Under the pieces are notes generated by a model, which saw nothing but the letters and a program-made list of their open reading frames with translations, searched no databases and was not told where the DNA came from. The translations under genes were made by a program, and so were the position numbers. This document shows positions 1 to 64,000 of a stretch of 64,000 nucleotides of DNA, piece by piece. The DNA is taken from assembly GCA_946410085.1 (NCBI GenBank), contig CAMJZA010000002.1, positions 1 to 64,000 on the forward strand, read 5' to 3'. The stretch is from an uncultured Treponema sp. Lineage in GTDB: Bacteria; Spirochaetota; Spirochaetia; Treponematales; Treponemataceae. Position 1 is the stretch's first letter; each line of letters begins with the position of its first letter.

Positions 1-244
1 GGGTGAAACCTTGCCTGTTTCGGTTTGGCGGAAGAAACACCTCCACGTGCGTGGAGAAAACCTGCCGAGCTGGTCAATCACGTTTACTTCCTTGGAAACA
101 CCTCCACGTGCGTGGAGAAAACTCTTCTCGATGGGTGCCCGTGATTCCCTCGACGGAAACACCTCCACGTGCGTGGAGAAAACTTCCACACAAGAACCTT
201 GCAAGCTCCGGTCGGAGAAACACCTCCACGTGCGTGGAGAAAAC
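1..244 (-). CRISPR. CRISPR array (type I-E-like), truncated by left window edge; 4 repeats visible
   Basis: 28-nt repeat GAAACACCTCCACGTGCGTGGAGAAAAC (+ strand) at 34-61, 95-122, 156-183, 217-244; spacers of 33 nt at 1-33, 62-94, 123-155, 184-216. Minus-strand form GTTTTCTCCACGCACGTGGAGGTGTTTC has the usual I-E layout with inner stem CTCCAC/GTGGAG. Confidence 0.97.
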
Positions 245-362
245 ACCAAGATATCGTGTATAGAGTCGTTACAATACACCATATATAGCGTATCACCCTA
301 TCACTTTTGAAAAGCAAATAGTTTTTTAGATGCCGTATCCTACCTTATAAAGAATGATATGG
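245..362 (-). promoter_or_regulatory. Putative CRISPR leader
   Basis: AT-rich 118-bp non-coding gap between the cas2 stop and the array; cas genes read toward the array on the minus strand. Confidence 0.7.
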
Positions 363-659
363 TCAAGAGCTGGCAATCGCCATAGTTTTTTCTATGATAA
401 GCTGGAGGCCAGAAATCTCACCGATTTCTTTATCTGGATCCCCGCTTCCCCATATCTTATATCCCGGAGCCTTGTTAATCCGTTGGAACACAAGCAGGCC
501 GGATGAAGGGGGACAGGATTTCATCAAATAGTCTATCACGTCATCCGCAACGGAGTCCTTTATGCCTGAGACAAAAATATTTGCCCTCGGCTCAACGAAC
601 CAGAGCTTCATCCGCCCCCGTACGGCAGGGGGCAAATCATTCGCAATCACTACGACCAT
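363..659 (-). CDS. cas2: CRISPR-associated endoribonuclease Cas2, type I-E
   Basis: MVVVIANDLPPAVRGRMKLWFVEP...; last gene before the array. Confidence 0.93.
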   Translation of the reverse strand: MVVVIANDLPPAVRGRMKLWFVEPRANIFVSGIKDSVADDVIDYLMKSCPPSSGLLVFQRINKAPGYKIWGSGDPDKEIGEISGLQLIIEKTMAIASS

Positions 660-1519
660 CAGTCTTTCCCCAGCATCTCCTCGATGTCCGGATTGATTTT
701 TTCAAGGAGCCTTGTGTTGATGACCCGATTCCGGAATTCTGTCATCACCTGATACTTGTTGTAAACGCCAGCCATCTCAAAGGTCATCTTGAAAGCCAAA
801 TCAATGCACAGCTCCTCTTTGTACAAATCCGCCAGGTCATACACAAACGGGAGCGGACTTCCAGAATGAATGAACCCTATATGCGGAGAATAACCCATCG
901 CATACACGCATGAAGTGATAATCGCATACAACGCGGCATTGCAGGCTGTCAGGATCTGATTCGTCAAATCGCTCAGCTCCATCTTGCCGGGAACATAGCT
1001 CCGTCCTTTCCATCCCACGCCGTACTGCACGGCCTTTGCCTCATACAGTTGCCTGACGCGGTAGCCTTCCATCCCCATCATTTCCTTCAGCTTTTTTCCG
1101 GCAAGCTCGGCTTCTGGGAAACGGCGGGCATACATCCGCCGGGCAACTTCAAGAGACTTTTTGGAATCGGCGGCAATCTTCATTTGTCTCCGATAATTGC
1201 GGGTATTGGCAGTGGGAGTTTTCCCCACCGCATAAAAAAGCAGGGAATCCTCACCGACCCAGCAGATCGTGCAGTTCGCGGCCGCCATGACTTTCACGGC
1301 CTCATGGGTGAGGCTCGTTCCCGGCCCAAGCAGCACGGTAGCGATTGTCGCAACAGGAAGCCGGACAACATGACCCTCGCTGTCAATCCATTTCACGCTC
1401 GAATCATCAATCTCGAGCCTGCCACGCTCAAGATACAGGAACGGATACCTGTCCTTTATCTGAGGAAGCGTATCATGCGTGACCTGTATCAGAAGCCTTC
1501 CGTGTGACTCCCCAGCCAT
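659..1519 (-). CDS. cas1: CRISPR-associated integrase Cas1, type I-E
   Basis: Cas1e-like sequence (LLGPGTSLTHEAVKVMAAANCTICWVGEDSLLFYA), overlaps cas2 start. Confidence 0.95.
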   Translation of the reverse strand: MAGESHGRLLIQVTHDTLPQIKDRYPFLYLERGRLEIDDSSVKWIDSEGHVVRLPVATIATVLLGPGTSLTHEAVKVMAAANCTICWVGEDSLLFYAVGKTPTANTRNYRRQMKIAADSKKSLEVARRMYARRFPEAELAGKKLKEMMGMEGYRVRQLYEAKAVQYGVGWKGRSYVPGKMELSDLTNQILTACNAALYAIITSCVYAMGYSPHIGFIHSGSPLPFVYDLADLYKEELCIDLAFKMTFEMAGVYNKYQVMTEFRNRVINTRLLEKINPDIEEMLGKD

Positions 1520-2259
1520 TACGGTTCACCATCCGGCATGTTCAGCGGAATTTTCGTGACGCGCCTGTCCTGATATTTCTTGACCCTGCCAAACTGAACG
1601 GGCACATCGTTGAGCGTGAAAGCATCCCCGTCCTCAGACTCGCCGTCAACCACGCGGAAATCCGCAATCAGCTTTCGTGACTCATGGGACAGGGCCTTCT
1701 GCATCGCAGCCGTTTCCGCATCGGATTCCGTCCCGAAAGTTCCCTGATATACAAAGTCGCTTGGCACACAGCACCTCCGTCCAAGGGAAAGGGGCCACAC
1801 AGGATTTTGCAGTGCTCCGGCACACGCATCCGCAATATCGGCGGGAATCTCAAAGATGACGGCAAAAACGGCATCCTGCAGGTAGTAGCGGTGAGTCATC
1901 TTTGTGCCAGAAATTTTACCGTCAGCAGTTTTTGAAAAGCCACCATTACATTTTCTTGGAATCATATTGCTTTCCCGCTTGTCCTTGTCATCATACCCCG
2001 CGCCAATCATCTGAAAGTCGTGCAGGACAAGAGGCCGGGCCCTGTCCTTGTCGCGGAACGCTATCACGGTCTGACGCAAGCCCGCAAAACGCGCCAAAAG
2101 CTCCCTCTGCTCGCCGCCGGCACCGAGCGCGCACAGAAGAAGTCCGAGCACCCCGGATTTTGTCGGAAAATCCAGTGTGTCGCGCCGTCCGAATTTTGAA
2201 TCGAAACCCCATGACTGGAGGGGAGCCTCCAGCCACAGGAGCAAGAACTTGGTTTCCAT
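1519..2259 (-). CDS. cas5e: Cascade subunit Cas5e (CasD)
   Basis: LLLWLEAPLQSWGFDSKFGRRDTLDFPTKSGVLGLL is typical of Cas5e. Confidence 0.93.
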   Translation of the reverse strand: METKFLLLWLEAPLQSWGFDSKFGRRDTLDFPTKSGVLGLLLCALGAGGEQRELLARFAGLRQTVIAFRDKDRARPLVLHDFQMIGAGYDDKDKRESNMIPRKCNGGFSKTADGKISGTKMTHRYYLQDAVFAVIFEIPADIADACAGALQNPVWPLSLGRRCCVPSDFVYQGTFGTESDAETAAMQKALSHESRKLIADFRVVDGESEDGDAFTLNDVPVQFGRVKKYQDRRVTKIPLNMPDGEP

Positions 2260-2262
2260 CCG

Positions 2263-3450
2263 CTAGGCCTTCACCGCGCTTTTTACGCCTTCAATCAGAT
2301 GGTCAATGCTGAAATCCTCGTTGATACCAAACTCAAATTCTTTGATTTTCCCGAACAGGCTGCCGGAAAGTTTTTCTTTTTTAGCAAGCTGATTCTTCAC
2401 TTCCTCAATGCTGGGCTGCAGGTAACCGCCGTCCCGGGCCTTTACCGGAGTCTCAAAAGAAAGCTGCACCCCTTGCCCCTCTCTGACGAGCACTTTGGCA
2501 TAATCCCAGGTGCAGAATCCTGCCTGAGAAGTCTGCCTGGCACTGGGAACGGCAATGTAGAGGGCCTTGATAAAGGCTTCTATTGCCTGGGGAAAAAACT
2601 CATCATTGTTCCCCATTGTCTCATACAGCTGTCCCAAATCAAGGGTGATGTAGCGGTAATAAGTCGCGGCGTTAAACTCAAGCGTTCCAATGTGGGCTGA
2701 TTCCTGGGCCTCTGAAAAATCATCGAGGGCCGTGAAAAACTCAATCTGGTTGGTCACTTTGTGGGTAGAGATGGCATGGCTGAACGAAGCGGCGGCCTCA
2801 ACATCCAGAGAAGAAGCCTGCGCAATCATGCGGCCGAACAGCGCGATGTCAAGGCCGTCAAGCTCATCAGTGAGAGCAAACTGGGGTTTTCCTATCAGTT
2901 CTTCAATTTTTTTTACCCGTTTATCCTTGTTTTTGTTTTCTCCGGCTTTTTTTGTTTTTTCCTTTTTTTTCTCAGAAAGAGGAAAGACTCTTTCATAATC
3001 AAAAGCATTATTTTTAAACTCGTTAGCCAAAGCTTCTATCTCTTTCTGCCCCATAAAAATCAGGGTGTCGGATTTTGAGTCCTCAGAATCATCGGAAGAA
3101 GGAGCATCTGACTCATCAAACTTCTTCCGTGCTTCCTTGCTGAAAATGGATTCTACGGAAAGCCCGCACTTTCTCGCAGATATATCATCCGCGCCAAGTT
3201 TCTTGCAGGCATCTCCTATCAGGTTCCCAATGAGCTTTGTTCGTTTGGCAAGCTGCACGCCCCCGACATCCTGCATCGCCATCCGCACCGCTCTCTTCCA
3301 GCACTGGCTTGAGACGCGGGCACGGGTCACGCCGCCGACAACGGCAGTCTTTGGTGCGCCGACATCGTCGCGGTTCAGGCAGGTCACCGGAAATGACTGC
3401 AAGATGTGGAATTCGATTCTCTTATTTGTGTACTTGTTCTTCTCTTTCAT
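2263..3450 (-). CDS. cas7e: Cascade backbone Cas7e (CasC/Cse4)
   Basis: IEFHILQSFPVTCLNRDDVGAPKTAVVGGVTRARVSSQCWKRAVR motif. Confidence 0.95.
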   Translation of the reverse strand: MKEKNKYTNKRIEFHILQSFPVTCLNRDDVGAPKTAVVGGVTRARVSSQCWKRAVRMAMQDVGGVQLAKRTKLIGNLIGDACKKLGADDISARKCGLSVESIFSKEARKKFDESDAPSSDDSEDSKSDTLIFMGQKEIEALANEFKNNAFDYERVFPLSEKKKEKTKKAGENKNKDKRVKKIEELIGKPQFALTDELDGLDIALFGRMIAQASSLDVEAAASFSHAISTHKVTNQIEFFTALDDFSEAQESAHIGTLEFNAATYYRYITLDLGQLYETMGNNDEFFPQAIEAFIKALYIAVPSARQTSQAGFCTWDYAKVLVREGQGVQLSFETPVKARDGGYLQPSIEEVKNQLAKKEKLSGSLFGKIKEFEFGINEDFSIDHLIEGVKSAVKA

Positions 3451-3489
3451 AATTCTATCTCCTACAAAAAAATTTCGCTTACGTTAGCA

Positions 3490-4104
3490 TTACATAAGGT
3501 CGTTTTGAAGTGGCATGACCTGCAGGAGGCCAAAGCCGAACGCCTTTCCCTTGCCTATTCCCTCTTTCACGGACTTTTTGAACTGCTCCCGGTCGGTCAC
3601 CTTCATTCTTCCGGTAAAGACAGCCTTTGCAAGCGTGACCGGCTTTCCGTCCTTGTTGAACTGCACGATGTTCGTATCGCCTACGGCAAGAGACCCCGGA
3701 ATCACCTCAAAGCCGTAAGACGAAGCCTTTGCCTTAAACCATTCCGCAAGGGCATCCCTTCCCTTTACGGGTACAATCTTCCCCGTTTCCTTTGAGCGCT
3801 TAACGGGGTTTATCTGCACGTCAAAACCGTAATAGTCGGCTTCAAGAAAGGCCTCGGGTATATCCCGGATCTCCGTCTCGGCAAAGTCACAGGATTGCGG
3901 GGCATCCTCGGAAAAAATCAGGATTCGCTTCTCCTCCGCGTCCGCATCCAGAACGCGATACAGGAAGTCCCGGGTCACGCCTTCTTTCTTTGGGAACAGG
4001 TCGTATATCTTTTTATGAAGCGAATAGGCATCGAAGAAGTCCTTGTTCTGCCTGCGAAGCTCCATGTACTGCTTTTTTGAGATTCGCAAAAGGGTCGCTT
4101 TCAT
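3490..4104 (-). CDS. cas6e: CRISPR RNA endonuclease Cas6e (CasE/Cse3)
   Basis: DAYSLHKKIYDLFP...RDFLYRV and C-terminal GIGKGKAFGFGLL; start chosen at MKATLLRIS, giving ATGA overlap with cse2. Confidence 0.93.
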   Translation of the reverse strand: MKATLLRISKKQYMELRRQNKDFFDAYSLHKKIYDLFPKKEGVTRDFLYRVLDADAEEKRILIFSEDAPQSCDFAETEIRDIPEAFLEADYYGFDVQINPVKRSKETGKIVPVKGRDALAEWFKAKASSYGFEVIPGSLAVGDTNIVQFNKDGKPVTLAKAVFTGRMKVTDREQFKKSVKEGIGKGKAFGFGLLQVMPLQNDLM

Positions 4105-4616
4105 GCATTTTCCTCCCCAGCATTTTCCGCATCGGCTGAAGTTCCGTAAAACTGCTGCGCCCACTTTGACTTGACTCTCTCCCCGTCACCAAAATAGCGC
4201 AGGTCATCCAGCAGGGACTGATAGCTGACAGCAACGTTCTTACCGGTGATGAACTGCAGGACAGGCCGCAAAACCGAGCAAAGCTCCGGCACGTCAGAAC
4301 AGGCAAGAATCCGTCGGAGCTTTGAGCGGGCAGGATCACTTTCCCTGTTCCACTCATATGCCGCACACAAAGCCGCTCCCAGTCCAAGAGATCCGTCGCT
4401 TTCACGCCCGCTCTTTGCAATGGCGGCAAGAACCAATGCGTAAGGAAGCCGTTCCCAGTTTCTGTCCAGATGAACACCGTAATCCGCCAGGTATTCCCAG
4501 CACTGGTACTCCGTAGCGGGATTGTCCGCCCGCTTAAGGGCAGCCCGGAAAGCGGAGTCGTTTTTAAGCCTCTCAAATACGCGTTTCGCGAGCGTTTCCT
4601 TTTGCTCAGATTCCAT
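4101..4616 (-). CDS. cse2: Cascade small subunit Cse2 (CasB)
   Basis: Position between cse1 and cas6e; length and character of Cse2. Confidence 0.85.
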   Translation of the reverse strand: MESEQKETLAKRVFERLKNDSAFRAALKRADNPATEYQCWEYLADYGVHLDRNWERLPYALVLAAIAKSGRESDGSLGLGAALCAAYEWNRESDPARSKLRRILACSDVPELCSVLRPVLQFITGKNVAVSYQSLLDDLRYFGDGERVKSKWAQQFYGTSADAENAGEENA

Positions 4617-6194
4617 CTATCTCTCCTCCTTCACGTTTTTTATCCCCGGTCTGTTCTTTGCCCATGCCTCCATCTGCCTTGCGGTATCCTTGGGGCAGTT
4701 CGCGTCATAAATCCTGTTGACAAAAGACCAGAATTTCCGGTACAATGGCTGAAGGCCTTCCTGCGCATCCGGACCGGAACATATATCGACCACATGTTGG
4801 AATTCATGCTCGCAGAGTTGCCAGAATTCCTGTTTGGGTACACCAAGTCTCTCTTCTATAATTGTCTGTCTTGATTTTCCGTCGCTGTTCTTCTTATTGC
4901 TAAGCTCCTTCAAGTATCTTTCGATAGAATCTCCCATTTCTTTCTCACATTCATTCATTTCATGCATTGTGTCCAGCAAACTGGTAAAAAAATTCGCATC
5001 ATACGTATCCATGTACACAGATTTTGGGAGCTTGACCTCTGACTCAACATAATCATTATTTTCCTTTATCTTCATTCCGAAGTTATCGCTTCCTACATCA
5101 AGGCCTCCTGACCAAATGAAGAAAGCATCCTTAGTTTTCATGGAAAGAAACTTGTTCAATGCGATTCGCATACCGATGTTCTGAAAATCAGCTTCATCCA
5201 TTTTCTTTGCCAGCAAAGAAGTCAATAATCGCCACGGACGTTTTGAAACGTCAGAGGCAAGATATTTTATTTCGCTATTATCATCCAGCTTCCAAGAGAT
5301 ACTTAAATCTATCCATGAAGATCCATCCTGAAGCTTCTTTTTATCAGCTTTTGACCGATGGTATACAATACCTTCCGTAAAAAAGATTCCCTTCTCGGTA
5401 AAATACAGGAATCTGCTCATAGGAACCAAGTGCCCAAGCAAAGTTTCTTTTGATTCCCGTGCAATGTCATCATCCTCCGACTTCGGCATATTCTCCCAAA
5501 AAGGAGTTCCCAAGGATAAGACAACATTAGAAGCCTTTATATCGGTATGTGACAGTAAATTTAGATAAACAGATTCTACAATTGAATCAAGAAGTATGTA
5601 ACTGTGCAAAAACTTATTGAATCCTAAACCGGGACCAGGATTCGCTGTAGGACTCTTTTGAGGTAAGTTTTCCTTGATTTTTATTTTATTGTTCACTTGT
5701 TTTCCCCTTAGGGCAAAACTTTGAACTGTTATCAAATAGAGAGCAACCCTATTTGGTTCATACGTAATATCTTCGGAATCATATTCCGAAATAACAGTAT
5801 TGTTGTCAGCCCACAAGTCAGGGAAAAATCCATTTCCCACTGTAACAGGAACAAGCTTTTTCTCATCAGAACAATATTGCTTATCTGCAATCTCCGGCAT
5901 CTGCAGGAACGGCCGTTCCCCGTAGAGCCAGAAGCAGTCCCGGTGGCTGTCAAGGTAGTCCAGCACGGCTTTTCTCATGCCGTCGCAGCCAAGGGCCTTC
6001 CATCCGTCCTCGTCTTCCGGCGTGCACGCAGTTTGGGCTATAGCCAGCAGCAGCTTGAACACGGCTATTTTCTCTATGGGATTCCCGCCAAGGGCGGTAA
6101 GGCCTGCATCCGTGAAAATCCGCCTCACCCCAACCTTTCCTTCCCCAACGACAGGAATCCACTGCTCGTCGAGCAGGTTATATCTGTTTTCCAT
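4617..6194 (-). CDS. cse1: Cascade large subunit Cse1/Cas8e (CasA)
   Basis: MENRYNLLDEQWIPVVGEGKV N-terminus typical of CasA. Confidence 0.93.
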   Translation of the reverse strand: MENRYNLLDEQWIPVVGEGKVGVRRIFTDAGLTALGGNPIEKIAVFKLLLAIAQTACTPEDEDGWKALGCDGMRKAVLDYLDSHRDCFWLYGERPFLQMPEIADKQYCSDEKKLVPVTVGNGFFPDLWADNNTVISEYDSEDITYEPNRVALYLITVQSFALRGKQVNNKIKIKENLPQKSPTANPGPGLGFNKFLHSYILLDSIVESVYLNLLSHTDIKASNVVLSLGTPFWENMPKSEDDDIARESKETLLGHLVPMSRFLYFTEKGIFFTEGIVYHRSKADKKKLQDGSSWIDLSISWKLDDNSEIKYLASDVSKRPWRLLTSLLAKKMDEADFQNIGMRIALNKFLSMKTKDAFFIWSGGLDVGSDNFGMKIKENNDYVESEVKLPKSVYMDTYDANFFTSLLDTMHEMNECEKEMGDSIERYLKELSNKKNSDGKSRQTIIEERLGVPKQEFWQLCEHEFQHVVDICSGPDAQEGLQPLYRKFWSFVNRIYDANCPKDTARQMEAWAKNRPGIKNVKEER

Positions 6195-8892
6195 GAATAC
6201 CCTCCCTTCTTACCTGATAGCCGAGCAGCAGGTTATAATAAAAGCGGCTTCTGCTCCCGTCATCGTTCTCACCGCCGCACGGAAGCTTTTGCATCGTATA
6301 CAGCATGGAATCGTCTCCCACAATCGCGCATCGCAGCGGATGCTCATCGTCATCACGTCCAGTATACAGGTAATCCGAGAACACCTCAATACTTTTTTCA
6401 TATTCGGGGGCATGCTTCACAGCGACGTTCACGCAATGTTCCGACAGGGTCTTGCTTATTTTCATGCGCTCCCGTTCAGGAATATCACGGCTTGTTCCGG
6501 GAATAAGTATGGATGCCCCTGAACAAAAGCGCAGTCTATGACCATCACCATCCTTCTCAAAGGATCTGAGCAAAAGGACCGAGACGCTCTCCTGCTCCGC
6601 ATAACGGGTCTGTACCTGTGACTCGGTTTTCGTATTGTCAAACGCAATCTCCTTTGACCGGGTGAGTCTGGCAAAGCCTTCGAGCCTCTTTTTCTTATTT
6701 TCCATCTCTTCTTTGTATGATTTCCACAGGCCTCTTTCCTCTCGATCAGAATACGTGTCCTCCAGCAGCCGGCGGATGTCACCCGGCAATGAGACTGAGC
6801 GGAGATCTTTCCACTGCTCGCAGGTCCGGCACAAAACATACTCGCTGTAGACGGCCCCGCTCGCGCCGAAGACATTCTTTTCATTGCAGACGGACTCAAA
6901 GCGTGGTGCGATGATCATGCAGGCACATTCCGAACCGGAAGGACGTACAGAAGCGTTGGAGGCATGCCTCCACAAGCGGCCCATGCGCTGCAGCAGCATA
7001 TCCGTCGGGCAGACAGCCGTCAGCAGGAAGTCCGCGTCTATGTCGAGCGACTGCTCCAGGACCTGCGTTCCCACAAGAATCCGTCCCTTTTCGCTGCGGC
7101 GGGCCTTACCGTCAGAGCCATACATCCCCACCCAATACGCCTCATTCTCTGACCTGCGGGCCTTCTCATAGCGGGAGTGCACAAGACCGCATTCTACGTC
7201 CGTACCGCATCTTCCGGCGATAAGCTTGAAAACATCCTGCGCGTCCTGCACCGTATTTTCAATCCACAGGACCTGCTGGCCGGCAAAAGCCTTATCCAGC
7301 GCCGTCTCGCAGGCCACCCCGCGGTCATCGCAAAAGCTGACGGTGACAGTATTCCCTTGCCCGGTCTCGCAGGCCGTTTCCTGCAGGGAGCCGCTTTGTA
7401 TGAGGTCTGTCCGGCAGGAGTCCTCCGAATCCACCACGGAAGAAGCCTGGGCCGTCACCAGAGGATAGGACTTATTAAGGTCCAGCCCGGCAGGAAGCCG
7501 CAGGATTCCTGCCTTCTGCCGTGCGGTGAGCGTCGCACTGAGCAGGATGACGGTACATGCGCTCTTCCTAAGGCTTTCAACGAGCGCATTGAGGAGCGTT
7601 CCGGTATAGGCATCATAACTGTGGATTTCATCAAGAATGACGACTTTCCCCGCAAGTCCGAACGAGCGCACCATGCCATGCTTCACGTCCATCACGGACA
7701 TCAGGGCTTGGTCAACGGTTCCCACCGCGAACGGGGCGAGGATACCGCGTTTTTTTGCGTCAAACCAGCTTTTTCCCATGCCGCCATCCTCACCGAACGT
7801 CCGTTCCATCCAGGCAGATCCATGAAGCAGGCGGAGAGAATCATCCGTTGTCTGAGAAGAAAGAATTTTTTCAAGGAAGACCTCAACCCGCCCATATATC
7901 CTGTTTGACGTGAGCTGCGTCGGCAACGCAAAATAAAGCCCGGTCGCAAGTCCCCGGCTCAAAACCCGGTAAGCCGCATACAAGGCCGCCTCCGTCTTTC
8001 CCAATCCCATGGGTGCCTCAAGCACATACACGCCGGGACCGTTCACCGACTCAAAGAACGATTTCTGTACGTCCCGGGGAGCAAAGCCGAATATGTCCTT
8101 GAACGACAGCCCCTGCCTCACGGAAAGCCTGTGGAATCCGGCATCACGGACGGCCCTGTCCGCCATCGTGATGATTTCGTCCCGCCCAGGCCTGTCCGAC
8201 TCCTTCAGGCCCGCGAAATACCCGCCCGAAGCTATCCAGTCCGAGACAATGACCAGCCCGCCAAGGACACAGGCCTCATCCCAGCTCTGCACGTCCTGCC
8301 AGGCCGCCGCTCCATCACTGAATTCGGATTCCAGATTCTCCAAGAGCGCATGCCTTGCCTGAGTCCAGCCGGTTCCGCCGTACCGTTCTTCTGGATAGGC
8401 AATGGAATCCCCCGGCCTGAATCCATGATGCATGCCTTCAATCAGCGCAATATACTTCTTTAAGTGCGTACGGGCAGCCGCAAGCGAAATCTGCGTCACC
8501 TTCGCATGGAAGGAACAGCCTTTCCGCTTCGCGTTTGCAGAATTTGCCCCGATGCCCGAAAGCCGCGACAAGGCCATACAGACCTTGCCGTCTGAGCCGG
8601 GAGAGCAGGCCTCATAAATCATTCTCTGAAAATCAGGATTTATCTTACCTATGTCGTGGACTGCGGCTGCAAGCGGGGAGCTTCTGACAAACAGGATTCT
8701 GCGGAGTTTTTCGGGGATACGCAAAATGATAGAGGAGGCAACGTAACCCGTTATGCGGCAATGGGTTTCGACATCAAGCCCCGGTAGCTTTTCGTCGCCC
8801 GCCCCCTGAACAGTCTTGCTCAAAAAGACAAAATCAGACAGGTCAACGTCCCAGTCTTTGCACGTTTCAGCTCGTTTTGATGGCCTCAGCAT
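6178..8892 (-). CDS. cas3: CRISPR-associated helicase/nuclease Cas3 (HD + helicase)
   Basis: HD motif AAVHDIGK, Walker A APMGLGKTEAALY, DEIH box VVILDEIHSYDAYT, SATL. ORF opens at 8958 inside the tRNA; start at 8892 (MLRPSKRAE) preferred because GGAG lies 5 nt upstream. Confidence 0.93.
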   Translation of the reverse strand: MLRPSKRAETCKDWDVDLSDFVFLSKTVQGAGDEKLPGLDVETHCRITGYVASSIILRIPEKLRRILFVRSSPLAAAVHDIGKINPDFQRMIYEACSPGSDGKVCMALSRLSGIGANSANAKRKGCSFHAKVTQISLAAARTHLKKYIALIEGMHHGFRPGDSIAYPEERYGGTGWTQARHALLENLESEFSDGAAAWQDVQSWDEACVLGGLVIVSDWIASGGYFAGLKESDRPGRDEIITMADRAVRDAGFHRLSVRQGLSFKDIFGFAPRDVQKSFFESVNGPGVYVLEAPMGLGKTEAALYAAYRVLSRGLATGLYFALPTQLTSNRIYGRVEVFLEKILSSQTTDDSLRLLHGSAWMERTFGEDGGMGKSWFDAKKRGILAPFAVGTVDQALMSVMDVKHGMVRSFGLAGKVVILDEIHSYDAYTGTLLNALVESLRKSACTVILLSATLTARQKAGILRLPAGLDLNKSYPLVTAQASSVVDSEDSCRTDLIQSGSLQETACETGQGNTVTVSFCDDRGVACETALDKAFAGQQVLWIENTVQDAQDVFKLIAGRCGTDVECGLVHSRYEKARRSENEAYWVGMYGSDGKARRSEKGRILVGTQVLEQSLDIDADFLLTAVCPTDMLLQRMGRLWRHASNASVRPSGSECACMIIAPRFESVCNEKNVFGASGAVYSEYVLCRTCEQWKDLRSVSLPGDIRRLLEDTYSDREERGLWKSYKEEMENKKKRLEGFARLTRSKEIAFDNTKTESQVQTRYAEQESVSVLLLRSFEKDGDGHRLRFCSGASILIPGTSRDIPERERMKISKTLSEHCVNVAVKHAPEYEKSIEVFSDYLYTGRDDDEHPLRCAIVGDDSMLYTMQKLPCGGENDDGSRSRFYYNLLLGYQVRREGIHGKQI

Positions 8893-8926
8893 TTCCGCTC
8901 CGGATTGCTGTATGAAAATTCCCGAT

Positions 8927-9000
<74 letters not shown>

Positions 9001-9007
9001 ATACTGA

Positions 9008-9367
9008 CTACAGTACTACAAAACGGCCTTTTATTCAAGAGCCGCCGTCCTGATACTGGCAGTCATCATCCTGATCAGCTACACGATGCACAGCCTCTTC
9101 CGGCCGCTCGGCGAGGTGCAGAATGCGGTCAGAAACATCGCGTCGGGCGATGCAGACCTGACCCGCCGCCTGAATACGGACATCCGCACCCCCTTCAAGT
9201 CCATTCACGCTATCGTGGACGGTTTCAACGCATTCATGGAAAAAATGCAGGGCATGGTGCAGAGCCTGAAACGTTCCGGCAGCCAGCTTGACACGAGCGT
9301 TGCCGAAATGAACAGTACCGTGTCCCGACTCGGCAGCGACATCAACAGCTTCAAGACCGGAGCCTAG
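9008..9367 (+). pseudogene. Remnant of a methyl-accepting chemotaxis protein (TM + HAMP), truncated both ends
   Basis: Frame reads YYKTAFYSRAAVLILAVIILISYTMHSLFRPLGEVQNAVRNIASGDADLTRRLNTDI...SFKTGA*; in-frame TGA at 9005 next to the tRNA; no ligand-binding or full signalling domain. Confidence 0.8.
9010..9038 (-). promoter_or_regulatory. Putative sigma70-type promoter of tRNA-Arg (and perhaps cas operon)
   Basis: Minus strand TTGAAT (9033-9038), 17-bp spacer, TACTGT (9010-9015), 9 nt before the tRNA 5' end. Confidence 0.6.
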
Positions 9368-9456
9368 CCGCCCCCGTGGCCAAAGGCCATGCATCAGGGG
9401 GTCTCAGGCCCCCTGGTAAACCGGCCTGCGGTCCCGGGCAGAAAGGCCGCATGGCA

Positions 9457-9485
9457 TTGTCTTTCTGCCCCATCTCTGCTAGAAT
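9457..9485 (+). promoter_or_regulatory. Putative hisS promoter with 10-bp inverted repeat over the -35 region
   Basis: TTGTCT-N17-TAGAAT; inverted repeat GGGCAGAAAG (9436-9445)/CTTTCTGCCC (9461-9470). Confidence 0.5.
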
Positions 9486-9492
9486 GCAGGGC

Positions 9493-10788
9493 ATGGAAAC
9501 GATTATACAGCCGAAAGTTCTGAAAGGGTTCAGGGATTCCCTGCCCGCGGATGAGATTCTCCGCTCATCACTGATTGAAAAACTGACCAGCATATACCGG
9601 TCACGGGGCTTTGTGCCCATCGACACCCCGGTACTCGAATACACCGAAATCCTCCTGCGCAAGAGCAACGGCGAAACCGAAAAACAGGTCTTCCGCTTTG
9701 AAGACAACGGTGGCCGGGACGTTGCCATGCGCTTTGACCTGACCGTTCCCTTCGCCCGCTTTACGGCGGAACACCGGGACGAACTCTACTTCCCCTTCAA
9801 GCGCTACCACATCGCCAAGGTCTGGCGGGGCGAAAAACCCCAGGCGGGCCGCTACCGGGAGTTCGTGCAGTGCGACTTTGACTATGTGGGGAGCGACTCG
9901 TCCGCCTCAGATTTTGAAATTCTGGAGCTGATGAAAGCCGCCCTTGCCGGAATCGGCGTGGACAAGGTGACGATTCACGTGAACCACCGGGGCATCTTTA
10001 ACCGCTTCCTTGCAAAAATTGCCTGCAGCGAAAAGAGCGAGGATATCCTGCGCATCGTAGACAAGCTTGCCAAGGTGGGCAAGGACGAGGTAGAAAAAGA
10101 ACTTACCGAAGTTACCGGCAGCACGCAGTCGGCCGCCCTCATACTGGACTACATACAGCCCAAGGACAGCTGGGAGGCAACGCTTTCCCACCTGGAAGAA
10201 CTTGCCGGCGGCGAAGCGGAAGACACGAAGCGCATGAAGGAAATCCGTGCAATGATGGATGCAACGGGCATCAGCGCCGCCTACGTGCTTGACCCGTCCA
10301 TAACGAGGGGCCTTGACTACTACACGGGCGTAGTCTACGAGACCTTCCTGAACGAACTGCCTTCCATCGGCTCCGTCTGCTCAGGCGGCCGCTACGACAA
10401 CCTTGCGGGCCTGTACATGAAGGACAGGATTCCCGGCGTGGGGGCAAGCATCGGGCTTGACCGTCTCATTGCGGGCCTGAACCAGCTGGGACTGACCGAA
10501 AGCAGGGGCAGCTACATCGATGCAGAAATCTTCAATCAGGACGGAACGCGGACCGTCGCATACGTCAAGGCTGCTGCGGCCCTGCGCGAGCGGGGAGTCG
10601 CCGTAGAAGTCTTCCCCGATGCGGCAAAGATGAACAAACAGTACGCCGTTACCGACAAGAAGGGCATTAAGTGGGGCATCTTCGTCGCCGAAGACGGCAA
10701 CCTCACGCTCAAGAATCTGGCAACCCGCGAGCAGTTCGAGCGCCTCAGCGCGGACGATGCCGCAAAAAAGATAAAGGGGAACTTGTAA
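9493..10788 (+). CDS. hisS: Histidine--tRNA ligase
   Basis: METIIQPKVLKGFRDSLPADE, class II aaRS motifs, RGLDYYTGVVYE. Confidence 0.96.
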   Translation: METIIQPKVLKGFRDSLPADEILRSSLIEKLTSIYRSRGFVPIDTPVLEYTEILLRKSNGETEKQVFRFEDNGGRDVAMRFDLTVPFARFTAEHRDELYFPFKRYHIAKVWRGEKPQAGRYREFVQCDFDYVGSDSSASDFEILELMKAALAGIGVDKVTIHVNHRGIFNRFLAKIACSEKSEDILRIVDKLAKVGKDEVEKELTEVTGSTQSAALILDYIQPKDSWEATLSHLEELAGGEAEDTKRMKEIRAMMDATGISAAYVLDPSITRGLDYYTGVVYETFLNELPSIGSVCSGGRYDNLAGLYMKDRIPGVGASIGLDRLIAGLNQLGLTESRGSYIDAEIFNQDGTRTVAYVKAAAALRERGVAVEVFPDAAKMNKQYAVTDKKGIKWGIFVAEDGNLTLKNLATREQFERLSADDAAKKIKGNL

Positions 10789-10860
10789 ATCCTCCGGGGG
10801 TCCGGGGGGGGGCCCTGTCCTTTTTTACAGGACGGAAATACCCGCAGGCTCAAAAACAAA

Positions 10861-10896
10861 CAGCCCCGGCAGACGCTTCTGCCGGGGCTGTCTTTT
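10861..10896. terminator. Bidirectional intrinsic terminator between convergent hisS and MCP genes
   Basis: CAGCCCCGGCAGA-CGCT-TCTGCCGGGGCTG followed by TCTTTT; T-rich also on the minus side. Confidence 0.9.
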
Positions 10897-10914
10897 ATGC
10901 ACTGTCCGGAAGGA

Positions 10915-13041
10915 CTAGACCCTGAACAGGTCTATCTGGCTTCCGATCTTGGCGATGGAATCCTGTACCTGCTTTGAGATGTCTCCCAGTGCGGCACCGG
11001 TTTCGTTGATCTTGCGGGCACCGTGGCCCATCTCTTCCATGCCGTTCTTCATGCTCGTCGCAACATCCTTCAGGGTCGCCATTTCGCGGGTAATCTTTTC
11101 GCGCATCTGGCTCATCATCTTGGATGACTTCTGGACTTCCACCGTCGAATCGTTCATGTTCTTCAGGGCAGAGCTGATCTGCTGTGAACCGGAGTTCTGC
11201 TCTTCCATTGCCGCCTTAATCTGGACGACCAGCTGATCGGTCTCCTGAATCTTGGTGGACACGGAGTTGAACGCCGCACTCGTCTCCTGGGAAGCCGTAA
11301 CGACTTCGGAGATGGAATCCTGAATCTTCTTGAGCTGTTCACCGATCGTCTTGGACTGGCCGGACGAAGTCTCGGACAGCTTGCGGATTTCGTCGGCAAC
11401 GACCGAGAAGCCCTTGCCGGCTTCACCAGCATGGGCAGCCTCGATTGCGGCGTTCATGGCGAGCAGGTTCGTCTGTTCGGCAATGCTTGAGATAGCCTGG
11501 TTGGCTTCCTGCAGCATCTGGGACTGCTCTTCAATCTGCTTGATACGCTCGTTCACGTCCTGCTGCTTGGCAAAACCCGTCTTTGCATCGCTTTCAAGGC
11601 CGCCGAAGGAAGCCGCCATCTTGTCCACCGACTTGTTGACGCTCGCAATGTTTCCGACCATCTCTTCAACGGCGGCGGAAGCCTGGGCAACGCCCGTAGA
11701 CTGGCCTTCGATCAGGTTGTCCAGCGTAGTAATGCTGTCTGCAATCTCGTCAACCGCTTCTGCAGTCTGGTCAACGGATATCGTCTGGTTCGTAATCTGG
11801 CCCGAAATGCTGTCGATGTTCGCAATGATCTGCGTAATCGCACTCGCCGTGTCTTCGGTACTGGCAGACAGGTCGTTTCCGGTCGCCTCAAGGACACCCT
11901 TGGACCCCTTGACTTCCTTGACGATGGTCTGCAGCTTGTCGCAGAAGAGGTCAAAGTGGATGATGAGGTCTCCGATCTCGTCGCGGACCAGCAGCTTGAC
12001 GCGCTTGGTCAGGTCGGCATCTCCGGCGGACAGCTCCTTACAGACCTTGGTCACGTTGTTGATGCGCCACATGAGCCAGAAGATAAAGCGGCCCACGACA
12101 ATCATCACGATGATTGCGAGGATCATCGTGACGGGCACAATCGTCTTGATGCTGAAATCCTTTATCTGGTTAACCGAGGAAAGGCTCTTGGCGACAAAGA
12201 GCATGCCGTTTACTGAGCCTTCTCCGCGGGACAGCGGGTAGTAGACCGTCAGGTAGTCAACACCCTGTATAACATTCCGGCCCTTGTACTCGGCCCCCTT
12301 GTTCAGAACCGTATCAACGATCGTCTTGTTGTCCAGCCTGGTTCCGGCAAGCGACTCGCCCTTGGCATTGCGCAGGGTAGTTCCCATGCGCACGTCGCCG
12401 CCGAATACCGTACATTCAACGTGGTAGCTCCGCTTGAGCTTATCCAGGAAGTCATCATCGTCCTCAGAGGCAAGGTCGTAGACGGCGACGGCAGCACCCA
12501 CGACAGCACCGTTCGACTTGACCGGTGCGGCACAGATAACACCGTACTTACAGCCGGCGGCAGGTTCGCAGCTGAACATGGCTGTTCCCTTGAGCGCGCT
12601 GGAAACGGAATAGACGCCGGAAAGATCAATTCCCGTGGGGAACTCCGCATCGGAACTTGCAATAACCTTTCCATAGGAATCCGTAAAGCAGAAGATGTCA
12701 ATGCTCGAACCGCTGTCAACGTTGTTGGCAAAGATGGCAAGCGAGGTACGGTCATTCTGTTCATAATAGGATACGACGCTCATGTCGCCGGCGGCAAGAT
12801 CGGCAATCTCCTTGCCCTCCCCCTTGCGCTCTTCCAGAATCATGAGACAGCCTTCCATCGTGTAAACCAGCTCGTTCTGAACCTCATTCAGGTAGCCCCT
12901 GTCAAAGACGGCGATGGACAGGGCCGCAACGCCCGCACAGCAGATGATGATTGCAAGGCCCACATAAATCAGCAGTTTGGTACGAATCTGCACGTCACGC
13001 TTCGCGTTCGTGTCAAACCGGTCCAACTCTTTCTTTGCCAT
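10915..13041 (-). CDS. Methyl-accepting chemotaxis protein
   Basis: Periplasmic sensor, HAMP (SAGDADLTKRV), signalling hairpin EQTNLLAMNAAIEAAHAGEAGKGFSVVADEIRKLSE. Confidence 0.97.
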   Translation of the reverse strand: MAKKELDRFDTNAKRDVQIRTKLLIYVGLAIIICCAGVAALSIAVFDRGYLNEVQNELVYTMEGCLMILEERKGEGKEIADLAAGDMSVVSYYEQNDRTSLAIFANNVDSGSSIDIFCFTDSYGKVIASSDAEFPTGIDLSGVYSVSSALKGTAMFSCEPAAGCKYGVICAAPVKSNGAVVGAAVAVYDLASEDDDDFLDKLKRSYHVECTVFGGDVRMGTTLRNAKGESLAGTRLDNKTIVDTVLNKGAEYKGRNVIQGVDYLTVYYPLSRGEGSVNGMLFVAKSLSSVNQIKDFSIKTIVPVTMILAIIVMIVVGRFIFWLMWRINNVTKVCKELSAGDADLTKRVKLLVRDEIGDLIIHFDLFCDKLQTIVKEVKGSKGVLEATGNDLSASTEDTASAITQIIANIDSISGQITNQTISVDQTAEAVDEIADSITTLDNLIEGQSTGVAQASAAVEEMVGNIASVNKSVDKMAASFGGLESDAKTGFAKQQDVNERIKQIEEQSQMLQEANQAISSIAEQTNLLAMNAAIEAAHAGEAGKGFSVVADEIRKLSETSSGQSKTIGEQLKKIQDSISEVVTASQETSAAFNSVSTKIQETDQLVVQIKAAMEEQNSGSQQISSALKNMNDSTVEVQKSSKMMSQMREKITREMATLKDVATSMKNGMEEMGHGARKINETGAALGDISKQVQDSIAKIGSQIDLFRV

Positions 13042-13147
13042 ATTCGCTCCTTATCTCCCATAAAAGGCCGCCGGGCCTCTTTATAAAATCGGATGTTTTG
13101 TCCCGGAACTCCCCTGAAATACAGCAGAAGCCCCAATAATACCTTAT

Positions 13148-13176
13148 ATTCTATAGTAAAACGCAGAAACTGGCAA
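13148..13176 (-). promoter_or_regulatory. Putative promoter of the MCP gene
   Basis: Minus strand TTGCCA-N17-TAGAAT. Confidence 0.55.
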
Positions 13177-13208
13177 GCATTTTTTACAGGGAAAAAGCTC
13201 CCTCCCCC

Positions 13209-13352
13209 TGCACCGTACAGAACACTCCCTGTGCACCGTATTGAACATCCCCTGTGCACCGTATTGAACATCCCCCGTGCACCGTATTGAACACACCCCG
13301 TGCACCGTAGTAAACACTCCCCGTGCACAGCAGTAAACAGCTGCCCTGCACT
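13209..13352. repeat. 23-bp tandem repeat array, about 6 copies
   Basis: TGCAC starts at 13209, 13232, 13255, 13278, 13301, 13324, 13347 (exactly 23 bp apart); consensus TGCACCGTATTGAACACTCCCCG. Confidence 0.95.
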
Positions 13353-13398
13353 CCCGAGTCCGCAAAATCCGTCCGGTCACTCCGCATGCGAAAAAAAA

Positions 13399-13427
13399 TT
13401 GACAATCTTCCCTTATACTGATACTAT
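13399..13427 (+). promoter_or_regulatory. Putative promoter of the 13454 CDS
   Basis: TTGACA-N17-TACTAT. Confidence 0.65.
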
Positions 13428-13453
13428 AGGATATTATTCATGAAGGGGTTTGT

Positions 13454-13954
13454 ATGACACTCAGGGAAAAATACGAACGGGGCCTGCAGGACTCCGAAAA
13501 CTTCATAACCGGTGAAAAGGAAAACGTCACCGTCTCATATAGATTGGGCGAGCAGCTCGGCAGGTTCTTCAACGATGAACTGGACTATACCGAAATGAAC
13601 ATCCACGTGGACTACCCCAACGAGATGCTCAAGCGCGATGACTGGGACGTCAAGATAAAATTCCAGCTCAGGAAGCGGGACATAGACTGGTTTGCGGACT
13701 CCCCCTACGTCTACCGTTCGCTTGCCACTCTGGCGGACTCCGACTGGAGCAAGGGAGAGCCGGAGGACAGCGAGGCAAAGGAAATCATGCGCGGTATGAA
13801 GGACGTGATGGTTCCCATACAGGACGGCCTCGGCATCAAGACCGTCGGGGTCGAGTGGGCCGTTCACGTGCCGGACTGTACGACCTTTTTCGTCTCTTTC
13901 TTCTATAAATATGTCATGGAAGAAGGCGAGGAAGAGGACATCGCGACGAGCTGA
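13454..13954 (+). CDS. Conserved hypothetical protein (166 aa)
   Basis: ORF with promoter and purine-rich ribosome-binding region; no family recognised. Confidence 0.8.
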   Translation: MTLREKYERGLQDSENFITGEKENVTVSYRLGEQLGRFFNDELDYTEMNIHVDYPNEMLKRDDWDVKIKFQLRKRDIDWFADSPYVYRSLATLADSDWSKGEPEDSEAKEIMRGMKDVMVPIQDGLGIKTVGVEWAVHVPDCTTFFVSFFYKYVMEEGEEEDIATS

Positions 13955-14039
13955 TCGCTGACACATACACGGAATCAAGAGGGAGCTTCAGGAGCCGGCG
14001 GCTTTTGAGGCTCCCTCAAACACTTTGAGAGACATATAT

Positions 14040-14993
14040 ATGGAAGCAGAAAAATTTGACTCACCGTTCAAGGGCAGGAGCCTCTTGAACTGGATTGACT
14101 GGACGCCGGAAGAGATTACCCAGATTCTGGACTGGGCATTCCTCGTAAAAAAGCAGTCCCATGCGGGAGAAGTGCACCAGCGCTTTCTCGGCAAGACAAT
14201 CGCCCTCATCTTTGAAAAGCGGTCAACCCGTACCCGCTCTTCGTTCGAAACCGCCTTCGGCGAGGAAGGCGGCCACCCCGTCTTCATGTCCACCGCGGAC
14301 ATCCAGCTGGGCGGCAAGGAGAGCGTCAAGGATACCGCCCGCGTTCTGGGACGGATGTTCAGCGCAATCGAGTTCCGCGGCTACAAGCAGGAGCACGTGG
14401 AAGCACTTGCCACGTATTCCGGGGTACCCGTCATCAACGGGCTCACCGACTCCTTTCACCCGACACAGGTACTCGCAGACATCATGACGCTCAAGGAGCA
14501 GTTCGGCACGCTCAAGGGGCTCAAGCTCTGTTTCTGCGGAGACGGACGCAACAATATGGCCCGCTCGCTCATGCTCATCTGTTCCAAGTTCGGCATAGAC
14601 TTTGCGATGTTCTGCCCCAAGTCCCTCTCCCCCGACGCACAGATTCTGGACATCTGCCGGCCCTTTGCAGCCGCATCGGGAGCAAAAATTTCAGTTTCCG
14701 ATGAAATTTCGGTTGTCAAAAATGCCGATTGCCTTTATACTGATGTGTGGGTTTCAATGGGTGAAGAGCAGCTTAAGTCAGAGCGGCTCAAGGAACTCAG
14801 GCCGTTTCAGGTGAACAAGGCCCTGATGGCCGCCACGGGTAAGGATTCGACCATACTGCTGCACTGTCTGCCGGCCGTAAAAGGCGAAGAAGTCACCGAA
14901 GACTTGTTCGAAAGCGACAGGAGCAAGGTCTGGGACGAGGCCGAAAACCGCAAGCACACGATAAAGGCCATCATGCTGGCCCTTATCCCGTAA
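14040..14993 (+). CDS. argF: Ornithine carbamoyltransferase
   Basis: FEKRSTRTRSSFETA (STRTR motif), FHPTQVLAD, HCLPA. Confidence 0.94.
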   Translation: MEAEKFDSPFKGRSLLNWIDWTPEEITQILDWAFLVKKQSHAGEVHQRFLGKTIALIFEKRSTRTRSSFETAFGEEGGHPVFMSTADIQLGGKESVKDTARVLGRMFSAIEFRGYKQEHVEALATYSGVPVINGLTDSFHPTQVLADIMTLKEQFGTLKGLKLCFCGDGRNNMARSLMLICSKFGIDFAMFCPKSLSPDAQILDICRPFAAASGAKISVSDEISVVKNADCLYTDVWVSMGEEQLKSERLKELRPFQVNKALMAATGKDSTILLHCLPAVKGEEVTEDLFESDRSKVWDEAENRKHTIKAIMLALIP

Positions 14994-15030
14994 AAACCCA
15001 TAGAATTACAGGATTGCATGGAGGAATCAC

Positions 15031-15486
15031 ATGAAAAAGCTTTTATTCGCTCTCGTTCTGGCAGCAGGAATGCTTATTCCCGCTTTTTCCCAAGAAAAGG
15101 CAACGACGAAGGCCATCTGGGATCACGGCGATAACGTTTCCAGCCTGACCTACCAGAACTTTGTTATCTCGAGGATTTATGACTCCAGTGACGCATATAT
15201 CGTGCTGTACGAGAAGGCCGGATACGAAGTCGGCAAGGTTGCCATCCCGAAGAGCTGGGCCTACCAGGGTACCACGGTGGAAGCCCACAAGACCCACAAG
15301 CTCTTCTTCCGCAACCGGATCAAGACGCTTGCTCCGATGATGACCGTCTACTACAAGGACGGTGCGTTCTACAAGGTCATCCTGACCGTTTCCAACAACA
15401 AGGGTGACGGAACCTGGGCCGTTGCTCCGAACGGCTACGAGTCCGGCGTCAACCAGGATGCGACGAGCATCGACGTTGCATTCTAG
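15031..15486 (+). CDS. Hypothetical secreted protein
   Basis: Signal peptide MKKLLFALVLAAGMLIPAFSQ. Confidence 0.8.
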   Translation: MKKLLFALVLAAGMLIPAFSQEKATTKAIWDHGDNVSSLTYQNFVISRIYDSSDAYIVLYEKAGYEVGKVAIPKSWAYQGTTVEAHKTHKLFFRNRIKTLAPMMTVYYKDGAFYKVILTVSNNKGDGTWAVAPNGYESGVNQDATSIDVAF

Positions 15487-15515
15487 TTCAGTTTCCTAGC
15501 ATCGCCGTATACATT

Positions 15516-15546
15516 CCTCCGTCCGCTTTGCCGGGCGGAGGTTTTT
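15516..15546 (+). terminator. Intrinsic terminator
   Basis: CCTCCGTCCG-CTTTGC-CGGGCGGAGG-TTTTT. Confidence 0.88.
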
Positions 15547-15608
15547 CTATGCGGGGTCGTCATTTACAAAATTGTCATCATTTTATTTCATGTATCATTC
15601 GGAACAGT

Positions 15609-16595
15609 ATGGGTAACCTCTCTCAAGAACAGATTGCTTCATTCGGCGAGTTCGTCAAAAAGCACGGTCATTTCATCATCATCGGCCACAAGGAACCGGA
15701 CGGAGACTGCATGGCAAGCAGCCTTGGGGTTTCCTATATCCTCGATCACTTCGGCAAAGAATACCTCCTGCTGAATGCCGGGCCCTTCAAGCGCAGCGAA
15801 GTCAAGCGCTTTGCCCCCCTCTTCAAGCAGGAACTGCCCTTCATGTCCGAGCAGGACCGGAAGGAAACGGGACTCATAATCGTCGACTGTTCGGAACGCT
15901 CCCGGCTGGGAGACGAGCTGAAGGAAGGGCTCGAAGGCCTGGACTGCTTCATCATAGACCACCACAAAACCGCCTGCGCAGGAGATGCGGCTTCGATCAT
16001 TGACCCGGCCGCCCCTGCCGCCGCCCTGCTCGTCCAGCAGCTCTATGAGGGCCTGGTCGGCATACCGGATACGGAAAAGGCAAAGACCCTCTTCTTCGGC
16101 CTCATGACCGACACGGGATTTTTCCGCTACCTGGGAACCGGAGACGCCGATGTCTTCCGCGCCGCCGCCCGCCTCGTAGAAGCAGGCAGCAACCCCCGGG
16201 AAAGCTATCAGGCAATGACGGGCGGCAAGAGCTGGAATACGCGCAAGCTGCTCGGAATCATACTGGACCGGGCAGAACGGCACCTTGCAGGCAAGCTTGT
16301 CATCAGCTGGGAAACGCAGGAGGACACGAAGAAGTACGGACAGGATGGCCGCGACAGCGATGCGTTCTACTCGCTCATGCTTGCAGTCGAAGGCGTCGAA
16401 GCGGTCGTCTTCGTCAGGCAGGAAAGCGACTTCAACTGCACGCTCGGCCTGCGCTCAAGGGATGCCGTCGACGTCAGCAGCGTTGCCAGTAAATTCGGCG
16501 GCGGCGGCCATAAAAATGCGTCCGGTGCGAGCTGCGAGGGCAAGATTGAAAGCCTCATTCCCGCCCTTGTCAAGGAATTTGCAAAGCAACTGTAG
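15609..16595 (+). CDS. DHH-family phosphoesterase (NrnA-like)
   Basis: GHKEPDGDCMAS, DHHKT, C-terminal GGGGHKNASG. Confidence 0.92.
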   Translation: MGNLSQEQIASFGEFVKKHGHFIIIGHKEPDGDCMASSLGVSYILDHFGKEYLLLNAGPFKRSEVKRFAPLFKQELPFMSEQDRKETGLIIVDCSERSRLGDELKEGLEGLDCFIIDHHKTACAGDAASIIDPAAPAAALLVQQLYEGLVGIPDTEKAKTLFFGLMTDTGFFRYLGTGDADVFRAAARLVEAGSNPRESYQAMTGGKSWNTRKLLGIILDRAERHLAGKLVISWETQEDTKKYGQDGRDSDAFYSLMLAVEGVEAVVFVRQESDFNCTLGLRSRDAVDVSSVASKFGGGGHKNASGASCEGKIESLIPALVKEFAKQL

Positions 16596-16606
16596 GACCG
16601 GAGACC

Positions 16607-17278
16607 ATGTACATCTTCCTTTTAGCATCCATTCCCTGCCTCCTGCTCTACTTCCTCAATGCACCCTTCGCAGCGGAAGCCGGAAAACGCAGCGGCAGTT
16701 ACTGGCTCGCCTTCTGCCTGGGTTTTTTCCCGGCAATCATCTGGTGTGTCATCGATGAATTCTTCATCTATGCGACCCACCGCTTCACGGACTCGCTTTC
16801 TGCATGCTATGCCTACCTGCTGCTCAAGGACAGCCTGCTCCCGACGCTTACCCTGAGCGGCCTGTACCTGCTGCTTTCACGGCGCCCCATGGAAAACAGG
16901 ACCTTTGCCCTCCTGCCCCTGCTCGCCGCCTTTTACATGGCATACCTGCCCTACAGCGTCATAACGGGAACGGAACGCTTCAGCCCCTTCCTCTGCTTCG
17001 TCAAGCCCCTGCTGACCTGTGCGGCCATTGAACTGACGGCACTCTGCAGCATGGGGCTCTGCGGGAGCATAAAGTCAGGCAGGAAGGTCCCTGCAGCAGC
17101 ATTTGCGCTGCTCATCCTGCTTGCCCTCGCCCTGCCTGCCCTCGCAGAAAGCCTCTGGTACCTCCACTACGCCCCCGTCATGTACCGGGGCATTCTGGCA
17201 GTCCTGCTGGCGGCGGCAGTTGCAGTCCCCATTTTTCTGTGCAAAATGCACGGTAAAACCCTAGACAAATCTATATAA
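16607..17278 (+). CDS. Hypothetical integral membrane protein
   Basis: Multiple hydrophobic segments. Confidence 0.7.
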   Translation: MYIFLLASIPCLLLYFLNAPFAAEAGKRSGSYWLAFCLGFFPAIIWCVIDEFFIYATHRFTDSLSACYAYLLLKDSLLPTLTLSGLYLLLSRRPMENRTFALLPLLAAFYMAYLPYSVITGTERFSPFLCFVKPLLTCAAIELTALCSMGLCGSIKSGRKVPAAAFALLILLALALPALAESLWYLHYAPVMYRGILAVLLAAAVAVPIFLCKMHGKTLDKSI

Positions 17279-17381
17279 ATTATGATAATATTGCGGGAAA
17301 TGCGGAACAAAAAGGCATTTTACAGAAATATGTGTACTCGCCGGAAGGCTTACCTGACGGCAGCGGGCACAAGGAGGATCG

Positions 17382-17951
17382 TTGGCAGACAATAAGGGAA
17401 TGCGCATAAACGGAAACATCCGTGTGCGCGAGGTAAGGCTCATTGATAATGAAGGTAACCAGAAGGGCATTGTACCCACGCTAGAAGCCCTCAAAATGGC
17501 AAGAGAGCAGGAGCTCGACCTTGTTGAAGTATCGCCGAACGCTAATCCGCCGGTCTGTAAAATACTGGACTTCGGAAAATACAAGTTCGAACAGGAGAAA
17601 AAACTCCGTGACTCCAAGAAGAACCAGAAAGTATTGAAAATAAAGGAAATCCGTATGCAGCCGAAAATCGGCTCGGGTGACCTTGACACGAAGGCGAAGC
17701 ATGTACAGGAATTTCTGGACGAGGGTGATAAGGTAAAGGTAACGATTCGTTTCCGCGGGCGTGAGCTTGCCCATACCGAACTCGGCTATGATGTCCTTAA
17801 AGAGGTTGAAAAACGGCTTACCGAAGGCTCCTACGCCATGGAAAAGGCCCCCATGATGGACGGCCGCTTTATGTCCATGACGCTCAGCTCAAAAGCCAAA
17901 AAGAAAACGCCCCAGGCACAGGCCGCGGGGAAGGTGGAAGAAAATGTCTAA
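17382..17951 (+). CDS. infC: Translation initiation factor IF-3, TTG start
   Basis: [23 protein letters not shown]...KPPVCK-type motifs; TTG start 7-8 nt after AAGGAGG. Confidence 0.96.
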
Positions 17952-18150
17952 GAACAAGATGAAGACAAAGAAAAGCTCAGCCAAGCGCTTTTCGCTTACC
18001 GGCACCGGTAAAGTAAAGTACAAGAAGATGAACCTCCGTCATATCCTGACGAAACGGTCTCCCAAACGCAAGCGGAACCTGCGCAAGGCAGGCATCCTTT
18101 CCGAGGATTCGGCACGAAGGATCCGCAAGCAGCAGATTCCCTACGCGTAA
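17944..18150 (+). CDS. rpmI: 50S ribosomal protein L35
   Basis: [21 protein letters not shown]; follows infC. Confidence 0.95.
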
Positions 18151-18220
18151 GCAGCTGCGAATGCAGAGCGCATACGAGCGTTATACGGAAACTGAAAAAT
18201 CGAATTTGAGGAGATGAATC

Positions 18221-18580
18221 ATGTCTAGAGCAGTAGATGGACCAAAGAGGAAAAATCGCCGCAATAAAATCTTGAAGCTCGCAAAGGGCTTCTACGGCGA
18301 CAGGAAGTCAAACTATAAGGCCGCAAAGGATGCGGTCGTCAAGGCACTTGACCATGCCTACACCGGCCGCAAGGAAAAGAAGCGGGTGTACCGGCAGCTG
18401 TGGATTGCCCGTATCAACGCGGCAGTCAGGGCTGAAGGGCTCTCATACAGCCGCTTCATCAACGGTCTGGCAAAGGCAAAGGTTGTCATCAACCGCAAGG
18501 CTTTGAGCAACATGGCTATTGAAGATCCTACGGCATTCAAGGCCGTTGTTGATGTCGCAAAGAAAGCGTTAGGCGCATAA
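18221..18580 (+). CDS. rplT: 50S ribosomal protein L20
   Basis: [27 protein letters not shown]. Confidence 0.97.
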
Positions 18581-18592
18581 GGCGTTATCAGT

Positions 18593-19210
18593 ATGATTTC
18601 CCTCGATCAAGTTTTGTTATTGCAGAAAAAGGTAGAGACTGCTGTAGAAAAAATCAGCTTCCTTTCGGGGCAGGTTGAGCAGCTGAAAAACGACAATGAT
18701 GCTTTGCGCACGAAATGCGCCGAGCTTACAAAGGCATTGGACGAAAAAACGGAGTTAGTTTCTTCCCTTGAAGACAATCAGGGCAAGATCGAGGAAGGCA
18801 TTCTGACAGCCTTGAACCGGCTTGATACCGTTGAGAACGCAATCCTCAACGGTACGGCAGAGGGTGCTTCCCCTGCCGCCGGAGACAACGGCGGTGAGGC
18901 GGGCGGAAGTGCCGCAGCAGGATCAGGCGATGAAGCAGTGGAAGAAGATGACACTGCCGCATTCGACTATACCGGCGGCATGACCTCAGAAGAATCACCG
19001 GAACTCAAGGAAGTTGCAAGCGAGATTGCAGACGCAACGAACTCTTCCCAAGACGTGCAGATGCACGAGACTGCTCCGGCAGAAGGCGGAGCCGATGCTC
19101 CCGCAGAAAGCGCAGCCGGTGTTCCTGCGGACGGTGCGCAGGCAGATGCAGCACAGGCCCAGCAGGCACAGGACGCAGAGTCCCTGAACGGGCAGTTTGA
19201 TATTTTCTAA
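18593..19210 (+). CDS. Coiled-coil protein, possibly ZapB-like N-terminus with Ala/Glu-rich tail
   Basis: N-terminal heptad pattern; precedes zapA-like gene. Confidence 0.65.
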   Translation: MISLDQVLLLQKKVETAVEKISFLSGQVEQLKNDNDALRTKCAELTKALDEKTELVSSLEDNQGKIEEGILTALNRLDTVENAILNGTAEGASPAAGDNGGEAGGSAAAGSGDEAVEEDDTAAFDYTGGMTSEESPELKEVASEIADATNSSQDVQMHETAPAEGGADAPAESAAGVPADGAQADAAQAQQAQDAESLNGQFDIF

Positions 19211-19224
19211 GTACCGCAGGCAGG

Positions 19225-19542
19225 ATGGCAATGGGCAGGCTCCAGATAGACATTTTGGGAACTTCCTTTGCCGTCCAGGCACCAGAAGACGACGCCTACC
19301 TGAAAAAACTCTTTTCCTATTATTCTGAAATAATTTCGACCATAAAAAGAACCAGCAAAATAAAGGACAACCTTGAAATAAGCATCATGGCGGGCATAAC
19401 GCTGGTAGACGAGCTGTACAAGGAAAAACAGCGGAACGTCAGCTACGCAAATGCACTGAACAACACAAATGATGCGGAAGCAAACCGCATTACCGCCGAC
19501 ATGATAAAGAAGATAGACAAGGTTCTTGCCGATGATGAGTGA
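19225..19542 (+). CDS. zapA: ZapA-like cell division protein
   Basis: LQIDILGTSFAVQAPEDDAYLKKLFSYY...LVDELYK. Confidence 0.75.
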   Translation: MAMGRLQIDILGTSFAVQAPEDDAYLKKLFSYYSEIISTIKRTSKIKDNLEISIMAGITLVDELYKEKQRNVSYANALNNTNDAEANRITADMIKKIDKVLADDE

Positions 19543-20080
19543 GAAGCCCCCTGTACCGGCACAAAACAGTCCGCAGCCGGACAAACATCCGAAGCAACGG
19601 CCGGACAAGCGTCCGGGCCAACGGCCGTGGATTTGGGTAGACGCAGATTCCTTTCCTGCAAAGGCACGGGACCTGCTGCTGAAAACGGCGGGCGGCAAGG
19701 GACTCCGCATCATCTATGTGGCAAATCACGACATACCCTTCAGTCTGAGCAATCCCCTCTTTGAAATGCGGATCTGCCCCAACATGCCCGGTGCAGCGGA
19801 CGACTGCATCGCAGACGGCTGTATACCCGGAGACATCGCAGCAACCCGTGACATTCCCCTTGCCGCCCGCCTCGTGGACAGGGGCGTGCACGTCATCAAC
19901 GACCGGGGCGTGTACTACGACAGGCGGACGGTGGAAAAGCGGCTCAAGGAGCGCGAGCTTTCCCTGCAGATGGAAGCGCTCGGCCTGCATACCGGCCACA
20001 GCCGCGAAGGCTACGGAGGCAGGGAGCTGGATGCGTTCGGCAAGTGCCTGCATGCCCTCCTCGCCTCGCTGGGCCTGTAA
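19526..20080 (+). CDS. YaiI/YqxD (DUF188) family protein
   Basis: IWVDADSFPAKARDLLLKTA...DRGVHVINDRGVYYD. Confidence 0.85.
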   Translation: MPMMSEKPPVPAQNSPQPDKHPKQRPDKRPGQRPWIWVDADSFPAKARDLLLKTAGGKGLRIIYVANHDIPFSLSNPLFEMRICPNMPGAADDCIADGCIPGDIAATRDIPLAARLVDRGVHVINDRGVYYDRRTVEKRLKERELSLQMEALGLHTGHSREGYGGRELDAFGKCLHALLASLGL

Positions 20081-20143
20081 GCAGGGCAGCAGGACGGGGC
20101 CTTTTATCGGGCAGGATTTTCAGGCGGGGCGGACGGGGCAGCT

Positions 20144-21238
20144 ATGGACTTTACGGTATTTACGGCGGGAAAGGATGACGGCGGCAAGCGCCTGGACCGG
20201 GTAGTTCGGGCAGTGATGGACGGCAGGGCAACCCCGGACACGAATATCTTTCAGGCCTTGCGGAAACGGCTCATACGGCTCAACGGCAATAAGGCAGAGC
20301 CCTCGGCACGGGTACAGGTGGGGGACCGGATAGAGATAGCCGGATTCCTGCTGCAGCCCTCCCCTGCCGGGGCATCGCTTCCCGCCCAGCCGCCCGCCCC
20401 CGACACGACCCGGCCAGCCCCGTCCGCCCGCAGCAGTACACGGCTGGAAGTCCTCTTCCAGAACGATGACATCATGTTCATCAACAAGAGCGCGGGCATC
20501 AGCGTGCAGCCCTCATCAGGCAGCAAGGAGAGCATCAGTCAGATTGTCAGGGCGGCATGGGAAGCGGCAGGACCGCACGGCTCACTCTCGTTCATTCCTG
20601 CCCCCCTCCACCGGCTTGACCGCTACACGTCGGGAGTCCTCGCCATATCCCGGAGCGCACGGGGAGCCGCCTGGTTCAGCCGGGCGATACAGGAACGGAC
20701 GATACGGAAGTTCTACCTCGGAATCTGCCAAGGGCTGCTTGAGAAAGATGAGCTGTGGGAGGACATGCTGACCGCCGGGGAAGCGGGCGGCGGCAGGGGC
20801 ACCGGCTTCCACACGGTACAGCGGGCGGCAGCGACCGGGGACGGCGATACAGCCGGCGGCAATCTCGCCCGCACGCGGGTACATCCCGTCAGCTCCGGCC
20901 GCCGGGGGCAGGACGATCTGACCCTCGTGCAGTACGAGCTTTTGACCGGACGCAAGCACCAGATACGCGCCCAGTCCGCCCTGCACGGCCACCCCCTCTA
21001 CGGCGACACTGCCTACGGAGGCAAGCCCTGCGGCGGCACCGGTAGCGGAGCCCCCGGCGGGCTCTTCTTCCTGCACGCAGTCAGGATGGAGTTCCCGGCA
21101 GACAATCCCCTCGTCCTGCCCCCCTGCATCGAGGCCCCCCTGCCGCAGGCGTTTGCGGCGTTCATCGGATGCGGGCAGGGCGAATTTCCCGGCTTTTCCA
21201 CGGCGGAAGCTTGCAAAAGTTCCCGTCTGCCCGTATAA
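20144..21238 (+). CDS. RluA-family pseudouridine synthase
   Basis: S4-like N-terminus; PAPLHRLDRYTSGVLAISRS; GRKHQIRAQSALHGHPLYGD. Confidence 0.92.
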   Translation: MDFTVFTAGKDDGGKRLDRVVRAVMDGRATPDTNIFQALRKRLIRLNGNKAEPSARVQVGDRIEIAGFLLQPSPAGASLPAQPPAPDTTRPAPSARSSTRLEVLFQNDDIMFINKSAGISVQPSSGSKESISQIVRAAWEAAGPHGSLSFIPAPLHRLDRYTSGVLAISRSARGAAWFSRAIQERTIRKFYLGICQGLLEKDELWEDMLTAGEAGGGRGTGFHTVQRAAATGDGDTAGGNLARTRVHPVSSGRRGQDDLTLVQYELLTGRKHQIRAQSALHGHPLYGDTAYGGKPCGGTGSGAPGGLFFLHAVRMEFPADNPLVLPPCIEAPLPQAFAAFIGCGQGEFPGFSTAEACKSSRLPV

Positions 21239-21252
21239 TGAACGAAAAGGAT

Positions 21253-22137
21253 ATGAGTTTATTTTCAAAGTTAAAAAACCACGGCATGACAATCTATGCA
21301 CTCACCGGCAAAAGCGGTACGGGAAAAAGCTTTCGGGCAAAGCTGATTTCCGAGCAGTACGCACTGACCGCCATGATAGACGACGGGCTTTTGATACAGG
21401 ATGAGAAAATCGTCGCGGGGAAGTCCGCAAAGCACGAAAAAACCTATATGGGTGCTGTCCGCGTCGCCCTTTTTGACGATAAGGAGCACCGCGATGCCGT
21501 CGCAAAGGCAATTCAGAAACAGAAGGTAAAGCGGATTCTTGTACTCGGAACGAGCGAAAAGATGGTTCAGAAAATCTGCGACCGCCTTCAGATACCGCAG
21601 CCGGAAAAATTCATCCATATCGAAGAAGTTGCAACACAGGAAGAAATTCAGAAGGCAATCGTCAGCCGGAACGCGGAAGGCAAGCACGTCATTCCCGTTC
21701 CCGCCATCGAAGTAAAAAAATCCTACCCGCAGATTTTCTATGATTCAGTGCGGGGTCTCCTTTCCAAGGAACTGGGAAAAACCGGCAAAAAGCTGAAGAA
21801 AGACAGGATGACGGAAAAATCCATCGTAACGCCGGAATTCAGCAAGAAAGGCAGGCTGGAAATTTCACAGGCAGCCCTCGTCGAAATGACCCAGCACTGC
21901 ATTGAACAGTTCGGCCAGGACAACGACATACAGATACACGTCAGGAAACTGGTCATAAAGCCGGAAAAACAGGGCTACCGGCTCGTCCTGACGATCGACG
22001 TTCCCTTCGGCAAGCAGCTGATGGGCACGATCCACAAGCTGCAGGAGTACATCATCAGCAACATTGAACGGACCACCGGCCTCATGCTCGAAATCAGCAT
22101 CATCATAGACAAGATTATAATGGACAAACAGGCCTGA
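21253..22137 (+). CDS. P-loop ATPase with C-terminal Asp23/Gls24-like domain
   Basis: YALTGKSGTGKSFRAK Walker A near N-terminus; C-terminal Asp23-like pattern. Start 21253 preferred because TATAAT (21234-21239) overlaps the upstream ATG at 21238. Confidence 0.75.
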   Translation: MSLFSKLKNHGMTIYALTGKSGTGKSFRAKLISEQYALTAMIDDGLLIQDEKIVAGKSAKHEKTYMGAVRVALFDDKEHRDAVAKAIQKQKVKRILVLGTSEKMVQKICDRLQIPQPEKFIHIEEVATQEEIQKAIVSRNAEGKHVIPVPAIEVKKSYPQIFYDSVRGLLSKELGKTGKKLKKDRMTEKSIVTPEFSKKGRLEISQAALVEMTQHCIEQFGQDNDIQIHVRKLVIKPEKQGYRLVLTIDVPFGKQLMGTIHKLQEYIISNIERTTGLMLEISIIIDKIIMDKQA

Positions 22138-22172
22138 CGGAGCGGACAGGTCACGGTCCTGCAAACGGCGGT

Positions 22173-23072
22173 CTAAGGTTCCGCCGACAGCGCACATGCT
22201 TCAAGCAGATTGTCCAGCGTGACACCGCTGATGCTGTAGCGGTAGTTTACTGCCTGCAGTGCCTGCCGGTCTTCGTCTGACACCGCCGGTCCGGGGAGCA
22301 GGGTCGGAATGACGATATAGGCTGCATCCTTCCGGTAGACCGAAAACAGGATTTCCGCCCCGTTTCCAAAATACAGCTTTGCCGCATAGTCGACCGCAAG
22401 GCCTTCACGGGGGCGGATGTTCTCGAGCCTGCCCCGTCGGAGCTGCCCGTCGGCTTCTGCCCTGCCAAGGCCCGTCAGGCATTGGGGATACAGGAAGGGA
22501 TCTGCCCAGAAGGACTCATCGGCAGACAGCAGGGGGAGGATGCCGGCGTCAACGGCATACACGGCGGTATCTGCCGCTGAACGGACAGCGACCCGCCCCG
22601 TCATGGAATCTTCGTTCCCGAACAGGAGGGACGAAAGCGTCCTGTGAGATGAGTCGGAAAAGCGGAGGGAAAAGGCATCCTGTTCCCTGACGCCGAAATT
22701 GTCCCAGTCCCTGCGGGATGAGGACATTTCATACGAACTCACGGATGATGAGGCAAGGACCAAAAGCTTTTCCACCAGCTGCGTGTCGGCAGGCCAGATA
22801 AACTCATGGTTCCCGTCGCTGGAACTTCCCAGCCAGATTCCGCCCCGCTTTACCAGGCTCACCGACCTGGCCCCCAAAAATTCCCCGTCATTCCGGGACA
22901 GGTCAACGGTGCATACGCTATCCCGTGCGGCCGGATTCAGCAGGACAAGCTCCCGGCTCCGGGGCTGCCTGCGGTGCATGAAGGGAAAGAAAGAAAGGAC
23001 AAAAAGCAGGAGGAGCGCAAGGTCAAAGAGGTAAAAGAAAAGTATCCCCCGAGCCCTCGACAGGCGCTTCAT
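22173..23072 (-). CDS. DUF4340-like membrane-anchored protein
   Basis: N-terminal TM; KRGGIWLGSS...DTQLVEKLLVLASS...WDNFGV pattern. Confidence 0.65.
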   Translation of the reverse strand: MKRLSRARGILFFYLFDLALLLLFVLSFFPFMHRRQPRSRELVLLNPAARDSVCTVDLSRNDGEFLGARSVSLVKRGGIWLGSSSDGNHEFIWPADTQLVEKLLVLASSSVSSYEMSSSRRDWDNFGVREQDAFSLRFSDSSHRTLSSLLFGNEDSMTGRVAVRSAADTAVYAVDAGILPLLSADESFWADPFLYPQCLTGLGRAEADGQLRRGRLENIRPREGLAVDYAAKLYFGNGAEILFSVYRKDAAYIVIPTLLPGPAVSDEDRQALQAVNYRYSISGVTLDNLLEACALSAEP

Positions 23073-23434
23073 TCAGCAAAGAGCATGGCCCGGAGATAGG
23101 AATCCCGAGCCTCCTCGAGCGCCAGATCAATCGTCCAGAGCGGCCATTCGGGATGCTCGCGCATTGCCTGCTGCCGGAGGCTGTCTTCATACAGGGCGGT
23201 TCCGGCATCGCACATGCTCAGGTCGCGGGTAAATGCAGCAAACTGGCCGGCAGCCCAGGTAAAACTCTCCAGACCGGGATCAAAGGCTTCGGCAGCATCC
23301 CCGGCGGGCGCAGAAGAAGCTGCCTGTTCAGCAGGATCAGCAGGCACACTCAGCGGCGTGCGGAGAATCTCCTGCGCAGCAGCGCCTGCAAGTAACAGCA
23401 GCAGGGCAGAAAGAAAAACAGCGGTTCGTTTCAT
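23069..23434 (-). CDS. Hypothetical secreted protein
   Basis: Signal peptide MKRTAVFLSALLLLLAGAAAQ. Confidence 0.7.
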   Translation of the reverse strand: MKRTAVFLSALLLLLAGAAAQEILRTPLSVPADPAEQAASSAPAGDAAEAFDPGLESFTWAAGQFAAFTRDLSMCDAGTALYEDSLRQQAMREHPEWPLWTIDLALEEARDSYLRAMLFAE

Positions 23435-23487
23435 GGGAAAACTCCTTTTTTCCGTATGATTCTATTGTAACGCAGAACAATCCAAAG

Positions 23488-24669
23488 TCAAGGGCAGCGC
23501 GTCAGCAGATCATTCCAGTCTACGCCCGCACCTGCCCCGACGTCGCGGGTCAGGACACAGCCGGTAAGCAGCCGGGCATACTCCGGCGAAATGCCGGGAG
23601 TCAGGACTTTCTCGGTACGGAGGACGGAAACATCGGCCTCCCCTATCCGATCCCCCTGCTTCATCGCCCGCAGGTAGTGCAGGCTCCGGTTTGTCCTGCC
23701 GTAGTTGGCCCGTTCGCTCGCAGCAAGCCGCTTTACGCCGCTGCCGAGTGCCGCTTCAACCATATCAGAGCCGTACTGCCCGTTCATCTGACGGAGGACT
23801 TCGGGAAGGGCAGCCTGCGGGACACCGTCTTTTTCGCACTTGTGCAGCACAGCCCGGGTCTGGTGTACGGCCTGCACCATCTGGGCAAACTGCTCAGGTT
23901 CCAGTGCAACGGGATCGTCAAGACCGTCAGTCCTGCGGCTGAGCGTAATGTGCTTTTCTATCATCACCCCGCCCACCGCCGCCGTCAGCACGGGAATCAG
24001 GACCGGGTCAAGGCTGTGGTCGCTTATGCCCGTCGGAAGGCCGAATACCCGCCTGAGCGTGTCGACGCAGCGGACGTTATACTCGCGCTCGGGCGCAGGA
24101 TAGCTCGTAATGCAGTGCAGGAGCGTAAGCGGAGGAAGGGAGACTGTTCCCGCCGGAAGAAGCTCGGATGCCTGCCCGCAGGAGCATCCTGCATCCCTGC
24201 GGTCTCCTTCCAGGATGTCAACCGCCCGCTCTATGTCGCCGAGCCGGGAAACCCCGCTCGAAAGGATGATCGGAATGCTCCCGTAATACGCAGCACACGC
24301 TTCCAGCAGGGGCGTGTGGTTTACCTCGGGGCTTGCGATTTTTACTGCATCGGGATGCAGGGCAGCAAGTTCCTTCAGGGACCGCAGTCCAAAGGGCGAG
24401 CAGGCAAAGAGAAGGCCCTTCTTGTGCGCATAGTCCAGGCAGGAAGCATAGAAGGAAACGTCCGCTTCAAGCTCCCGAAAGCGGTCGTAGAGCCTGACCG
24501 CCCCGCCCGGCAGCGTGACGAAACCGGTGTCGGGGTGCAGGATTTCATCGGCATAGACCCACTGGAACTTCACGCAGTCCGCACCCGCATCCGCCGCTGC
24601 GTCTATCAGGGCAAATGCCTTGTCCAGCGAACCGGCATGGGACGTTCCGATTTCTGCAATTACGGTCAT
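23488..24669 (-). CDS. N-acetylneuraminate synthase-family protein (NeuB/SpsE-like) with SAF domain
   Basis: EIGTSHAGSLDKAFALIDAA, DCVKFQ, ISDHSLDP, C-terminal SAF-like region. Confidence 0.88.
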   Translation of the reverse strand: MTVIAEIGTSHAGSLDKAFALIDAAADAGADCVKFQWVYADEILHPDTGFVTLPGGAVRLYDRFRELEADVSFYASCLDYAHKKGLLFACSPFGLRSLKELAALHPDAVKIASPEVNHTPLLEACAAYYGSIPIILSSGVSRLGDIERAVDILEGDRRDAGCSCGQASELLPAGTVSLPPLTLLHCITSYPAPEREYNVRCVDTLRRVFGLPTGISDHSLDPVLIPVLTAAVGGVMIEKHITLSRRTDGLDDPVALEPEQFAQMVQAVHQTRAVLHKCEKDGVPQAALPEVLRQMNGQYGSDMVEAALGSGVKRLAASERANYGRTNRSLHYLRAMKQGDRIGEADVSVLRTEKVLTPGISPEYARLLTGCVLTRDVGAGAGVDWNDLLTRCP

Positions 24670-24672
24670 CTG

Positions 24673-25890
24673 CTAGTACTTCCCCAGCCGCCAGTTGATG
24701 GCGCGCTGCAGGTACTCCTCGTACTGCTTGTTCTCGCCGATTCCCTTTCCCGGCGAGTCGGAAATCTTTACGACGGGAATGCCGTTCGCCTTGACGGTCT
24801 TCATGACGATATTAAGGGGATCAACGCAGGTGTCGTTGACGAGGAAGGTTCCGATGCCGAACGCAACGCGGGTGCGGTCCTTGAAATGCCGGTAAATCTT
24901 CGTTGCCCGCTCAAAGTCCAGGCTGTCGGAAAAGAGCAGGGTTTTCTTGGCCGGGTCTATGCCGAGCTTCTTGTAGTGGGCTATCATCTTCTCGCCCCAC
25001 TCGATCGGGTCGCCGGAATCGTTGCGCACGCCGCTGAACAGGGTCGCATTCTTCACGTCGAAGTCCAGGAGGAAGCAGTCGGTCGTGATGCAGTCCGTCA
25101 GGGCAATTCCCAGCTGCACGCCGTAGAGCTCATGCCAGTCGTCCATGACGAACTTATTGGAATAGGCGGGGTTGCGCTCCGGGTAGCCCTGCCCCGTCAC
25201 CATGAAGACCTCGTGCGCCATCGTACCGATGGCGGTCAGGCCCTCCTTCATCGCGATTTCCACGTTGGAGGTACCGGAGAAGACGCTGCCGCCGAGCCGG
25301 CCGGCCTCGTTCGCTTCCTTGAACATCCTGATAATCTGTTCCTGGGTCCCCTTGTTGAAGCGGCGGCGGGTGCCGAATTCGCTGAAGGCCCCGATCTCGT
25401 ACGTGCCGCCTGCGAGACTCTCTATCTTGCCCTTCGCCCGCTCGATGGCGGAATCCGCAATCTCCTGATAGCGGTCCTTATACCGGTAGGCATAATAGAC
25501 GTTGTTGACGATGGACAGGACGGGGATTTCGTAGTAAATCGTCAGGAACCAGGGGCCGACCGTCCTGATGTTCAGTCCGCATTCCGCATCGGTATTGATG
25601 ATGAAGTGCTCCAGCATGGGATGCCAGACCGCAAGGAAGGAGATGTAGCCCTTGTCCAGCCACTTGATCGAGGCAAGATAGTCCAGTTCCTCCTTCTTGA
25701 ACTGCACCTGGCAGTAGAGGGCGATCTGGCGCTTGATTTCTTCTACCATTTCAGGGGTAAAATGCACGTCCCTGTTGCGGCACACGAACTTCCACTCGAC
25801 GTTCGCATCCCCGTACATCCGCATGGCAAGCTGGCCCATACTGAACTTATACAGGTCGGTATCCAAAAAGCTAGTGATAATCTGTTCCAT
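24673..25890 (-). CDS. pncB: Nicotinate phosphoribosyltransferase
   Basis: TDLYKFSMGQ, EFGTRRRF, GTSNVEIA, DSGDPIEWGEK. Confidence 0.94.
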   Translation of the reverse strand: MEQIITSFLDTDLYKFSMGQLAMRMYGDANVEWKFVCRNRDVHFTPEMVEEIKRQIALYCQVQFKKEELDYLASIKWLDKGYISFLAVWHPMLEHFIINTDAECGLNIRTVGPWFLTIYYEIPVLSIVNNVYYAYRYKDRYQEIADSAIERAKGKIESLAGGTYEIGAFSEFGTRRRFNKGTQEQIIRMFKEANEAGRLGGSVFSGTSNVEIAMKEGLTAIGTMAHEVFMVTGQGYPERNPAYSNKFVMDDWHELYGVQLGIALTDCITTDCFLLDFDVKNATLFSGVRNDSGDPIEWGEKMIAHYKKLGIDPAKKTLLFSDSLDFERATKIYRHFKDRTRVAFGIGTFLVNDTCVDPLNIVMKTVKANGIPVVKISDSPGKGIGENKQYEEYLQRAINWRLGKY

Positions 25891-26056
25891 AAAATCGGCT
25901 GCTCCTGTTCCATGCCCTGGCAGACCGGGGCATACATAGCATAAATTCTACCATAAACAGGCAGCGGGTTTCAAGGGCGACTGTACACGTCCGGCAAAAA
26001 TCAATATAATGGCGGACAGCACAGCAACACATTCAGTACATTTACAGGAGTCTATT

Positions 26057-27697
26057 TTGATTACAGTAAGCGATTTGAGCCTCAAATTCAGCGAGAAACC
26101 GCTCTTTAAAGACGTCAATCTGAAATTTACGAAAGGCAACTGCTACGGCATAATCGGTGCGAACGGAGCAGGCAAATCTACCTTCTTGAAAGTCCTCTCC
26201 GGAGAGGAAGAGCATGACGGAGGCGAGGTCTCCATTACCCCCGGCGAGCGCATGGCCAAGCTGAGCCAGGACCACTTCGCATTTGACGCATACTCGGTCA
26301 AGGAGACCGTCATGATGGGCTTTCCCCGCCTGTATGAAATCGGCAAGGAAAAGGACGCGATATACGAGAAGCCGGACTTTTCCGAGGAGGACGGCATCCG
26401 CGCGAGCGAACTGGAGGCAGAGTTCGGCGAGCTGGGCGGCTACGAGGCGGAAAACCAGATAGAACAGATGCTTTCCGGTCTGGGACTGGAAGAGGAGTTC
26501 CATGACAAGATGATGAGCGACCTGGACGAAAGCCAGAAAGTCCGCGTCCTCCTCGCACAGGCCCTCTTCGGCAGCCCCGACATCCTGCTCCTCGACGAGC
26601 CGACCAACGGTCTTGACCTTGAATCGATCAGCTGGCTTGAGGAATTCCTGATTGAGTTCCCCAACATCGTCATCGTCGTCAGCCACGACCGCCACTTCCT
26701 GAATGCCGTCTGCACCTACACCTGCGACATTGACTACGGTAAGATTACCCAGTACGCCGGCAACTACGACTTCTGGTACCAGATGAGCCAGATCATGCAG
26801 AAGCAGGCCAAGGACGAGAAGAAAAAGCGCGAGGATAAGATGGCCGAGCTCAAGACCTTTATTGCCCGCTTCGCAAGCAACGTGTCCAAGGCGGGACAGG
26901 CTTCCAGCCGCAAGAAGGTACTTGAGAAGATGGAGCTGGAGGACATGCCGGTTACGAGCCGCAAGTTCCCCTGGGTCCACTTCCAGAGCGACCGGCCCAT
27001 CGGTAACTTTGTCCTGACGGCCGAGAACCTCAATGCAAAGGACGGCGACGGTACGCCCCTCCTGAACAATTTTTCGATTACGATTCACCCCGGCGAGAAG
27101 GTCGCCTTCGTGGGCATGGAGCAGAACTCCAAGACCGCATTCTTCAACATCATTGCAGGAGAGGCAAAGTCGGAGGGCGGGACCGTCAACTGGGGACAGA
27201 CGACGAGTTTCTCCTACCTGGCACGCGACAACGGCAGGTACTTCCAGAACGAGCTGAACATCACCGACTGGCTCAAGCAGTTCTCCAAGGAGCAGGACGA
27301 CGCATACGTGCGCGGATTCCTCGGCAGGATGCTCTTTACCGGCGATGAAAGCCTCAAGAAGGTCAAGGTCCTAAGCGGAGGCGAGAAGGTCCGCTGCATG
27401 CTGTCCAAGATGATGCTTTCCGGCGCGAACGTCCTTATCCTGGACGACCCGACCAACCACCTGGATCTGGAGTCCATCGAAAGCCTTAACGAGGGCCTGG
27501 TCCGCTTCCCCGGCGTCGTCATCTTCAACAGCCACGACCACGAGTTCATCTCGACGATTGCAAACCGCATCATCGAGATTACGCCCCGGGGCGTGATTGA
27601 CCGCATGATGAACTTTGACGACTACCTCAAGGACGATCAGGTGAAGGCCCTGCGCAAGGAATACTACGCCGGCCTCAAGAAGAAGATACGGATATAG
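26057..27697 (+). CDS. ABC-F family ATP-binding protein, TTG start
   Basis: Two ABC cassettes, linker signature region, no TM. TTG start with AGGAG; upstream ATG at 26009 overlaps TATAAT (26005-26010). Confidence 0.93.
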   Translation: MITVSDLSLKFSEKPLFKDVNLKFTKGNCYGIIGANGAGKSTFLKVLSGEEEHDGGEVSITPGERMAKLSQDHFAFDAYSVKETVMMGFPRLYEIGKEKDAIYEKPDFSEEDGIRASELEAEFGELGGYEAENQIEQMLSGLGLEEEFHDKMMSDLDESQKVRVLLAQALFGSPDILLLDEPTNGLDLESISWLEEFLIEFPNIVIVVSHDRHFLNAVCTYTCDIDYGKITQYAGNYDFWYQMSQIMQKQAKDEKKKREDKMAELKTFIARFASNVSKAGQASSRKKVLEKMELEDMPVTSRKFPWVHFQSDRPIGNFVLTAENLNAKDGDGTPLLNNFSITIHPGEKVAFVGMEQNSKTAFFNIIAGEAKSEGGTVNWGQTTSFSYLARDNGRYFQNELNITDWLKQFSKEQDDAYVRGFLGRMLFTGDESLKKVKVLSGGEKVRCMLSKMMLSGANVLILDDPTNHLDLESIESLNEGLVRFPGVVIFNSHDHEFISTIANRIIEITPRGVIDRMMNFDDYLKDDQVKALRKEYYAGLKKKIRI

Positions 27698-27731
27698 GAT
27701 TGAAACGCCGGCAGGGACAGGAAGACAAGCA

Positions 27732-27788
27732 GACGGGACAGGCTGCACGATTCTGTCCCGTCCGGCGGAGTCCGCCCCCTGCGGGGGA
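27732..27788 (+). terminator. Hairpin cluster after ABC-F gene; first hairpin terminator-like
   Basis: GACGGGACAG/CTGTCCCGTC perfect 10-bp stem followed by GGCGG/CCGCC and CCCCC/GGGGG. Confidence 0.5.
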
Positions 27789-27916
27789 AGCCGGTGTCAT
27801 TTTTCATGCAATCACCGTCTGCCTTTTTATCGGTAAAAGGCAGGGAAAAAAAAATCTTGCCATTTCTGCATTCACCGCTTATAATTACCGTTATCGAATC
27901 AATCAGGAGGTTACCG

Positions 27917-29368
27917 ATGCTCTCCGGCTCCAAAAAGCTTATCCTTGTGATTACCGCCATATCCGCTTTTTTGTGCAGTGTACAGGCAGACGACTATGCA
28001 GCCTTGCTTGCAAAAGCCAGGGATTATGAGTCCAAGGGGCAATATGCCCATGCGCTCGGAACCTATTGGGATGCCATGGAGTCTGCCCCCGGAAAGGCTT
28101 CTGAAGCCTGCGATGCATACGGGCGGATTGCCCGCACCGTTGGCAGCGGAGCGGTCGGCAGCGACAATGACTCTTATACCAGTTGGATTATGATGTATAC
28201 TGATTTGGAGTCTTACTGTCTTGAGAGCGGGATTTATGCCCTCGCTGTCTCCGAGCTGAAAAAAGGCAGGCCTGACAAGACTACCGGCACACTGTCATAC
28301 AGCGCCGATGTTTCACTTGTCAAATCCAAAAAGTATGATGATATATGCTCTCTCTTTCAGACGGGGAATAAGGCCGTCCGGGGATTGAAGTGGAAGGCAG
28401 TACCTGCTGACTTTGACAAGGCAGTTTCGGCGAAAGTCCCGTCAGGAAAGGATTATTCCGTTCAGTTTGCCCTTGAAGACAGGGATGGAAACATTCTGTC
28501 CAAGGGGGAGCTGCAGCAGCTCGGGAAAACATCCGTGGTCTATGTGTTCTCCGGTCTCTCCGAGGATGTTTCTGCTGCCATAGACGATGGGGTGGCGAAG
28601 ATTGTACCTGTTGTCTTTGTGCGCAACGGGGAGGATATTCCCGTCAAGCTGACGGTCAAAGGAGGCTTCAGCACCGACACGCACGCTGTTGCGCTTTCCC
28701 AGTTTGACTACGGTACTGTCGCTGTGAAGGGAACAGATTCCAAAGAAAGGAATTTCAGTTTCCGCATGATGAGCACCGAAGTCACCCAGCTTCAGTACAA
28801 GGCTATTACAGGTAAAAACCCTTCGAGCTTTAAAGGCAGGGACAGGCCCGCAGAGTGCATAAGCTGGTATAAGGCTGTGGAGTTCTGCAACCTTCTGAGC
28901 GAGACACAGGGCCTCACGCCAGTTTACAGTATCAAGGGATCCCGGAATGTCGGGAACTGGGGGACATGGAATGTCAAAGACCTTGAAGCAGATGCCGGGG
29001 CTGACGGCTGGAGGCTTCCCTCCCTGAATGAATGGCTGTTTGCCTTTCAGGAGGGGGAACATGGAAGTTCGTATGCTTACAGTGGCAGCGATAACCTGGA
29101 TGAAGTGGCATGGTACGGTCTGAACAGCAAGGAGACTCATGATGTGGCTTCAAAAAAGCCGAATGCCTTGGGTATTTATGACATGAGCGGAAATGTCTGG
29201 GAATGGTGTTTCGACCTAGATGGCGTCAAAACGAGAAGAAGCATTATGGGCGGAAGCTGGCTTTCCGGCAATGCCTACTGTCAAGCTGCAGAAGGCCATT
29301 CTTATGCCGTGGATGCAAATGCTGCTACCAAACAATTTGGATTCCGCATTGTCCGTTCCGCAGAATAG
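27917..29368 (+). CDS. Secreted protein with formylglycine-generating-enzyme (SUMF1-like) domain
   Basis: Signal peptide; TEVTQLQYKAITGKNPSSFKG...WRLPSLNEWLFA...NVWEWCFD...GGSW...FGFRIVR. Confidence 0.9.
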   Translation: MLSGSKKLILVITAISAFLCSVQADDYAALLAKARDYESKGQYAHALGTYWDAMESAPGKASEACDAYGRIARTVGSGAVGSDNDSYTSWIMMYTDLESYCLESGIYALAVSELKKGRPDKTTGTLSYSADVSLVKSKKYDDICSLFQTGNKAVRGLKWKAVPADFDKAVSAKVPSGKDYSVQFALEDRDGNILSKGELQQLGKTSVVYVFSGLSEDVSAAIDDGVAKIVPVVFVRNGEDIPVKLTVKGGFSTDTHAVALSQFDYGTVAVKGTDSKERNFSFRMMSTEVTQLQYKAITGKNPSSFKGRDRPAECISWYKAVEFCNLLSETQGLTPVYSIKGSRNVGNWGTWNVKDLEADAGADGWRLPSLNEWLFAFQEGEHGSSYAYSGSDNLDEVAWYGLNSKETHDVASKKPNALGIYDMSGNVWEWCFDLDGVKTRRSIMGGSWLSGNAYCQAAEGHSYAVDANAATKQFGFRIVRSAE

Positions 29369-29391
29369 CTTTCTGCATGGGGGAGAAGAAT

Positions 29392-30645
29392 ATGAAGAAG
29401 ATGGCGTTCGCATTGCTGGTAACCATGGTACTCTGTGTTTCTGCCTGCGGGAACAGTAACGGAGGAAAGCCTGCCGCAAAAGGACAGGAATCAGACTCCG
29501 GACAGGAGCTTGCAGTGAAAACCGCAGCGGAGAAAACTGCGGCAAAAAAATCCGGTGTGGTCAAAGCCCGTCCAACGGGCACCTTTTACAGCATGCAGAC
29601 TGCGGTCGACGCAGACAGCGGGGCCGCCATTGCCGACATGCTTGTTCCCGACGGATGGTCGGTGTACGGATCCTCGCGGACGAACATCTGCGACTGGATG
29701 TATCCCATGCAGGGATATGCAGGCGTGCTGAATCAGGACGGGACGGTGTTCGTGGAGATGCAGACAAGCGAACACTATACGATGAAGGCGGAAAACTTCG
29801 GGACGACGGGGACGCTTGTCACCCAGCAGGCAGTTCCCGCGCAGGAAGGGGAAAACTGGAAGGAATATGCAACCTATCTGTATTACAAAAACGCCTCGGA
29901 CTATCTGGATTACTTCTGCAGGACACACTACGGCTCTTATGAGGTCATAAAGGACATTGAGCTGGGCAACAAGTTCGCGGGGGAATACCAGGCATACGTG
30001 AACAAGGTGGCGGACACGGAGGTTAACTTCGCCCGCCAGTTTTTTTCCGTCAACGGGACGATACAATATGCAAAGATGTGGAGCGAGGGAACAGAAATAT
30101 GCAGGCAGATTTCTTTTACCAGCAACGGAAAAGAGTATTATGCGGAGCTGACGATACCGACATTCGGATACGGAATGCTGATGCAGTCCGCATACGGATA
30201 TGCTTATGTAAACATCATGACCGACTCATGGCAGGTTCCCTTCATTCTGGTGTACATGGCGGAAAACAGGGAACTCTTTGACAACAATTACGAGGCATAT
30301 AAGGCCGTCGCGGACAGCATACAGCTCAGGAGCGAGTTCGCCGACCTGGTGAGGAAGCATTCCGAGCAGATTCAGCTGCGTTACATGCAGCAGACCCAGA
30401 TTGCGATAGACGCTTCAATCGAAGCAAGCAGGGAATACAACGGGAGCTTCTCAAGCACGATGGATAAGGTGCGCAATATGTGGGAGGACTGCATAAAGGA
30501 GCGTGATGAATACGTCAGGGAGGACGGAAGCCACTTCAAGGTAGATACGCGTTATGACTCCGTGTACCAGAGCGGGGACAGATACTACCTGGGAACGGAC
30601 GGTTCTGCCCCGGACGGATGGACAAAGCTGAACAAGGCCTACTGA
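29392..30645 (+). CDS. Putative lipoprotein
   Basis: Lipobox VSAC in MKKMAFALLVTMVLCVSACGNS. Confidence 0.8.
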   Translation: MKKMAFALLVTMVLCVSACGNSNGGKPAAKGQESDSGQELAVKTAAEKTAAKKSGVVKARPTGTFYSMQTAVDADSGAAIADMLVPDGWSVYGSSRTNICDWMYPMQGYAGVLNQDGTVFVEMQTSEHYTMKAENFGTTGTLVTQQAVPAQEGENWKEYATYLYYKNASDYLDYFCRTHYGSYEVIKDIELGNKFAGEYQAYVNKVADTEVNFARQFFSVNGTIQYAKMWSEGTEICRQISFTSNGKEYYAELTIPTFGYGMLMQSAYGYAYVNIMTDSWQVPFILVYMAENRELFDNNYEAYKAVADSIQLRSEFADLVRKHSEQIQLRYMQQTQIAIDASIEASREYNGSFSSTMDKVRNMWEDCIKERDEYVREDGSHFKVDTRYDSVYQSGDRYYLGTDGSAPDGWTKLNKAY

Positions 30646-30729
30646 TGGCACCCGGACAAGTCTCTGCCTGTTCCCATAGGCAAGCGGAGTTCAAAAGCCT
30701 GTTTTCAGAAGTTCTACGGTCTGCCCGGG

Positions 30730-32328
30730 CTAGAAGTGGTGGCCGAAGCCGATGGAAAGTTCCCAGCCTTTCTCATAGCTCCGCCAGTCTTTGTTGTAGT
30801 CCTTTATGAGAAAACTGCCCACGTCAAAACCGATGCTCGTGTGCAGGACATAGCTCTTGAACTTGGTGGGATACAGAAAGCCCTCGACGCCGGCGCAGTA
30901 AATGCCCTCGTTGAGGTCAAAAACTTTTCCCACATCAGTTCCGCCCCGCCGGGCACGGTTCTTGAAGAGGGCAATGTCCGCAAAGGGGGATATCTGCATC
31001 TCCACGTTTATTGCGCTCAAGAAGCCGGAAAAGCTGGTCGTCAAAAGGTGTACGGGGGCTTCCAGGCTCAGGATGACAGCCTGATCGGTTTCCAGTGCGA
31101 GGTTGTACTCTCCCCGCACCTCATAGCCGGGGGCGAAGGTCTGCTTGTCGAGCGCTCCGCGCAGGCGGGGGCCGATGTTGATGAGCGCACTCTCGTCTCT
31201 GTTCTTTTCCACGTTGAACATCGTAAAAAAGTGCAGGTTTGCCGCAAGGCCCGCATACTTCCACGCCTTGAACAGCTTTATGTCGCCGTCTATGTAGGGA
31301 ATGATGCCCCGAGCAAGCTCCCCTTCCCGGAAGTTGCGGGTGATTGCCTGGGTCGTTGAAAAGGCATAGCCGTTCCTGAAATTCCCCTTCCAGTCAATGC
31401 CGTTTACCCCGGTAGTCTGCCCGACCGTCAGTTTTGGACTTGCATGAAGCCGGTGATTGTTTTCGTTAATGCCGTCCGCATCCCAGGTATAGGAGCCGGA
31501 GACGTAAGGACGGTACACGAGGGGGGCCCCCGTTCCGATTTTGGCAATCGTCAGCGGCAGGGAAAGCTGGGCAGATTCCCTAAAGTACAGTTCGTCATCA
31601 TATTTTTCAAAGTCATCGTTTCCCACGGCCGTCTGGGTAAAGGAAAAGTCCAGCTCCCGCTTGCCGACGGGAATCTGCAGGAGAGGTCCTGTGTTGACGA
31701 TGAACTCAGGACGCGAGTCCCCGATGGTCCAGGCAAGGGCCATCTCATTCTTCCAGGTCGCCGTTACCGGCCCCACATTGAAGGGAAAGTCATAGCGGAG
31801 CCCACCCCCGGGGGTAATCTTGGAAAAGTTATCCGGCTCTTCTTCCGTACCGAAGTTGCAGTTCAGGAAAGAAACGAGCGGATTGGTCTTGCCCAGAAAG
31901 TTCTGGTCGCTCAGCATCAGGGTAGCCTGCAGGCCGGTGTTGGAGCTGTAGGTCGGATAGGGGACGATCATGAGGGATGAACTGTCTTCAAAGGAGTACA
32001 CCGCATCGACGAGCTGAACGCCCCCTTCGCCGGGCAGGGCCTCCCAGCAGTACTCTATCTTTTCCAGGAGCCGCGTGTTTTCCAGCTGCTGGCGGATATA
32101 GGCAAGGTATGATTCCAGTTCGTCCTGCGACTCGAATATCCGCTCTTTTTCAATCGGGGGCATCTTCCTGAAAAGCATCTTGGGGTCAGTCTTTTCACGT
32201 GAATCAAGCGTAATGCGGTTAATCCGGTACCGCCCCCCCTCCTCCGCATGGACAGCGGACAGGGAAAGAAGGATGAGGCAGAACCAGATACAGGACAACA
32301 GCCGTTTAGCCACTGACAGACACCTCAA
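30730..32328 (-). CDS. Outer-membrane beta-barrel protein, Omp85/surface-antigen-like
   Basis: Signal peptide, POTRA-like N-terminus, beta-rich body, terminal Phe (GFGHHF). Confidence 0.75.
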   Translation of the reverse strand: MRCLSVAKRLLSCIWFCLILLSLSAVHAEEGGRYRINRITLDSREKTDPKMLFRKMPPIEKERIFESQDELESYLAYIRQQLENTRLLEKIEYCWEALPGEGGVQLVDAVYSFEDSSSLMIVPYPTYSSNTGLQATLMLSDQNFLGKTNPLVSFLNCNFGTEEEPDNFSKITPGGGLRYDFPFNVGPVTATWKNEMALAWTIGDSRPEFIVNTGPLLQIPVGKRELDFSFTQTAVGNDDFEKYDDELYFRESAQLSLPLTIAKIGTGAPLVYRPYVSGSYTWDADGINENNHRLHASPKLTVGQTTGVNGIDWKGNFRNGYAFSTTQAITRNFREGELARGIIPYIDGDIKLFKAWKYAGLAANLHFFTMFNVEKNRDESALINIGPRLRGALDKQTFAPGYEVRGEYNLALETDQAVILSLEAPVHLLTTSFSGFLSAINVEMQISPFADIALFKNRARRGGTDVGKVFDLNEGIYCAGVEGFLYPTKFKSYVLHTSIGFDVGSFLIKDYNKDWRSYEKGWELSIGFGHHF

Positions 32329-32363
32329 GACACAGCAATTATATCAATACACAGCAATACTGC

Positions 32364-33785
32364 TCAATAGGCACCAATGCCCCGCAGGACAACCCAAATC
32401 GTCTTGACCATAATCCACAGGTCAAGCCAGACGGACCAGTTCTGTATATAGTAGGTATCGAGGGTAATGCGCTCCTCGTACCCCGTATCGCTCCGGCCGG
32501 AAATCTGCCACATGCCGCTTAGTCCCGGGGTAACGGAAAGCACGTAATCGCAGTATTTGCCGTAGCGCTCCAGCTCCGGTTCCGTTACCGGACGGGGACC
32601 GACAAAGGACATCTCCCCGATAAAAATATTCCATATCTGGGGCAGTTCGTCAAGGCTCGTCTTGCGGAGGAACTTTCCGAACCTGGTCACGCGGGGATCA
32701 TCGGAAAACTTGCGGTCTTTCTTCCACTCAGATGCCCGTACGGGATCAGTTGCCAGTATCTTTTCCAACTCCCTGTCGGCGTCGGCAACCATGGAACGGA
32801 ATTTCCAGCAGCGTATTTCCTTCCGCTTCTTGCCGATCCTCCGGTGGGCATAAAAAACCGGTCCCCGGGATGTTGCCTTGATGCCGATCGCAATGATAAT
32901 CGTCAGCGGAATGACGAAGGGAACGGCGACAAGGCAGAGGAGAATATCGATTGCCCGCTTTGCAAGCAGGGCGCCGTGCTTAGTCAGGTAGTTCGTTGAC
33001 GAGAAACCGAGGATACCGCCGAAATCCCGCATGTGCAGGGACATATTCGTAAAGAGTTTCTGCTTGGGGATCTGAATCATGTAGCGGTAATGGGTCTGAA
33101 TGTACTCCCGGTCCCGCTCGTAGTCACAGACGATTGCCACGAGGATATCCAGTTTTTCAATGACGCGCTTGATGCTTTCCGTCGGGAAAAAGACGGGAAT
33201 GCCCCGGTATTCCATCCGGTGTACGGCAGAATCCGTAATGATCAGGCAGGGAATGTAGCCGAAGCTGGGATTCTTGAGCAGGCGGTCAATGATGAAGATT
33301 GCGTTTTCGCCCTTTGAGTAGATGACGGCAGGCACCCCCCAGCGCTTGATTTTACCGAAAAAGAAGCGGGCGATTTCCCGCCCGATCGGCAGGAGAAAGG
33401 TTGCAAAGGGCCAGCCGAGCACAAGTGCAATGGCAATGGGCCAGCGGTCGTCGGTCTCGACGTTGATGCTGATTGCAATGCCGAGAAAGGCAAAAAAAGT
33501 ACAGAGGGAAAAGCGCTTTATCTCCTCCTGCGGGGCAATCAGAATGCCGGGATAGAGGCTCGCCGCATAGAACACGACGAGAATCGCAGGCAGGTAAATC
33601 CAGTAGGTAACGAATGAACGGAAATTGATCAGTGAATGGTTGATGAGGTTGACGATAAAGAAGCCGATACCGATACAGAGCAGGATGATAAGGGCATCTA
33701 TAATCATCAGGATAAGTCCTGAGAAGAGGGAGCTGGTCCTCTTGAAATTGGCATGAAAATATTTCTCAAATTCTAATTCAGTCAT
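32364..33785 (-). CDS. Polyprenyl-phosphate sugar phosphotransferase (WbaP/exopolysaccharide type)
   Basis: KRAIDILLCLVAVPFVIPLT, KFRSMV, RKTSLDELPQIWNIFIGEMSFVGPRP. Confidence 0.93.
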   Translation of the reverse strand: MTELEFEKYFHANFKRTSSLFSGLILMIIDALIILLCIGIGFFIVNLINHSLINFRSFVTYWIYLPAILVVFYAASLYPGILIAPQEEIKRFSLCTFFAFLGIAISINVETDDRWPIAIALVLGWPFATFLLPIGREIARFFFGKIKRWGVPAVIYSKGENAIFIIDRLLKNPSFGYIPCLIITDSAVHRMEYRGIPVFFPTESIKRVIEKLDILVAIVCDYERDREYIQTHYRYMIQIPKQKLFTNMSLHMRDFGGILGFSSTNYLTKHGALLAKRAIDILLCLVAVPFVIPLTIIIAIGIKATSRGPVFYAHRRIGKKRKEIRCWKFRSMVADADRELEKILATDPVRASEWKKDRKFSDDPRVTRFGKFLRKTSLDELPQIWNIFIGEMSFVGPRPVTEPELERYGKYCDYVLSVTPGLSGMWQISGRSDTGYEERITLDTYYIQNWSVWLDLWIMVKTIWVVLRGIGAY

Positions 33786-33835
33786 TGCGCGGTTATACAA
33801 TCCCCCGTAAAAGATACAGCAAAAGAGGGATTCCC

Positions 33836-34945
33836 TTATATTACAGGATTCTCCCGCTCATTGCAAGCCTTCAGCTGTTCCGCTATGACAGCAGCAGCCT
33901 TTTTGTAGCTGTAGCAGTCGGGCAGCGGGGGAAGCGGACTCGTGTCCTGCCAGACTGCCTCCATTTTTGCGGCGAGGTCAGCCGCATCCCCTGCCCGGAA
34001 GAAGCTGACGGGGAAGGCCCCGTACAACTCCCTGAACACCGGAATGTCCGAGATAACGGCCCTTGTACCGCAGTACATGGCCTCAAGCGGCGGAATACCG
34101 AAGCCTTCATAGAACGAGGGCTGCACCAGGAGACGGGCCGACGCAAGCAGGGAGACAAGCCGCTCATCGCTCACATGGCCCGTGAACGTAATGCCTTCTC
34201 CTCCTGCAGCGAGCAGCCGTTCCGTCTCTGCATCCCTGGTGCGGAAGTTTTCGGCGGAACCGACGATGACAAGCCGCGCCCCGGTCTTGGCACGGAAGGG
34301 CGGAAAGGCATTGAGCAGGGTCAGCAGGCCCTTGTGGGCCTTTATGTTGCCGACGAAAAGGACAAAGGCGTCTTTCTGTTCCGCCCGTCCGTCAAGCAGG
34401 CCAGCTTGTTTCGCCTCCTCCAGAAAGCGGGGAACGCCGTTGCAGCTGACGTAGACGGGCTTTTTGCAGTGCAGGAGAGCCAGAATCCGCCCCCTGCTGA
34501 ACTCGGAGACTGTAAACAGGGCCCTTGAGCGGAAGACGGCATAGCGGTACAGGCAGCTGCGTACAAACACCCCTGCCCGGCCCGTGAGGCCGGGAAAATC
34601 GAGGAAAACGAGGTCGTGTATCGTCGAGTAGACGGGAATCCGTATCCCGGACGGGATATTGCAGTAGGGGGTAAAATAGCAGTCACAGGCATTGATTTGA
34701 GCGGTGATGCCGCGGGGAAACAGCAGCAGTTCCCGCAGGGAAAAAGGCTGTACGCCGCAGGGAACAAGTTCCACCCGCTCCCCGTACGCCCGGGCAGCGG
34801 CCGCAAGCGCAGGCAAGCTCTCCGGCCCTGCAAGCAGGAGGACGCATTCAAACGCTTCATCAGCGCACAGGAAGGGCAGAACCCCCGCAAGAAAGCTCCC
34901 GATGCCGCTCTTGCCGTACATCCGGCAGTCAACGGCAAGTTTCAT
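33836..34945 (-). CDS. Group 1 glycosyltransferase
   Basis: VQPSFYEGFGIPPLEAMYCGTRAVISDIPVFRE. Confidence 0.9.
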   Translation of the reverse strand: MKLAVDCRMYGKSGIGSFLAGVLPFLCADEAFECVLLLAGPESLPALAAAARAYGERVELVPCGVQPFSLRELLLFPRGITAQINACDCYFTPYCNIPSGIRIPVYSTIHDLVFLDFPGLTGRAGVFVRSCLYRYAVFRSRALFTVSEFSRGRILALLHCKKPVYVSCNGVPRFLEEAKQAGLLDGRAEQKDAFVLFVGNIKAHKGLLTLLNAFPPFRAKTGARLVIVGSAENFRTRDAETERLLAAGGEGITFTGHVSDERLVSLLASARLLVQPSFYEGFGIPPLEAMYCGTRAVISDIPVFRELYGAFPVSFFRAGDAADLAAKMEAVWQDTSPLPPLPDCYSYKKAAAVIAEQLKACNERENPVI

Positions 34946-36129
34946 CGGGCACCGCCCGTGCCGTGTTCAGCCCGCGGAGGTTGTCCTGCCGGCACGGCTT
35001 GCCCCTGCCGAACACTTTTCACCGTCAGGATCGTCTTTTCTATGACCGCTGCCATCTGCGAGCGGAAGCGTTCTTCGGAAAACGCAGCCGCATGTGCCGT
35101 GATGATTCCGGCCTTGAAGGCCCCCTCCCCGTCCAGCCGTTCAAAGCGGTCCAGCGCTTCCAGCAGGGACTCCGCAGTCTGTTCCGCAAAAAAGACCCCT
35201 GTCGTACCGTCAATGACCGTCTCGAGCGCTCCGCCGGAACCATACGCTATGACCGGGCGCCCGCATGCCTGGGCTTCCACGGGGATAATCCCGAAATCCT
35301 CCTGGGCACAGAAAATGAGGGCACGGCAGCGCTGCAGGTAGGACTTCACCTCTGCATCGGCAATCCGCCCCGTAAAACGGATGTCAGCCCCCTTGAACGA
35401 GGCAGCGAGCTGCCGGAGTTCCTTTTCCTGTCCCCCGCTCCCGATGACAACAAGCTTCCGCCCCGTCCTGCCGCAGGCCTGTACGGCAAGGTCGAGCCGC
35501 TTGTAGGGAACCAGGCGGCTGAAGGCAAGGTAAAAGCCTTCGTGGGGCTGTCCGTTCGGGGTAAAGGAGACCGTATTGACCGGCGGATTGACGACCGTTG
35601 CCTCCCGCCCCCAGAATTTCTGAATGCGGCGGGCAATATATGCGGAATTTGAGACGAGACAGTCCACCCGCTGACTCGAGATATAGTCCCATTGCCGCAG
35701 GCCGGGAATCCAGCGCTGCATGAAAAAGCGGGTAAGCATGCCGGACCGCCGGTAATACTCGTAATAGAGGTCCCAGGCATAGCGCATGGGACTGTGGATA
35801 TAGGCAATGTGCGGCGTATCGGGCCGCGTTATGACCCCCTTTGCGCAGGAGGAAGATGAAGAAAGCACCAGGTCATAGCCCGTCAGGTCAAATGCTTCCC
35901 AGGCGCCCGGCATGAGGGAGAGCATCTTCGGGTAAAGCCTGGTCGCCATCGGTATGCGCTGAAGACGGGAAACATGGACTTTCTCCGGCGGAAAAAACGA
36001 TGCCATCTTCTTTGCATCGTAGACGAGGGTATAGATGTCGGCATCGGGATACAGGACGAGCAGCTGCTGCAGGACCCGCTCTCCGCCGCCGTAGTTCACG
36101 AGCCAGTCGTGCGTTACCGCAACCTTCAT
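34942..36129 (-). CDS. Glycosyltransferase (GT4-type)
   Basis: DWLVNYGGGERVL; ALIFCAQEDFGIIPVEAQACGRPVIAYGSGGALETV. Confidence 0.92.
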   Translation of the reverse strand: MKVAVTHDWLVNYGGGERVLQQLLVLYPDADIYTLVYDAKKMASFFPPEKVHVSRLQRIPMATRLYPKMLSLMPGAWEAFDLTGYDLVLSSSSSCAKGVITRPDTPHIAYIHSPMRYAWDLYYEYYRRSGMLTRFFMQRWIPGLRQWDYISSQRVDCLVSNSAYIARRIQKFWGREATVVNPPVNTVSFTPNGQPHEGFYLAFSRLVPYKRLDLAVQACGRTGRKLVVIGSGGQEKELRQLAASFKGADIRFTGRIADAEVKSYLQRCRALIFCAQEDFGIIPVEAQACGRPVIAYGSGGALETVIDGTTGVFFAEQTAESLLEALDRFERLDGEGAFKAGIITAHAAAFSEERFRSQMAAVIEKTILTVKSVRQGQAVPAGQPPRAEHGTGGAR

Positions 36130-36572
36130 CGTCCTGCCTCAGCATTCAGCGCGGCAGCCGCAGTGCTGACGGCGACAACCTCTGCCGTGCCCCGCGGCGG
36201 GAAACGGCGGGTAACAAGAATGACAAGGGCTGCAGAAAGCACCAGGCAGAGGAGGACAAAGAGTGCCCGCATGCCGTCGGCAGCCCTCCCGTCCAGACGG
36301 GAAGCAAGAGGAGCTGCCGCAAAGTAACCGGCAACGGCGGAACAGAAGGGAAAGAGCAGGGAAACAAGCCCTTCTACGGCCTGCCGCCTGCCGCACTGCT
36401 CTATGACAACGACATCTCCAGCATGGAGGGAAAACTGTCTGGGATTCGTTACCCTGACGGGCTCCTGCTTCCTGCTGCAGGCAGAAGCACAGGAGACACA
36501 TTCAAGCTTTGAAACCGGAAGGACGGTAAGAGACCCGGCCTCCGCTGAAACGACAACGGCCTGCTTGCTCAT
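36126..36572 (-). CDS. RseC/SoxR-reducing (MucC) family membrane protein
   Basis: CxxCxxxC-containing N-terminus, two TM segments. Confidence 0.75.
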   Translation of the reverse strand: MSKQAVVVSAEAGSLTVLPVSKLECVSCASACSRKQEPVRVTNPRQFSLHAGDVVVIEQCGRRQAVEGLVSLLFPFCSAVAGYFAAAPLASRLDGRAADGMRALFVLLCLVLSAALVILVTRRFPPRGTAEVVAVSTAAAALNAEAGR

Positions 36573-37093
36573 CCGCGTTTGGCCAGCTCCTTCATGCGTT
36601 CGCTGCACACCTGAGCACCGGCGGCGTTGCCGAGCTCCTCGTAACAGTCGCGCAGATTGTAGAGGGCATCATAATAATAGGGATTCACGACCAGGGCATT
36701 CTCGAATGCCTCGCTTGCAGTCTCATATTCATCCTGATTGAAATAGAGGACGCCGAGCGTGTTCCAGAGGCGGTAGTTGTCTCCATTCAGGCTCAGGCCC
36801 ATCATCGCATATTCAAAGGCAGCAGCAATGTCACTGCTCTCATAGCAGATGGTCGCAAGCGTCTCGATAACCTCCTCGTCGGTCGGATTCATGTAAAACG
36901 CGTTCTGAATCGCCTTCCTCGCATCCTTGATGTCGCCCGCATCACGATAGGTCAGCGCAAGATTGAACCAGAGCAGGTAGTTTTCTTTTTCTATATTGAT
37001 TGCCCGCATAAAGCAGGCTATCGCTTCCGTATAGTCTCCGTTAGAGGCAAGCTTTATCGCCTGATTGTTTAAACTTTCGCTGTTTTCCAGCAT
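36569..37093 (-). CDS. TPR protein
   Basis: Tandem TPR units; start MLENSESLNNQ preceded by AGGAGG. Confidence 0.85.
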   Translation of the reverse strand: MLENSESLNNQAIKLASNGDYTEAIACFMRAINIEKENYLLWFNLALTYRDAGDIKDARKAIQNAFYMNPTDEEVIETLATICYESSDIAAAFEYAMMGLSLNGDNYRLWNTLGVLYFNQDEYETASEAFENALVVNPYYYDALYNLRDCYEELGNAAGAQVCSERMKELAKRG

Positions 37094-37137
37094 AGCTTTT
37101 CCTCCTGCGTACCGGACCATCAGACTCCGGCACTTCT

Positions 37138-38280
37138 TTATAGTATAGCAGGAATCATCGAATAAAACAAGTTACAAATACTGCCGGCAGCTTCATTCCC
37201 TGCCCCGAAAAGCTCCCGGAAAGCTGCACAGCCTTCCTGAATGAAGCGGATGCCCTGTTCCCGTGCGTCCTGTATGACCCCGGCTGCATCAAGCATGGCA
37301 ATTGCCTCCTCAACAGCGGGACTCTCTATGCCTTCCCTCCCGGCCCGTGCAAAGCAGTCCAGCAGGGCTGCCCGTTCCCCAGAGCCGGGAGCATGAAGAT
37401 CCGCAAAGAGGAGGACAGGAAGGGACCTCTTTCCTTCCACGATGTCGTCTCCCCGCTTCTTGCCGGGATTGCCGCTCGTCAGGTTTATTACGTCGTCAAT
37501 CACCTGAAAGCCTGCCCCGATATACGAAGCCGTCTCTCCCGCACGCAGGGCGGTCTGTTCGTCCGCACCCGCAGACAGCACACCGATCTTTGCGGCAAGG
37601 GAAGCAAGCGTTCCCGTTTTATTCCGCACCATTGCGATGTACTCATCCCCGGACGGGAATGCAGCCCCGGCAGGAGAGGCTCCTGACGAAGCTTCAGCTG
37701 TCCCCGCAGCCCGGTGCCAGGCAATGTCCATCGCCTGCCCCAGGTGAAGGCGGCGCAGTTCCATCGCGTAATTCCGGTAGAGCAGGAGCTTCATGCCATC
37801 GTCTGCTGCAAGACCGTCAATACAGCCTGCAGCCACAAAGTAAAGCCAGGAAGCGGCATTTATCGCCGTATCAAGGCCCCAGGTAATATAAGCGGCATCT
37901 TTACCGCGCCGCGTCGTTGAGGAATCTTCAATGTCATCGTGAATCAGACTGGCCGTATGAATGAACTCCAAGAGCGGAGCCAGCTGATATGCGGTATCCA
38001 GCAAGGGTGAATCTGCACCGGTTTTCTGCCCCCGGGACTCCAGAAAAGCCTGCGCACACAGGACAAGGAGCAGGGGGCGCCAGCGCTTGCCCCCCAGATC
38101 AATCAATTCCCGGCAGGGCTCAACGAGATTCTGCCAGTGGACACTGCGGACGGCGGGAAACTCCCTGCCGAATATCCGTTCCGCCCAGCCGGCATCCTGC
38201 GGTCTGTCCGACAGATGCGGGAGTGCGGCAGCTATTTCCTGTTCTATCCGCCCCAGATAGGGCAAAAAACGTGCATCCAT
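37138..38280 (-). CDS. Polyprenyl synthetase family protein
   Basis: GGKRWRPLL, LIHDDIEDSSTTRRG, DDVINLTSG. Confidence 0.93.
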   Translation of the reverse strand: MDARFLPYLGRIEQEIAAALPHLSDRPQDAGWAERIFGREFPAVRSVHWQNLVEPCRELIDLGGKRWRPLLLVLCAQAFLESRGQKTGADSPLLDTAYQLAPLLEFIHTASLIHDDIEDSSTTRRGKDAAYITWGLDTAINAASWLYFVAAGCIDGLAADDGMKLLLYRNYAMELRRLHLGQAMDIAWHRAAGTAEASSGASPAGAAFPSGDEYIAMVRNKTGTLASLAAKIGVLSAGADEQTALRAGETASYIGAGFQVIDDVINLTSGNPGKKRGDDIVEGKRSLPVLLFADLHAPGSGERAALLDCFARAGREGIESPAVEEAIAMLDAAGVIQDAREQGIRFIQEGCAAFRELFGAGNEAAGSICNLFYSMIPAIL

Positions 38281-38292
38281 CAGGCTCAGCCG

Positions 38293-39495
38293 TCAGCCGT
38301 TTACGTGTTCATTGACGGTCGAGTTGATTGCGTCTGCCATGCCTTCCAGAGCAACCTGCTTCTGTACGGCTCCCAGCTCAAACGCAGCCCGGGGCATACC
38401 ATAGACAATGGAAGACTTTTCATCCTGTCCGAGCGTCCATGCCCCCTGCCTGCGCATTTCAGCAAGCTGGGCTGCACCGTCGCGCCCCATACCCGTCATG
38501 ATGATACCCAAAGCCCGGTTCTGATACAGCTTGGCAACTGACTCAAAAAGCACGTCGGCAGACGGCCGGTGTCCATTGCGGAGATCTTCCTGCGAAAGGC
38601 GGATGACATTACAGAGCGTTGATTTTTCGACCTTAATGTGATAGTCACCCGGAGCAATATAAATCTGGCCGGGATGGATCAAGTCACCGTCCTCAGCTTC
38701 CTTCACCTCAAGCGGACAGATGCGGTTCAAGCTTGCCGCAAATTCCTTCGTAAAACCGGCCGGCATGTGCTGGACGACGAGAATCGGCCGGGGCAGCTTG
38801 GGATCAAGCTTCGCAAAAACTTCGCGAAGGGCGTTGGGACCGCCCGTTGAAATGCCGATTGCTACGATGTCGATGGGACCGCCCCTGCGGACCGGTTCAA
38901 TGACGGCAGGCTCTTTTTTCTTGGACTGGAACAGGGTTTTGGGCAGTTCCGCAGGCTGGGACCTCGTCGTGTCCATCGGCTTTATCTTGTCGGAAATGCC
39001 TTCTTTCTTTGCGGCGGACTCGGCTTCCTTGAGCTTCGCCTCGCGCAGGAAGAAATCCATCGGATAGACGTCCTTTCCTTTCCGTACGGCATAGCGGCGG
39101 CCATAAGATGCAATCAGTTCAATCAGATCACCGCCGACCGAATTGATGTTGCTGGAAATGGAACCGGACGGCTTTGTAATGAAGTCACTTGCACCCAGTT
39201 CAAGGCACTGCATCGTAACGGTAGCACCCTTCGTTGCAATGGATGAAAGGACAATAACGGGAATATCAATCTGACGGGCCCTGCGTTCCTTCAGGAACTC
39301 AAGGCCGTTCATCTCCGGCATTTCTATGTCAAGGATAATGATGTCCGGATTCAGCGCAGGAATCTTCTGAAGGCAGAACTTACCGTTCATAGCAGTTCCA
39401 ACCGTATGCAGTCCCGTCGTTGAATCAACGATACGCGAAATCAAGTTCCTCATCAACGCAGAATCATCACAGATAAGAACTTGTATGTCTTCCAT
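38293..39495 (-). CDS. cheB: Chemotaxis protein-glutamate methylesterase CheB
   Basis: REC (DDSALMRN, ILDIEMPEMNG) plus methylesterase domain (GISTGGPNAL, MTGMGRDGA). Confidence 0.95.
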   Translation of the reverse strand: MEDIQVLICDDSALMRNLISRIVDSTTGLHTVGTAMNGKFCLQKIPALNPDIIILDIEMPEMNGLEFLKERRARQIDIPVIVLSSIATKGATVTMQCLELGASDFITKPSGSISSNINSVGGDLIELIASYGRRYAVRKGKDVYPMDFFLREAKLKEAESAAKKEGISDKIKPMDTTRSQPAELPKTLFQSKKKEPAVIEPVRRGGPIDIVAIGISTGGPNALREVFAKLDPKLPRPILVVQHMPAGFTKEFAASLNRICPLEVKEAEDGDLIHPGQIYIAPGDYHIKVEKSTLCNVIRLSQEDLRNGHRPSADVLFESVAKLYQNRALGIIMTGMGRDGAAQLAEMRRQGAWTLGQDEKSSIVYGMPRAAFELGAVQKQVALEGMADAINSTVNEHVNG

Positions 39496-39629
39496 AGAAA
39501 TTTACCCCTCCATTTCCTTGCTTGCAAACTACTCGGGCAAGTGAATTTTAACCATGTCCAACGAGTTCCCGGCACACAATGCAGGCACGTGCGCTGCATT
39601 GCGGTATCAGGCCCTCCCTGAAACTGCAG

Positions 39630-40445
39630 CTACGCTTCTTTTTCGTACAGGCAGGCCCACTGGGTCTTCAGGAATTTGAACTTTGTTTCCATGCCGAACA
39701 GGCTTTCTGAGTGTCCGATGAACAGATAGGAATGCTTTGCCATCGCATTCCAGAAACGGTCAATCGTCGCCTTCTGGGCATCCTCGTCAAAATAAATGAG
39801 GACGTTCCGGCAGAACACGATGTCAAAGTCCTTGACGCCCGACTCGTGGGCAAGGTTATGGTAGTCAAAGCTGATGGTTGAAAGCAGCTCGGGCTTGACC
39901 TGAAAGCCCTCGGGTGTCTTCGTAAAGAAGCGGTCAAGGTAGTCCTGGGGAATCCCCGTGATGCGGTTTGTCTGGTAGAAGCCCTGGCGGCCGACCATAA
40001 GGGACTTGAGCGAGATGTCAGATGCCCGGATACTGAAGGTATAGGGAGCCGGCAGCTTGTCCTTGAGCAGCATCGCAATCGTATAGGGTTCCTCACCCGT
40101 CGAGCAGCCGGCGCTCCAGATGTTTATCTTCGTATGTCCCGTCTTTTTCTTGTCTTCTATCACGTGGGGAATGACATAATTGATTAAGGCGTCAAAATGA
40201 GGCTGGTTCCTGAAGAAACGCGTCAGATTCGTCGTTATGCTGTCCAGAAAGAGCTTGAGCTCCTCCTGATCGGACGTAACCATCTTAAAGTAGGTGTCCA
40301 CATCGTTCAGCTGCTTCTCCCGAAGCCGCTCCTTCAAACGACTGTCCAGAATAGAACGGTTCGTATCTGAAAACGTAATACCGCACGCCTTATAAATCAA
40401 ATCGCGGTACATAGTAAACTGTGAATCAGTAAGCAAGTCAGCCAT
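39630..40445 (-). CDS. cheR: Chemotaxis methyltransferase CheR
   Basis: NIWSAGCSTGEEPYTIAM; IVFCRNVLIYFD. Confidence 0.95.
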   Translation of the reverse strand: MADLLTDSQFTMYRDLIYKACGITFSDTNRSILDSRLKERLREKQLNDVDTYFKMVTSDQEELKLFLDSITTNLTRFFRNQPHFDALINYVIPHVIEDKKKTGHTKINIWSAGCSTGEEPYTIAMLLKDKLPAPYTFSIRASDISLKSLMVGRQGFYQTNRITGIPQDYLDRFFTKTPEGFQVKPELLSTISFDYHNLAHESGVKDFDIVFCRNVLIYFDEDAQKATIDRFWNAMAKHSYLFIGHSESLFGMETKFKFLKTQWACLYEKEA

Positions 40446-40538
40446 AGAGCTATTATATACCGCAATCGAAAAAAAGTAAACAAGCAATTCCAGAAACTCG
40501 CTTGAAAAGCACCTTTCCTTGTGCTAGTATAACGGCAC

Positions 40539-41246
40539 ATGATGAAAGAGAAACGACAAAACGTATACGAGTATTCTTTTGAGATGCAGCGCAGAAGGAA
40601 GCGGCGGATTACCACGACCCTGGCCACCATTTTCGGGACCTTCCTCTTCGTGACCCTCTTCCAGAGCTTCATCCTCTTTCCCATCCACATCAAGTCGGAC
40701 ACCATGGAAGACGGGCTTTCTGCAGGAGGCATCGCCTTTGTGTGTCCCCTGCTGAAGAAGCCCGAACGGGGCGACCTGTGCTATATAGCACGCATGGACG
40801 GACACCGGGAGTCATACCTCATGCGGCTTGCAGACTCCTTTGTCCGCTTCTTCACCTTCCAGCAGATCTCACCCTTCTCTGAAAGCAGCAAAAACAGCGG
40901 ACAGCCCTTTGTCAGGCGGGTCATCGCCCTGCCCGGCGACAGTGTATATATGAAGGATTTTGTCCTCTACATCAAACCGGATGCAGACAAGCACTATCTG
41001 TCCGAATTTGAGCTTTCGGGCAAGCCCTACAACGTGCAGATTTTTTCGATTCCTGCCGAATGGGACAATGTCGGCGTGTCAGGTGACCTGGAGGAGCAGA
41101 CGCTGGGAGAGGGAGAATACTTCGTCCTCGCCGACAACCGCGTGGAAAGCCTGGATTCCCGGCACTGGGGAGCCGTTAAAAGCGACCGCTTCCTCGGACG
41201 GGTCCTCCTCCAGTATTTTCCCGTCACCAGCATCAAGGCATACTGA
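40539..41246 (+). CDS. lepB: Signal peptidase I
   Basis: N-terminal TM, KSDTMEDGL, VRRVIALPGDSV, GEYFVLADNRVESLDSRHWG. Confidence 0.88.
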   Translation: MMKEKRQNVYEYSFEMQRRRKRRITTTLATIFGTFLFVTLFQSFILFPIHIKSDTMEDGLSAGGIAFVCPLLKKPERGDLCYIARMDGHRESYLMRLADSFVRFFTFQQISPFSESSKNSGQPFVRRVIALPGDSVYMKDFVLYIKPDADKHYLSEFELSGKPYNVQIFSIPAEWDNVGVSGDLEEQTLGEGEYFVLADNRVESLDSRHWGAVKSDRFLGRVLLQYFPVTSIKAY

Positions 41247-41261
41247 CCGCCTCCTGACCGG

Positions 41262-42491
41262 ATGACATCCAAAAGCCTGTACGTCCACATCCCCTTCTGC
41301 CGTTCAAAGTGTGCCTACTGTGACTTTTTCAGCAGGGGGGAAAGCAGGTTTGTTCCCGACACGTACCTGGACGCCCTCATCAGGGAACTTTCCTTTTATA
41401 CTGTCCGATACGGGATTGAGCAGTTTCGGACAGTCTACCTCGGAGGCGGTACGCCCAGCCTCCTCTCCCCGCCTCAGCTTTCCCGGCTTCTGCACGCAGC
41501 CTGCTCTGCCCCCCTGCCCCCCGAAGAAGTGACCGTCGAGATGAACCCCGAAAGCCTTTCAGAAGACCTGCTTGCCGTTTTCGCAGACTGTCCCGCAGAA
41601 CGGAAGCGGCTTTCGCTCGGAATCCAGAGCCTGCAGGAAACGGCCTTGAACGCAGTCAACAGGCACTGCACGGCACAGGAAGCCCGGAAAGCCCTTGACC
41701 TCACGGCACGGTACTGGCGGGGAGACCTCTGCCTGGACCTCATCGCCGGCCTGCCCTGCCAGACGGATACAGCATTCCTCAAATCCCTGCATGACTGCCT
41801 CGCGTACCGGCCGCAGCACGTCTCCCTCTACAGCCTGACCGTCGAAGAAGGGACACCGCTGTACACGACAATCGGCAGCATGGACTGGAATGCCGATGAG
41901 GCGGACGGACAGTGGATTGCCGGAAAGGAAGCGCTGGAAGCGGCAGGCTTCCGTCAGTACGAAGTGTCCAATTTCTGCAGGGAAGACCACGAAAGCAGGC
42001 ACAACATGACCTACTGGATGCAGGAAGACTACATCGGCATCGGGAGCGGGGCGACAGGTAGCATCTATGCCTTCTCCGGCGAAGGAGGCCTGCGCTGGAC
42101 GAACACCCGGGACATCGCAGCCTACAGCGCCTTCTGGAATGCCTGTGACAGGTCCGGCAACTCCGCCGGCAGCACCGGCGAAGCAGCAATCCCCTGCGAA
42201 AGGGAACGCCTGACGCTTGAAATTGAAGAAGAGGAATTTCTGATGATGGGCCTCCGCAGCACATACGGCATCAGTGCAGGGGAATACCGGCGCCGGTTCC
42301 CGGCACTTGAGCCGTGGCACGGCCGGCTGGAATGCAGGCTCGGCGTACGGGGAGGAGCCTGGGAACGCTTCTCGGCACTGGACGGCATGGCATCGGGCTG
42401 TAAAATTCGCAGGGAAGGAGACGATGTCACGTATGCTTTTGAGGGAAAGGCCCTTTCATTCCTGAACCGCTTTTTGCGGCTCCTGGCATGA
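41262..42491 (+). CDS. HemW-like radical SAM protein
   Basis: YVHIPFCRSKCAYCDFF cluster motif; GGGTPS. Confidence 0.92.
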   Translation: MTSKSLYVHIPFCRSKCAYCDFFSRGESRFVPDTYLDALIRELSFYTVRYGIEQFRTVYLGGGTPSLLSPPQLSRLLHAACSAPLPPEEVTVEMNPESLSEDLLAVFADCPAERKRLSLGIQSLQETALNAVNRHCTAQEARKALDLTARYWRGDLCLDLIAGLPCQTDTAFLKSLHDCLAYRPQHVSLYSLTVEEGTPLYTTIGSMDWNADEADGQWIAGKEALEAAGFRQYEVSNFCREDHESRHNMTYWMQEDYIGIGSGATGSIYAFSGEGGLRWTNTRDIAAYSAFWNACDRSGNSAGSTGEAAIPCERERLTLEIEEEEFLMMGLRSTYGISAGEYRRRFPALEPWHGRLECRLGVRGGAWERFSALDGMASGCKIRREGDDVTYAFEGKALSFLNRFLRLLA

Positions 42492-42496
42492 AGCAC

Positions 42497-42525
42497 TTGA
42501 CTTAATGAAAAAAAACGAGCATAAT
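42497..42525 (+). promoter_or_regulatory. Putative promoter upstream of the 29-codon gene
   Basis: TTGACT-N17-CATAAT. Confidence 0.65.
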
Positions 42526-42554
42526 ATTCACTAGAAATTTTAAGGAGTCCTATC

Positions 42555-42644
42555 GTGCCTTGTGGTAAAAAAAGAAAGCGCGCAAAAATTGCAACACATA
42601 AGCGGAAGAAGATGCTTAGGCGGAATCGGCATAAAGCAAAGTAA
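42555..42644 (+). CDS. 29-aa basic peptide, AURKAIP1/COX24 (mS38)-like putative ribosomal protein
   Basis: GTG start: MPCGKKRKRAKIATHKRKKMLRRNRHKAK; AAGGAG 7 nt upstream; too short for the supplied ORF track. Confidence 0.8.
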   Translation: MPCGKKRKRAKIATHKRKKMLRRNRHKAK

Positions 42645-42738
42645 GCCTGTAGTAGTTTTTGCTCCGAAAAAGAAGGACGGTTGTTCCTGCAATCCATTTG
42701 TCTGCAAATGGTTTACAGGACAGCTTTCCGACAATGCG

Positions 42739-42762
42739 GCCGGGAAATTCCCGGCTTTTTTT
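42739..42762 (+). terminator. Terminator/attenuator hairpin immediately upstream of dxs
   Basis: GCCGGGAA-A-TTCCCGGC followed by TTTTTTT, ending 16 nt before the dxs start. Confidence 0.85.
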
Positions 42763-42778
42763 ATAGGGAGAAAGCGGT

Positions 42779-44755
42779 TTGCTCCTGCAGAACATCAACT
42801 CGCCTGATGACCTGAAAAAAGTTCCCTCCTCACAGCTTCAGCTCCTTGCCGGCGAGCTGCGGTCGATTATCATCAAGACCGTTGGAAAAAACGGCGGCCA
42901 TCTTGCAAGCAACCTTGGTACCGTGGAGCTGACAATCGCACTGCACCGGGTCTTCAACAGCCCGCAGGACGCAATCATCTGGGACGTAAGCCACCAGTGC
43001 TATTCCCACAAGCTGCTGACGGGCCGCTATCGGGATTTTCCGACGATCCGGCAGAAGGACGGTCTATCCGGCTTTACCCGCATCAGCGAGAGTCCGCACG
43101 ACTACTTTGACGCCGGACACGCTTCTTCCTCCATTTCTTCCGCACTCGGCCTGCTTTCCGCATGGCGGATGCAGGGCCGGGAAGACAAGGTCGTTGCCGT
43201 CATCGGAGACGGTGCCCTGACCGGCGGCATGGCCTATGAAGCCCTGAGCCATGCGGGCCAGCTCGCAAAAAACCTCATCGTCATCGTCAACGACAACAAG
43301 ATGTCCATAAGCCCGAATACCGGATCCGTATCCCGCTACCTGTCCGTCCTTACCGCAACGGCAGGCTACCAGAACTTCCGGTACAAGATAGACCGTCTCG
43401 TCGACGACATTCCCTACATAAACAGGAAGCTGGGAAAATTCATCTACCGCTTCAAGCGGGGCTTGAAAGGCCTCCTCCTTACGAACAACCTCTTCGTGGA
43501 CCTGGGATTCGAATATGTCGGCCCCCTCAACGGGCATAATATCCAGCAGCTTGAACAGATGTTCCGCCGCGTCAGGAAGATGAACCGGCCGGTCATCATC
43601 CATGTCATCACGAAAAAAGGAAAAGGGTACCGGCCGGCAGAGCATGATCCTTCAACCTTCCACGGCGTCGGCCCCTTCAACATCAGCGATGGAGTCGTAG
43701 AAAAGTTTGACACGGTCAGTTTTACCGAGGTCTTCAGCCATGAAATTGTCAGCATGGCCGCAAAGGACTCCCGCATCTGCGCGATAACGGCAGCCATGTC
43801 AAAAGGAACGGGGCTGGACGCCTTTTCCCGGCGCTACAGGGACCGTTTCTTTGACGTCGGCATTGCAGAGGAACATGCCGTTACCTTCGCGGGCGGCCTT
43901 GCTGCGGGGGGCATGGTTCCGGTTGTCGCAATCTATTCAACCTTCATCCAGCGGTCAGTCGATCAGATTATCGAAGATATTGCCCTACAGGAACGGCATG
44001 TCATCATGGTCTTTGACCGGGCAGGAGCCGTCCCGGCAGACGGAGAAACCCATCAGGGCATTTTCGACATCGCCCTCCTCCGTCCCATTCCGAACCTGAC
44101 CCTGCTGACGGTAGCCAGCGAAAAAGACATGGAACTCTGCCTGAACTGGGCCGTAAACGAAGCAAAAGGTCCCGTTGCCCTGCGCTGGCCCAAGATGTCA
44201 TGCCCCTCTGAAATACCGGCCTTTTCCAAGCCCGTCATGAGCGGACGCGGCATTCTGGTCAAGAGCGATGAATTTGCCCCTGCCCTGAGCGTCGCACTGG
44301 AAGCAAAGGCAGAAGGCAAAAACAGGCTCCTTGCGGCACTCAGCTCCAAACGGAAAGGGCGGAAGGCATCCGACATGCTGCTGGTCTGTACCGGCAGCAT
44401 GTACAGTGAAAGCCTGACGGCGGCAAGAAGCCTCCTGCTCAAGGAACTCTCTGCGGATATCTACATTCTCCGCTTCCTCAAGCCCTTCGATGAAAGCTAT
44501 TTCCTGTCAATCGTAGAAAAATATGCAGCCGTTGTCTTCATTGAAGACGGCGTCCGCATCGGCGGCATGGCAGAATACCTTGACCGCCTGGTCTGTCAGG
44601 GCGGCAGGAAGGGCAGCAGAATTCCGACAGCAGTCCTCGCTTTCCCGAACCGGTTCCTCAGAAACGGTAACCGTGAACAGATACTCGAAGAAGCCCGCCT
44701 GAGTCCGAAGGATATAGCCGCCGCCGCAATGAACGTATGGGAGCAGACGAAATGA
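42779..44755 (+). CDS. dxs: 1-deoxy-D-xylulose-5-phosphate synthase, TTG start
   Basis: HLASNLGTVELTIALH, GDGALTGGMAYEAL, transketolase-like domains. Confidence 0.95.
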   Translation: MLLQNINSPDDLKKVPSSQLQLLAGELRSIIIKTVGKNGGHLASNLGTVELTIALHRVFNSPQDAIIWDVSHQCYSHKLLTGRYRDFPTIRQKDGLSGFTRISESPHDYFDAGHASSSISSALGLLSAWRMQGREDKVVAVIGDGALTGGMAYEALSHAGQLAKNLIVIVNDNKMSISPNTGSVSRYLSVLTATAGYQNFRYKIDRLVDDIPYINRKLGKFIYRFKRGLKGLLLTNNLFVDLGFEYVGPLNGHNIQQLEQMFRRVRKMNRPVIIHVITKKGKGYRPAEHDPSTFHGVGPFNISDGVVEKFDTVSFTEVFSHEIVSMAAKDSRICAITAAMSKGTGLDAFSRRYRDRFFDVGIAEEHAVTFAGGLAAGGMVPVVAIYSTFIQRSVDQIIEDIALQERHVIMVFDRAGAVPADGETHQGIFDIALLRPIPNLTLLTVASEKDMELCLNWAVNEAKGPVALRWPKMSCPSEIPAFSKPVMSGRGILVKSDEFAPALSVALEAKAEGKNRLLAALSSKRKGRKASDMLLVCTGSMYSESLTAARSLLLKELSADIYILRFLKPFDESYFLSIVEKYAAVVFIEDGVRIGGMAEYLDRLVCQGGRKGSRIPTAVLAFPNRFLRNGNREQILEEARLSPKDIAAAAMNVWEQTK

Positions 44756-45594
44756 AATGCCTCCACCTGGCAGACAGGGACATCACGACAGACCGGCCTG
44801 CATTCATCATGGGCATCGTCAATGCCACGCCGGACAGCTTTTACAGCGCCAGCAGAGGCGGCATTGATCGTGCCCTGCAGCTTATAGAGGAAGGGGCCGA
44901 CATCATAGATATCGGAGGTGAATCTACCCGCCCCGGTGCATCCTATGTCGATGAAGCAGAAGAACTCCACCGGGTCGTCTCGGTGATTGAACAGCTCAGG
45001 CGCAGGTCCGGCATCCCTGTTTCCGTCGACACCCGCAAGCGGTCCGTCATGGAAGCAGCCTGGAATGCAGGGGCAGACATCCTCAATGATATTTCCGCCC
45101 TGGAAGATGCGGCAGACATCGCAGCCTTCGCCGCAGACAGGAAACTGCCGGTTATCCTAATGCACAAGCGGGGCATTCCCAGGACCATGCAGGAAGAAAC
45201 CCGCTACGACAACGTGGTCAGCCAGGTCAGTTCCTATCTTGCACAGCGGGCCGCCGCCGCAGAAGCAGCAGGCATTGCCGGGAACAAGATTATCGTTGAC
45301 CCGGGAATCGGCTTCGGCAAGGGACTGGAAGAAAACCGCCGGCTCATCTGGAACTGCGGTTCCCTCTGCGGGGGCAGGTATCCGGTTCTGATGGCACTCT
45401 CACGGAAAAGCTGCATCGGACTCATGGTCGGGGAAGATGATGCAACCGGTGACGGACGGCTCTACGGGACCCTCGCCGCCGACATCATCGCCGTTCAACG
45501 GGGGGCATCCCTGCTGCGGGTTCACGACGTCAAGGCTTGCCGTAACACGCTCGACGTGATAAAATCACTCCAAGACTGCGGGGAAGAGGGGTAG
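44752..45594 (+). CDS. folP: Dihydropteroate synthase
   Basis: IMGIVNATPDSFY, DIGGESTRPGA. Confidence 0.95.
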   Translation: MKCLHLADRDITTDRPAFIMGIVNATPDSFYSASRGGIDRALQLIEEGADIIDIGGESTRPGASYVDEAEELHRVVSVIEQLRRRSGIPVSVDTRKRSVMEAAWNAGADILNDISALEDAADIAAFAADRKLPVILMHKRGIPRTMQEETRYDNVVSQVSSYLAQRAAAAEAAGIAGNKIIVDPGIGFGKGLEENRRLIWNCGSLCGGRYPVLMALSRKSCIGLMVGEDDATGDGRLYGTLAADIIAVQRGASLLRVHDVKACRNTLDVIKSLQDCGEEG

Positions 45595-45597
45595 CGA

Positions 45598-46419
45598 TTG
45601 ACATTCTTTTCGGTTTTAGGCCAGATTTATACGAATTACATCAATCCCTTTCTCGACATCATGCTGATGACATTCCTGATTTACTGGGCCTATAAGCTCA
45701 TCATCAGGACAAATGCCCTTCAAGTTCTGCGGGCAGTCATCTACTTCGTCATTTTCTACGTCATCGTCGTATTCATCCTTCGTCTGAACACCCTGAGCTG
45801 GCTGCTCAACATCGTCGGCCCCGCCTTCATCATCGGGGCAGTCATCATCCTGCAGCCGGAAATGCGGAAAATATTCCTCAAACTGGGACAGACTGACTGG
45901 TTCCTGCTGGGAGGAAAGAAGAAGCACACGTATGTGGATTCCGTGCTGGTCGCCGCATATGAAATGTCCAAACAGCGGCGGGGCATGCTGGTCGTGTTCA
46001 TGAAATCATCCAAGCTTGAACAGGTCATCGGGAGCGGACAGAAGATAAACGCAGACCTGTCCTCCAACCTCCTCATCACGATTTTCGGCCACGACACGCC
46101 GATGCACGACGGAGCCTGCGTCGTACAGGGCGACAAGATACTTGCGGCAGGCTGCTTCCTGCCCGTCAGCGAGAACTACGACATCAAGAAAACCTACGGG
46201 ACGCGGCACCGGGCCGCGCTCGGCCTGAGCGAGCAGTGCGATGCGGTGATTCTCGTCGTCAGCGAGGAATCCGGGGCAATCAGCCTTGCCTATGATTCAC
46301 AGCTCCACTATGACCTTCCGATTGAGACCCTGACGAGGATCCTTGAGAAAAAGCTAGAAATCAAGAAGGAAGATCAGAAGATAGAGGATTCAGAAGATGA
46401 ACACAAGTCTGCTTCGTGA
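45598..46419 (+). CDS. dacA: Diadenylate cyclase (DacA/CdaA type), TTG start
   Basis: Three N-terminal TM; HDGACVVQGD (DGA) and GTRHRAALGLSE (RHR). Confidence 0.94.
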   Translation: MTFFSVLGQIYTNYINPFLDIMLMTFLIYWAYKLIIRTNALQVLRAVIYFVIFYVIVVFILRLNTLSWLLNIVGPAFIIGAVIILQPEMRKIFLKLGQTDWFLLGGKKKHTYVDSVLVAAYEMSKQRRGMLVVFMKSSKLEQVIGSGQKINADLSSNLLITIFGHDTPMHDGACVVQGDKILAAGCFLPVSENYDIKKTYGTRHRAALGLSEQCDAVILVVSEESGAISLAYDSQLHYDLPIETLTRILEKKLEIKKEDQKIEDSEDEHKSAS

Positions 46420-47395
46420 AAAACTGCTCAGTCACTGGAAGGAAAAACTCGGCTGCTTCATCATGGCTCTGGCAATATACGCCTTTTATCAGATCCAGCG
46501 TTTTGAGCGGGAAGAATTCACCGTGCCGCTGGAAGTCAAGGCGCCGGGTAACCTCACGGTCAGGAGCGGTTTTGCGCTCCCCCAGTACGTGAAGGTCAGC
46601 CTCAGGGCAGACCGGGGCGAACTGGGCGGCATTTCATCGAGCGACATCGGAGCCTTCATAGACTTAAGCTATGCGTCACGGGCAGGAAGCTATGATTTTC
46701 TCGTCAACGTGCGGCCAAACCGGAGGCTTTCCAGCCTTTCCCCCCTTGAAATCAGCGTCCAGCCTCAGCGGATACAGGTTGAAATTGAAGAGGAAATTGT
46801 CCGCTTCGTTCCCATTTCCGCAACCATCTCGGGACAGCCCGCATACGGCTACGAAAGCAGCGCGGTCAGCATGGTACCGACCAGCGTAAAGCTGCAGGGT
46901 CCGAAGAGCGCCGTTGAAGGCATACAGGAAATTCAGACCGAAGAAGTCTCCCTCGACGGGGCAACCGAAAGCATCAGCAGGGAAGTCGGCTTCATGAACC
47001 TCAGTTCCCTGGTCATGGTCGACCCGGAACAGCAGGTGCAGGTCTCCGTTGCCATTACGCCGATCGAAGCTTCCAGGACAATCGAGGGCATTGAGATAAG
47101 CTACGACAACATTGATTCCCGCCTTGATATTTCCCACGAACGCAATCTGGTCACTATTACCGTGGAAGGCAAGCTGCTGGAACTGGACCGGATGAAGAAA
47201 AACAGCTGTTCGGCATCGGCAGACTGTTCAATGGCAACCGGTCCGGGAACCATCGAAGTTCCCGTGTTCATCCATGTACCCGACAACGTAAAACTGACCG
47301 CATGGACCGTCAATACCGTAACCGTGACCTTTACGGAAAAACCGGAAGCGGAACTCAGTCCCGAAGAAGAAGCCGCCTTCGGCTATTATTACTAG
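46397..47395 (+). CDS. YbbR-domain (CdaR-like) protein
   Basis: Single TM then repeated YbbR-like domains; follows dacA. Confidence 0.85.
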   Translation: MNTSLLREKLLSHWKEKLGCFIMALAIYAFYQIQRFEREEFTVPLEVKAPGNLTVRSGFALPQYVKVSLRADRGELGGISSSDIGAFIDLSYASRAGSYDFLVNVRPNRRLSSLSPLEISVQPQRIQVEIEEEIVRFVPISATISGQPAYGYESSAVSMVPTSVKLQGPKSAVEGIQEIQTEEVSLDGATESISREVGFMNLSSLVMVDPEQQVQVSVAITPIEASRTIEGIEISYDNIDSRLDISHERNLVTITVEGKLLELDRMKKNSCSASADCSMATGPGTIEVPVFIHVPDNVKLTAWTVNTVTVTFTEKPEAELSPEEEAAFGYYY

Positions 47396-47405
47396 CGCAG
47401 CAGCT

Positions 47406-47789
47406 ATGATTTGTGGAATAGGCTGTGACATCGCAAAAATCTCCCGATTCCAGTCCTGGCTGGAAAAACCGGGAATGATTGCCCGTTTTTTCAACGAACG
47501 GGAGTGCTTTCCGGGGCAGCATGCCAGCCAGGGACGGCTCATGGAATGGTATGCTGCACGCTTTGCCGCAAAAGAAGCTTTTGCAAAAGCATTAGGAACA
47601 GGTTTTTCTGCCTTTAAACTTGCCGATATGTATATAGAGAAGAACGATGACGGACAGCCTTTCCTCCGCGTGACGGGTGGGGCCAGGGAGAAAATGGAAT
47701 CCTTATATGGTAAGGATGTCCACGTCCATGTCTCCCTGAGCCATGAAAAGGAATATGCTGTTGCATTTGTGATTATAGAGCGGAGGTAA
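47406..47789 (+). CDS. acpS: Holo-[acyl-carrier-protein] synthase
   Basis: GIGCDIAKISRF, WYAARFAAKEAFAKALGTG. Confidence 0.93.
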   Translation: MICGIGCDIAKISRFQSWLEKPGMIARFFNERECFPGQHASQGRLMEWYAARFAAKEAFAKALGTGFSAFKLADMYIEKNDDGQPFLRVTGGAREKMESLYGKDVHVHVSLSHEKEYAVAFVIIERR

Positions 47790-47796
47790 TCTGTTT

Positions 47797-48699
47797 ATGA
47801 AAAAAGAGGAAGAGGGCGGCAAGAAACCGGCAGTCACCTATTGGAAGAAAGAACTGGCCGTCTGCCCCGTATGCGGGAAGAAATTCGGACAGGAAGAGAT
47901 GCACAAGGGTGGAGGCCGCATGATAGCAGGCCCCTTGACCGACGAACTGCACAGGGTTTTTGAGCCTTCAAAGAAATTCGGCCGCGTCTACCCCCTCATC
48001 TATGACATCGGATGCTGTCCCAAGTGCAATACGGCCCTGTTCTGGAATGACTTCACGGACCTAAAGGACAAGGCAAGCCTGGAACGGCTGGAAGCCGACA
48101 CGCCGCAGCGGCAGAAGCGGGTTGAAACCGTTTTCCCGAATTTCAACGTATCGACGGAAAAGAGCTTCATTGAGCGGAACCTCTATGACGGAGTTGCCTA
48201 TTACTACCTCGCCCTCCTGAGCTACGAAAAGGTTGACCTCGCATTCGGACCGACATTCAAGCGCGCAATGATAAGCCTCCGCCTTGCCTGGCTCTGCAAG
48301 GACCTGGATACCGCCTGTCCTGGGCACAACTTTGACTATATATCACAGGTCTTTTACCGGAAAGCCCTTTTCTTTTACCAGCAGACCCTGATCAATGAAA
48401 CCAGCCGCATTGAATCCATTGAGTCGATTCATTACTTTGGCCCCGATATGGACAAGAGCTACGGCTACGACGGCATCCTCTACCTCTGTGGCCTGTTGGA
48501 ATACAAGTACGGACAGCGGGAGGACGAAAGCCTGCGGCTCAAGAAGCTCAGCGAATTCAAGGGAGCGATCGCCAAGCTCTTCGGACTCGGAAAATCCTCG
48601 AAGGAAAAGCCGGGCCCCCTCCTTGAAGTTGCAAAGAACCTCTATGACGACATAGCAAAGGAGCTTTCGAACAACAACATCTTCTCGGATGATGACTAG
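47797..48699 (+). CDS. DUF2225-like protein
   Basis: CPVCGKKF ... CCPKCNTALFW zinc-ribbon-like start. Confidence 0.75.
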   Translation: MKKEEEGGKKPAVTYWKKELAVCPVCGKKFGQEEMHKGGGRMIAGPLTDELHRVFEPSKKFGRVYPLIYDIGCCPKCNTALFWNDFTDLKDKASLERLEADTPQRQKRVETVFPNFNVSTEKSFIERNLYDGVAYYYLALLSYEKVDLAFGPTFKRAMISLRLAWLCKDLDTACPGHNFDYISQVFYRKALFFYQQTLINETSRIESIESIHYFGPDMDKSYGYDGILYLCGLLEYKYGQREDESLRLKKLSEFKGAIAKLFGLGKSSKEKPGPLLEVAKNLYDDIAKELSNNNIFSDDD

Positions 48700-48714
48700 G
48701 ACGATGATTCATCG

Positions 48715-49503
48715 ATGACAAACGTACTCCTCTCCATCTCCTACGACGGCAGCGACTTCTGCGGCTGGCAGCGGCAGGACAAGTCAGACGGCGGGGAGCC
48801 CGTCCGCACCGTCCAGGGGGAACTGGAGACGGCACTGGCAAAGATGCTCAAGGCCCCCGTCAAGCTCTACGGCTCCGGCAGAACCGACAGCGGTGTCCAT
48901 GCCCGTGCCCAAAAGGCAAATTTCCTGTCCCCCTTCGATGCAATCCCCCCCTCCGGCTACGTGCGGGCCCTAAACGGTATCCTGCCCCGCGACATCAGGA
49001 TACAGTCGGCACAGCCTGTCCCCGAAACGTTCAATGCCCGCTTTGACGCAACCTCCCGCATATACCGTTACTTTATCCGCACGGGGACAACCCCGCCCTT
49101 TGCCAGTGAAACGAGATACCTCTGGTACCAGCCCCGAGAGCTGAACCTCACCCGCCTGAACGAGATGGCAGCTTTCCTGTCCGGAGAGATTGACTGCGCA
49201 ACGTTTTCCGCAGCAGGAGACCAGAGCCTTTCCACCAGGCGCTATATTGACCGGGCAGGCTTTTTTCCTGCCCCGGACCGGGAAAACACCCTCATATTCG
49301 AAATAGAAGCAAATGCCTTTCTCTGGAAGATGATCCGCTCACTCGTCGGAACCTTCGTCCAGCTGGACATGCAGGGAGCCGCACCGGCCGTGTTCAAGGA
49401 GATTCTGGACAGCAGGAACCGTCAGCGGGCACTGATGACCGCACCTCCGACTGGCCTCTTTCTCTGGGACATCCGCTTTGACGGTATCCGACGGCATGTC
49501 TAG
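48715..49503 (+). CDS. truA: tRNA pseudouridine synthase A
   Basis: ISYDGSDFCGWQRQ, GSGRTDSGVHA. Confidence 0.95.
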   Translation: MTNVLLSISYDGSDFCGWQRQDKSDGGEPVRTVQGELETALAKMLKAPVKLYGSGRTDSGVHARAQKANFLSPFDAIPPSGYVRALNGILPRDIRIQSAQPVPETFNARFDATSRIYRYFIRTGTTPPFASETRYLWYQPRELNLTRLNEMAAFLSGEIDCATFSAAGDQSLSTRRYIDRAGFFPAPDRENTLIFEIEANAFLWKMIRSLVGTFVQLDMQGAAPAVFKEILDSRNRQRALMTAPPTGLFLWDIRFDGIRRHV

Positions 49504-49571
49504 GCGCCGGGCCGGCATTTTCCTTCCCGAATCAGCAGGTCAGACCTGGCGGCAGCCAGCCGTCAAGCCTG

Positions 49572-50249
49572 CTAGCCGCCGAGCAGACCGTGTTCCATGA
49601 AGCTGTAATAACCGTCCCTTGAGATAATGATGTGGTCAAGGAACTGTATGCCCAGGATTTCCGATGATTCCTGCAGCACCCGGGTCGTTTCCGAGTCCGC
49701 CGTACTGGGCAGGCAGGGACCGCAGGGATGGTTGTGGCAGCAGATGACCGCCGAAGCGTGCTCGGCGACCGGTTCAGAGAACACCTCCCTCGGATGAACG
49801 ATCGTCCGGGTCGTTGTCCCGATGGAAACAACCCGGATAGCGAGAATCTCATGCGCCCCGTTCAGGGAAACGCAGATGAAATGCTCCCGCTGTTCCATCG
49901 CATACTGCCGCACGTAGGGAATGACCTCCTCCGGAGTGTTTACCACGGCCTTCAGGTAGCCGCAGCGTCTCCTGCCCAGTTCAAGAGCTGCGGCGACGGC
50001 CAGTACCTTCGAGTTCCCCATGCCGTTAATGCAGCCCAGCCGCGGTACAATTTCCCCAGCGGGGCTTTCCTTAATGACCTCAAGGACCTTCCGTGACAGG
50101 GGTTCGACCGGCACAGCCTTAGAACCGGAGCCAAGAATCAGCATGACGAGTTCGCTGTCGCTGGGAAAGGAAAGCCCTTTCTGCAAGACCAGTTCCCTGA
50201 TGCAGGGATGCTGCCTGACGGTACGATAATCGTTTTTCATTCGTTCCAT
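49572..50249 (-). CDS. radC: RadC/JAB-domain protein
   Basis: SAVICCHNHPCGPCLPSTADSETT, LDHIIISRDGYYSFME. Confidence 0.92.
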   Translation of the reverse strand: MERMKNDYRTVRQHPCIRELVLQKGLSFPSDSELVMLILGSGSKAVPVEPLSRKVLEVIKESPAGEIVPRLGCINGMGNSKVLAVAAALELGRRRCGYLKAVVNTPEEVIPYVRQYAMEQREHFICVSLNGAHEILAIRVVSIGTTTRTIVHPREVFSEPVAEHASAVICCHNHPCGPCLPSTADSETTRVLQESSEILGIQFLDHIIISRDGYYSFMEHGLLGG

Positions 50250-50340
50250 ACACCTATACATCTGCGGACAAAAGATAAAAAGGTACACATGAGGGCAAAT
50301 ATTGACGGATTGCATTTACTATATTACAATAAAAGCAATA

Positions 50341-51330
50341 ATGTCGGCATATACGATAGTGGTCCCGGATAACAACGTGCTCTGCCGCATTTGCGGGACC
50401 AATGACAGCAACCTGAAGCTCATCGAGAATTTTCTGGGAATTCCAATATTCGCCTGCGGAAATGAATTGTCCGTCGAAGACGGGGATATCGATGCCGTCC
50501 GCCGCTTCCGCTTTGTCATAGACTCCATCCTCGACGAGATTGCGCAGGGCTGCGGAGAGCTTTCCGACAGCGATCTGATCCAGTCGGTTCTGGCAGGAGC
50601 CATTGCCCCCTGTGCAGACAAGGGCAGGCTGAAGGCTGCTGACCATGCCTTTTTTGAGCAGAACAGCATCTGTGTGCCGGGAGCAACGCGGAGGGTCTAC
50701 CCAAGGACACGGGGACAGGCCCAGCTGGTCGCAATGATGCGCAAGAACAATGTCGTCATAGCGGAAGGTCCGGCAGGGTCCGGCAAGACCTTCCTCTGCA
50801 TCTGTGAAGCCCTGCGGCTCGTGCTGACCCATAAAATGAGCGGCATTGTCCTGACCCGGCCGGTCGTAGAGGCAGGAGAAAGCCTGGGCTTTCTGCCCGG
50901 AGACCTGAAGGAAAAACTCGATCCCTACATGCGCCCCCTCTACGATGCAATGCATGCCGTCCTTCCACGGGAAACCATCGCCAAGATGCAGGAAAATTCC
51001 ATCATAGAGACCGCCCCGCTCGCCTACATGCGGGGCAGGACGCTGAACGACAGCGTGATAATCCTTGATGAAGCACAGAATACGACGAGGGAACAGATGA
51101 AAATGTTCCTGACACGGATGGGAGAAGGCTCAAAGGTGTTCGTCACGGGTGACCTGACCCAAATAGACCTTCCCCGGCGCATACCGTCGGGCCTGGCAGA
51201 CGCAATTAACCTGCTCGGCAGCATTGACGGCATCGCAATACAGCACCTGGACGCAGAGGATGTCGTGAGAAATCCCCTCGTTAAACAGATAATAAAAGCG
51301 TACGAGAGTGAACGAAATGAAGCATTCTGA
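50341..51330 (+). CDS. phoH: PhoH-family ATPase
   Basis: GPAGSGKTFLC, VILDEAQNTTREQMKMFLTRMG. Confidence 0.94.
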   Translation: MSAYTIVVPDNNVLCRICGTNDSNLKLIENFLGIPIFACGNELSVEDGDIDAVRRFRFVIDSILDEIAQGCGELSDSDLIQSVLAGAIAPCADKGRLKAADHAFFEQNSICVPGATRRVYPRTRGQAQLVAMMRKNNVVIAEGPAGSGKTFLCICEALRLVLTHKMSGIVLTRPVVEAGESLGFLPGDLKEKLDPYMRPLYDAMHAVLPRETIAKMQENSIIETAPLAYMRGRTLNDSVIILDEAQNTTREQMKMFLTRMGEGSKVFVTGDLTQIDLPRRIPSGLADAINLLGSIDGIAIQHLDAEDVVRNPLVKQIIKAYESERNEAF

Positions 51331-53125
51331 AAAGCAAGGCGGAATCGGAATCATCCCGCGTTCCACGGCAAAATATGTACAGGATAACACCGTCAAGCTG
51401 CTGGCTTTTTTTGCCAGTTTCCTGCTTGCCGTCGCCCTGCTCTTCCTCCGCATCAGCCTGACGAATACAATTTCTACCTATAATATAAATGACTACGAGG
51501 TCGGTCAGATTTCCGACATCACGGTTAAGGCAGAAAAAAGCCTGCCCGCCGACAGCGAAAACCCGATTGCCGTCGAAAAAGGGGAAAAAGTAATCAAGAA
51601 GGGCTTCCCCATCACCGAGGAAGGCTATGCAAAGCTCAAGCGGATGTCCGCATCCCGGGCCTACATCGACTACCGGTCTTTTGCAAACTCAATTCTCTTC
51701 ATGATGCTGCTCGGCGCCCTCTATTTCTTCCTTTTCAGCAGGGTCTGCCTGGGTAAGAAATGCAGTCCGCAGGAACTCATTACCGAAGATGTCTTCTTCA
51801 TCGCTGTTTTTGCGTGTACGGTACTCGCATCGAGGACGGTCCACTTTTCCAGTCCCTATGCGATGAACATCATCTCCCCCATCGTGTTCTGTACCTTCCT
51901 GATGGCAATCCTGTTCGGACAGATGGACGCCATAAGCTTCGCCATCATCTCATCCTTCGGTGTCCTGTGCGGATCCGGCTACCAGCTCGTTCCCTTCATA
52001 TACAGTCTCTGCGTCAGCCTTGCTTCCTCCCGGATTGTCAGGAGGATTGAGCGGCGGATAGACCTCGTATTTGCAGCCATGCTGCAGGGAATTCTTTCTC
52101 CCGTCTTCCTCTTCGCCATCACGATCATTTTCAACGGTTCCATGCTGGGAAGTCCAACACGGGGAAACTATATGGCGCTGGCAGGTGTCATGCTCAACGG
52201 CTTCATGTCCGGCATTCTCTGCCTCGGATTCCTGACCCCGCTCGAATACCTGCTGAATTCGGCATCTGTTTTCCGCCTGATGGACCTGAGCGATACGAAT
52301 GCCGAGATTCTCAAGCGCATGTCGCTGACGGCAAGCGGAACATTCCAGCATTCAATCATGGTTGCCCAGCTCGCCGAGGCCGCCTGTGCCAAAATCGGGG
52401 CAAATGCCCTCCTGGCACGTGTCGGCGGCTACTATCACGACATCGGAAAAATCGACAACCCCGAATTCTTCACGGAAAATCAGAACAGCAACGAAAACAT
52501 CCATTCGACAATCAACCCTTCCCTTTCCGTCACCATCATCAAGAACCATGTCAGGAAGGGCGTAGAAATGGCACGGGAACTGCGGCTTCCGGCCCGCATC
52601 GTGGACATCATAGCAGAACATCACGGCAACAGCGTCCTGAAATTCTTCTATATGAACGCCCAGAAGGATGACCCGAATGCAAATCCTGGCGACTACTCCT
52701 ACAGCGGCACGCCGCCGACAACCAGGGAAAGCGGTGTCGTCATGCTTGCGGACACGGTGGAAGCAGCCTGCAAGAGCCTGAACAAACCATCAGCTTCCCG
52801 GATTGAAAAATTCATACAGACCCTCGTCAGCGGTAAAATTGAAGAAGGACAGCTGAATAACTGCGACCTGACATTTAAGGACATCAACATCATCGAAGAA
52901 ACATTTACCCAGCTCCTCATCGGTTACTATCATTCCCGCGTAAAATACCCGGATCAGAATGGAGATGACGCCCCGAAGGCTCAGGAAACCGAAAAACAGG
53001 AGGCGGGAGAAGAAGTCGGCAGCGACGCATCTGCGAAGAAAACGGCTTCCGATGAAGGTGAAAATACAAAAGATACGGAGGAAACACCTACAAAAGATGG
53101 CAAACAGGGTACTGGTGAGCGTTGA
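51317..53125 (+). CDS. 7TM-HD family hydrolase (PgpH-like c-di-AMP phosphodiesterase)
   Basis: Multiple TM then HD domain: HSIMVAQLAEAA, YYHDIGKI, IIAEHHGN. Confidence 0.9.
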   Translation: MKHSEKQGGIGIIPRSTAKYVQDNTVKLLAFFASFLLAVALLFLRISLTNTISTYNINDYEVGQISDITVKAEKSLPADSENPIAVEKGEKVIKKGFPITEEGYAKLKRMSASRAYIDYRSFANSILFMMLLGALYFFLFSRVCLGKKCSPQELITEDVFFIAVFACTVLASRTVHFSSPYAMNIISPIVFCTFLMAILFGQMDAISFAIISSFGVLCGSGYQLVPFIYSLCVSLASSRIVRRIERRIDLVFAAMLQGILSPVFLFAITIIFNGSMLGSPTRGNYMALAGVMLNGFMSGILCLGFLTPLEYLLNSASVFRLMDLSDTNAEILKRMSLTASGTFQHSIMVAQLAEAACAKIGANALLARVGGYYHDIGKIDNPEFFTENQNSNENIHSTINPSLSVTIIKNHVRKGVEMARELRLPARIVDIIAEHHGNSVLKFFYMNAQKDDPNANPGDYSYSGTPPTTRESGVVMLADTVEAACKSLNKPSASRIEKFIQTLVSGKIEEGQLNNCDLTFKDINIIEETFTQLLIGYYHSRVKYPDQNGDDAPKAQETEKQEAGEEVGSDASAKKTASDEGENTKDTEETPTKDGKQGTGER

Positions 53126-53594
53126 AGACGGAATGTCTGAACCTGCATGGCTTTCCAAGGCTGAAAGTTTCCTGCTCAAGGCACTGGAAAGTGCCGGTTA
53201 CGATGGGGAAGAGCTTTCTGTCATGTTCTGCTCCGACAGCTGCATCAGGAAGCTGAACCGGGAATACCGTAACATTGATGAAGAAACGGATGTTTTAAGT
53301 TTTGAAGACGGCAGCCGTTACACCGATGAGAACGGACTTGAGTGGACGGCGGCAGGGGATATAGCAGTGAGCCTTGAAACCCTGCCGAAGAATGCCGCCT
53401 ATTTTGAGGTCAGTGAGGATGAGGAGCTCAAGCAGCTGCTTATCCACGGCATGCTGCACCTGAACGGGCTTGACCACGGGGACGAGCACGTCATCAGGGG
53501 CAAAGAGCCGGTCTGCCCCATGCTGCGGAAGCAGAAAGAGCTGCTTGAAGCGCTCAGACAGGAAACAATTCTCACAGAAGCGAGTAAAGGATAG
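53097..53594 (+). CDS. ybeY: Endoribonuclease YbeY
   Basis: LLIHGMLHLNGLDHG. Confidence 0.93.
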   Translation: MANRVLVSVEDGMSEPAWLSKAESFLLKALESAGYDGEELSVMFCSDSCIRKLNREYRNIDEETDVLSFEDGSRYTDENGLEWTAAGDIAVSLETLPKNAAYFEVSEDEELKQLLIHGMLHLNGLDHGDEHVIRGKEPVCPMLRKQKELLEALRQETILTEASKG

Positions 53595-53600
53595 AGGTCA

Positions 53601-54413
53601 ATGGGCTTATTTGGATTTAAAAAGGATGCCGGAGGATCATCAGCAAACGACGGTCCGGTCAGTGCAGAAGACGCCGCGCAGCAACGGCTTCTGACGGAAG
53701 AAAAAAAGGACATGATACAGGGGGTCGAAGACCTTTCCCAGACAACGGTCAAGGAGGTCATGATTCCCCGCATAGACGTAGATTTCCTCTCTATGGGAAC
53801 CAATGCGGAGGAACTGCTTCAGAAAATCACCGAAAGCGGCCATTCCCGCTTTCCCGTCTATGCGAGTTCAATCGACAATGTTGTCGGCGTACTCTACGTC
53901 AAGGACCTTATTGCGGCAATCTCGCGCCATGAGGAGCTGAACCTTGAAAAGATAATCAGAAAAGCCTATTTTGTCCCTGAAAGCAAGCGGATCGACAGCC
54001 TGCTGCGGGAATTCAAGCGGCGGCACGTCCACATAGCGATTGCAATCGATGAATACGGCGGTATCAGCGGCATCGTCTGCATGGAAGACATAATCGAACA
54101 GATTGTCGGGGATATTCAGGACGAATTTGACAACGAACGCGAGGATATTCTGTCCCTCGGCAATAATGTCTGGCTCTGTGATGCCCGCGTTGACCTGGAC
54201 GACCTGAACGAAACGATCGGGGCGGACTTTCCGTCCAACGACTTTGACACGCTCGGAGGCTTTGTCTTTGACCTCTTCGGCAAGATACCCGTTAAATTCG
54301 AAAAAGTCTCATGGAAGGACTACGATTTCATCGTACAGGAAATGGAAGGCCACAAGGTAGACGTCATAAAGGTAATATACCATAAAGTCAAGGAAAAAAA
54401 TACCGATGAATAA
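53601..54413 (+). CDS. CorC/HlyC-like CBS-domain protein (no DUF21 membrane domain)
   Basis: VKEVMIPRIDVDFLS CBS pair; C-terminal CorC_HlyC-like region. Confidence 0.88.
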   Translation: MGLFGFKKDAGGSSANDGPVSAEDAAQQRLLTEEKKDMIQGVEDLSQTTVKEVMIPRIDVDFLSMGTNAEELLQKITESGHSRFPVYASSIDNVVGVLYVKDLIAAISRHEELNLEKIIRKAYFVPESKRIDSLLREFKRRHVHIAIAIDEYGGISGIVCMEDIIEQIVGDIQDEFDNEREDILSLGNNVWLCDARVDLDDLNETIGADFPSNDFDTLGGFVFDLFGKIPVKFEKVSWKDYDFIVQEMEGHKVDVIKVIYHKVKEKNTDE

Positions 54414-54456
54414 GCGAGAGTGGTGGGTCTCTCGAGGATTTATAGATGGGGGAAAA

Positions 54457-56625
54457 ATGAAAAGTCGTTTTTGGATTTCACGGGGACTTGGCATTCTAAT
54501 CATACTGTCAGCAGCACAGCTTTCTGCTCAGACACGGAGCAAAAACGCAGTCAGCCTGTATACCGAGGCATACAGTGCACAGCAGGTCGGAGACTATTAC
54601 GGTGCAGTGGAGTCCTATCGGGAAGCCCTGCAGGTTAACCCTCAGTACGGAGATGCCTGGTATAACCTTGCCGTCTGCGTCTACAACCTGGGAGAATATG
54701 ACCTTGCGGTAGAATACGCCGACAACGCCCTCCGCTACTCCCGCAGAACAAGTGAAATCCAGAACCTGAAAGGCATGGCCCTCATTTCCCTGGGCCGGCT
54801 GGACGAAGCCCGTGATGTTTTCAATGACATTCTGGCAAAGTATCCGAACGACATCGATGCCCGCTTCGGCCTTGCAGAGCTGAAACTCTATACAGGAAGC
54901 CTTTCTTCCGCAGAAAAACTGTATCTCGATGCCCTCAAGCGCGACAACAGGAACCGTAAGGCACTTCTGAGCCTTGCCCTGATTTCTTCAGAAGAAGGCA
55001 AGGATGAACTTGCAGAGCAATACGTCAATCAGGCTATTGAATACCATAACGGTGACCCGGAAGTCTACTATCTGGCTTCCTATCTGGCAACAAAACGCGG
55101 CAAACTGAGCGAAGCAGAACGGCTGATCCGGAGCGCGATTCAGATTAACGCAAACTACGACAGGGCGTATGAGCTCCTTTCAAACATCCTCTACGAGCAG
55201 AAGCGCTACAATGAAGTCATGGATCTGTGTGACTACCGCATTTCCCGAAACAGGAATCTGACGGGTGCATGGTATCTCAAGGGCCTGTCCCAGAAACGCC
55301 TCGGGGACAGCGAAGGGGCTATCACGACATTCTCTACGGCGCTTTTAATCGATCCCTACGATGAAGTCATGCGCTTCGCCCTGGAACAGCTGGCCCGTGC
55401 CACGCTCAGCGTCGAGGATTCCCGGCGGCCGAAGTGGGCATCATTCCACATCAATAAGGCAAAAGAATTCAAGCGGAATTTTGACGGACCGAGTGAGCGC
55501 TACGAATATCAGAAGGCCCTTTCCGTTGACCCGCTGAACGGCACTGCCCGTCAGGCCTTTGCCGACATGCTGGAACGCGACGGTTTCTACGAACTGTACC
55601 TGCAGCAGCTCAAATTCATCAGGGAAAATGAGACAACAACGACGGTAACTGCCGTCCAGAAGGACGAAAATACTCCTCAGACCACCGTGCAGCGGACCGC
55701 CCGGCAGATCAAGAACGATGATACGATCGAAGCCCTTGAAAGCATGATGAGCGATAACCTTGCCCATAAGTGGAGCGTTGATCCATTCTACCTCGATAAA
55801 ACAAGGTGGAACATCGGCATCTATTACGTGCACAGCGGGGTACAGATCCGCCATGCGGACGTTGAAGAGATAATCAGCCAGGCAGCCGGAGATATATTTG
55901 ACGGCGTTCCTTCAACAGTCGTCAATGTCCAGACGGTTGCCGTCTCCGGCTACGGCGATGCCTACCATCAGGCCCGGACTTCCGGCCGGGATTATTTCAT
56001 CATTCTTTCGGCGAATGAAACCGAGCGGTCATTCTCCCTCGATGCACAGGTATATTCCGGCAGGACCGGAACAAAAACGACGGACATGCACATCTACCGC
56101 ACGGGCAACGACCGCTTTGCAAAGGCCCTCCGCCGGCTCAGGCAGGCCGTCCTCGACATCCTGCCCATCAGGGGCGTCGTACTCGGTAACGCAACGAACA
56201 CACTCCTCGTTGACCTCGGAAAGAGCGACGGCGTTGTGCAGGGTGCCGTTTTTGACGTGGTAAAACAGGGAAAAATAAAGACGGTCGATACCGGAACTGG
56301 CGTCGTTTACAACAGTTCCGACACGCTCGGAAGCTTTACCGTCACAACGGCAAACGAAGAAATATCTGAAGGTGAATACAAGAAGAAGGGCTTCTACGAC
56401 GTACTCAACGTCGGCGACGAAATCGTCCTTGTCAAGCTTCCCGAAGACACAAAAGATGAAAGCGCAGAAGGAAACCTTGCCACGGATACCAAGCCCGCTG
56501 CAAACGCAAAGGGAGAGCCTGCAACCCAGGCAGCCGAAAGTGCGGAACGCGAATCGCTGCAGGAAAGTCTCAAAGTGCAGACGCAGGAATCCCCCCTCAT
56601 CACCATGATCCGGTCCATCCTGTAA
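54457..56625 (+). CDS. Exported multi-TPR protein
   Basis: Signal peptide MKSRFWISRGLGILIILSAAQLSAQ; many TPR units. Confidence 0.85.
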   Translation: MKSRFWISRGLGILIILSAAQLSAQTRSKNAVSLYTEAYSAQQVGDYYGAVESYREALQVNPQYGDAWYNLAVCVYNLGEYDLAVEYADNALRYSRRTSEIQNLKGMALISLGRLDEARDVFNDILAKYPNDIDARFGLAELKLYTGSLSSAEKLYLDALKRDNRNRKALLSLALISSEEGKDELAEQYVNQAIEYHNGDPEVYYLASYLATKRGKLSEAERLIRSAIQINANYDRAYELLSNILYEQKRYNEVMDLCDYRISRNRNLTGAWYLKGLSQKRLGDSEGAITTFSTALLIDPYDEVMRFALEQLARATLSVEDSRRPKWASFHINKAKEFKRNFDGPSERYEYQKALSVDPLNGTARQAFADMLERDGFYELYLQQLKFIRENETTTTVTAVQKDENTPQTTVQRTARQIKNDDTIEALESMMSDNLAHKWSVDPFYLDKTRWNIGIYYVHSGVQIRHADVEEIISQAAGDIFDGVPSTVVNVQTVAVSGYGDAYHQARTSGRDYFIILSANETERSFSLDAQVYSGRTGTKTTDMHIYRTGNDRFAKALRRLRQAVLDILPIRGVVLGNATNTLLVDLGKSDGVVQGAVFDVVKQGKIKTVDTGTGVVYNSSDTLGSFTVTTANEEISEGEYKKKGFYDVLNVGDEIVLVKLPEDTKDESAEGNLATDTKPAANAKGEPATQAAESAERESLQESLKVQTQESPLITMIRSIL

Positions 56626-56651
56626 TCCGTACACCACGGTTCCACACCCCT

Positions 56652-56695
56652 GCCCTGCGGCATGCCCTTCCAGTGACCGCAGGGCTTTGTATTTT
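56652..56695 (+). terminator. Intrinsic terminator
   Basis: GCCCTGCGG/CCGCAGGGC stem followed by TTTGTATTTT. Confidence 0.85.
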
Positions 56696-56707
56696 CAAGA
56701 GATAACC

Positions 56708-56736
56708 TTGATTGCAGTACAAAAAACTGATATAAT
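56708..56736 (+). promoter_or_regulatory. Putative promoter of the cheW-led operon
   Basis: TTGATT-N17-TATAAT, -10 ends 6 nt before ATG 56743. Confidence 0.7.
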
Positions 56737-56742
56737 CAGAGA

Positions 56743-57201
56743 ATGAGCGAAAGTAACGAACAGCCGGATGATGACTGGCCTTACCTCATTTTCAGCGCCG
56801 GGGGCGAAAAATTCGCCGTTGCATCATCTTCCGTCAGGGAAATTGTACGGAACAACAGCATCTACCCCGTTCCCTTCGCACCTCCATACGTAAAGGGCAT
56901 CATAAACTGCTATTCAAGTCCTGTTGCTGCCGTGGACTGGATTTCCTTTCTGGGCAAGGAAGGCACGAATCCCCGCAAGGAAACCATTTTTCTCGTCCTG
57001 AAAGACTGTGAAGACATAGCCCTGCTTGTCTGGGGAATCGAAGAGTTCAAGTATACCAGAGAGATAACGAAGCAGCTCTTCCCGGAATCCGAGGAGCACG
57101 GCTGTTTCTCAGGAACAATCAGCTGGGACAACAATATGGTTCCCCTGCTTGATTTGAATGCGGCCGTCACAAAGATACGGGGGGACCTTGAAAACTGCTG
57201 A
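56743..57201 (+). CDS. cheW: CheW-domain protein
   Basis: YLIFSAGGEKFAVASSSVREIVRNNSIYPVPFAPPYVKGIINCYSSPVAAVDW. Confidence 0.88.
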   Translation: MSESNEQPDDDWPYLIFSAGGEKFAVASSSVREIVRNNSIYPVPFAPPYVKGIINCYSSPVAAVDWISFLGKEGTNPRKETIFLVLKDCEDIALLVWGIEEFKYTREITKQLFPESEEHGCFSGTISWDNNMVPLLDLNAAVTKIRGDLENC

Positions 57202-57571
57202 CCTGTATGCCGGACTGGATTGGGGAACTGTCGAACTGCTCATTCCCCGGCAAAGCATATCGGACGCAAGTCTCAGCGAAGCTTCGGACCATACAGCTGT
57301 CTCAATCGATGATGCCGTGCATACGGCTTTCCACGGCAGTCTTTCCCGGCCGGAAGGATCCTACCAGTCGATCCTCGTCATCGCCGGCAAGCGTTACGAG
57401 ACAGCCGTCATGCCGCAGACCGTGACGCTTGCCACGGAACAAACTTCTCCGCCCTGCCGCATTCTGCAGGGGGCATTTGCCCGGCACGGACTGCTTTCAG
57501 TCAGCTTTTCAGATACAAAAATTCGATATATCGTGGATATAGCACAATTCACGACGGGAGAAGACAGATGA
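57188..57571 (+). CDS. Hypothetical protein in chemosensory operon, perhaps divergent CheW-like
   Basis: TTG start overlapping cheW 3' end (alternative ATG at 57158); ATGA overlap with cheB. Confidence 0.7.
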   Translation: MKTADLYAGLDWGTVELLIPRQSISDASLSEASDHTAVSIDDAVHTAFHGSLSRPEGSYQSILVIAGKRYETAVMPQTVTLATEQTSPPCRILQGAFARHGLLSVSFSDTKIRYIVDIAQFTTGEDR

Positions 57572-58629
57572 TACGGGTTCTTTTTGTCGATGACTCTGCA
57601 CTGGTACGGAGCATGCTTAAACAGGTCTTTCAGGAAGACGAGCGCTTTCAGGTAGCCGGTGAAGCCTGTGACGGAAAGGAAGCCGTATCAAAGGCGCGGG
57701 AAGGCAACATTGACCTCATCATCATGGATATCAATATGCCCATAATGGACGGCATTGAGGCAACCCGACAGATTGCTGCCTTTTCACCCGCTGCCATCGT
57801 GATGTTCACGACCGAAGATACGATGGATTCAATCTACCGGAGTATCTCCGCAGGCGCACTTGAGGTTCTGCAGAAACCAAATCTTGCCGACATGACGGAA
57901 GAGATGCTCAGGAATTTCAGGGAAAAGATTTACGTCATTTCCCAATCCCGCAAGGATAAGCTGCATGTTTTTTCCAGCCATACGGTTCCGCAGCCGTCGG
58001 AGCCCCGTGAACAGACGGAAGCAAACAGCAGGCTTATTCCCGGCCTTCCGCGGAAAAAGTATGACATTCTCTTCGTCGGTTCATCAACGGGAGGTCCCAG
58101 CGCGATCCAGTCCCTGCTCCAGCAGCTTCCCAAAGATTTTCCCCTTCCCATTATGATAACCCAGCACATAGACAAGCTCTTTGACCGGCAGCTGGTAAAG
58201 TGGCTGAATGACACGACACAATTCAAAGTATCTCTGGCACGTGACGGCGAAGTTCCGGAACAGGGCCATGCATACATCGCTCCGGCAGAAAAACATCTTG
58301 CCATCAGCAGCTCAGGCGGACGCTATGTCATGCAGCTGAACAATGATCCCCCCGTCCATTTCCTGAAGCCCTCGGTCGACAAGATGTTTTCCAGCGCAGC
58401 GGCTGTTGTCGGGGATAAGGTGCTTGCAGTCATTCTGACAGGCATGGGAAAAGACGGGGCGGAGGGCGCCGTTGCAATCCGTCAGAACGGTGGCAGCATG
58501 CTGGCACAGGATGAGCAGAGCTGCATTGTATTCGGCATGCCGAAGGCGGTCATCGAAGCCGGAGCTGCGCAGGCCGTCTTACCCCTGGACAAGATAGGGG
58601 AAGTTCTTGCAGCTGCAGTCCGTCCATGA
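57568..58629 (+). CDS. cheB: CheB methylesterase (second copy)
   Basis: Intact REC (VDDSALVRS, IIMDINMPIMDG) and esterase (VGSSTGGPSAI, LTGMGKDGA). Confidence 0.95.
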   Translation: MIRVLFVDDSALVRSMLKQVFQEDERFQVAGEACDGKEAVSKAREGNIDLIIMDINMPIMDGIEATRQIAAFSPAAIVMFTTEDTMDSIYRSISAGALEVLQKPNLADMTEEMLRNFREKIYVISQSRKDKLHVFSSHTVPQPSEPREQTEANSRLIPGLPRKKYDILFVGSSTGGPSAIQSLLQQLPKDFPLPIMITQHIDKLFDRQLVKWLNDTTQFKVSLARDGEVPEQGHAYIAPAEKHLAISSSGGRYVMQLNNDPPVHFLKPSVDKMFSSAAAVVGDKVLAVILTGMGKDGAEGAVAIRQNGGSMLAQDEQSCIVFGMPKAVIEAGAAQAVLPLDKIGEVLAAAVRP

Positions 58630-58669
58630 CTATGGCGGGTGTTTAATCGTGCCTAAGTAAGGAAGAGAC

Positions 58670-60073
58670 ATGCTGACGGAGTTTGATGCAGTTTTTAAGA
58701 CACTAGAAGCTCACTCTGGCATTACGGTTGCAAATGCTCACCGGGAATACATGGAAAAACTGATTCTGGAGCGGATCAGCGACATGGAAATTTCTTCCGC
58801 TGAATACACAGCCCTGATAAGCAGGGATGATGCGGAACTTTCATATCTGACGAATGCTGCAGCCGTCAATGAAACCTATTTTTTCCGTGAAGAGCGGCAG
58901 TTTGATTTTCTGAAGAATACCATCTTCATGCAGCGGAAGGCGAGGCCGTTGCATATCTGGAGCGCCTCCTGTTCCACGGGAGAAGAGCCGATTTCCATTT
59001 ATACCCTGGCAAAATTCTGCGGTCTGACCTGTTCCATCTCTGCATCGGACATCGATACCGATGCTCTTGCCAGCTTTAAAGCCGGGCAGTATACGGCAAA
59101 TTCCTTCAGGACTGACGGCAGTAAATACCGCGCCCTCATCGAACAGGTTGGAAGCTGGAAAGATGACAGGATGATCATCTCACCGGACGTCATCTCAAAC
59201 ATACATATATTCCCCTACAATCTTGCATCCGCAAGCCCTCCCCCCATCATGGAAGGCAGCATTGACATCATTTTCATGCGGAATGTCTTCATCTACTTCA
59301 CTGCGGAAGTCAGAAAGCGGATACTGAACAAACTCGCAAAGAGCCTCAAGGATGACGGCATCGTCATCCTCTCCATTAATGAGGTTGGGAACATCGACAA
59401 GAACGGTATCCCGTTCGATAAGCTCCATTCTGACACCATCTACTACCTGCAGAAACGGACGGGACCGGCAGAGCGGAAAGCGGTGTCTCCCGGAAGACTG
59501 GAACAGCTGAACATCGCAAAAACGGCAGAAACAATACCGGCAGTTCCCCGGCATCCGCTGCCACTGACTGCAAAAGATACACAACTCCCCAAAACAGCAG
59601 TAAAAGCCGGAGAGCTTCCCCGGCAGCCGCAGCCGCAGCCGGCAACCATTCATGCTCCCAGTCTGCAGGAGCTGTACGAGCATATAGACGGCTGCATCGG
59701 CAGGCATGACTGCGAAGCTGCAAAAAAAATGCTGAAAACGAAAGTTTTTAAGCCCCACGAAATGGAATTCAAATACTACTTTGAGGCCCTCATCAGCATT
59801 GAAGAGAACAGGGATGAACAGGCTGTTGAGGTACTTGAAAAGTCGGTCATGCTCAACAGCAGCTTCTGGCCCGCCCGCTACAGGCTTGCCCTGCTACGGC
59901 AAAAGCGCGGTGAAAAACAGGAAAGCCGGAAACAGTTCGAAAGCTGCTGCGCCAGCATTGAAAAGTACCGGAAGGATGCAAAGTCTGACTATGATTTCCT
60001 TCTTGGTGATTTCTGCCCGGAATATTTCGAAATGCTGTGCAGGAACTATGTAAAAAACGGAAAGGAAGGATAA
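58670..60073 (+). CDS. cheR: CheR methyltransferase with C-terminal TPR-like extension
   Basis: IWSASCSTGEEPISIYTL, IIFMRNVFIYF; TPR-like helices after about residue 330. Confidence 0.93.
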   Translation: MLTEFDAVFKTLEAHSGITVANAHREYMEKLILERISDMEISSAEYTALISRDDAELSYLTNAAAVNETYFFREERQFDFLKNTIFMQRKARPLHIWSASCSTGEEPISIYTLAKFCGLTCSISASDIDTDALASFKAGQYTANSFRTDGSKYRALIEQVGSWKDDRMIISPDVISNIHIFPYNLASASPPPIMEGSIDIIFMRNVFIYFTAEVRKRILNKLAKSLKDDGIVILSINEVGNIDKNGIPFDKLHSDTIYYLQKRTGPAERKAVSPGRLEQLNIAKTAETIPAVPRHPLPLTAKDTQLPKTAVKAGELPRQPQPQPATIHAPSLQELYEHIDGCIGRHDCEAAKKMLKTKVFKPHEMEFKYYFEALISIEENRDEQAVEVLEKSVMLNSSFWPARYRLALLRQKRGEKQESRKQFESCCASIEKYRKDAKSDYDFLLGDFCPEYFEMLCRNYVKNGKEG

Positions 60074-60079
60074 GGAACG

Positions 60080-62140
60080 ATGGCACTCTCAAAAGATGCA
60101 TTTGTCAAGGAATTTATCTCAGAGACAGCAGACAACCTGAATACCATCAACGATTCCATCATACAGCTCAAGAATAATGAAGATGACAGGGAAACGCTGA
60201 CCGTCATCCTGCGCTGCCTGCATACCATAAAAGGATCAGCCAGGATGCTCGACTATGCCGGCATCGAAAGTATTTCTCACGGACTGGAAGATGTATTCAA
60301 GGGACTCAGGGAAGAGAAATTCAGCCTGAACGACAGGATTGTCCAGCTGACCTTCAAGACCTGTGATATCATCAAGGGCTGCCTGCAGAAAATCGGACAG
60401 AACGAAGACTCGAACATTGATACCAAAAGTCTTCTCGCCGTCTTTACGAAAGCGGCAGAAGGTCAGTTCTTCTCACTCGACGAGCTTGCCGGTGCACCTG
60501 AGGCGGCAGATGCTGACGAAGTTTTTGAAAAACTTGAAAATATAACGTCAATCCGCATACCGATCGAAAAGATAAATGCAATCCTCAAATCCATCGATGA
60601 CATAATTACAAAACAGTTCAGCTTTAAAAAGCAGCTCGATGAACTTTGCCTGCAGAACCCGGACATGAAGATGGCGAACTTTCCAAACCAGATGAAAGAA
60701 GATGTCCTGCGCATTGAACAGTCGGTCCTGAACACCCAGCATCAGATTCTGGACCTCAGGCTGCTTCCCCTCGACATCATCCTCACGCCGCTGAAAAAAC
60801 AGATTGAAAGTGAGGCAATAAAATCGGGCAAGGGCATCCGTTTCGAAATTCCCGCCGCAAACTTCATGCTGGATAAGTTCATTCTGGAACGCCTGCGTGA
60901 TATCCTGCTTCACCTGGTCAGGAACTGCATAGATCACGGCATAGAAAGCAGGGAAGAACGTAAAGCTGCAGGAAAGGCTGAGACAGGGCTTATCAGGATT
61001 GTCGCCCGACAGATGTCAAACCACCTGCAGATACAGGTAACCGATGACGGAAGAGGCATGGACTGGGAAAAAATCCGAAAGAAAGCAGCACGGCTCTACC
61101 CGCAGGATGCCGAACGCATACGGAATGCGAATGAAACTGAACTGCAGCAATACCTGTATACCCCCGGATTTTCGACGCTGGACACGCCGACCCTGCTTTC
61201 AGGCAGGGGAATGGGACTTGACATCGTCCGAAGTTCCATAGAAACCATAAAGGGACGGATACGGCTGACCTCAAGAAAAAATGAAGGGACCAGCTTTGAG
61301 CTGACGGTTCCCCTGACGGTCGCAACGCAGGAGGGACTTTTCATACGTTCAGGCGACATGAAGTTTATGCTTCCCGCAGAATATGTCGTCGAACTGGAAG
61401 ACAGCGAAAACATTCCAAAAACCGTCATACAGGACCAGACGTACATAACGCTTGATGACCGCCTTATTCCCGTTTACAGTCTTTCTTCCATATTGGGATC
61501 TGAAAAAGCCTCGGCATCATTCCATATAATCGTCGTGGAATACCTCGAAAGCTGCATCGGCATCATGGTCGACTCGGTTGACCAGTATGAAAACCTCGTT
61601 ACCAGTCCTCTTCCCAAGATAATGCAGTCCATGAAGGGCCTGCGCGGTATCGTGTTTGATGAAAACTATTCGATAATCCCGATTCTGAATATCCCGAACA
61701 TAATTCAGCGCCTGAAAAAGCTCGTTGCCTATGACCTCAAGAAATCAAGGGTCAAGGGCATGAAAAAGACATATTCCATCCTTGTCGTCGATGATTCGTC
61801 TACAACACGGGAAATTGAGGCTGCAATCTTTGAAAGTGCCGGCTATGCAGTGGAAAGCGCCGTAGACGGTGTTGACGCCCTGAATAAATTGAACGAAAAG
61901 CATATCGATGCCGTCATAACGGATATTGCGATGCCCCGGATGGACGGAAACATACTGCTCAGCAATATCAGGCGGCAGGAACAGTACAACAACATGCCGG
62001 TTATCGTCGTTTCCGGTGCATACGACCCAGAAGCAAAGAAGCAGTTTATTGATGCCGGCGCCCAGGCTTTCATCGTGAAATCAGACTTCCAGCGCGGCAA
62101 CTTGCTGCAGGCTGTCGAGGAGCTTCTCAATGGCAGATAA
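60080..62140 (+). CDS. cheA: Hybrid CheA histidine kinase with C-terminal receiver
   Basis: Hpt LHTIKGSARML; N box HLVRNCIDHGIE; TDDGRGMD; GRGMGLDIV; CheW-like domain; REC with VVDDSSTTRE and VITDIAMPRMDG. Confidence 0.95.
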   Translation: MALSKDAFVKEFISETADNLNTINDSIIQLKNNEDDRETLTVILRCLHTIKGSARMLDYAGIESISHGLEDVFKGLREEKFSLNDRIVQLTFKTCDIIKGCLQKIGQNEDSNIDTKSLLAVFTKAAEGQFFSLDELAGAPEAADADEVFEKLENITSIRIPIEKINAILKSIDDIITKQFSFKKQLDELCLQNPDMKMANFPNQMKEDVLRIEQSVLNTQHQILDLRLLPLDIILTPLKKQIESEAIKSGKGIRFEIPAANFMLDKFILERLRDILLHLVRNCIDHGIESREERKAAGKAETGLIRIVARQMSNHLQIQVTDDGRGMDWEKIRKKAARLYPQDAERIRNANETELQQYLYTPGFSTLDTPTLLSGRGMGLDIVRSSIETIKGRIRLTSRKNEGTSFELTVPLTVATQEGLFIRSGDMKFMLPAEYVVELEDSENIPKTVIQDQTYITLDDRLIPVYSLSSILGSEKASASFHIIVVEYLESCIGIMVDSVDQYENLVTSPLPKIMQSMKGLRGIVFDENYSIIPILNIPNIIQRLKKLVAYDLKKSRVKGMKKTYSILVVDDSSTTREIEAAIFESAGYAVESAVDGVDALNKLNEKHIDAVITDIAMPRMDGNILLSNIRRQEQYNNMPVIVVSGAYDPEAKKQFIDAGAQAFIVKSDFQRGNLLQAVEELLNGR

Positions 62141-64000
62141 CATAGCAGCTACAGAAAAACCTACACCGAAAATCCTGCTCGCCCTGTATTCCAAAGCACA
62201 GGCGGCCTTTCTCAGAAAAGGCTTTGAGGAAGCAGGCTTTTCCGTCGTTACGGCAAATGACGGCATACATGCCATCCAGACTGCATCTTCCGTCCATCCG
62301 GACTGCGTACTCGTGTGCACGGACCTGCCTGTCATAGACGCCTACGCTTTCGCACGGATCATCAAGAATACGAATTACCTGCATGACATCGCCGTCGTCA
62401 TCGGTACCTCAGACGAGCAGGAAAACTTCAGCTTCTGGACGAACAACTGCAAATGCGACGGCAACTGTTCCCTGAGTACGGCAGGAATCGGGGACATCAT
62501 CAAAACGGTACAGGCTGCCATCCAGAAATGCGGAAAGCTCAAGAAAGGAGCTTCCAAAAGCCTGAGTTCCTCCGTTTCGTTCATCAAACTCCTCGGTGCC
62601 GCATACGACAAGGAACTGTATGAGCTGTACGTAACAAGAGAAGCCTACCAGAATGAGTCAAAGCACTATGAACTCACTTCTCTCGTCGAATCGATGTGCC
62701 AGACGATGCAGAGTATCCTTGACTTCGATGCCTTTGCATTGATTCTGAAGGGGGACCATCTGGTTGAAATCTATCTCTTCTCAGAAGATCTGGGCATTAC
62801 CGAAATAGAAGATTTCAAGCAGATAGCACGGGCTGACTTTGATGCAAAATCAGAACATGCCGGAGGCAATGACTGGCAGAAGGCGGAACGGATGGTAAAA
62901 CGCTTTAAACCGGCAAGAAAACAGAATGCCCTCACGGCCAAGATAAAGAGCTATGAGAAATTCCCCCTTGACGGAGATGAAATTCCTGACGGAATAGGGA
63001 ACATAAGCTACACTGCCCATGTGGGACTTTGCAGGGATCTGCTGTCCAATACCAGGACCCGGGAACGGATCGGAGCGTTCATCCGCATCTATACGCCCCT
63101 CATCGAAAAGACCCTCGAATTCAATCAGATTGCGGAAGCGGAACGGAGGGTCGAAAAGGCATTCTCCCGCTTCCTTCCCCCGTCAGTCATCAAGGGAATC
63201 ATCAAGGATGAACGCTCATTCGGCGAAAGCGCAGGAGAAAAACGACAGGTCGCAATCCTGATGGCGGATATACGGAATTTCACGGCGATAAGTGAGAAAA
63301 ATTCGCCCGAAGACGTCGTTGATTTCCTGAATATGTTTTTCGCAAAGATGGGAAAGATCATCATGGCCCACGGCGGAACAATAGACAAATTCATGGGCGA
63401 TGCGGTCATGGCCCTCTTCGGTGCACCGGAAAGCTACATCTACAACGGAAACCGGGCAGCTAACGCCGCACTCGAAATGAGCCGGGCTGCAAGGGAAATT
63501 GATACCAGCCTTCTGAATATGGGTGACAAGAAATTCCAGATCGGAATCGGCATAAACTACGGAACGCCCATTGTCGGAGCTCTTGGCAGTGAAGAAAAGA
63601 AGGAATACACGGTTATCGGCGATGACGTAAACCTCGCATCCCGCGTGGAAAGCCTGACAAAGCTGTACGGAGCAGAAATCCTCATCACGGAAAGTGTCAA
63701 GAAAGACATAGATGCAGTCCGGGAAGCCGCAAAGGAAAAGCTGCTGGAACAGACGGAGGAAGATTCCCTTCCCCACCTGATCCGCCATATTGACAACGTA
63801 AAGGTCAAGGGAAAAACCCATGCGGTCCGCATCTATGCCCTGAGTACTGACGAAACGCAGTATTCAGAGAGCTTCCTTGAAAACTACCGGAAAGGACTGA
63901 ATCAGTACGAAATCGGTAATTTCAAGACTGCAGGAGAATACTTTGCCCTTGCACACAAGGAAAATCCTGATGATAAGGCAACGGGAGAACTGCTCGACCG
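62130..64000 (+). CDS. Class III adenylate/guanylate cyclase with N-terminal degenerate receiver (partial, runs off window)
   Basis: ATG at 62130 overlaps cheA end; MADNIAATEKPTPKILLALYSK...; cyclase VAILMADIRNFTAISE, DKFMGDAVMALFG, YTVIGDDVNLASRVE. Absent from the ORF track because no stop lies in the window. Confidence 0.93.
   Translation, partial: MADNIAATEKPTPKILLALYSKAQAAFLRKGFEEAGFSVVTANDGIHAIQTASSVHPDCVLVCTDLPVIDAYAFARIIKNTNYLHDIAVVIGTSDEQENFSFWTNNCKCDGNCSLSTAGIGDIIKTVQAAIQKCGKLKKGASKSLSSSVSFIKLLGAAYDKELYELYVTREAYQNESKHYELTSLVESMCQTMQSILDFDAFALILKGDHLVEIYLFSEDLGITEIEDFKQIARADFDAKSEHAGGNDWQKAERMVKRFKPARKQNALTAKIKSYEKFPLDGDEIPDGIGNISYTAHVGLCRDLLSNTRTRERIGAFIRIYTPLIEKTLEFNQIAEAERRVEKAFSRFLPPSVIKGIIKDERSFGESAGEKRQVAILMADIRNFTAISEKNSPEDVVDFLNMFFAKMGKIIMAHGGTIDKFMGDAVMALFGAPESYIYNGNRAANAALEMSRAAREIDTSLLNMGDKKFQIGIGINYGTPIVGALGSEEKKEYTVIGDDVNLASRVESLTKLYGAEILITESVKKDIDAVREAAKEKLLEQTEEDSLPHLIRHIDNVKVKGKTHAVRIYALSTDETQYSESFLENYRKGLNQYEIGNFKTAGEYFALAHKENPDDKATGELLD

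Follow-up and report, generated by a model that had tools for sequence, protein, structure and literature searches.

In an uncultured Treponema sp., the dxs gene lies immediately behind an intrinsic transcription terminator, which raises the question of how dxs and the genes that follow it are transcribed. We analyzed a 64,000-nucleotide stretch (assembly GCA_946410085.1, contig CAMJZA010000002.1, positions 1 to 64,000; hereinafter, the window) together with the corresponding loci of related genomes. The initial annotation of this DNA had interpreted the region upstream of dxs as a regulated leader, that is, an attenuator. Our results indicate that the flagged feature is a real, ordinary terminator in an interesting position: probably (with a probability of roughly 0.65), it is a leaky intercistronic terminator of the gene for ribosomal protein bS22 that lets a minor part of bS22 transcription pass on into the dxs operon.

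The bS22-dxs locus

The gene that precedes dxs, described initially as COX24-like, encodes the ribosomal protein bS22, as indicated by matches to solved bS22 chains (phmmer; 3.6e-7 for 7jil and 7.7e-7 for 8fmw, the latter being a Borrelia burgdorferi ribosome entry). According to the report on the Borrelia ribosome, bS22 is unannotated in the Borrelia genome (PMC10618245). Of 146 congeners, 133 have bS22, and none of the 64 good-quality genomes lacks it; a promoter-like site (at least 9/12) is found 5' of the gene in 101 of 102 loci, compared to 23 of 102 after shuffling.

The bS22 stop codon and the dxs start codon are separated by 134 bases in the window. As previously noted, this gap contains a strong intrinsic terminator, with the stem at 42738-42756 and seven T at 42756-42762, which ends 16 nt before the dxs TTG (42779); the loop consists of 3 nt in the predicted fold rather than the single nucleotide originally given. 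In a scan of positions 41000-45000, no other terminator-like site combined six G-C pairs with an uninterrupted T run; no second full copy of the leader was detected within the same genome. The 16-nt interval already holds the dxs Shine-Dalgarno (SD) sequence, and the spacing is likewise short in many congeners, in agreement with the original remark that there is no space for a promoter downstream of the terminator. The assignment of TTG as the dxs start also holds: the equivalent position in close relatives is occupied by TTG or ATG, and the DXS homology begins there. Within this genome, no other product matches the N-domain family of DXS; one congener has a second, partial match, in a 592-residue frame that might represent a dxs paralogue (G100:C1:229578-230300).

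The genes from dxs to the DUF2225 gene are tightly packed in the window (intergenic spacing of -19, 3, -23, 10 and 7 nt; Table 1), and their order is retained in two distant congeners, G143 and G132. The hemW gene, which is located upstream in the window, is unlinked in both of these genomes while the cluster is kept, indicating that the transcription unit begins at bS22. With a unit of this kind and no space for a promoter directly before dxs, all six genes seem to rely on leak-through. In G143, the folP-cdaA gap reaches about 480 nt, so that an internal promoter is possible there.

Table 1. Features of the bS22-dxs locus and the downstream gene cluster (positions in the window)
Feature	Coordinates	Strand	Basis
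Sigma-70-like promoter of the bS22 gene (TTGACT-17-CATAAT), presumed only promoter for bS22-dxs	42497..42525	+	10/12 consensus
SD of bS22 (AAGGAG)	42542..42547	+	sequence
Ribosomal protein bS22 (AURKAIP1/COX24-like), 29 codons and stop, GTG start	42555..42644	+	phmmer
Upstream hairpin containing CCATTTG-TCTG-CAAATGG, not conserved	42675..42729	+	fold
Intrinsic terminator, 8-bp stem, 3-nt loop, T7	42738..42762	+	fold; counterpart in 108/108 readable congeners
SD of dxs (AGGGAG), 8 nt before TTG	42765..42770	+	sequence; SD in 24/24 TTG-started congener copies
dxs, 1-deoxy-D-xylulose-5-phosphate synthase, TTG start	42779..44755	+	TIGR00204, 659 bits (cut-off 466)
folP	44737..45594	+	TIGR01496; follows dxs in G143 and G132
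cdaA, diadenylate cyclase	45598..46419	+	PF02457, PF19293; synteny
cdaR/YbbR-like	46397..47395	+	PF07949; synteny
acpS, holo-ACP synthase	47406..47789	+	PF01648; synteny
DUF2225 protein, last of the cluster genes tested for conservation	47797..48699	+	PF09986; synteny

The arrangement in relatives

The bS22 loci of the genus were collected from two genome searches, and 110 of them were read. In 108, bS22 is directly followed by dxs in the same orientation, the other two running into a contig end and a stretch of N, respectively, and a hairpin followed by a T-run separates the two genes in each of the 108 readable congeners. Thus, when the hairpin is looked for in relatives, as the initial annotation had proposed, its presence and position turn out to be conserved but its sequence does not. 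The commonest form in the genus is GACCGC...GCGGTC-T7/8, and the window and its nearest relatives share GCCGGG...CCCGGC-T7. A terminator arm specific to this place was considered and rejected: the genus-typical GCGGTC-T6 arm recurs 3-10 times per genome. In three loci (L034, L035 and L080), a GACCGC-type terminator is followed by a GCCGGG-type one in tandem, which suggests replacement by gain and loss. In three others (L027, L095 and L096), a repeat resembling GGTGGTTGAG...CGAAACCACC, perhaps a small mobile repeat, is inserted between the terminator and dxs.

The distance from the T-run to the dxs start is 20 nt or less in 36 of 106 congeners and 30 nt or less in 56 of 106. Where it is at most 20 nt and includes the SD, a separate promoter would have to lie within the stem and the T-run. 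The original claim that dxs must depend on readthrough is therefore borne out to the extent that the short spacing occurs across the genus; "probably depends" would be the more fitting wording.

Outside the genus, most of the bS22 loci (L118-L130) also have a terminator, followed by genes other than dxs. Because it also occurs where a different gene comes after bS22, the terminator seems to belong to bS22. At another locus from outside the genus (L113), bS22 lies 31 nt ahead of dxs with no terminator between them, an organization that fits a co-transcribed bS22-dxs pair. The bS22-dxs pairing is old, albeit not universal.

Leak-through transcription of the dxs operon

Taken together, the promoter-like site, the terminator, the gene order and spacing, the start codons and their conservation, all read from sequence, are compatible with the following scheme. 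Transcription would start at the bS22 promoter (Table 1), and most polymerases would stop at about 42762, yielding a short, abundant bS22 mRNA, with a minority reading on into dxs-folP-cdaA-cdaR-acpS-DUF2225. The terminator would then fix a low ratio of operon to ribosomal-protein transcripts and, with no ligand-sensing antiterminator involved, the operon would be tied to the growth-dependent transcription of bS22. Translation of dxs would also be limited throughout the genus, either by a non-AUG start (in the window TTG, and in numerous relatives ACG or AUU) or by an AUG without an SD. The leak fraction, the coupling to growth, the low translation and the absence of regulation are what we infer from these features; against the scheme, a stem of such strength might terminate transcription nearly completely.

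In function, the locus seems to be most like the macromolecular synthesis operon rpsU-T1-dnaG-rpoD of E. coli, in which the T1 terminator partly sets the abundance of the downstream transcript (PMC7863352). In both cases, a small-subunit ribosomal-protein gene, here directly upstream of dxs and with a promoter of its own, is followed by a Rho-independent terminator of conserved position and then by a gene needed in small amounts. Initiation of dnaG translation is poor in E. coli. The genes differ (bS22 and dxs-folP-cdaA-cdaR-acpS), there is no evidence of common descent, and the partial readthrough is presumed in the case of Treponema. The leak-through operon would be the rpsU-dnaG design repeated with other genes. 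Such an operon would link the synthesis of isoprenoids, folate, c-di-AMP and acyl-carrier protein to growth without a dedicated regulator.

Alternatively, readthrough could be regulated in trans, by Nus factors, a processive antiterminator, Rho or bS22 itself, rather than by folding of the leader. The maintenance of a terminator ahead of a housekeeping operon in every readable congener would be in line with such control, and so would leaders that share no sequence. However, no common binding motif was seen among the leaders, and the recurrence of the GCGGTC-T6 arm elsewhere in the genomes means that it is not specific to the bS22-dxs gap; we consider this possibility unlikely.

Still less probable is a dxs promoter concealed within the terminator or directly behind it, which would make readthrough dispensable. 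In some relatives, 60-200 nt separate the terminator from dxs, and promoter-like sites are found there in 7 of 29 cases compared to 3 after shuffling (examples with long gaps are L009, L022, L025 and L072); furthermore, some ATG-started copies lack an SD, as would suit a near-leaderless mRNA. In the window, however, the gap is only 16 nt and the SD must be on the mRNA, so that the -10 element would fall in the GC-rich stem and the T-run, where no site was found.

An attenuator reading of the leader is not supported

The reading of the leader as an attenuator implies that a metabolite causes its RNA to fold into an antiterminator. Consistent with this, the leader folds far better than shuffled sequence (200 of 200 dinucleotide shuffles are outperformed; z -3.3), and some hairpin ahead of the terminator is retained in four close relatives. 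The CCATTTG/CAAATGG pairing reported initially does exist but is just the top of a longer hairpin (Table 1), which the nearest relatives have in a shortened or altered form, rebuilt in L031-L033, or lack, as in L002 and L037. The antiterminator proposed to form between TTTCCG and CGGGAAA finds no support: it comprises only 5 pairs, and in the best fold TTTCC is taken up by the basal part of the upstream hairpin.

To assess antitermination more generally, transcripts were cut before the 3' arm of the terminator, and the extent to which the leader pairs with the 5' arm was compared with that in shuffled leaders. No pairing beyond the chance level was detected: in the window, the occupancy of the 5' arm is 0.64 against a shuffled mean of 0.68, with 37 of 60 shuffles reaching the real value, and over 105 leaders the median is 0.46 against 0.47, with no antiterminator signal. 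The best fold that lacks the terminator is 9.4 kcal/mol worse in the window, and the cost across the leaders of 105 loci has a median of 11.9 and is at least 7.4 kcal/mol. Anywhere from about 30 to 209 nt lie between the bS22 stop and the T-run, the leader sequence is not conserved among congeners, and no conserved aptamer was found. A search of Rfam yielded no RNA family match at the gathering threshold, with sub-threshold matches of 18-19 bits only, in agreement with the earlier failure to recognize a known riboswitch class. Thus, the bS22-dxs leader resembles the TPP and T-box attenuators in that a terminator lies just 5' of a biosynthetic gene, but it lacks the conserved aptamer and the mutually exclusive antiterminator. 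Outside the genus, moreover, the terminator occurs independently of dxs. Our data thus give no support to a riboswitch-like attenuator, and we regard it as improbable.

Apparent non-canonical start codons of dxs

The start codons of dxs are more surprising than the terminator, although this concerns the relatives and not the TTG of the window. In the 108 congeners, the aligned start codon is ACG in 32, ATG in 31, TTG in 24, ATT in 13 and GTG in 6, with two unclear, so that about 40% of the readable congeners seem to use ACG or ATT, both of which are very rare as start codons (for example, ACG in L003, L041, L105, L106 and L110, and ATT in L026, L091 and L098). The ACG is invariant while the neighbouring codons vary, and other threonine codons were not seen at this position. 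There is no in-frame ATG, GTG or TTG upstream, within the stretch examined, in 20 of the 32 ACG loci, and the first such codon downstream often lies past the conserved NGGHLASN motif (at least at codon 49) or is absent from the stretch read. Judged by sequence, a dxs start codon other than ATG, GTG or TTG is therefore conserved in relatives of the window. On a weakly resolved tree of 118 columns, ACG involves approximately 8 changes and ATT approximately 4.

The named isolate Treponema socranskii subsp. paredis ATCC 35535 (L151) has the ACG start, and so do the single-contig assemblies G143 and G132, which argues against an assembly artefact. Nor does this appear to be a genome-wide habit, given that control genes in the same genomes start normally: rpmI with ATG in all 17 cases found, bS22 with ATG, GTG or TTG in 130 of 130, and infC in a manner consistent with TTG in the 19 genomes where the N-terminus was located. 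Among 68 orthologue pairs from G143 and G132, only dxs has an ACG behind an SD at a conserved N-terminus, by inspection; this screen is weak because chance upstream TTG codons masked dxs in its automatic version. A start concealed by a hairpin was also rejected: alifold pairs the SD with codons 2-3, but the accessibility equals that of codon-shuffled controls.

The type of start codon is associated with the SD, which was counted when located 4-11 nt before the start. The SD is present in 30 of 32 ACG, 13 of 13 ATT and 24 of 24 TTG copies, and in 10 of 31 ATG copies. The difference between non-AUG starts (72/75) and AUG starts (10/31) is strong when relatedness is ignored (Fisher p about 8e-12); an independent-contrast test of start codon against SD included few supported pairs. 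The combination of a weak codon with an SD and of a strong codon mostly without one is what would be expected if a low rate of dxs translation is maintained, and so suggests such maintenance.

Few natural non-canonical starts have been characterized (PMC5472188). Among these, infC, with an AUU or AUC start, and Streptomyces sigR, with GUC or GUU, are repressed by IF3, the GTC start of sigR being found in 32 of 34 Streptomyces species (PMC5472188). A study that reconstructed how start codons switched across 36 groups of genomes reported changes to CUG and AUU as rare events only and did not mention ACG (PMC5622118), and our literature search found no bacterial case of an ACG start. The dxs genes of the relatives resemble infC and sigR in having a non-canonical start behind an SD but differ in that the product is the first enzyme of isoprenoid synthesis and in that the codons, ACG and AUU, alternate with TTG, ATG and GTG within a single genus. 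A TTG start is not rejected by IF3, and the dxs of the window, with its TTG, departs from infC and sigR in this respect.

We tentatively propose that dxs could be throttled twice, by termination behind a ribosomal-protein gene and by initiation at ACG or AUU, against which IF3 discriminates; although we would not bet on it, such a two-level throttle, if real, would tie isoprenoid supply to both ribosome synthesis and initiation-factor activity. The ACG and AUU starts matter more than the leak-through operon. Gene finders that assume ATG, GTG or TTG would misplace the DXS start, in many cases within the conserved N-terminal region or past it, and the dxs starts lend themselves to a clean comparison of how start codon and SD strength trade off against each other.

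Two further loci are of note with respect to start codons. In L092 (G082), the aligned dxs start reads AGG with no clear alternative, representing either another non-canonical start or a sequence error. A homologue of flhB (L264; G132:C1, about 1274.6-1275.9 kb) has the conserved N-terminus IDLQWFAAEDEG without an ATG, GTG or TTG within ten codons; its start may be an ATA, or the frame may be continuous with one upstream.
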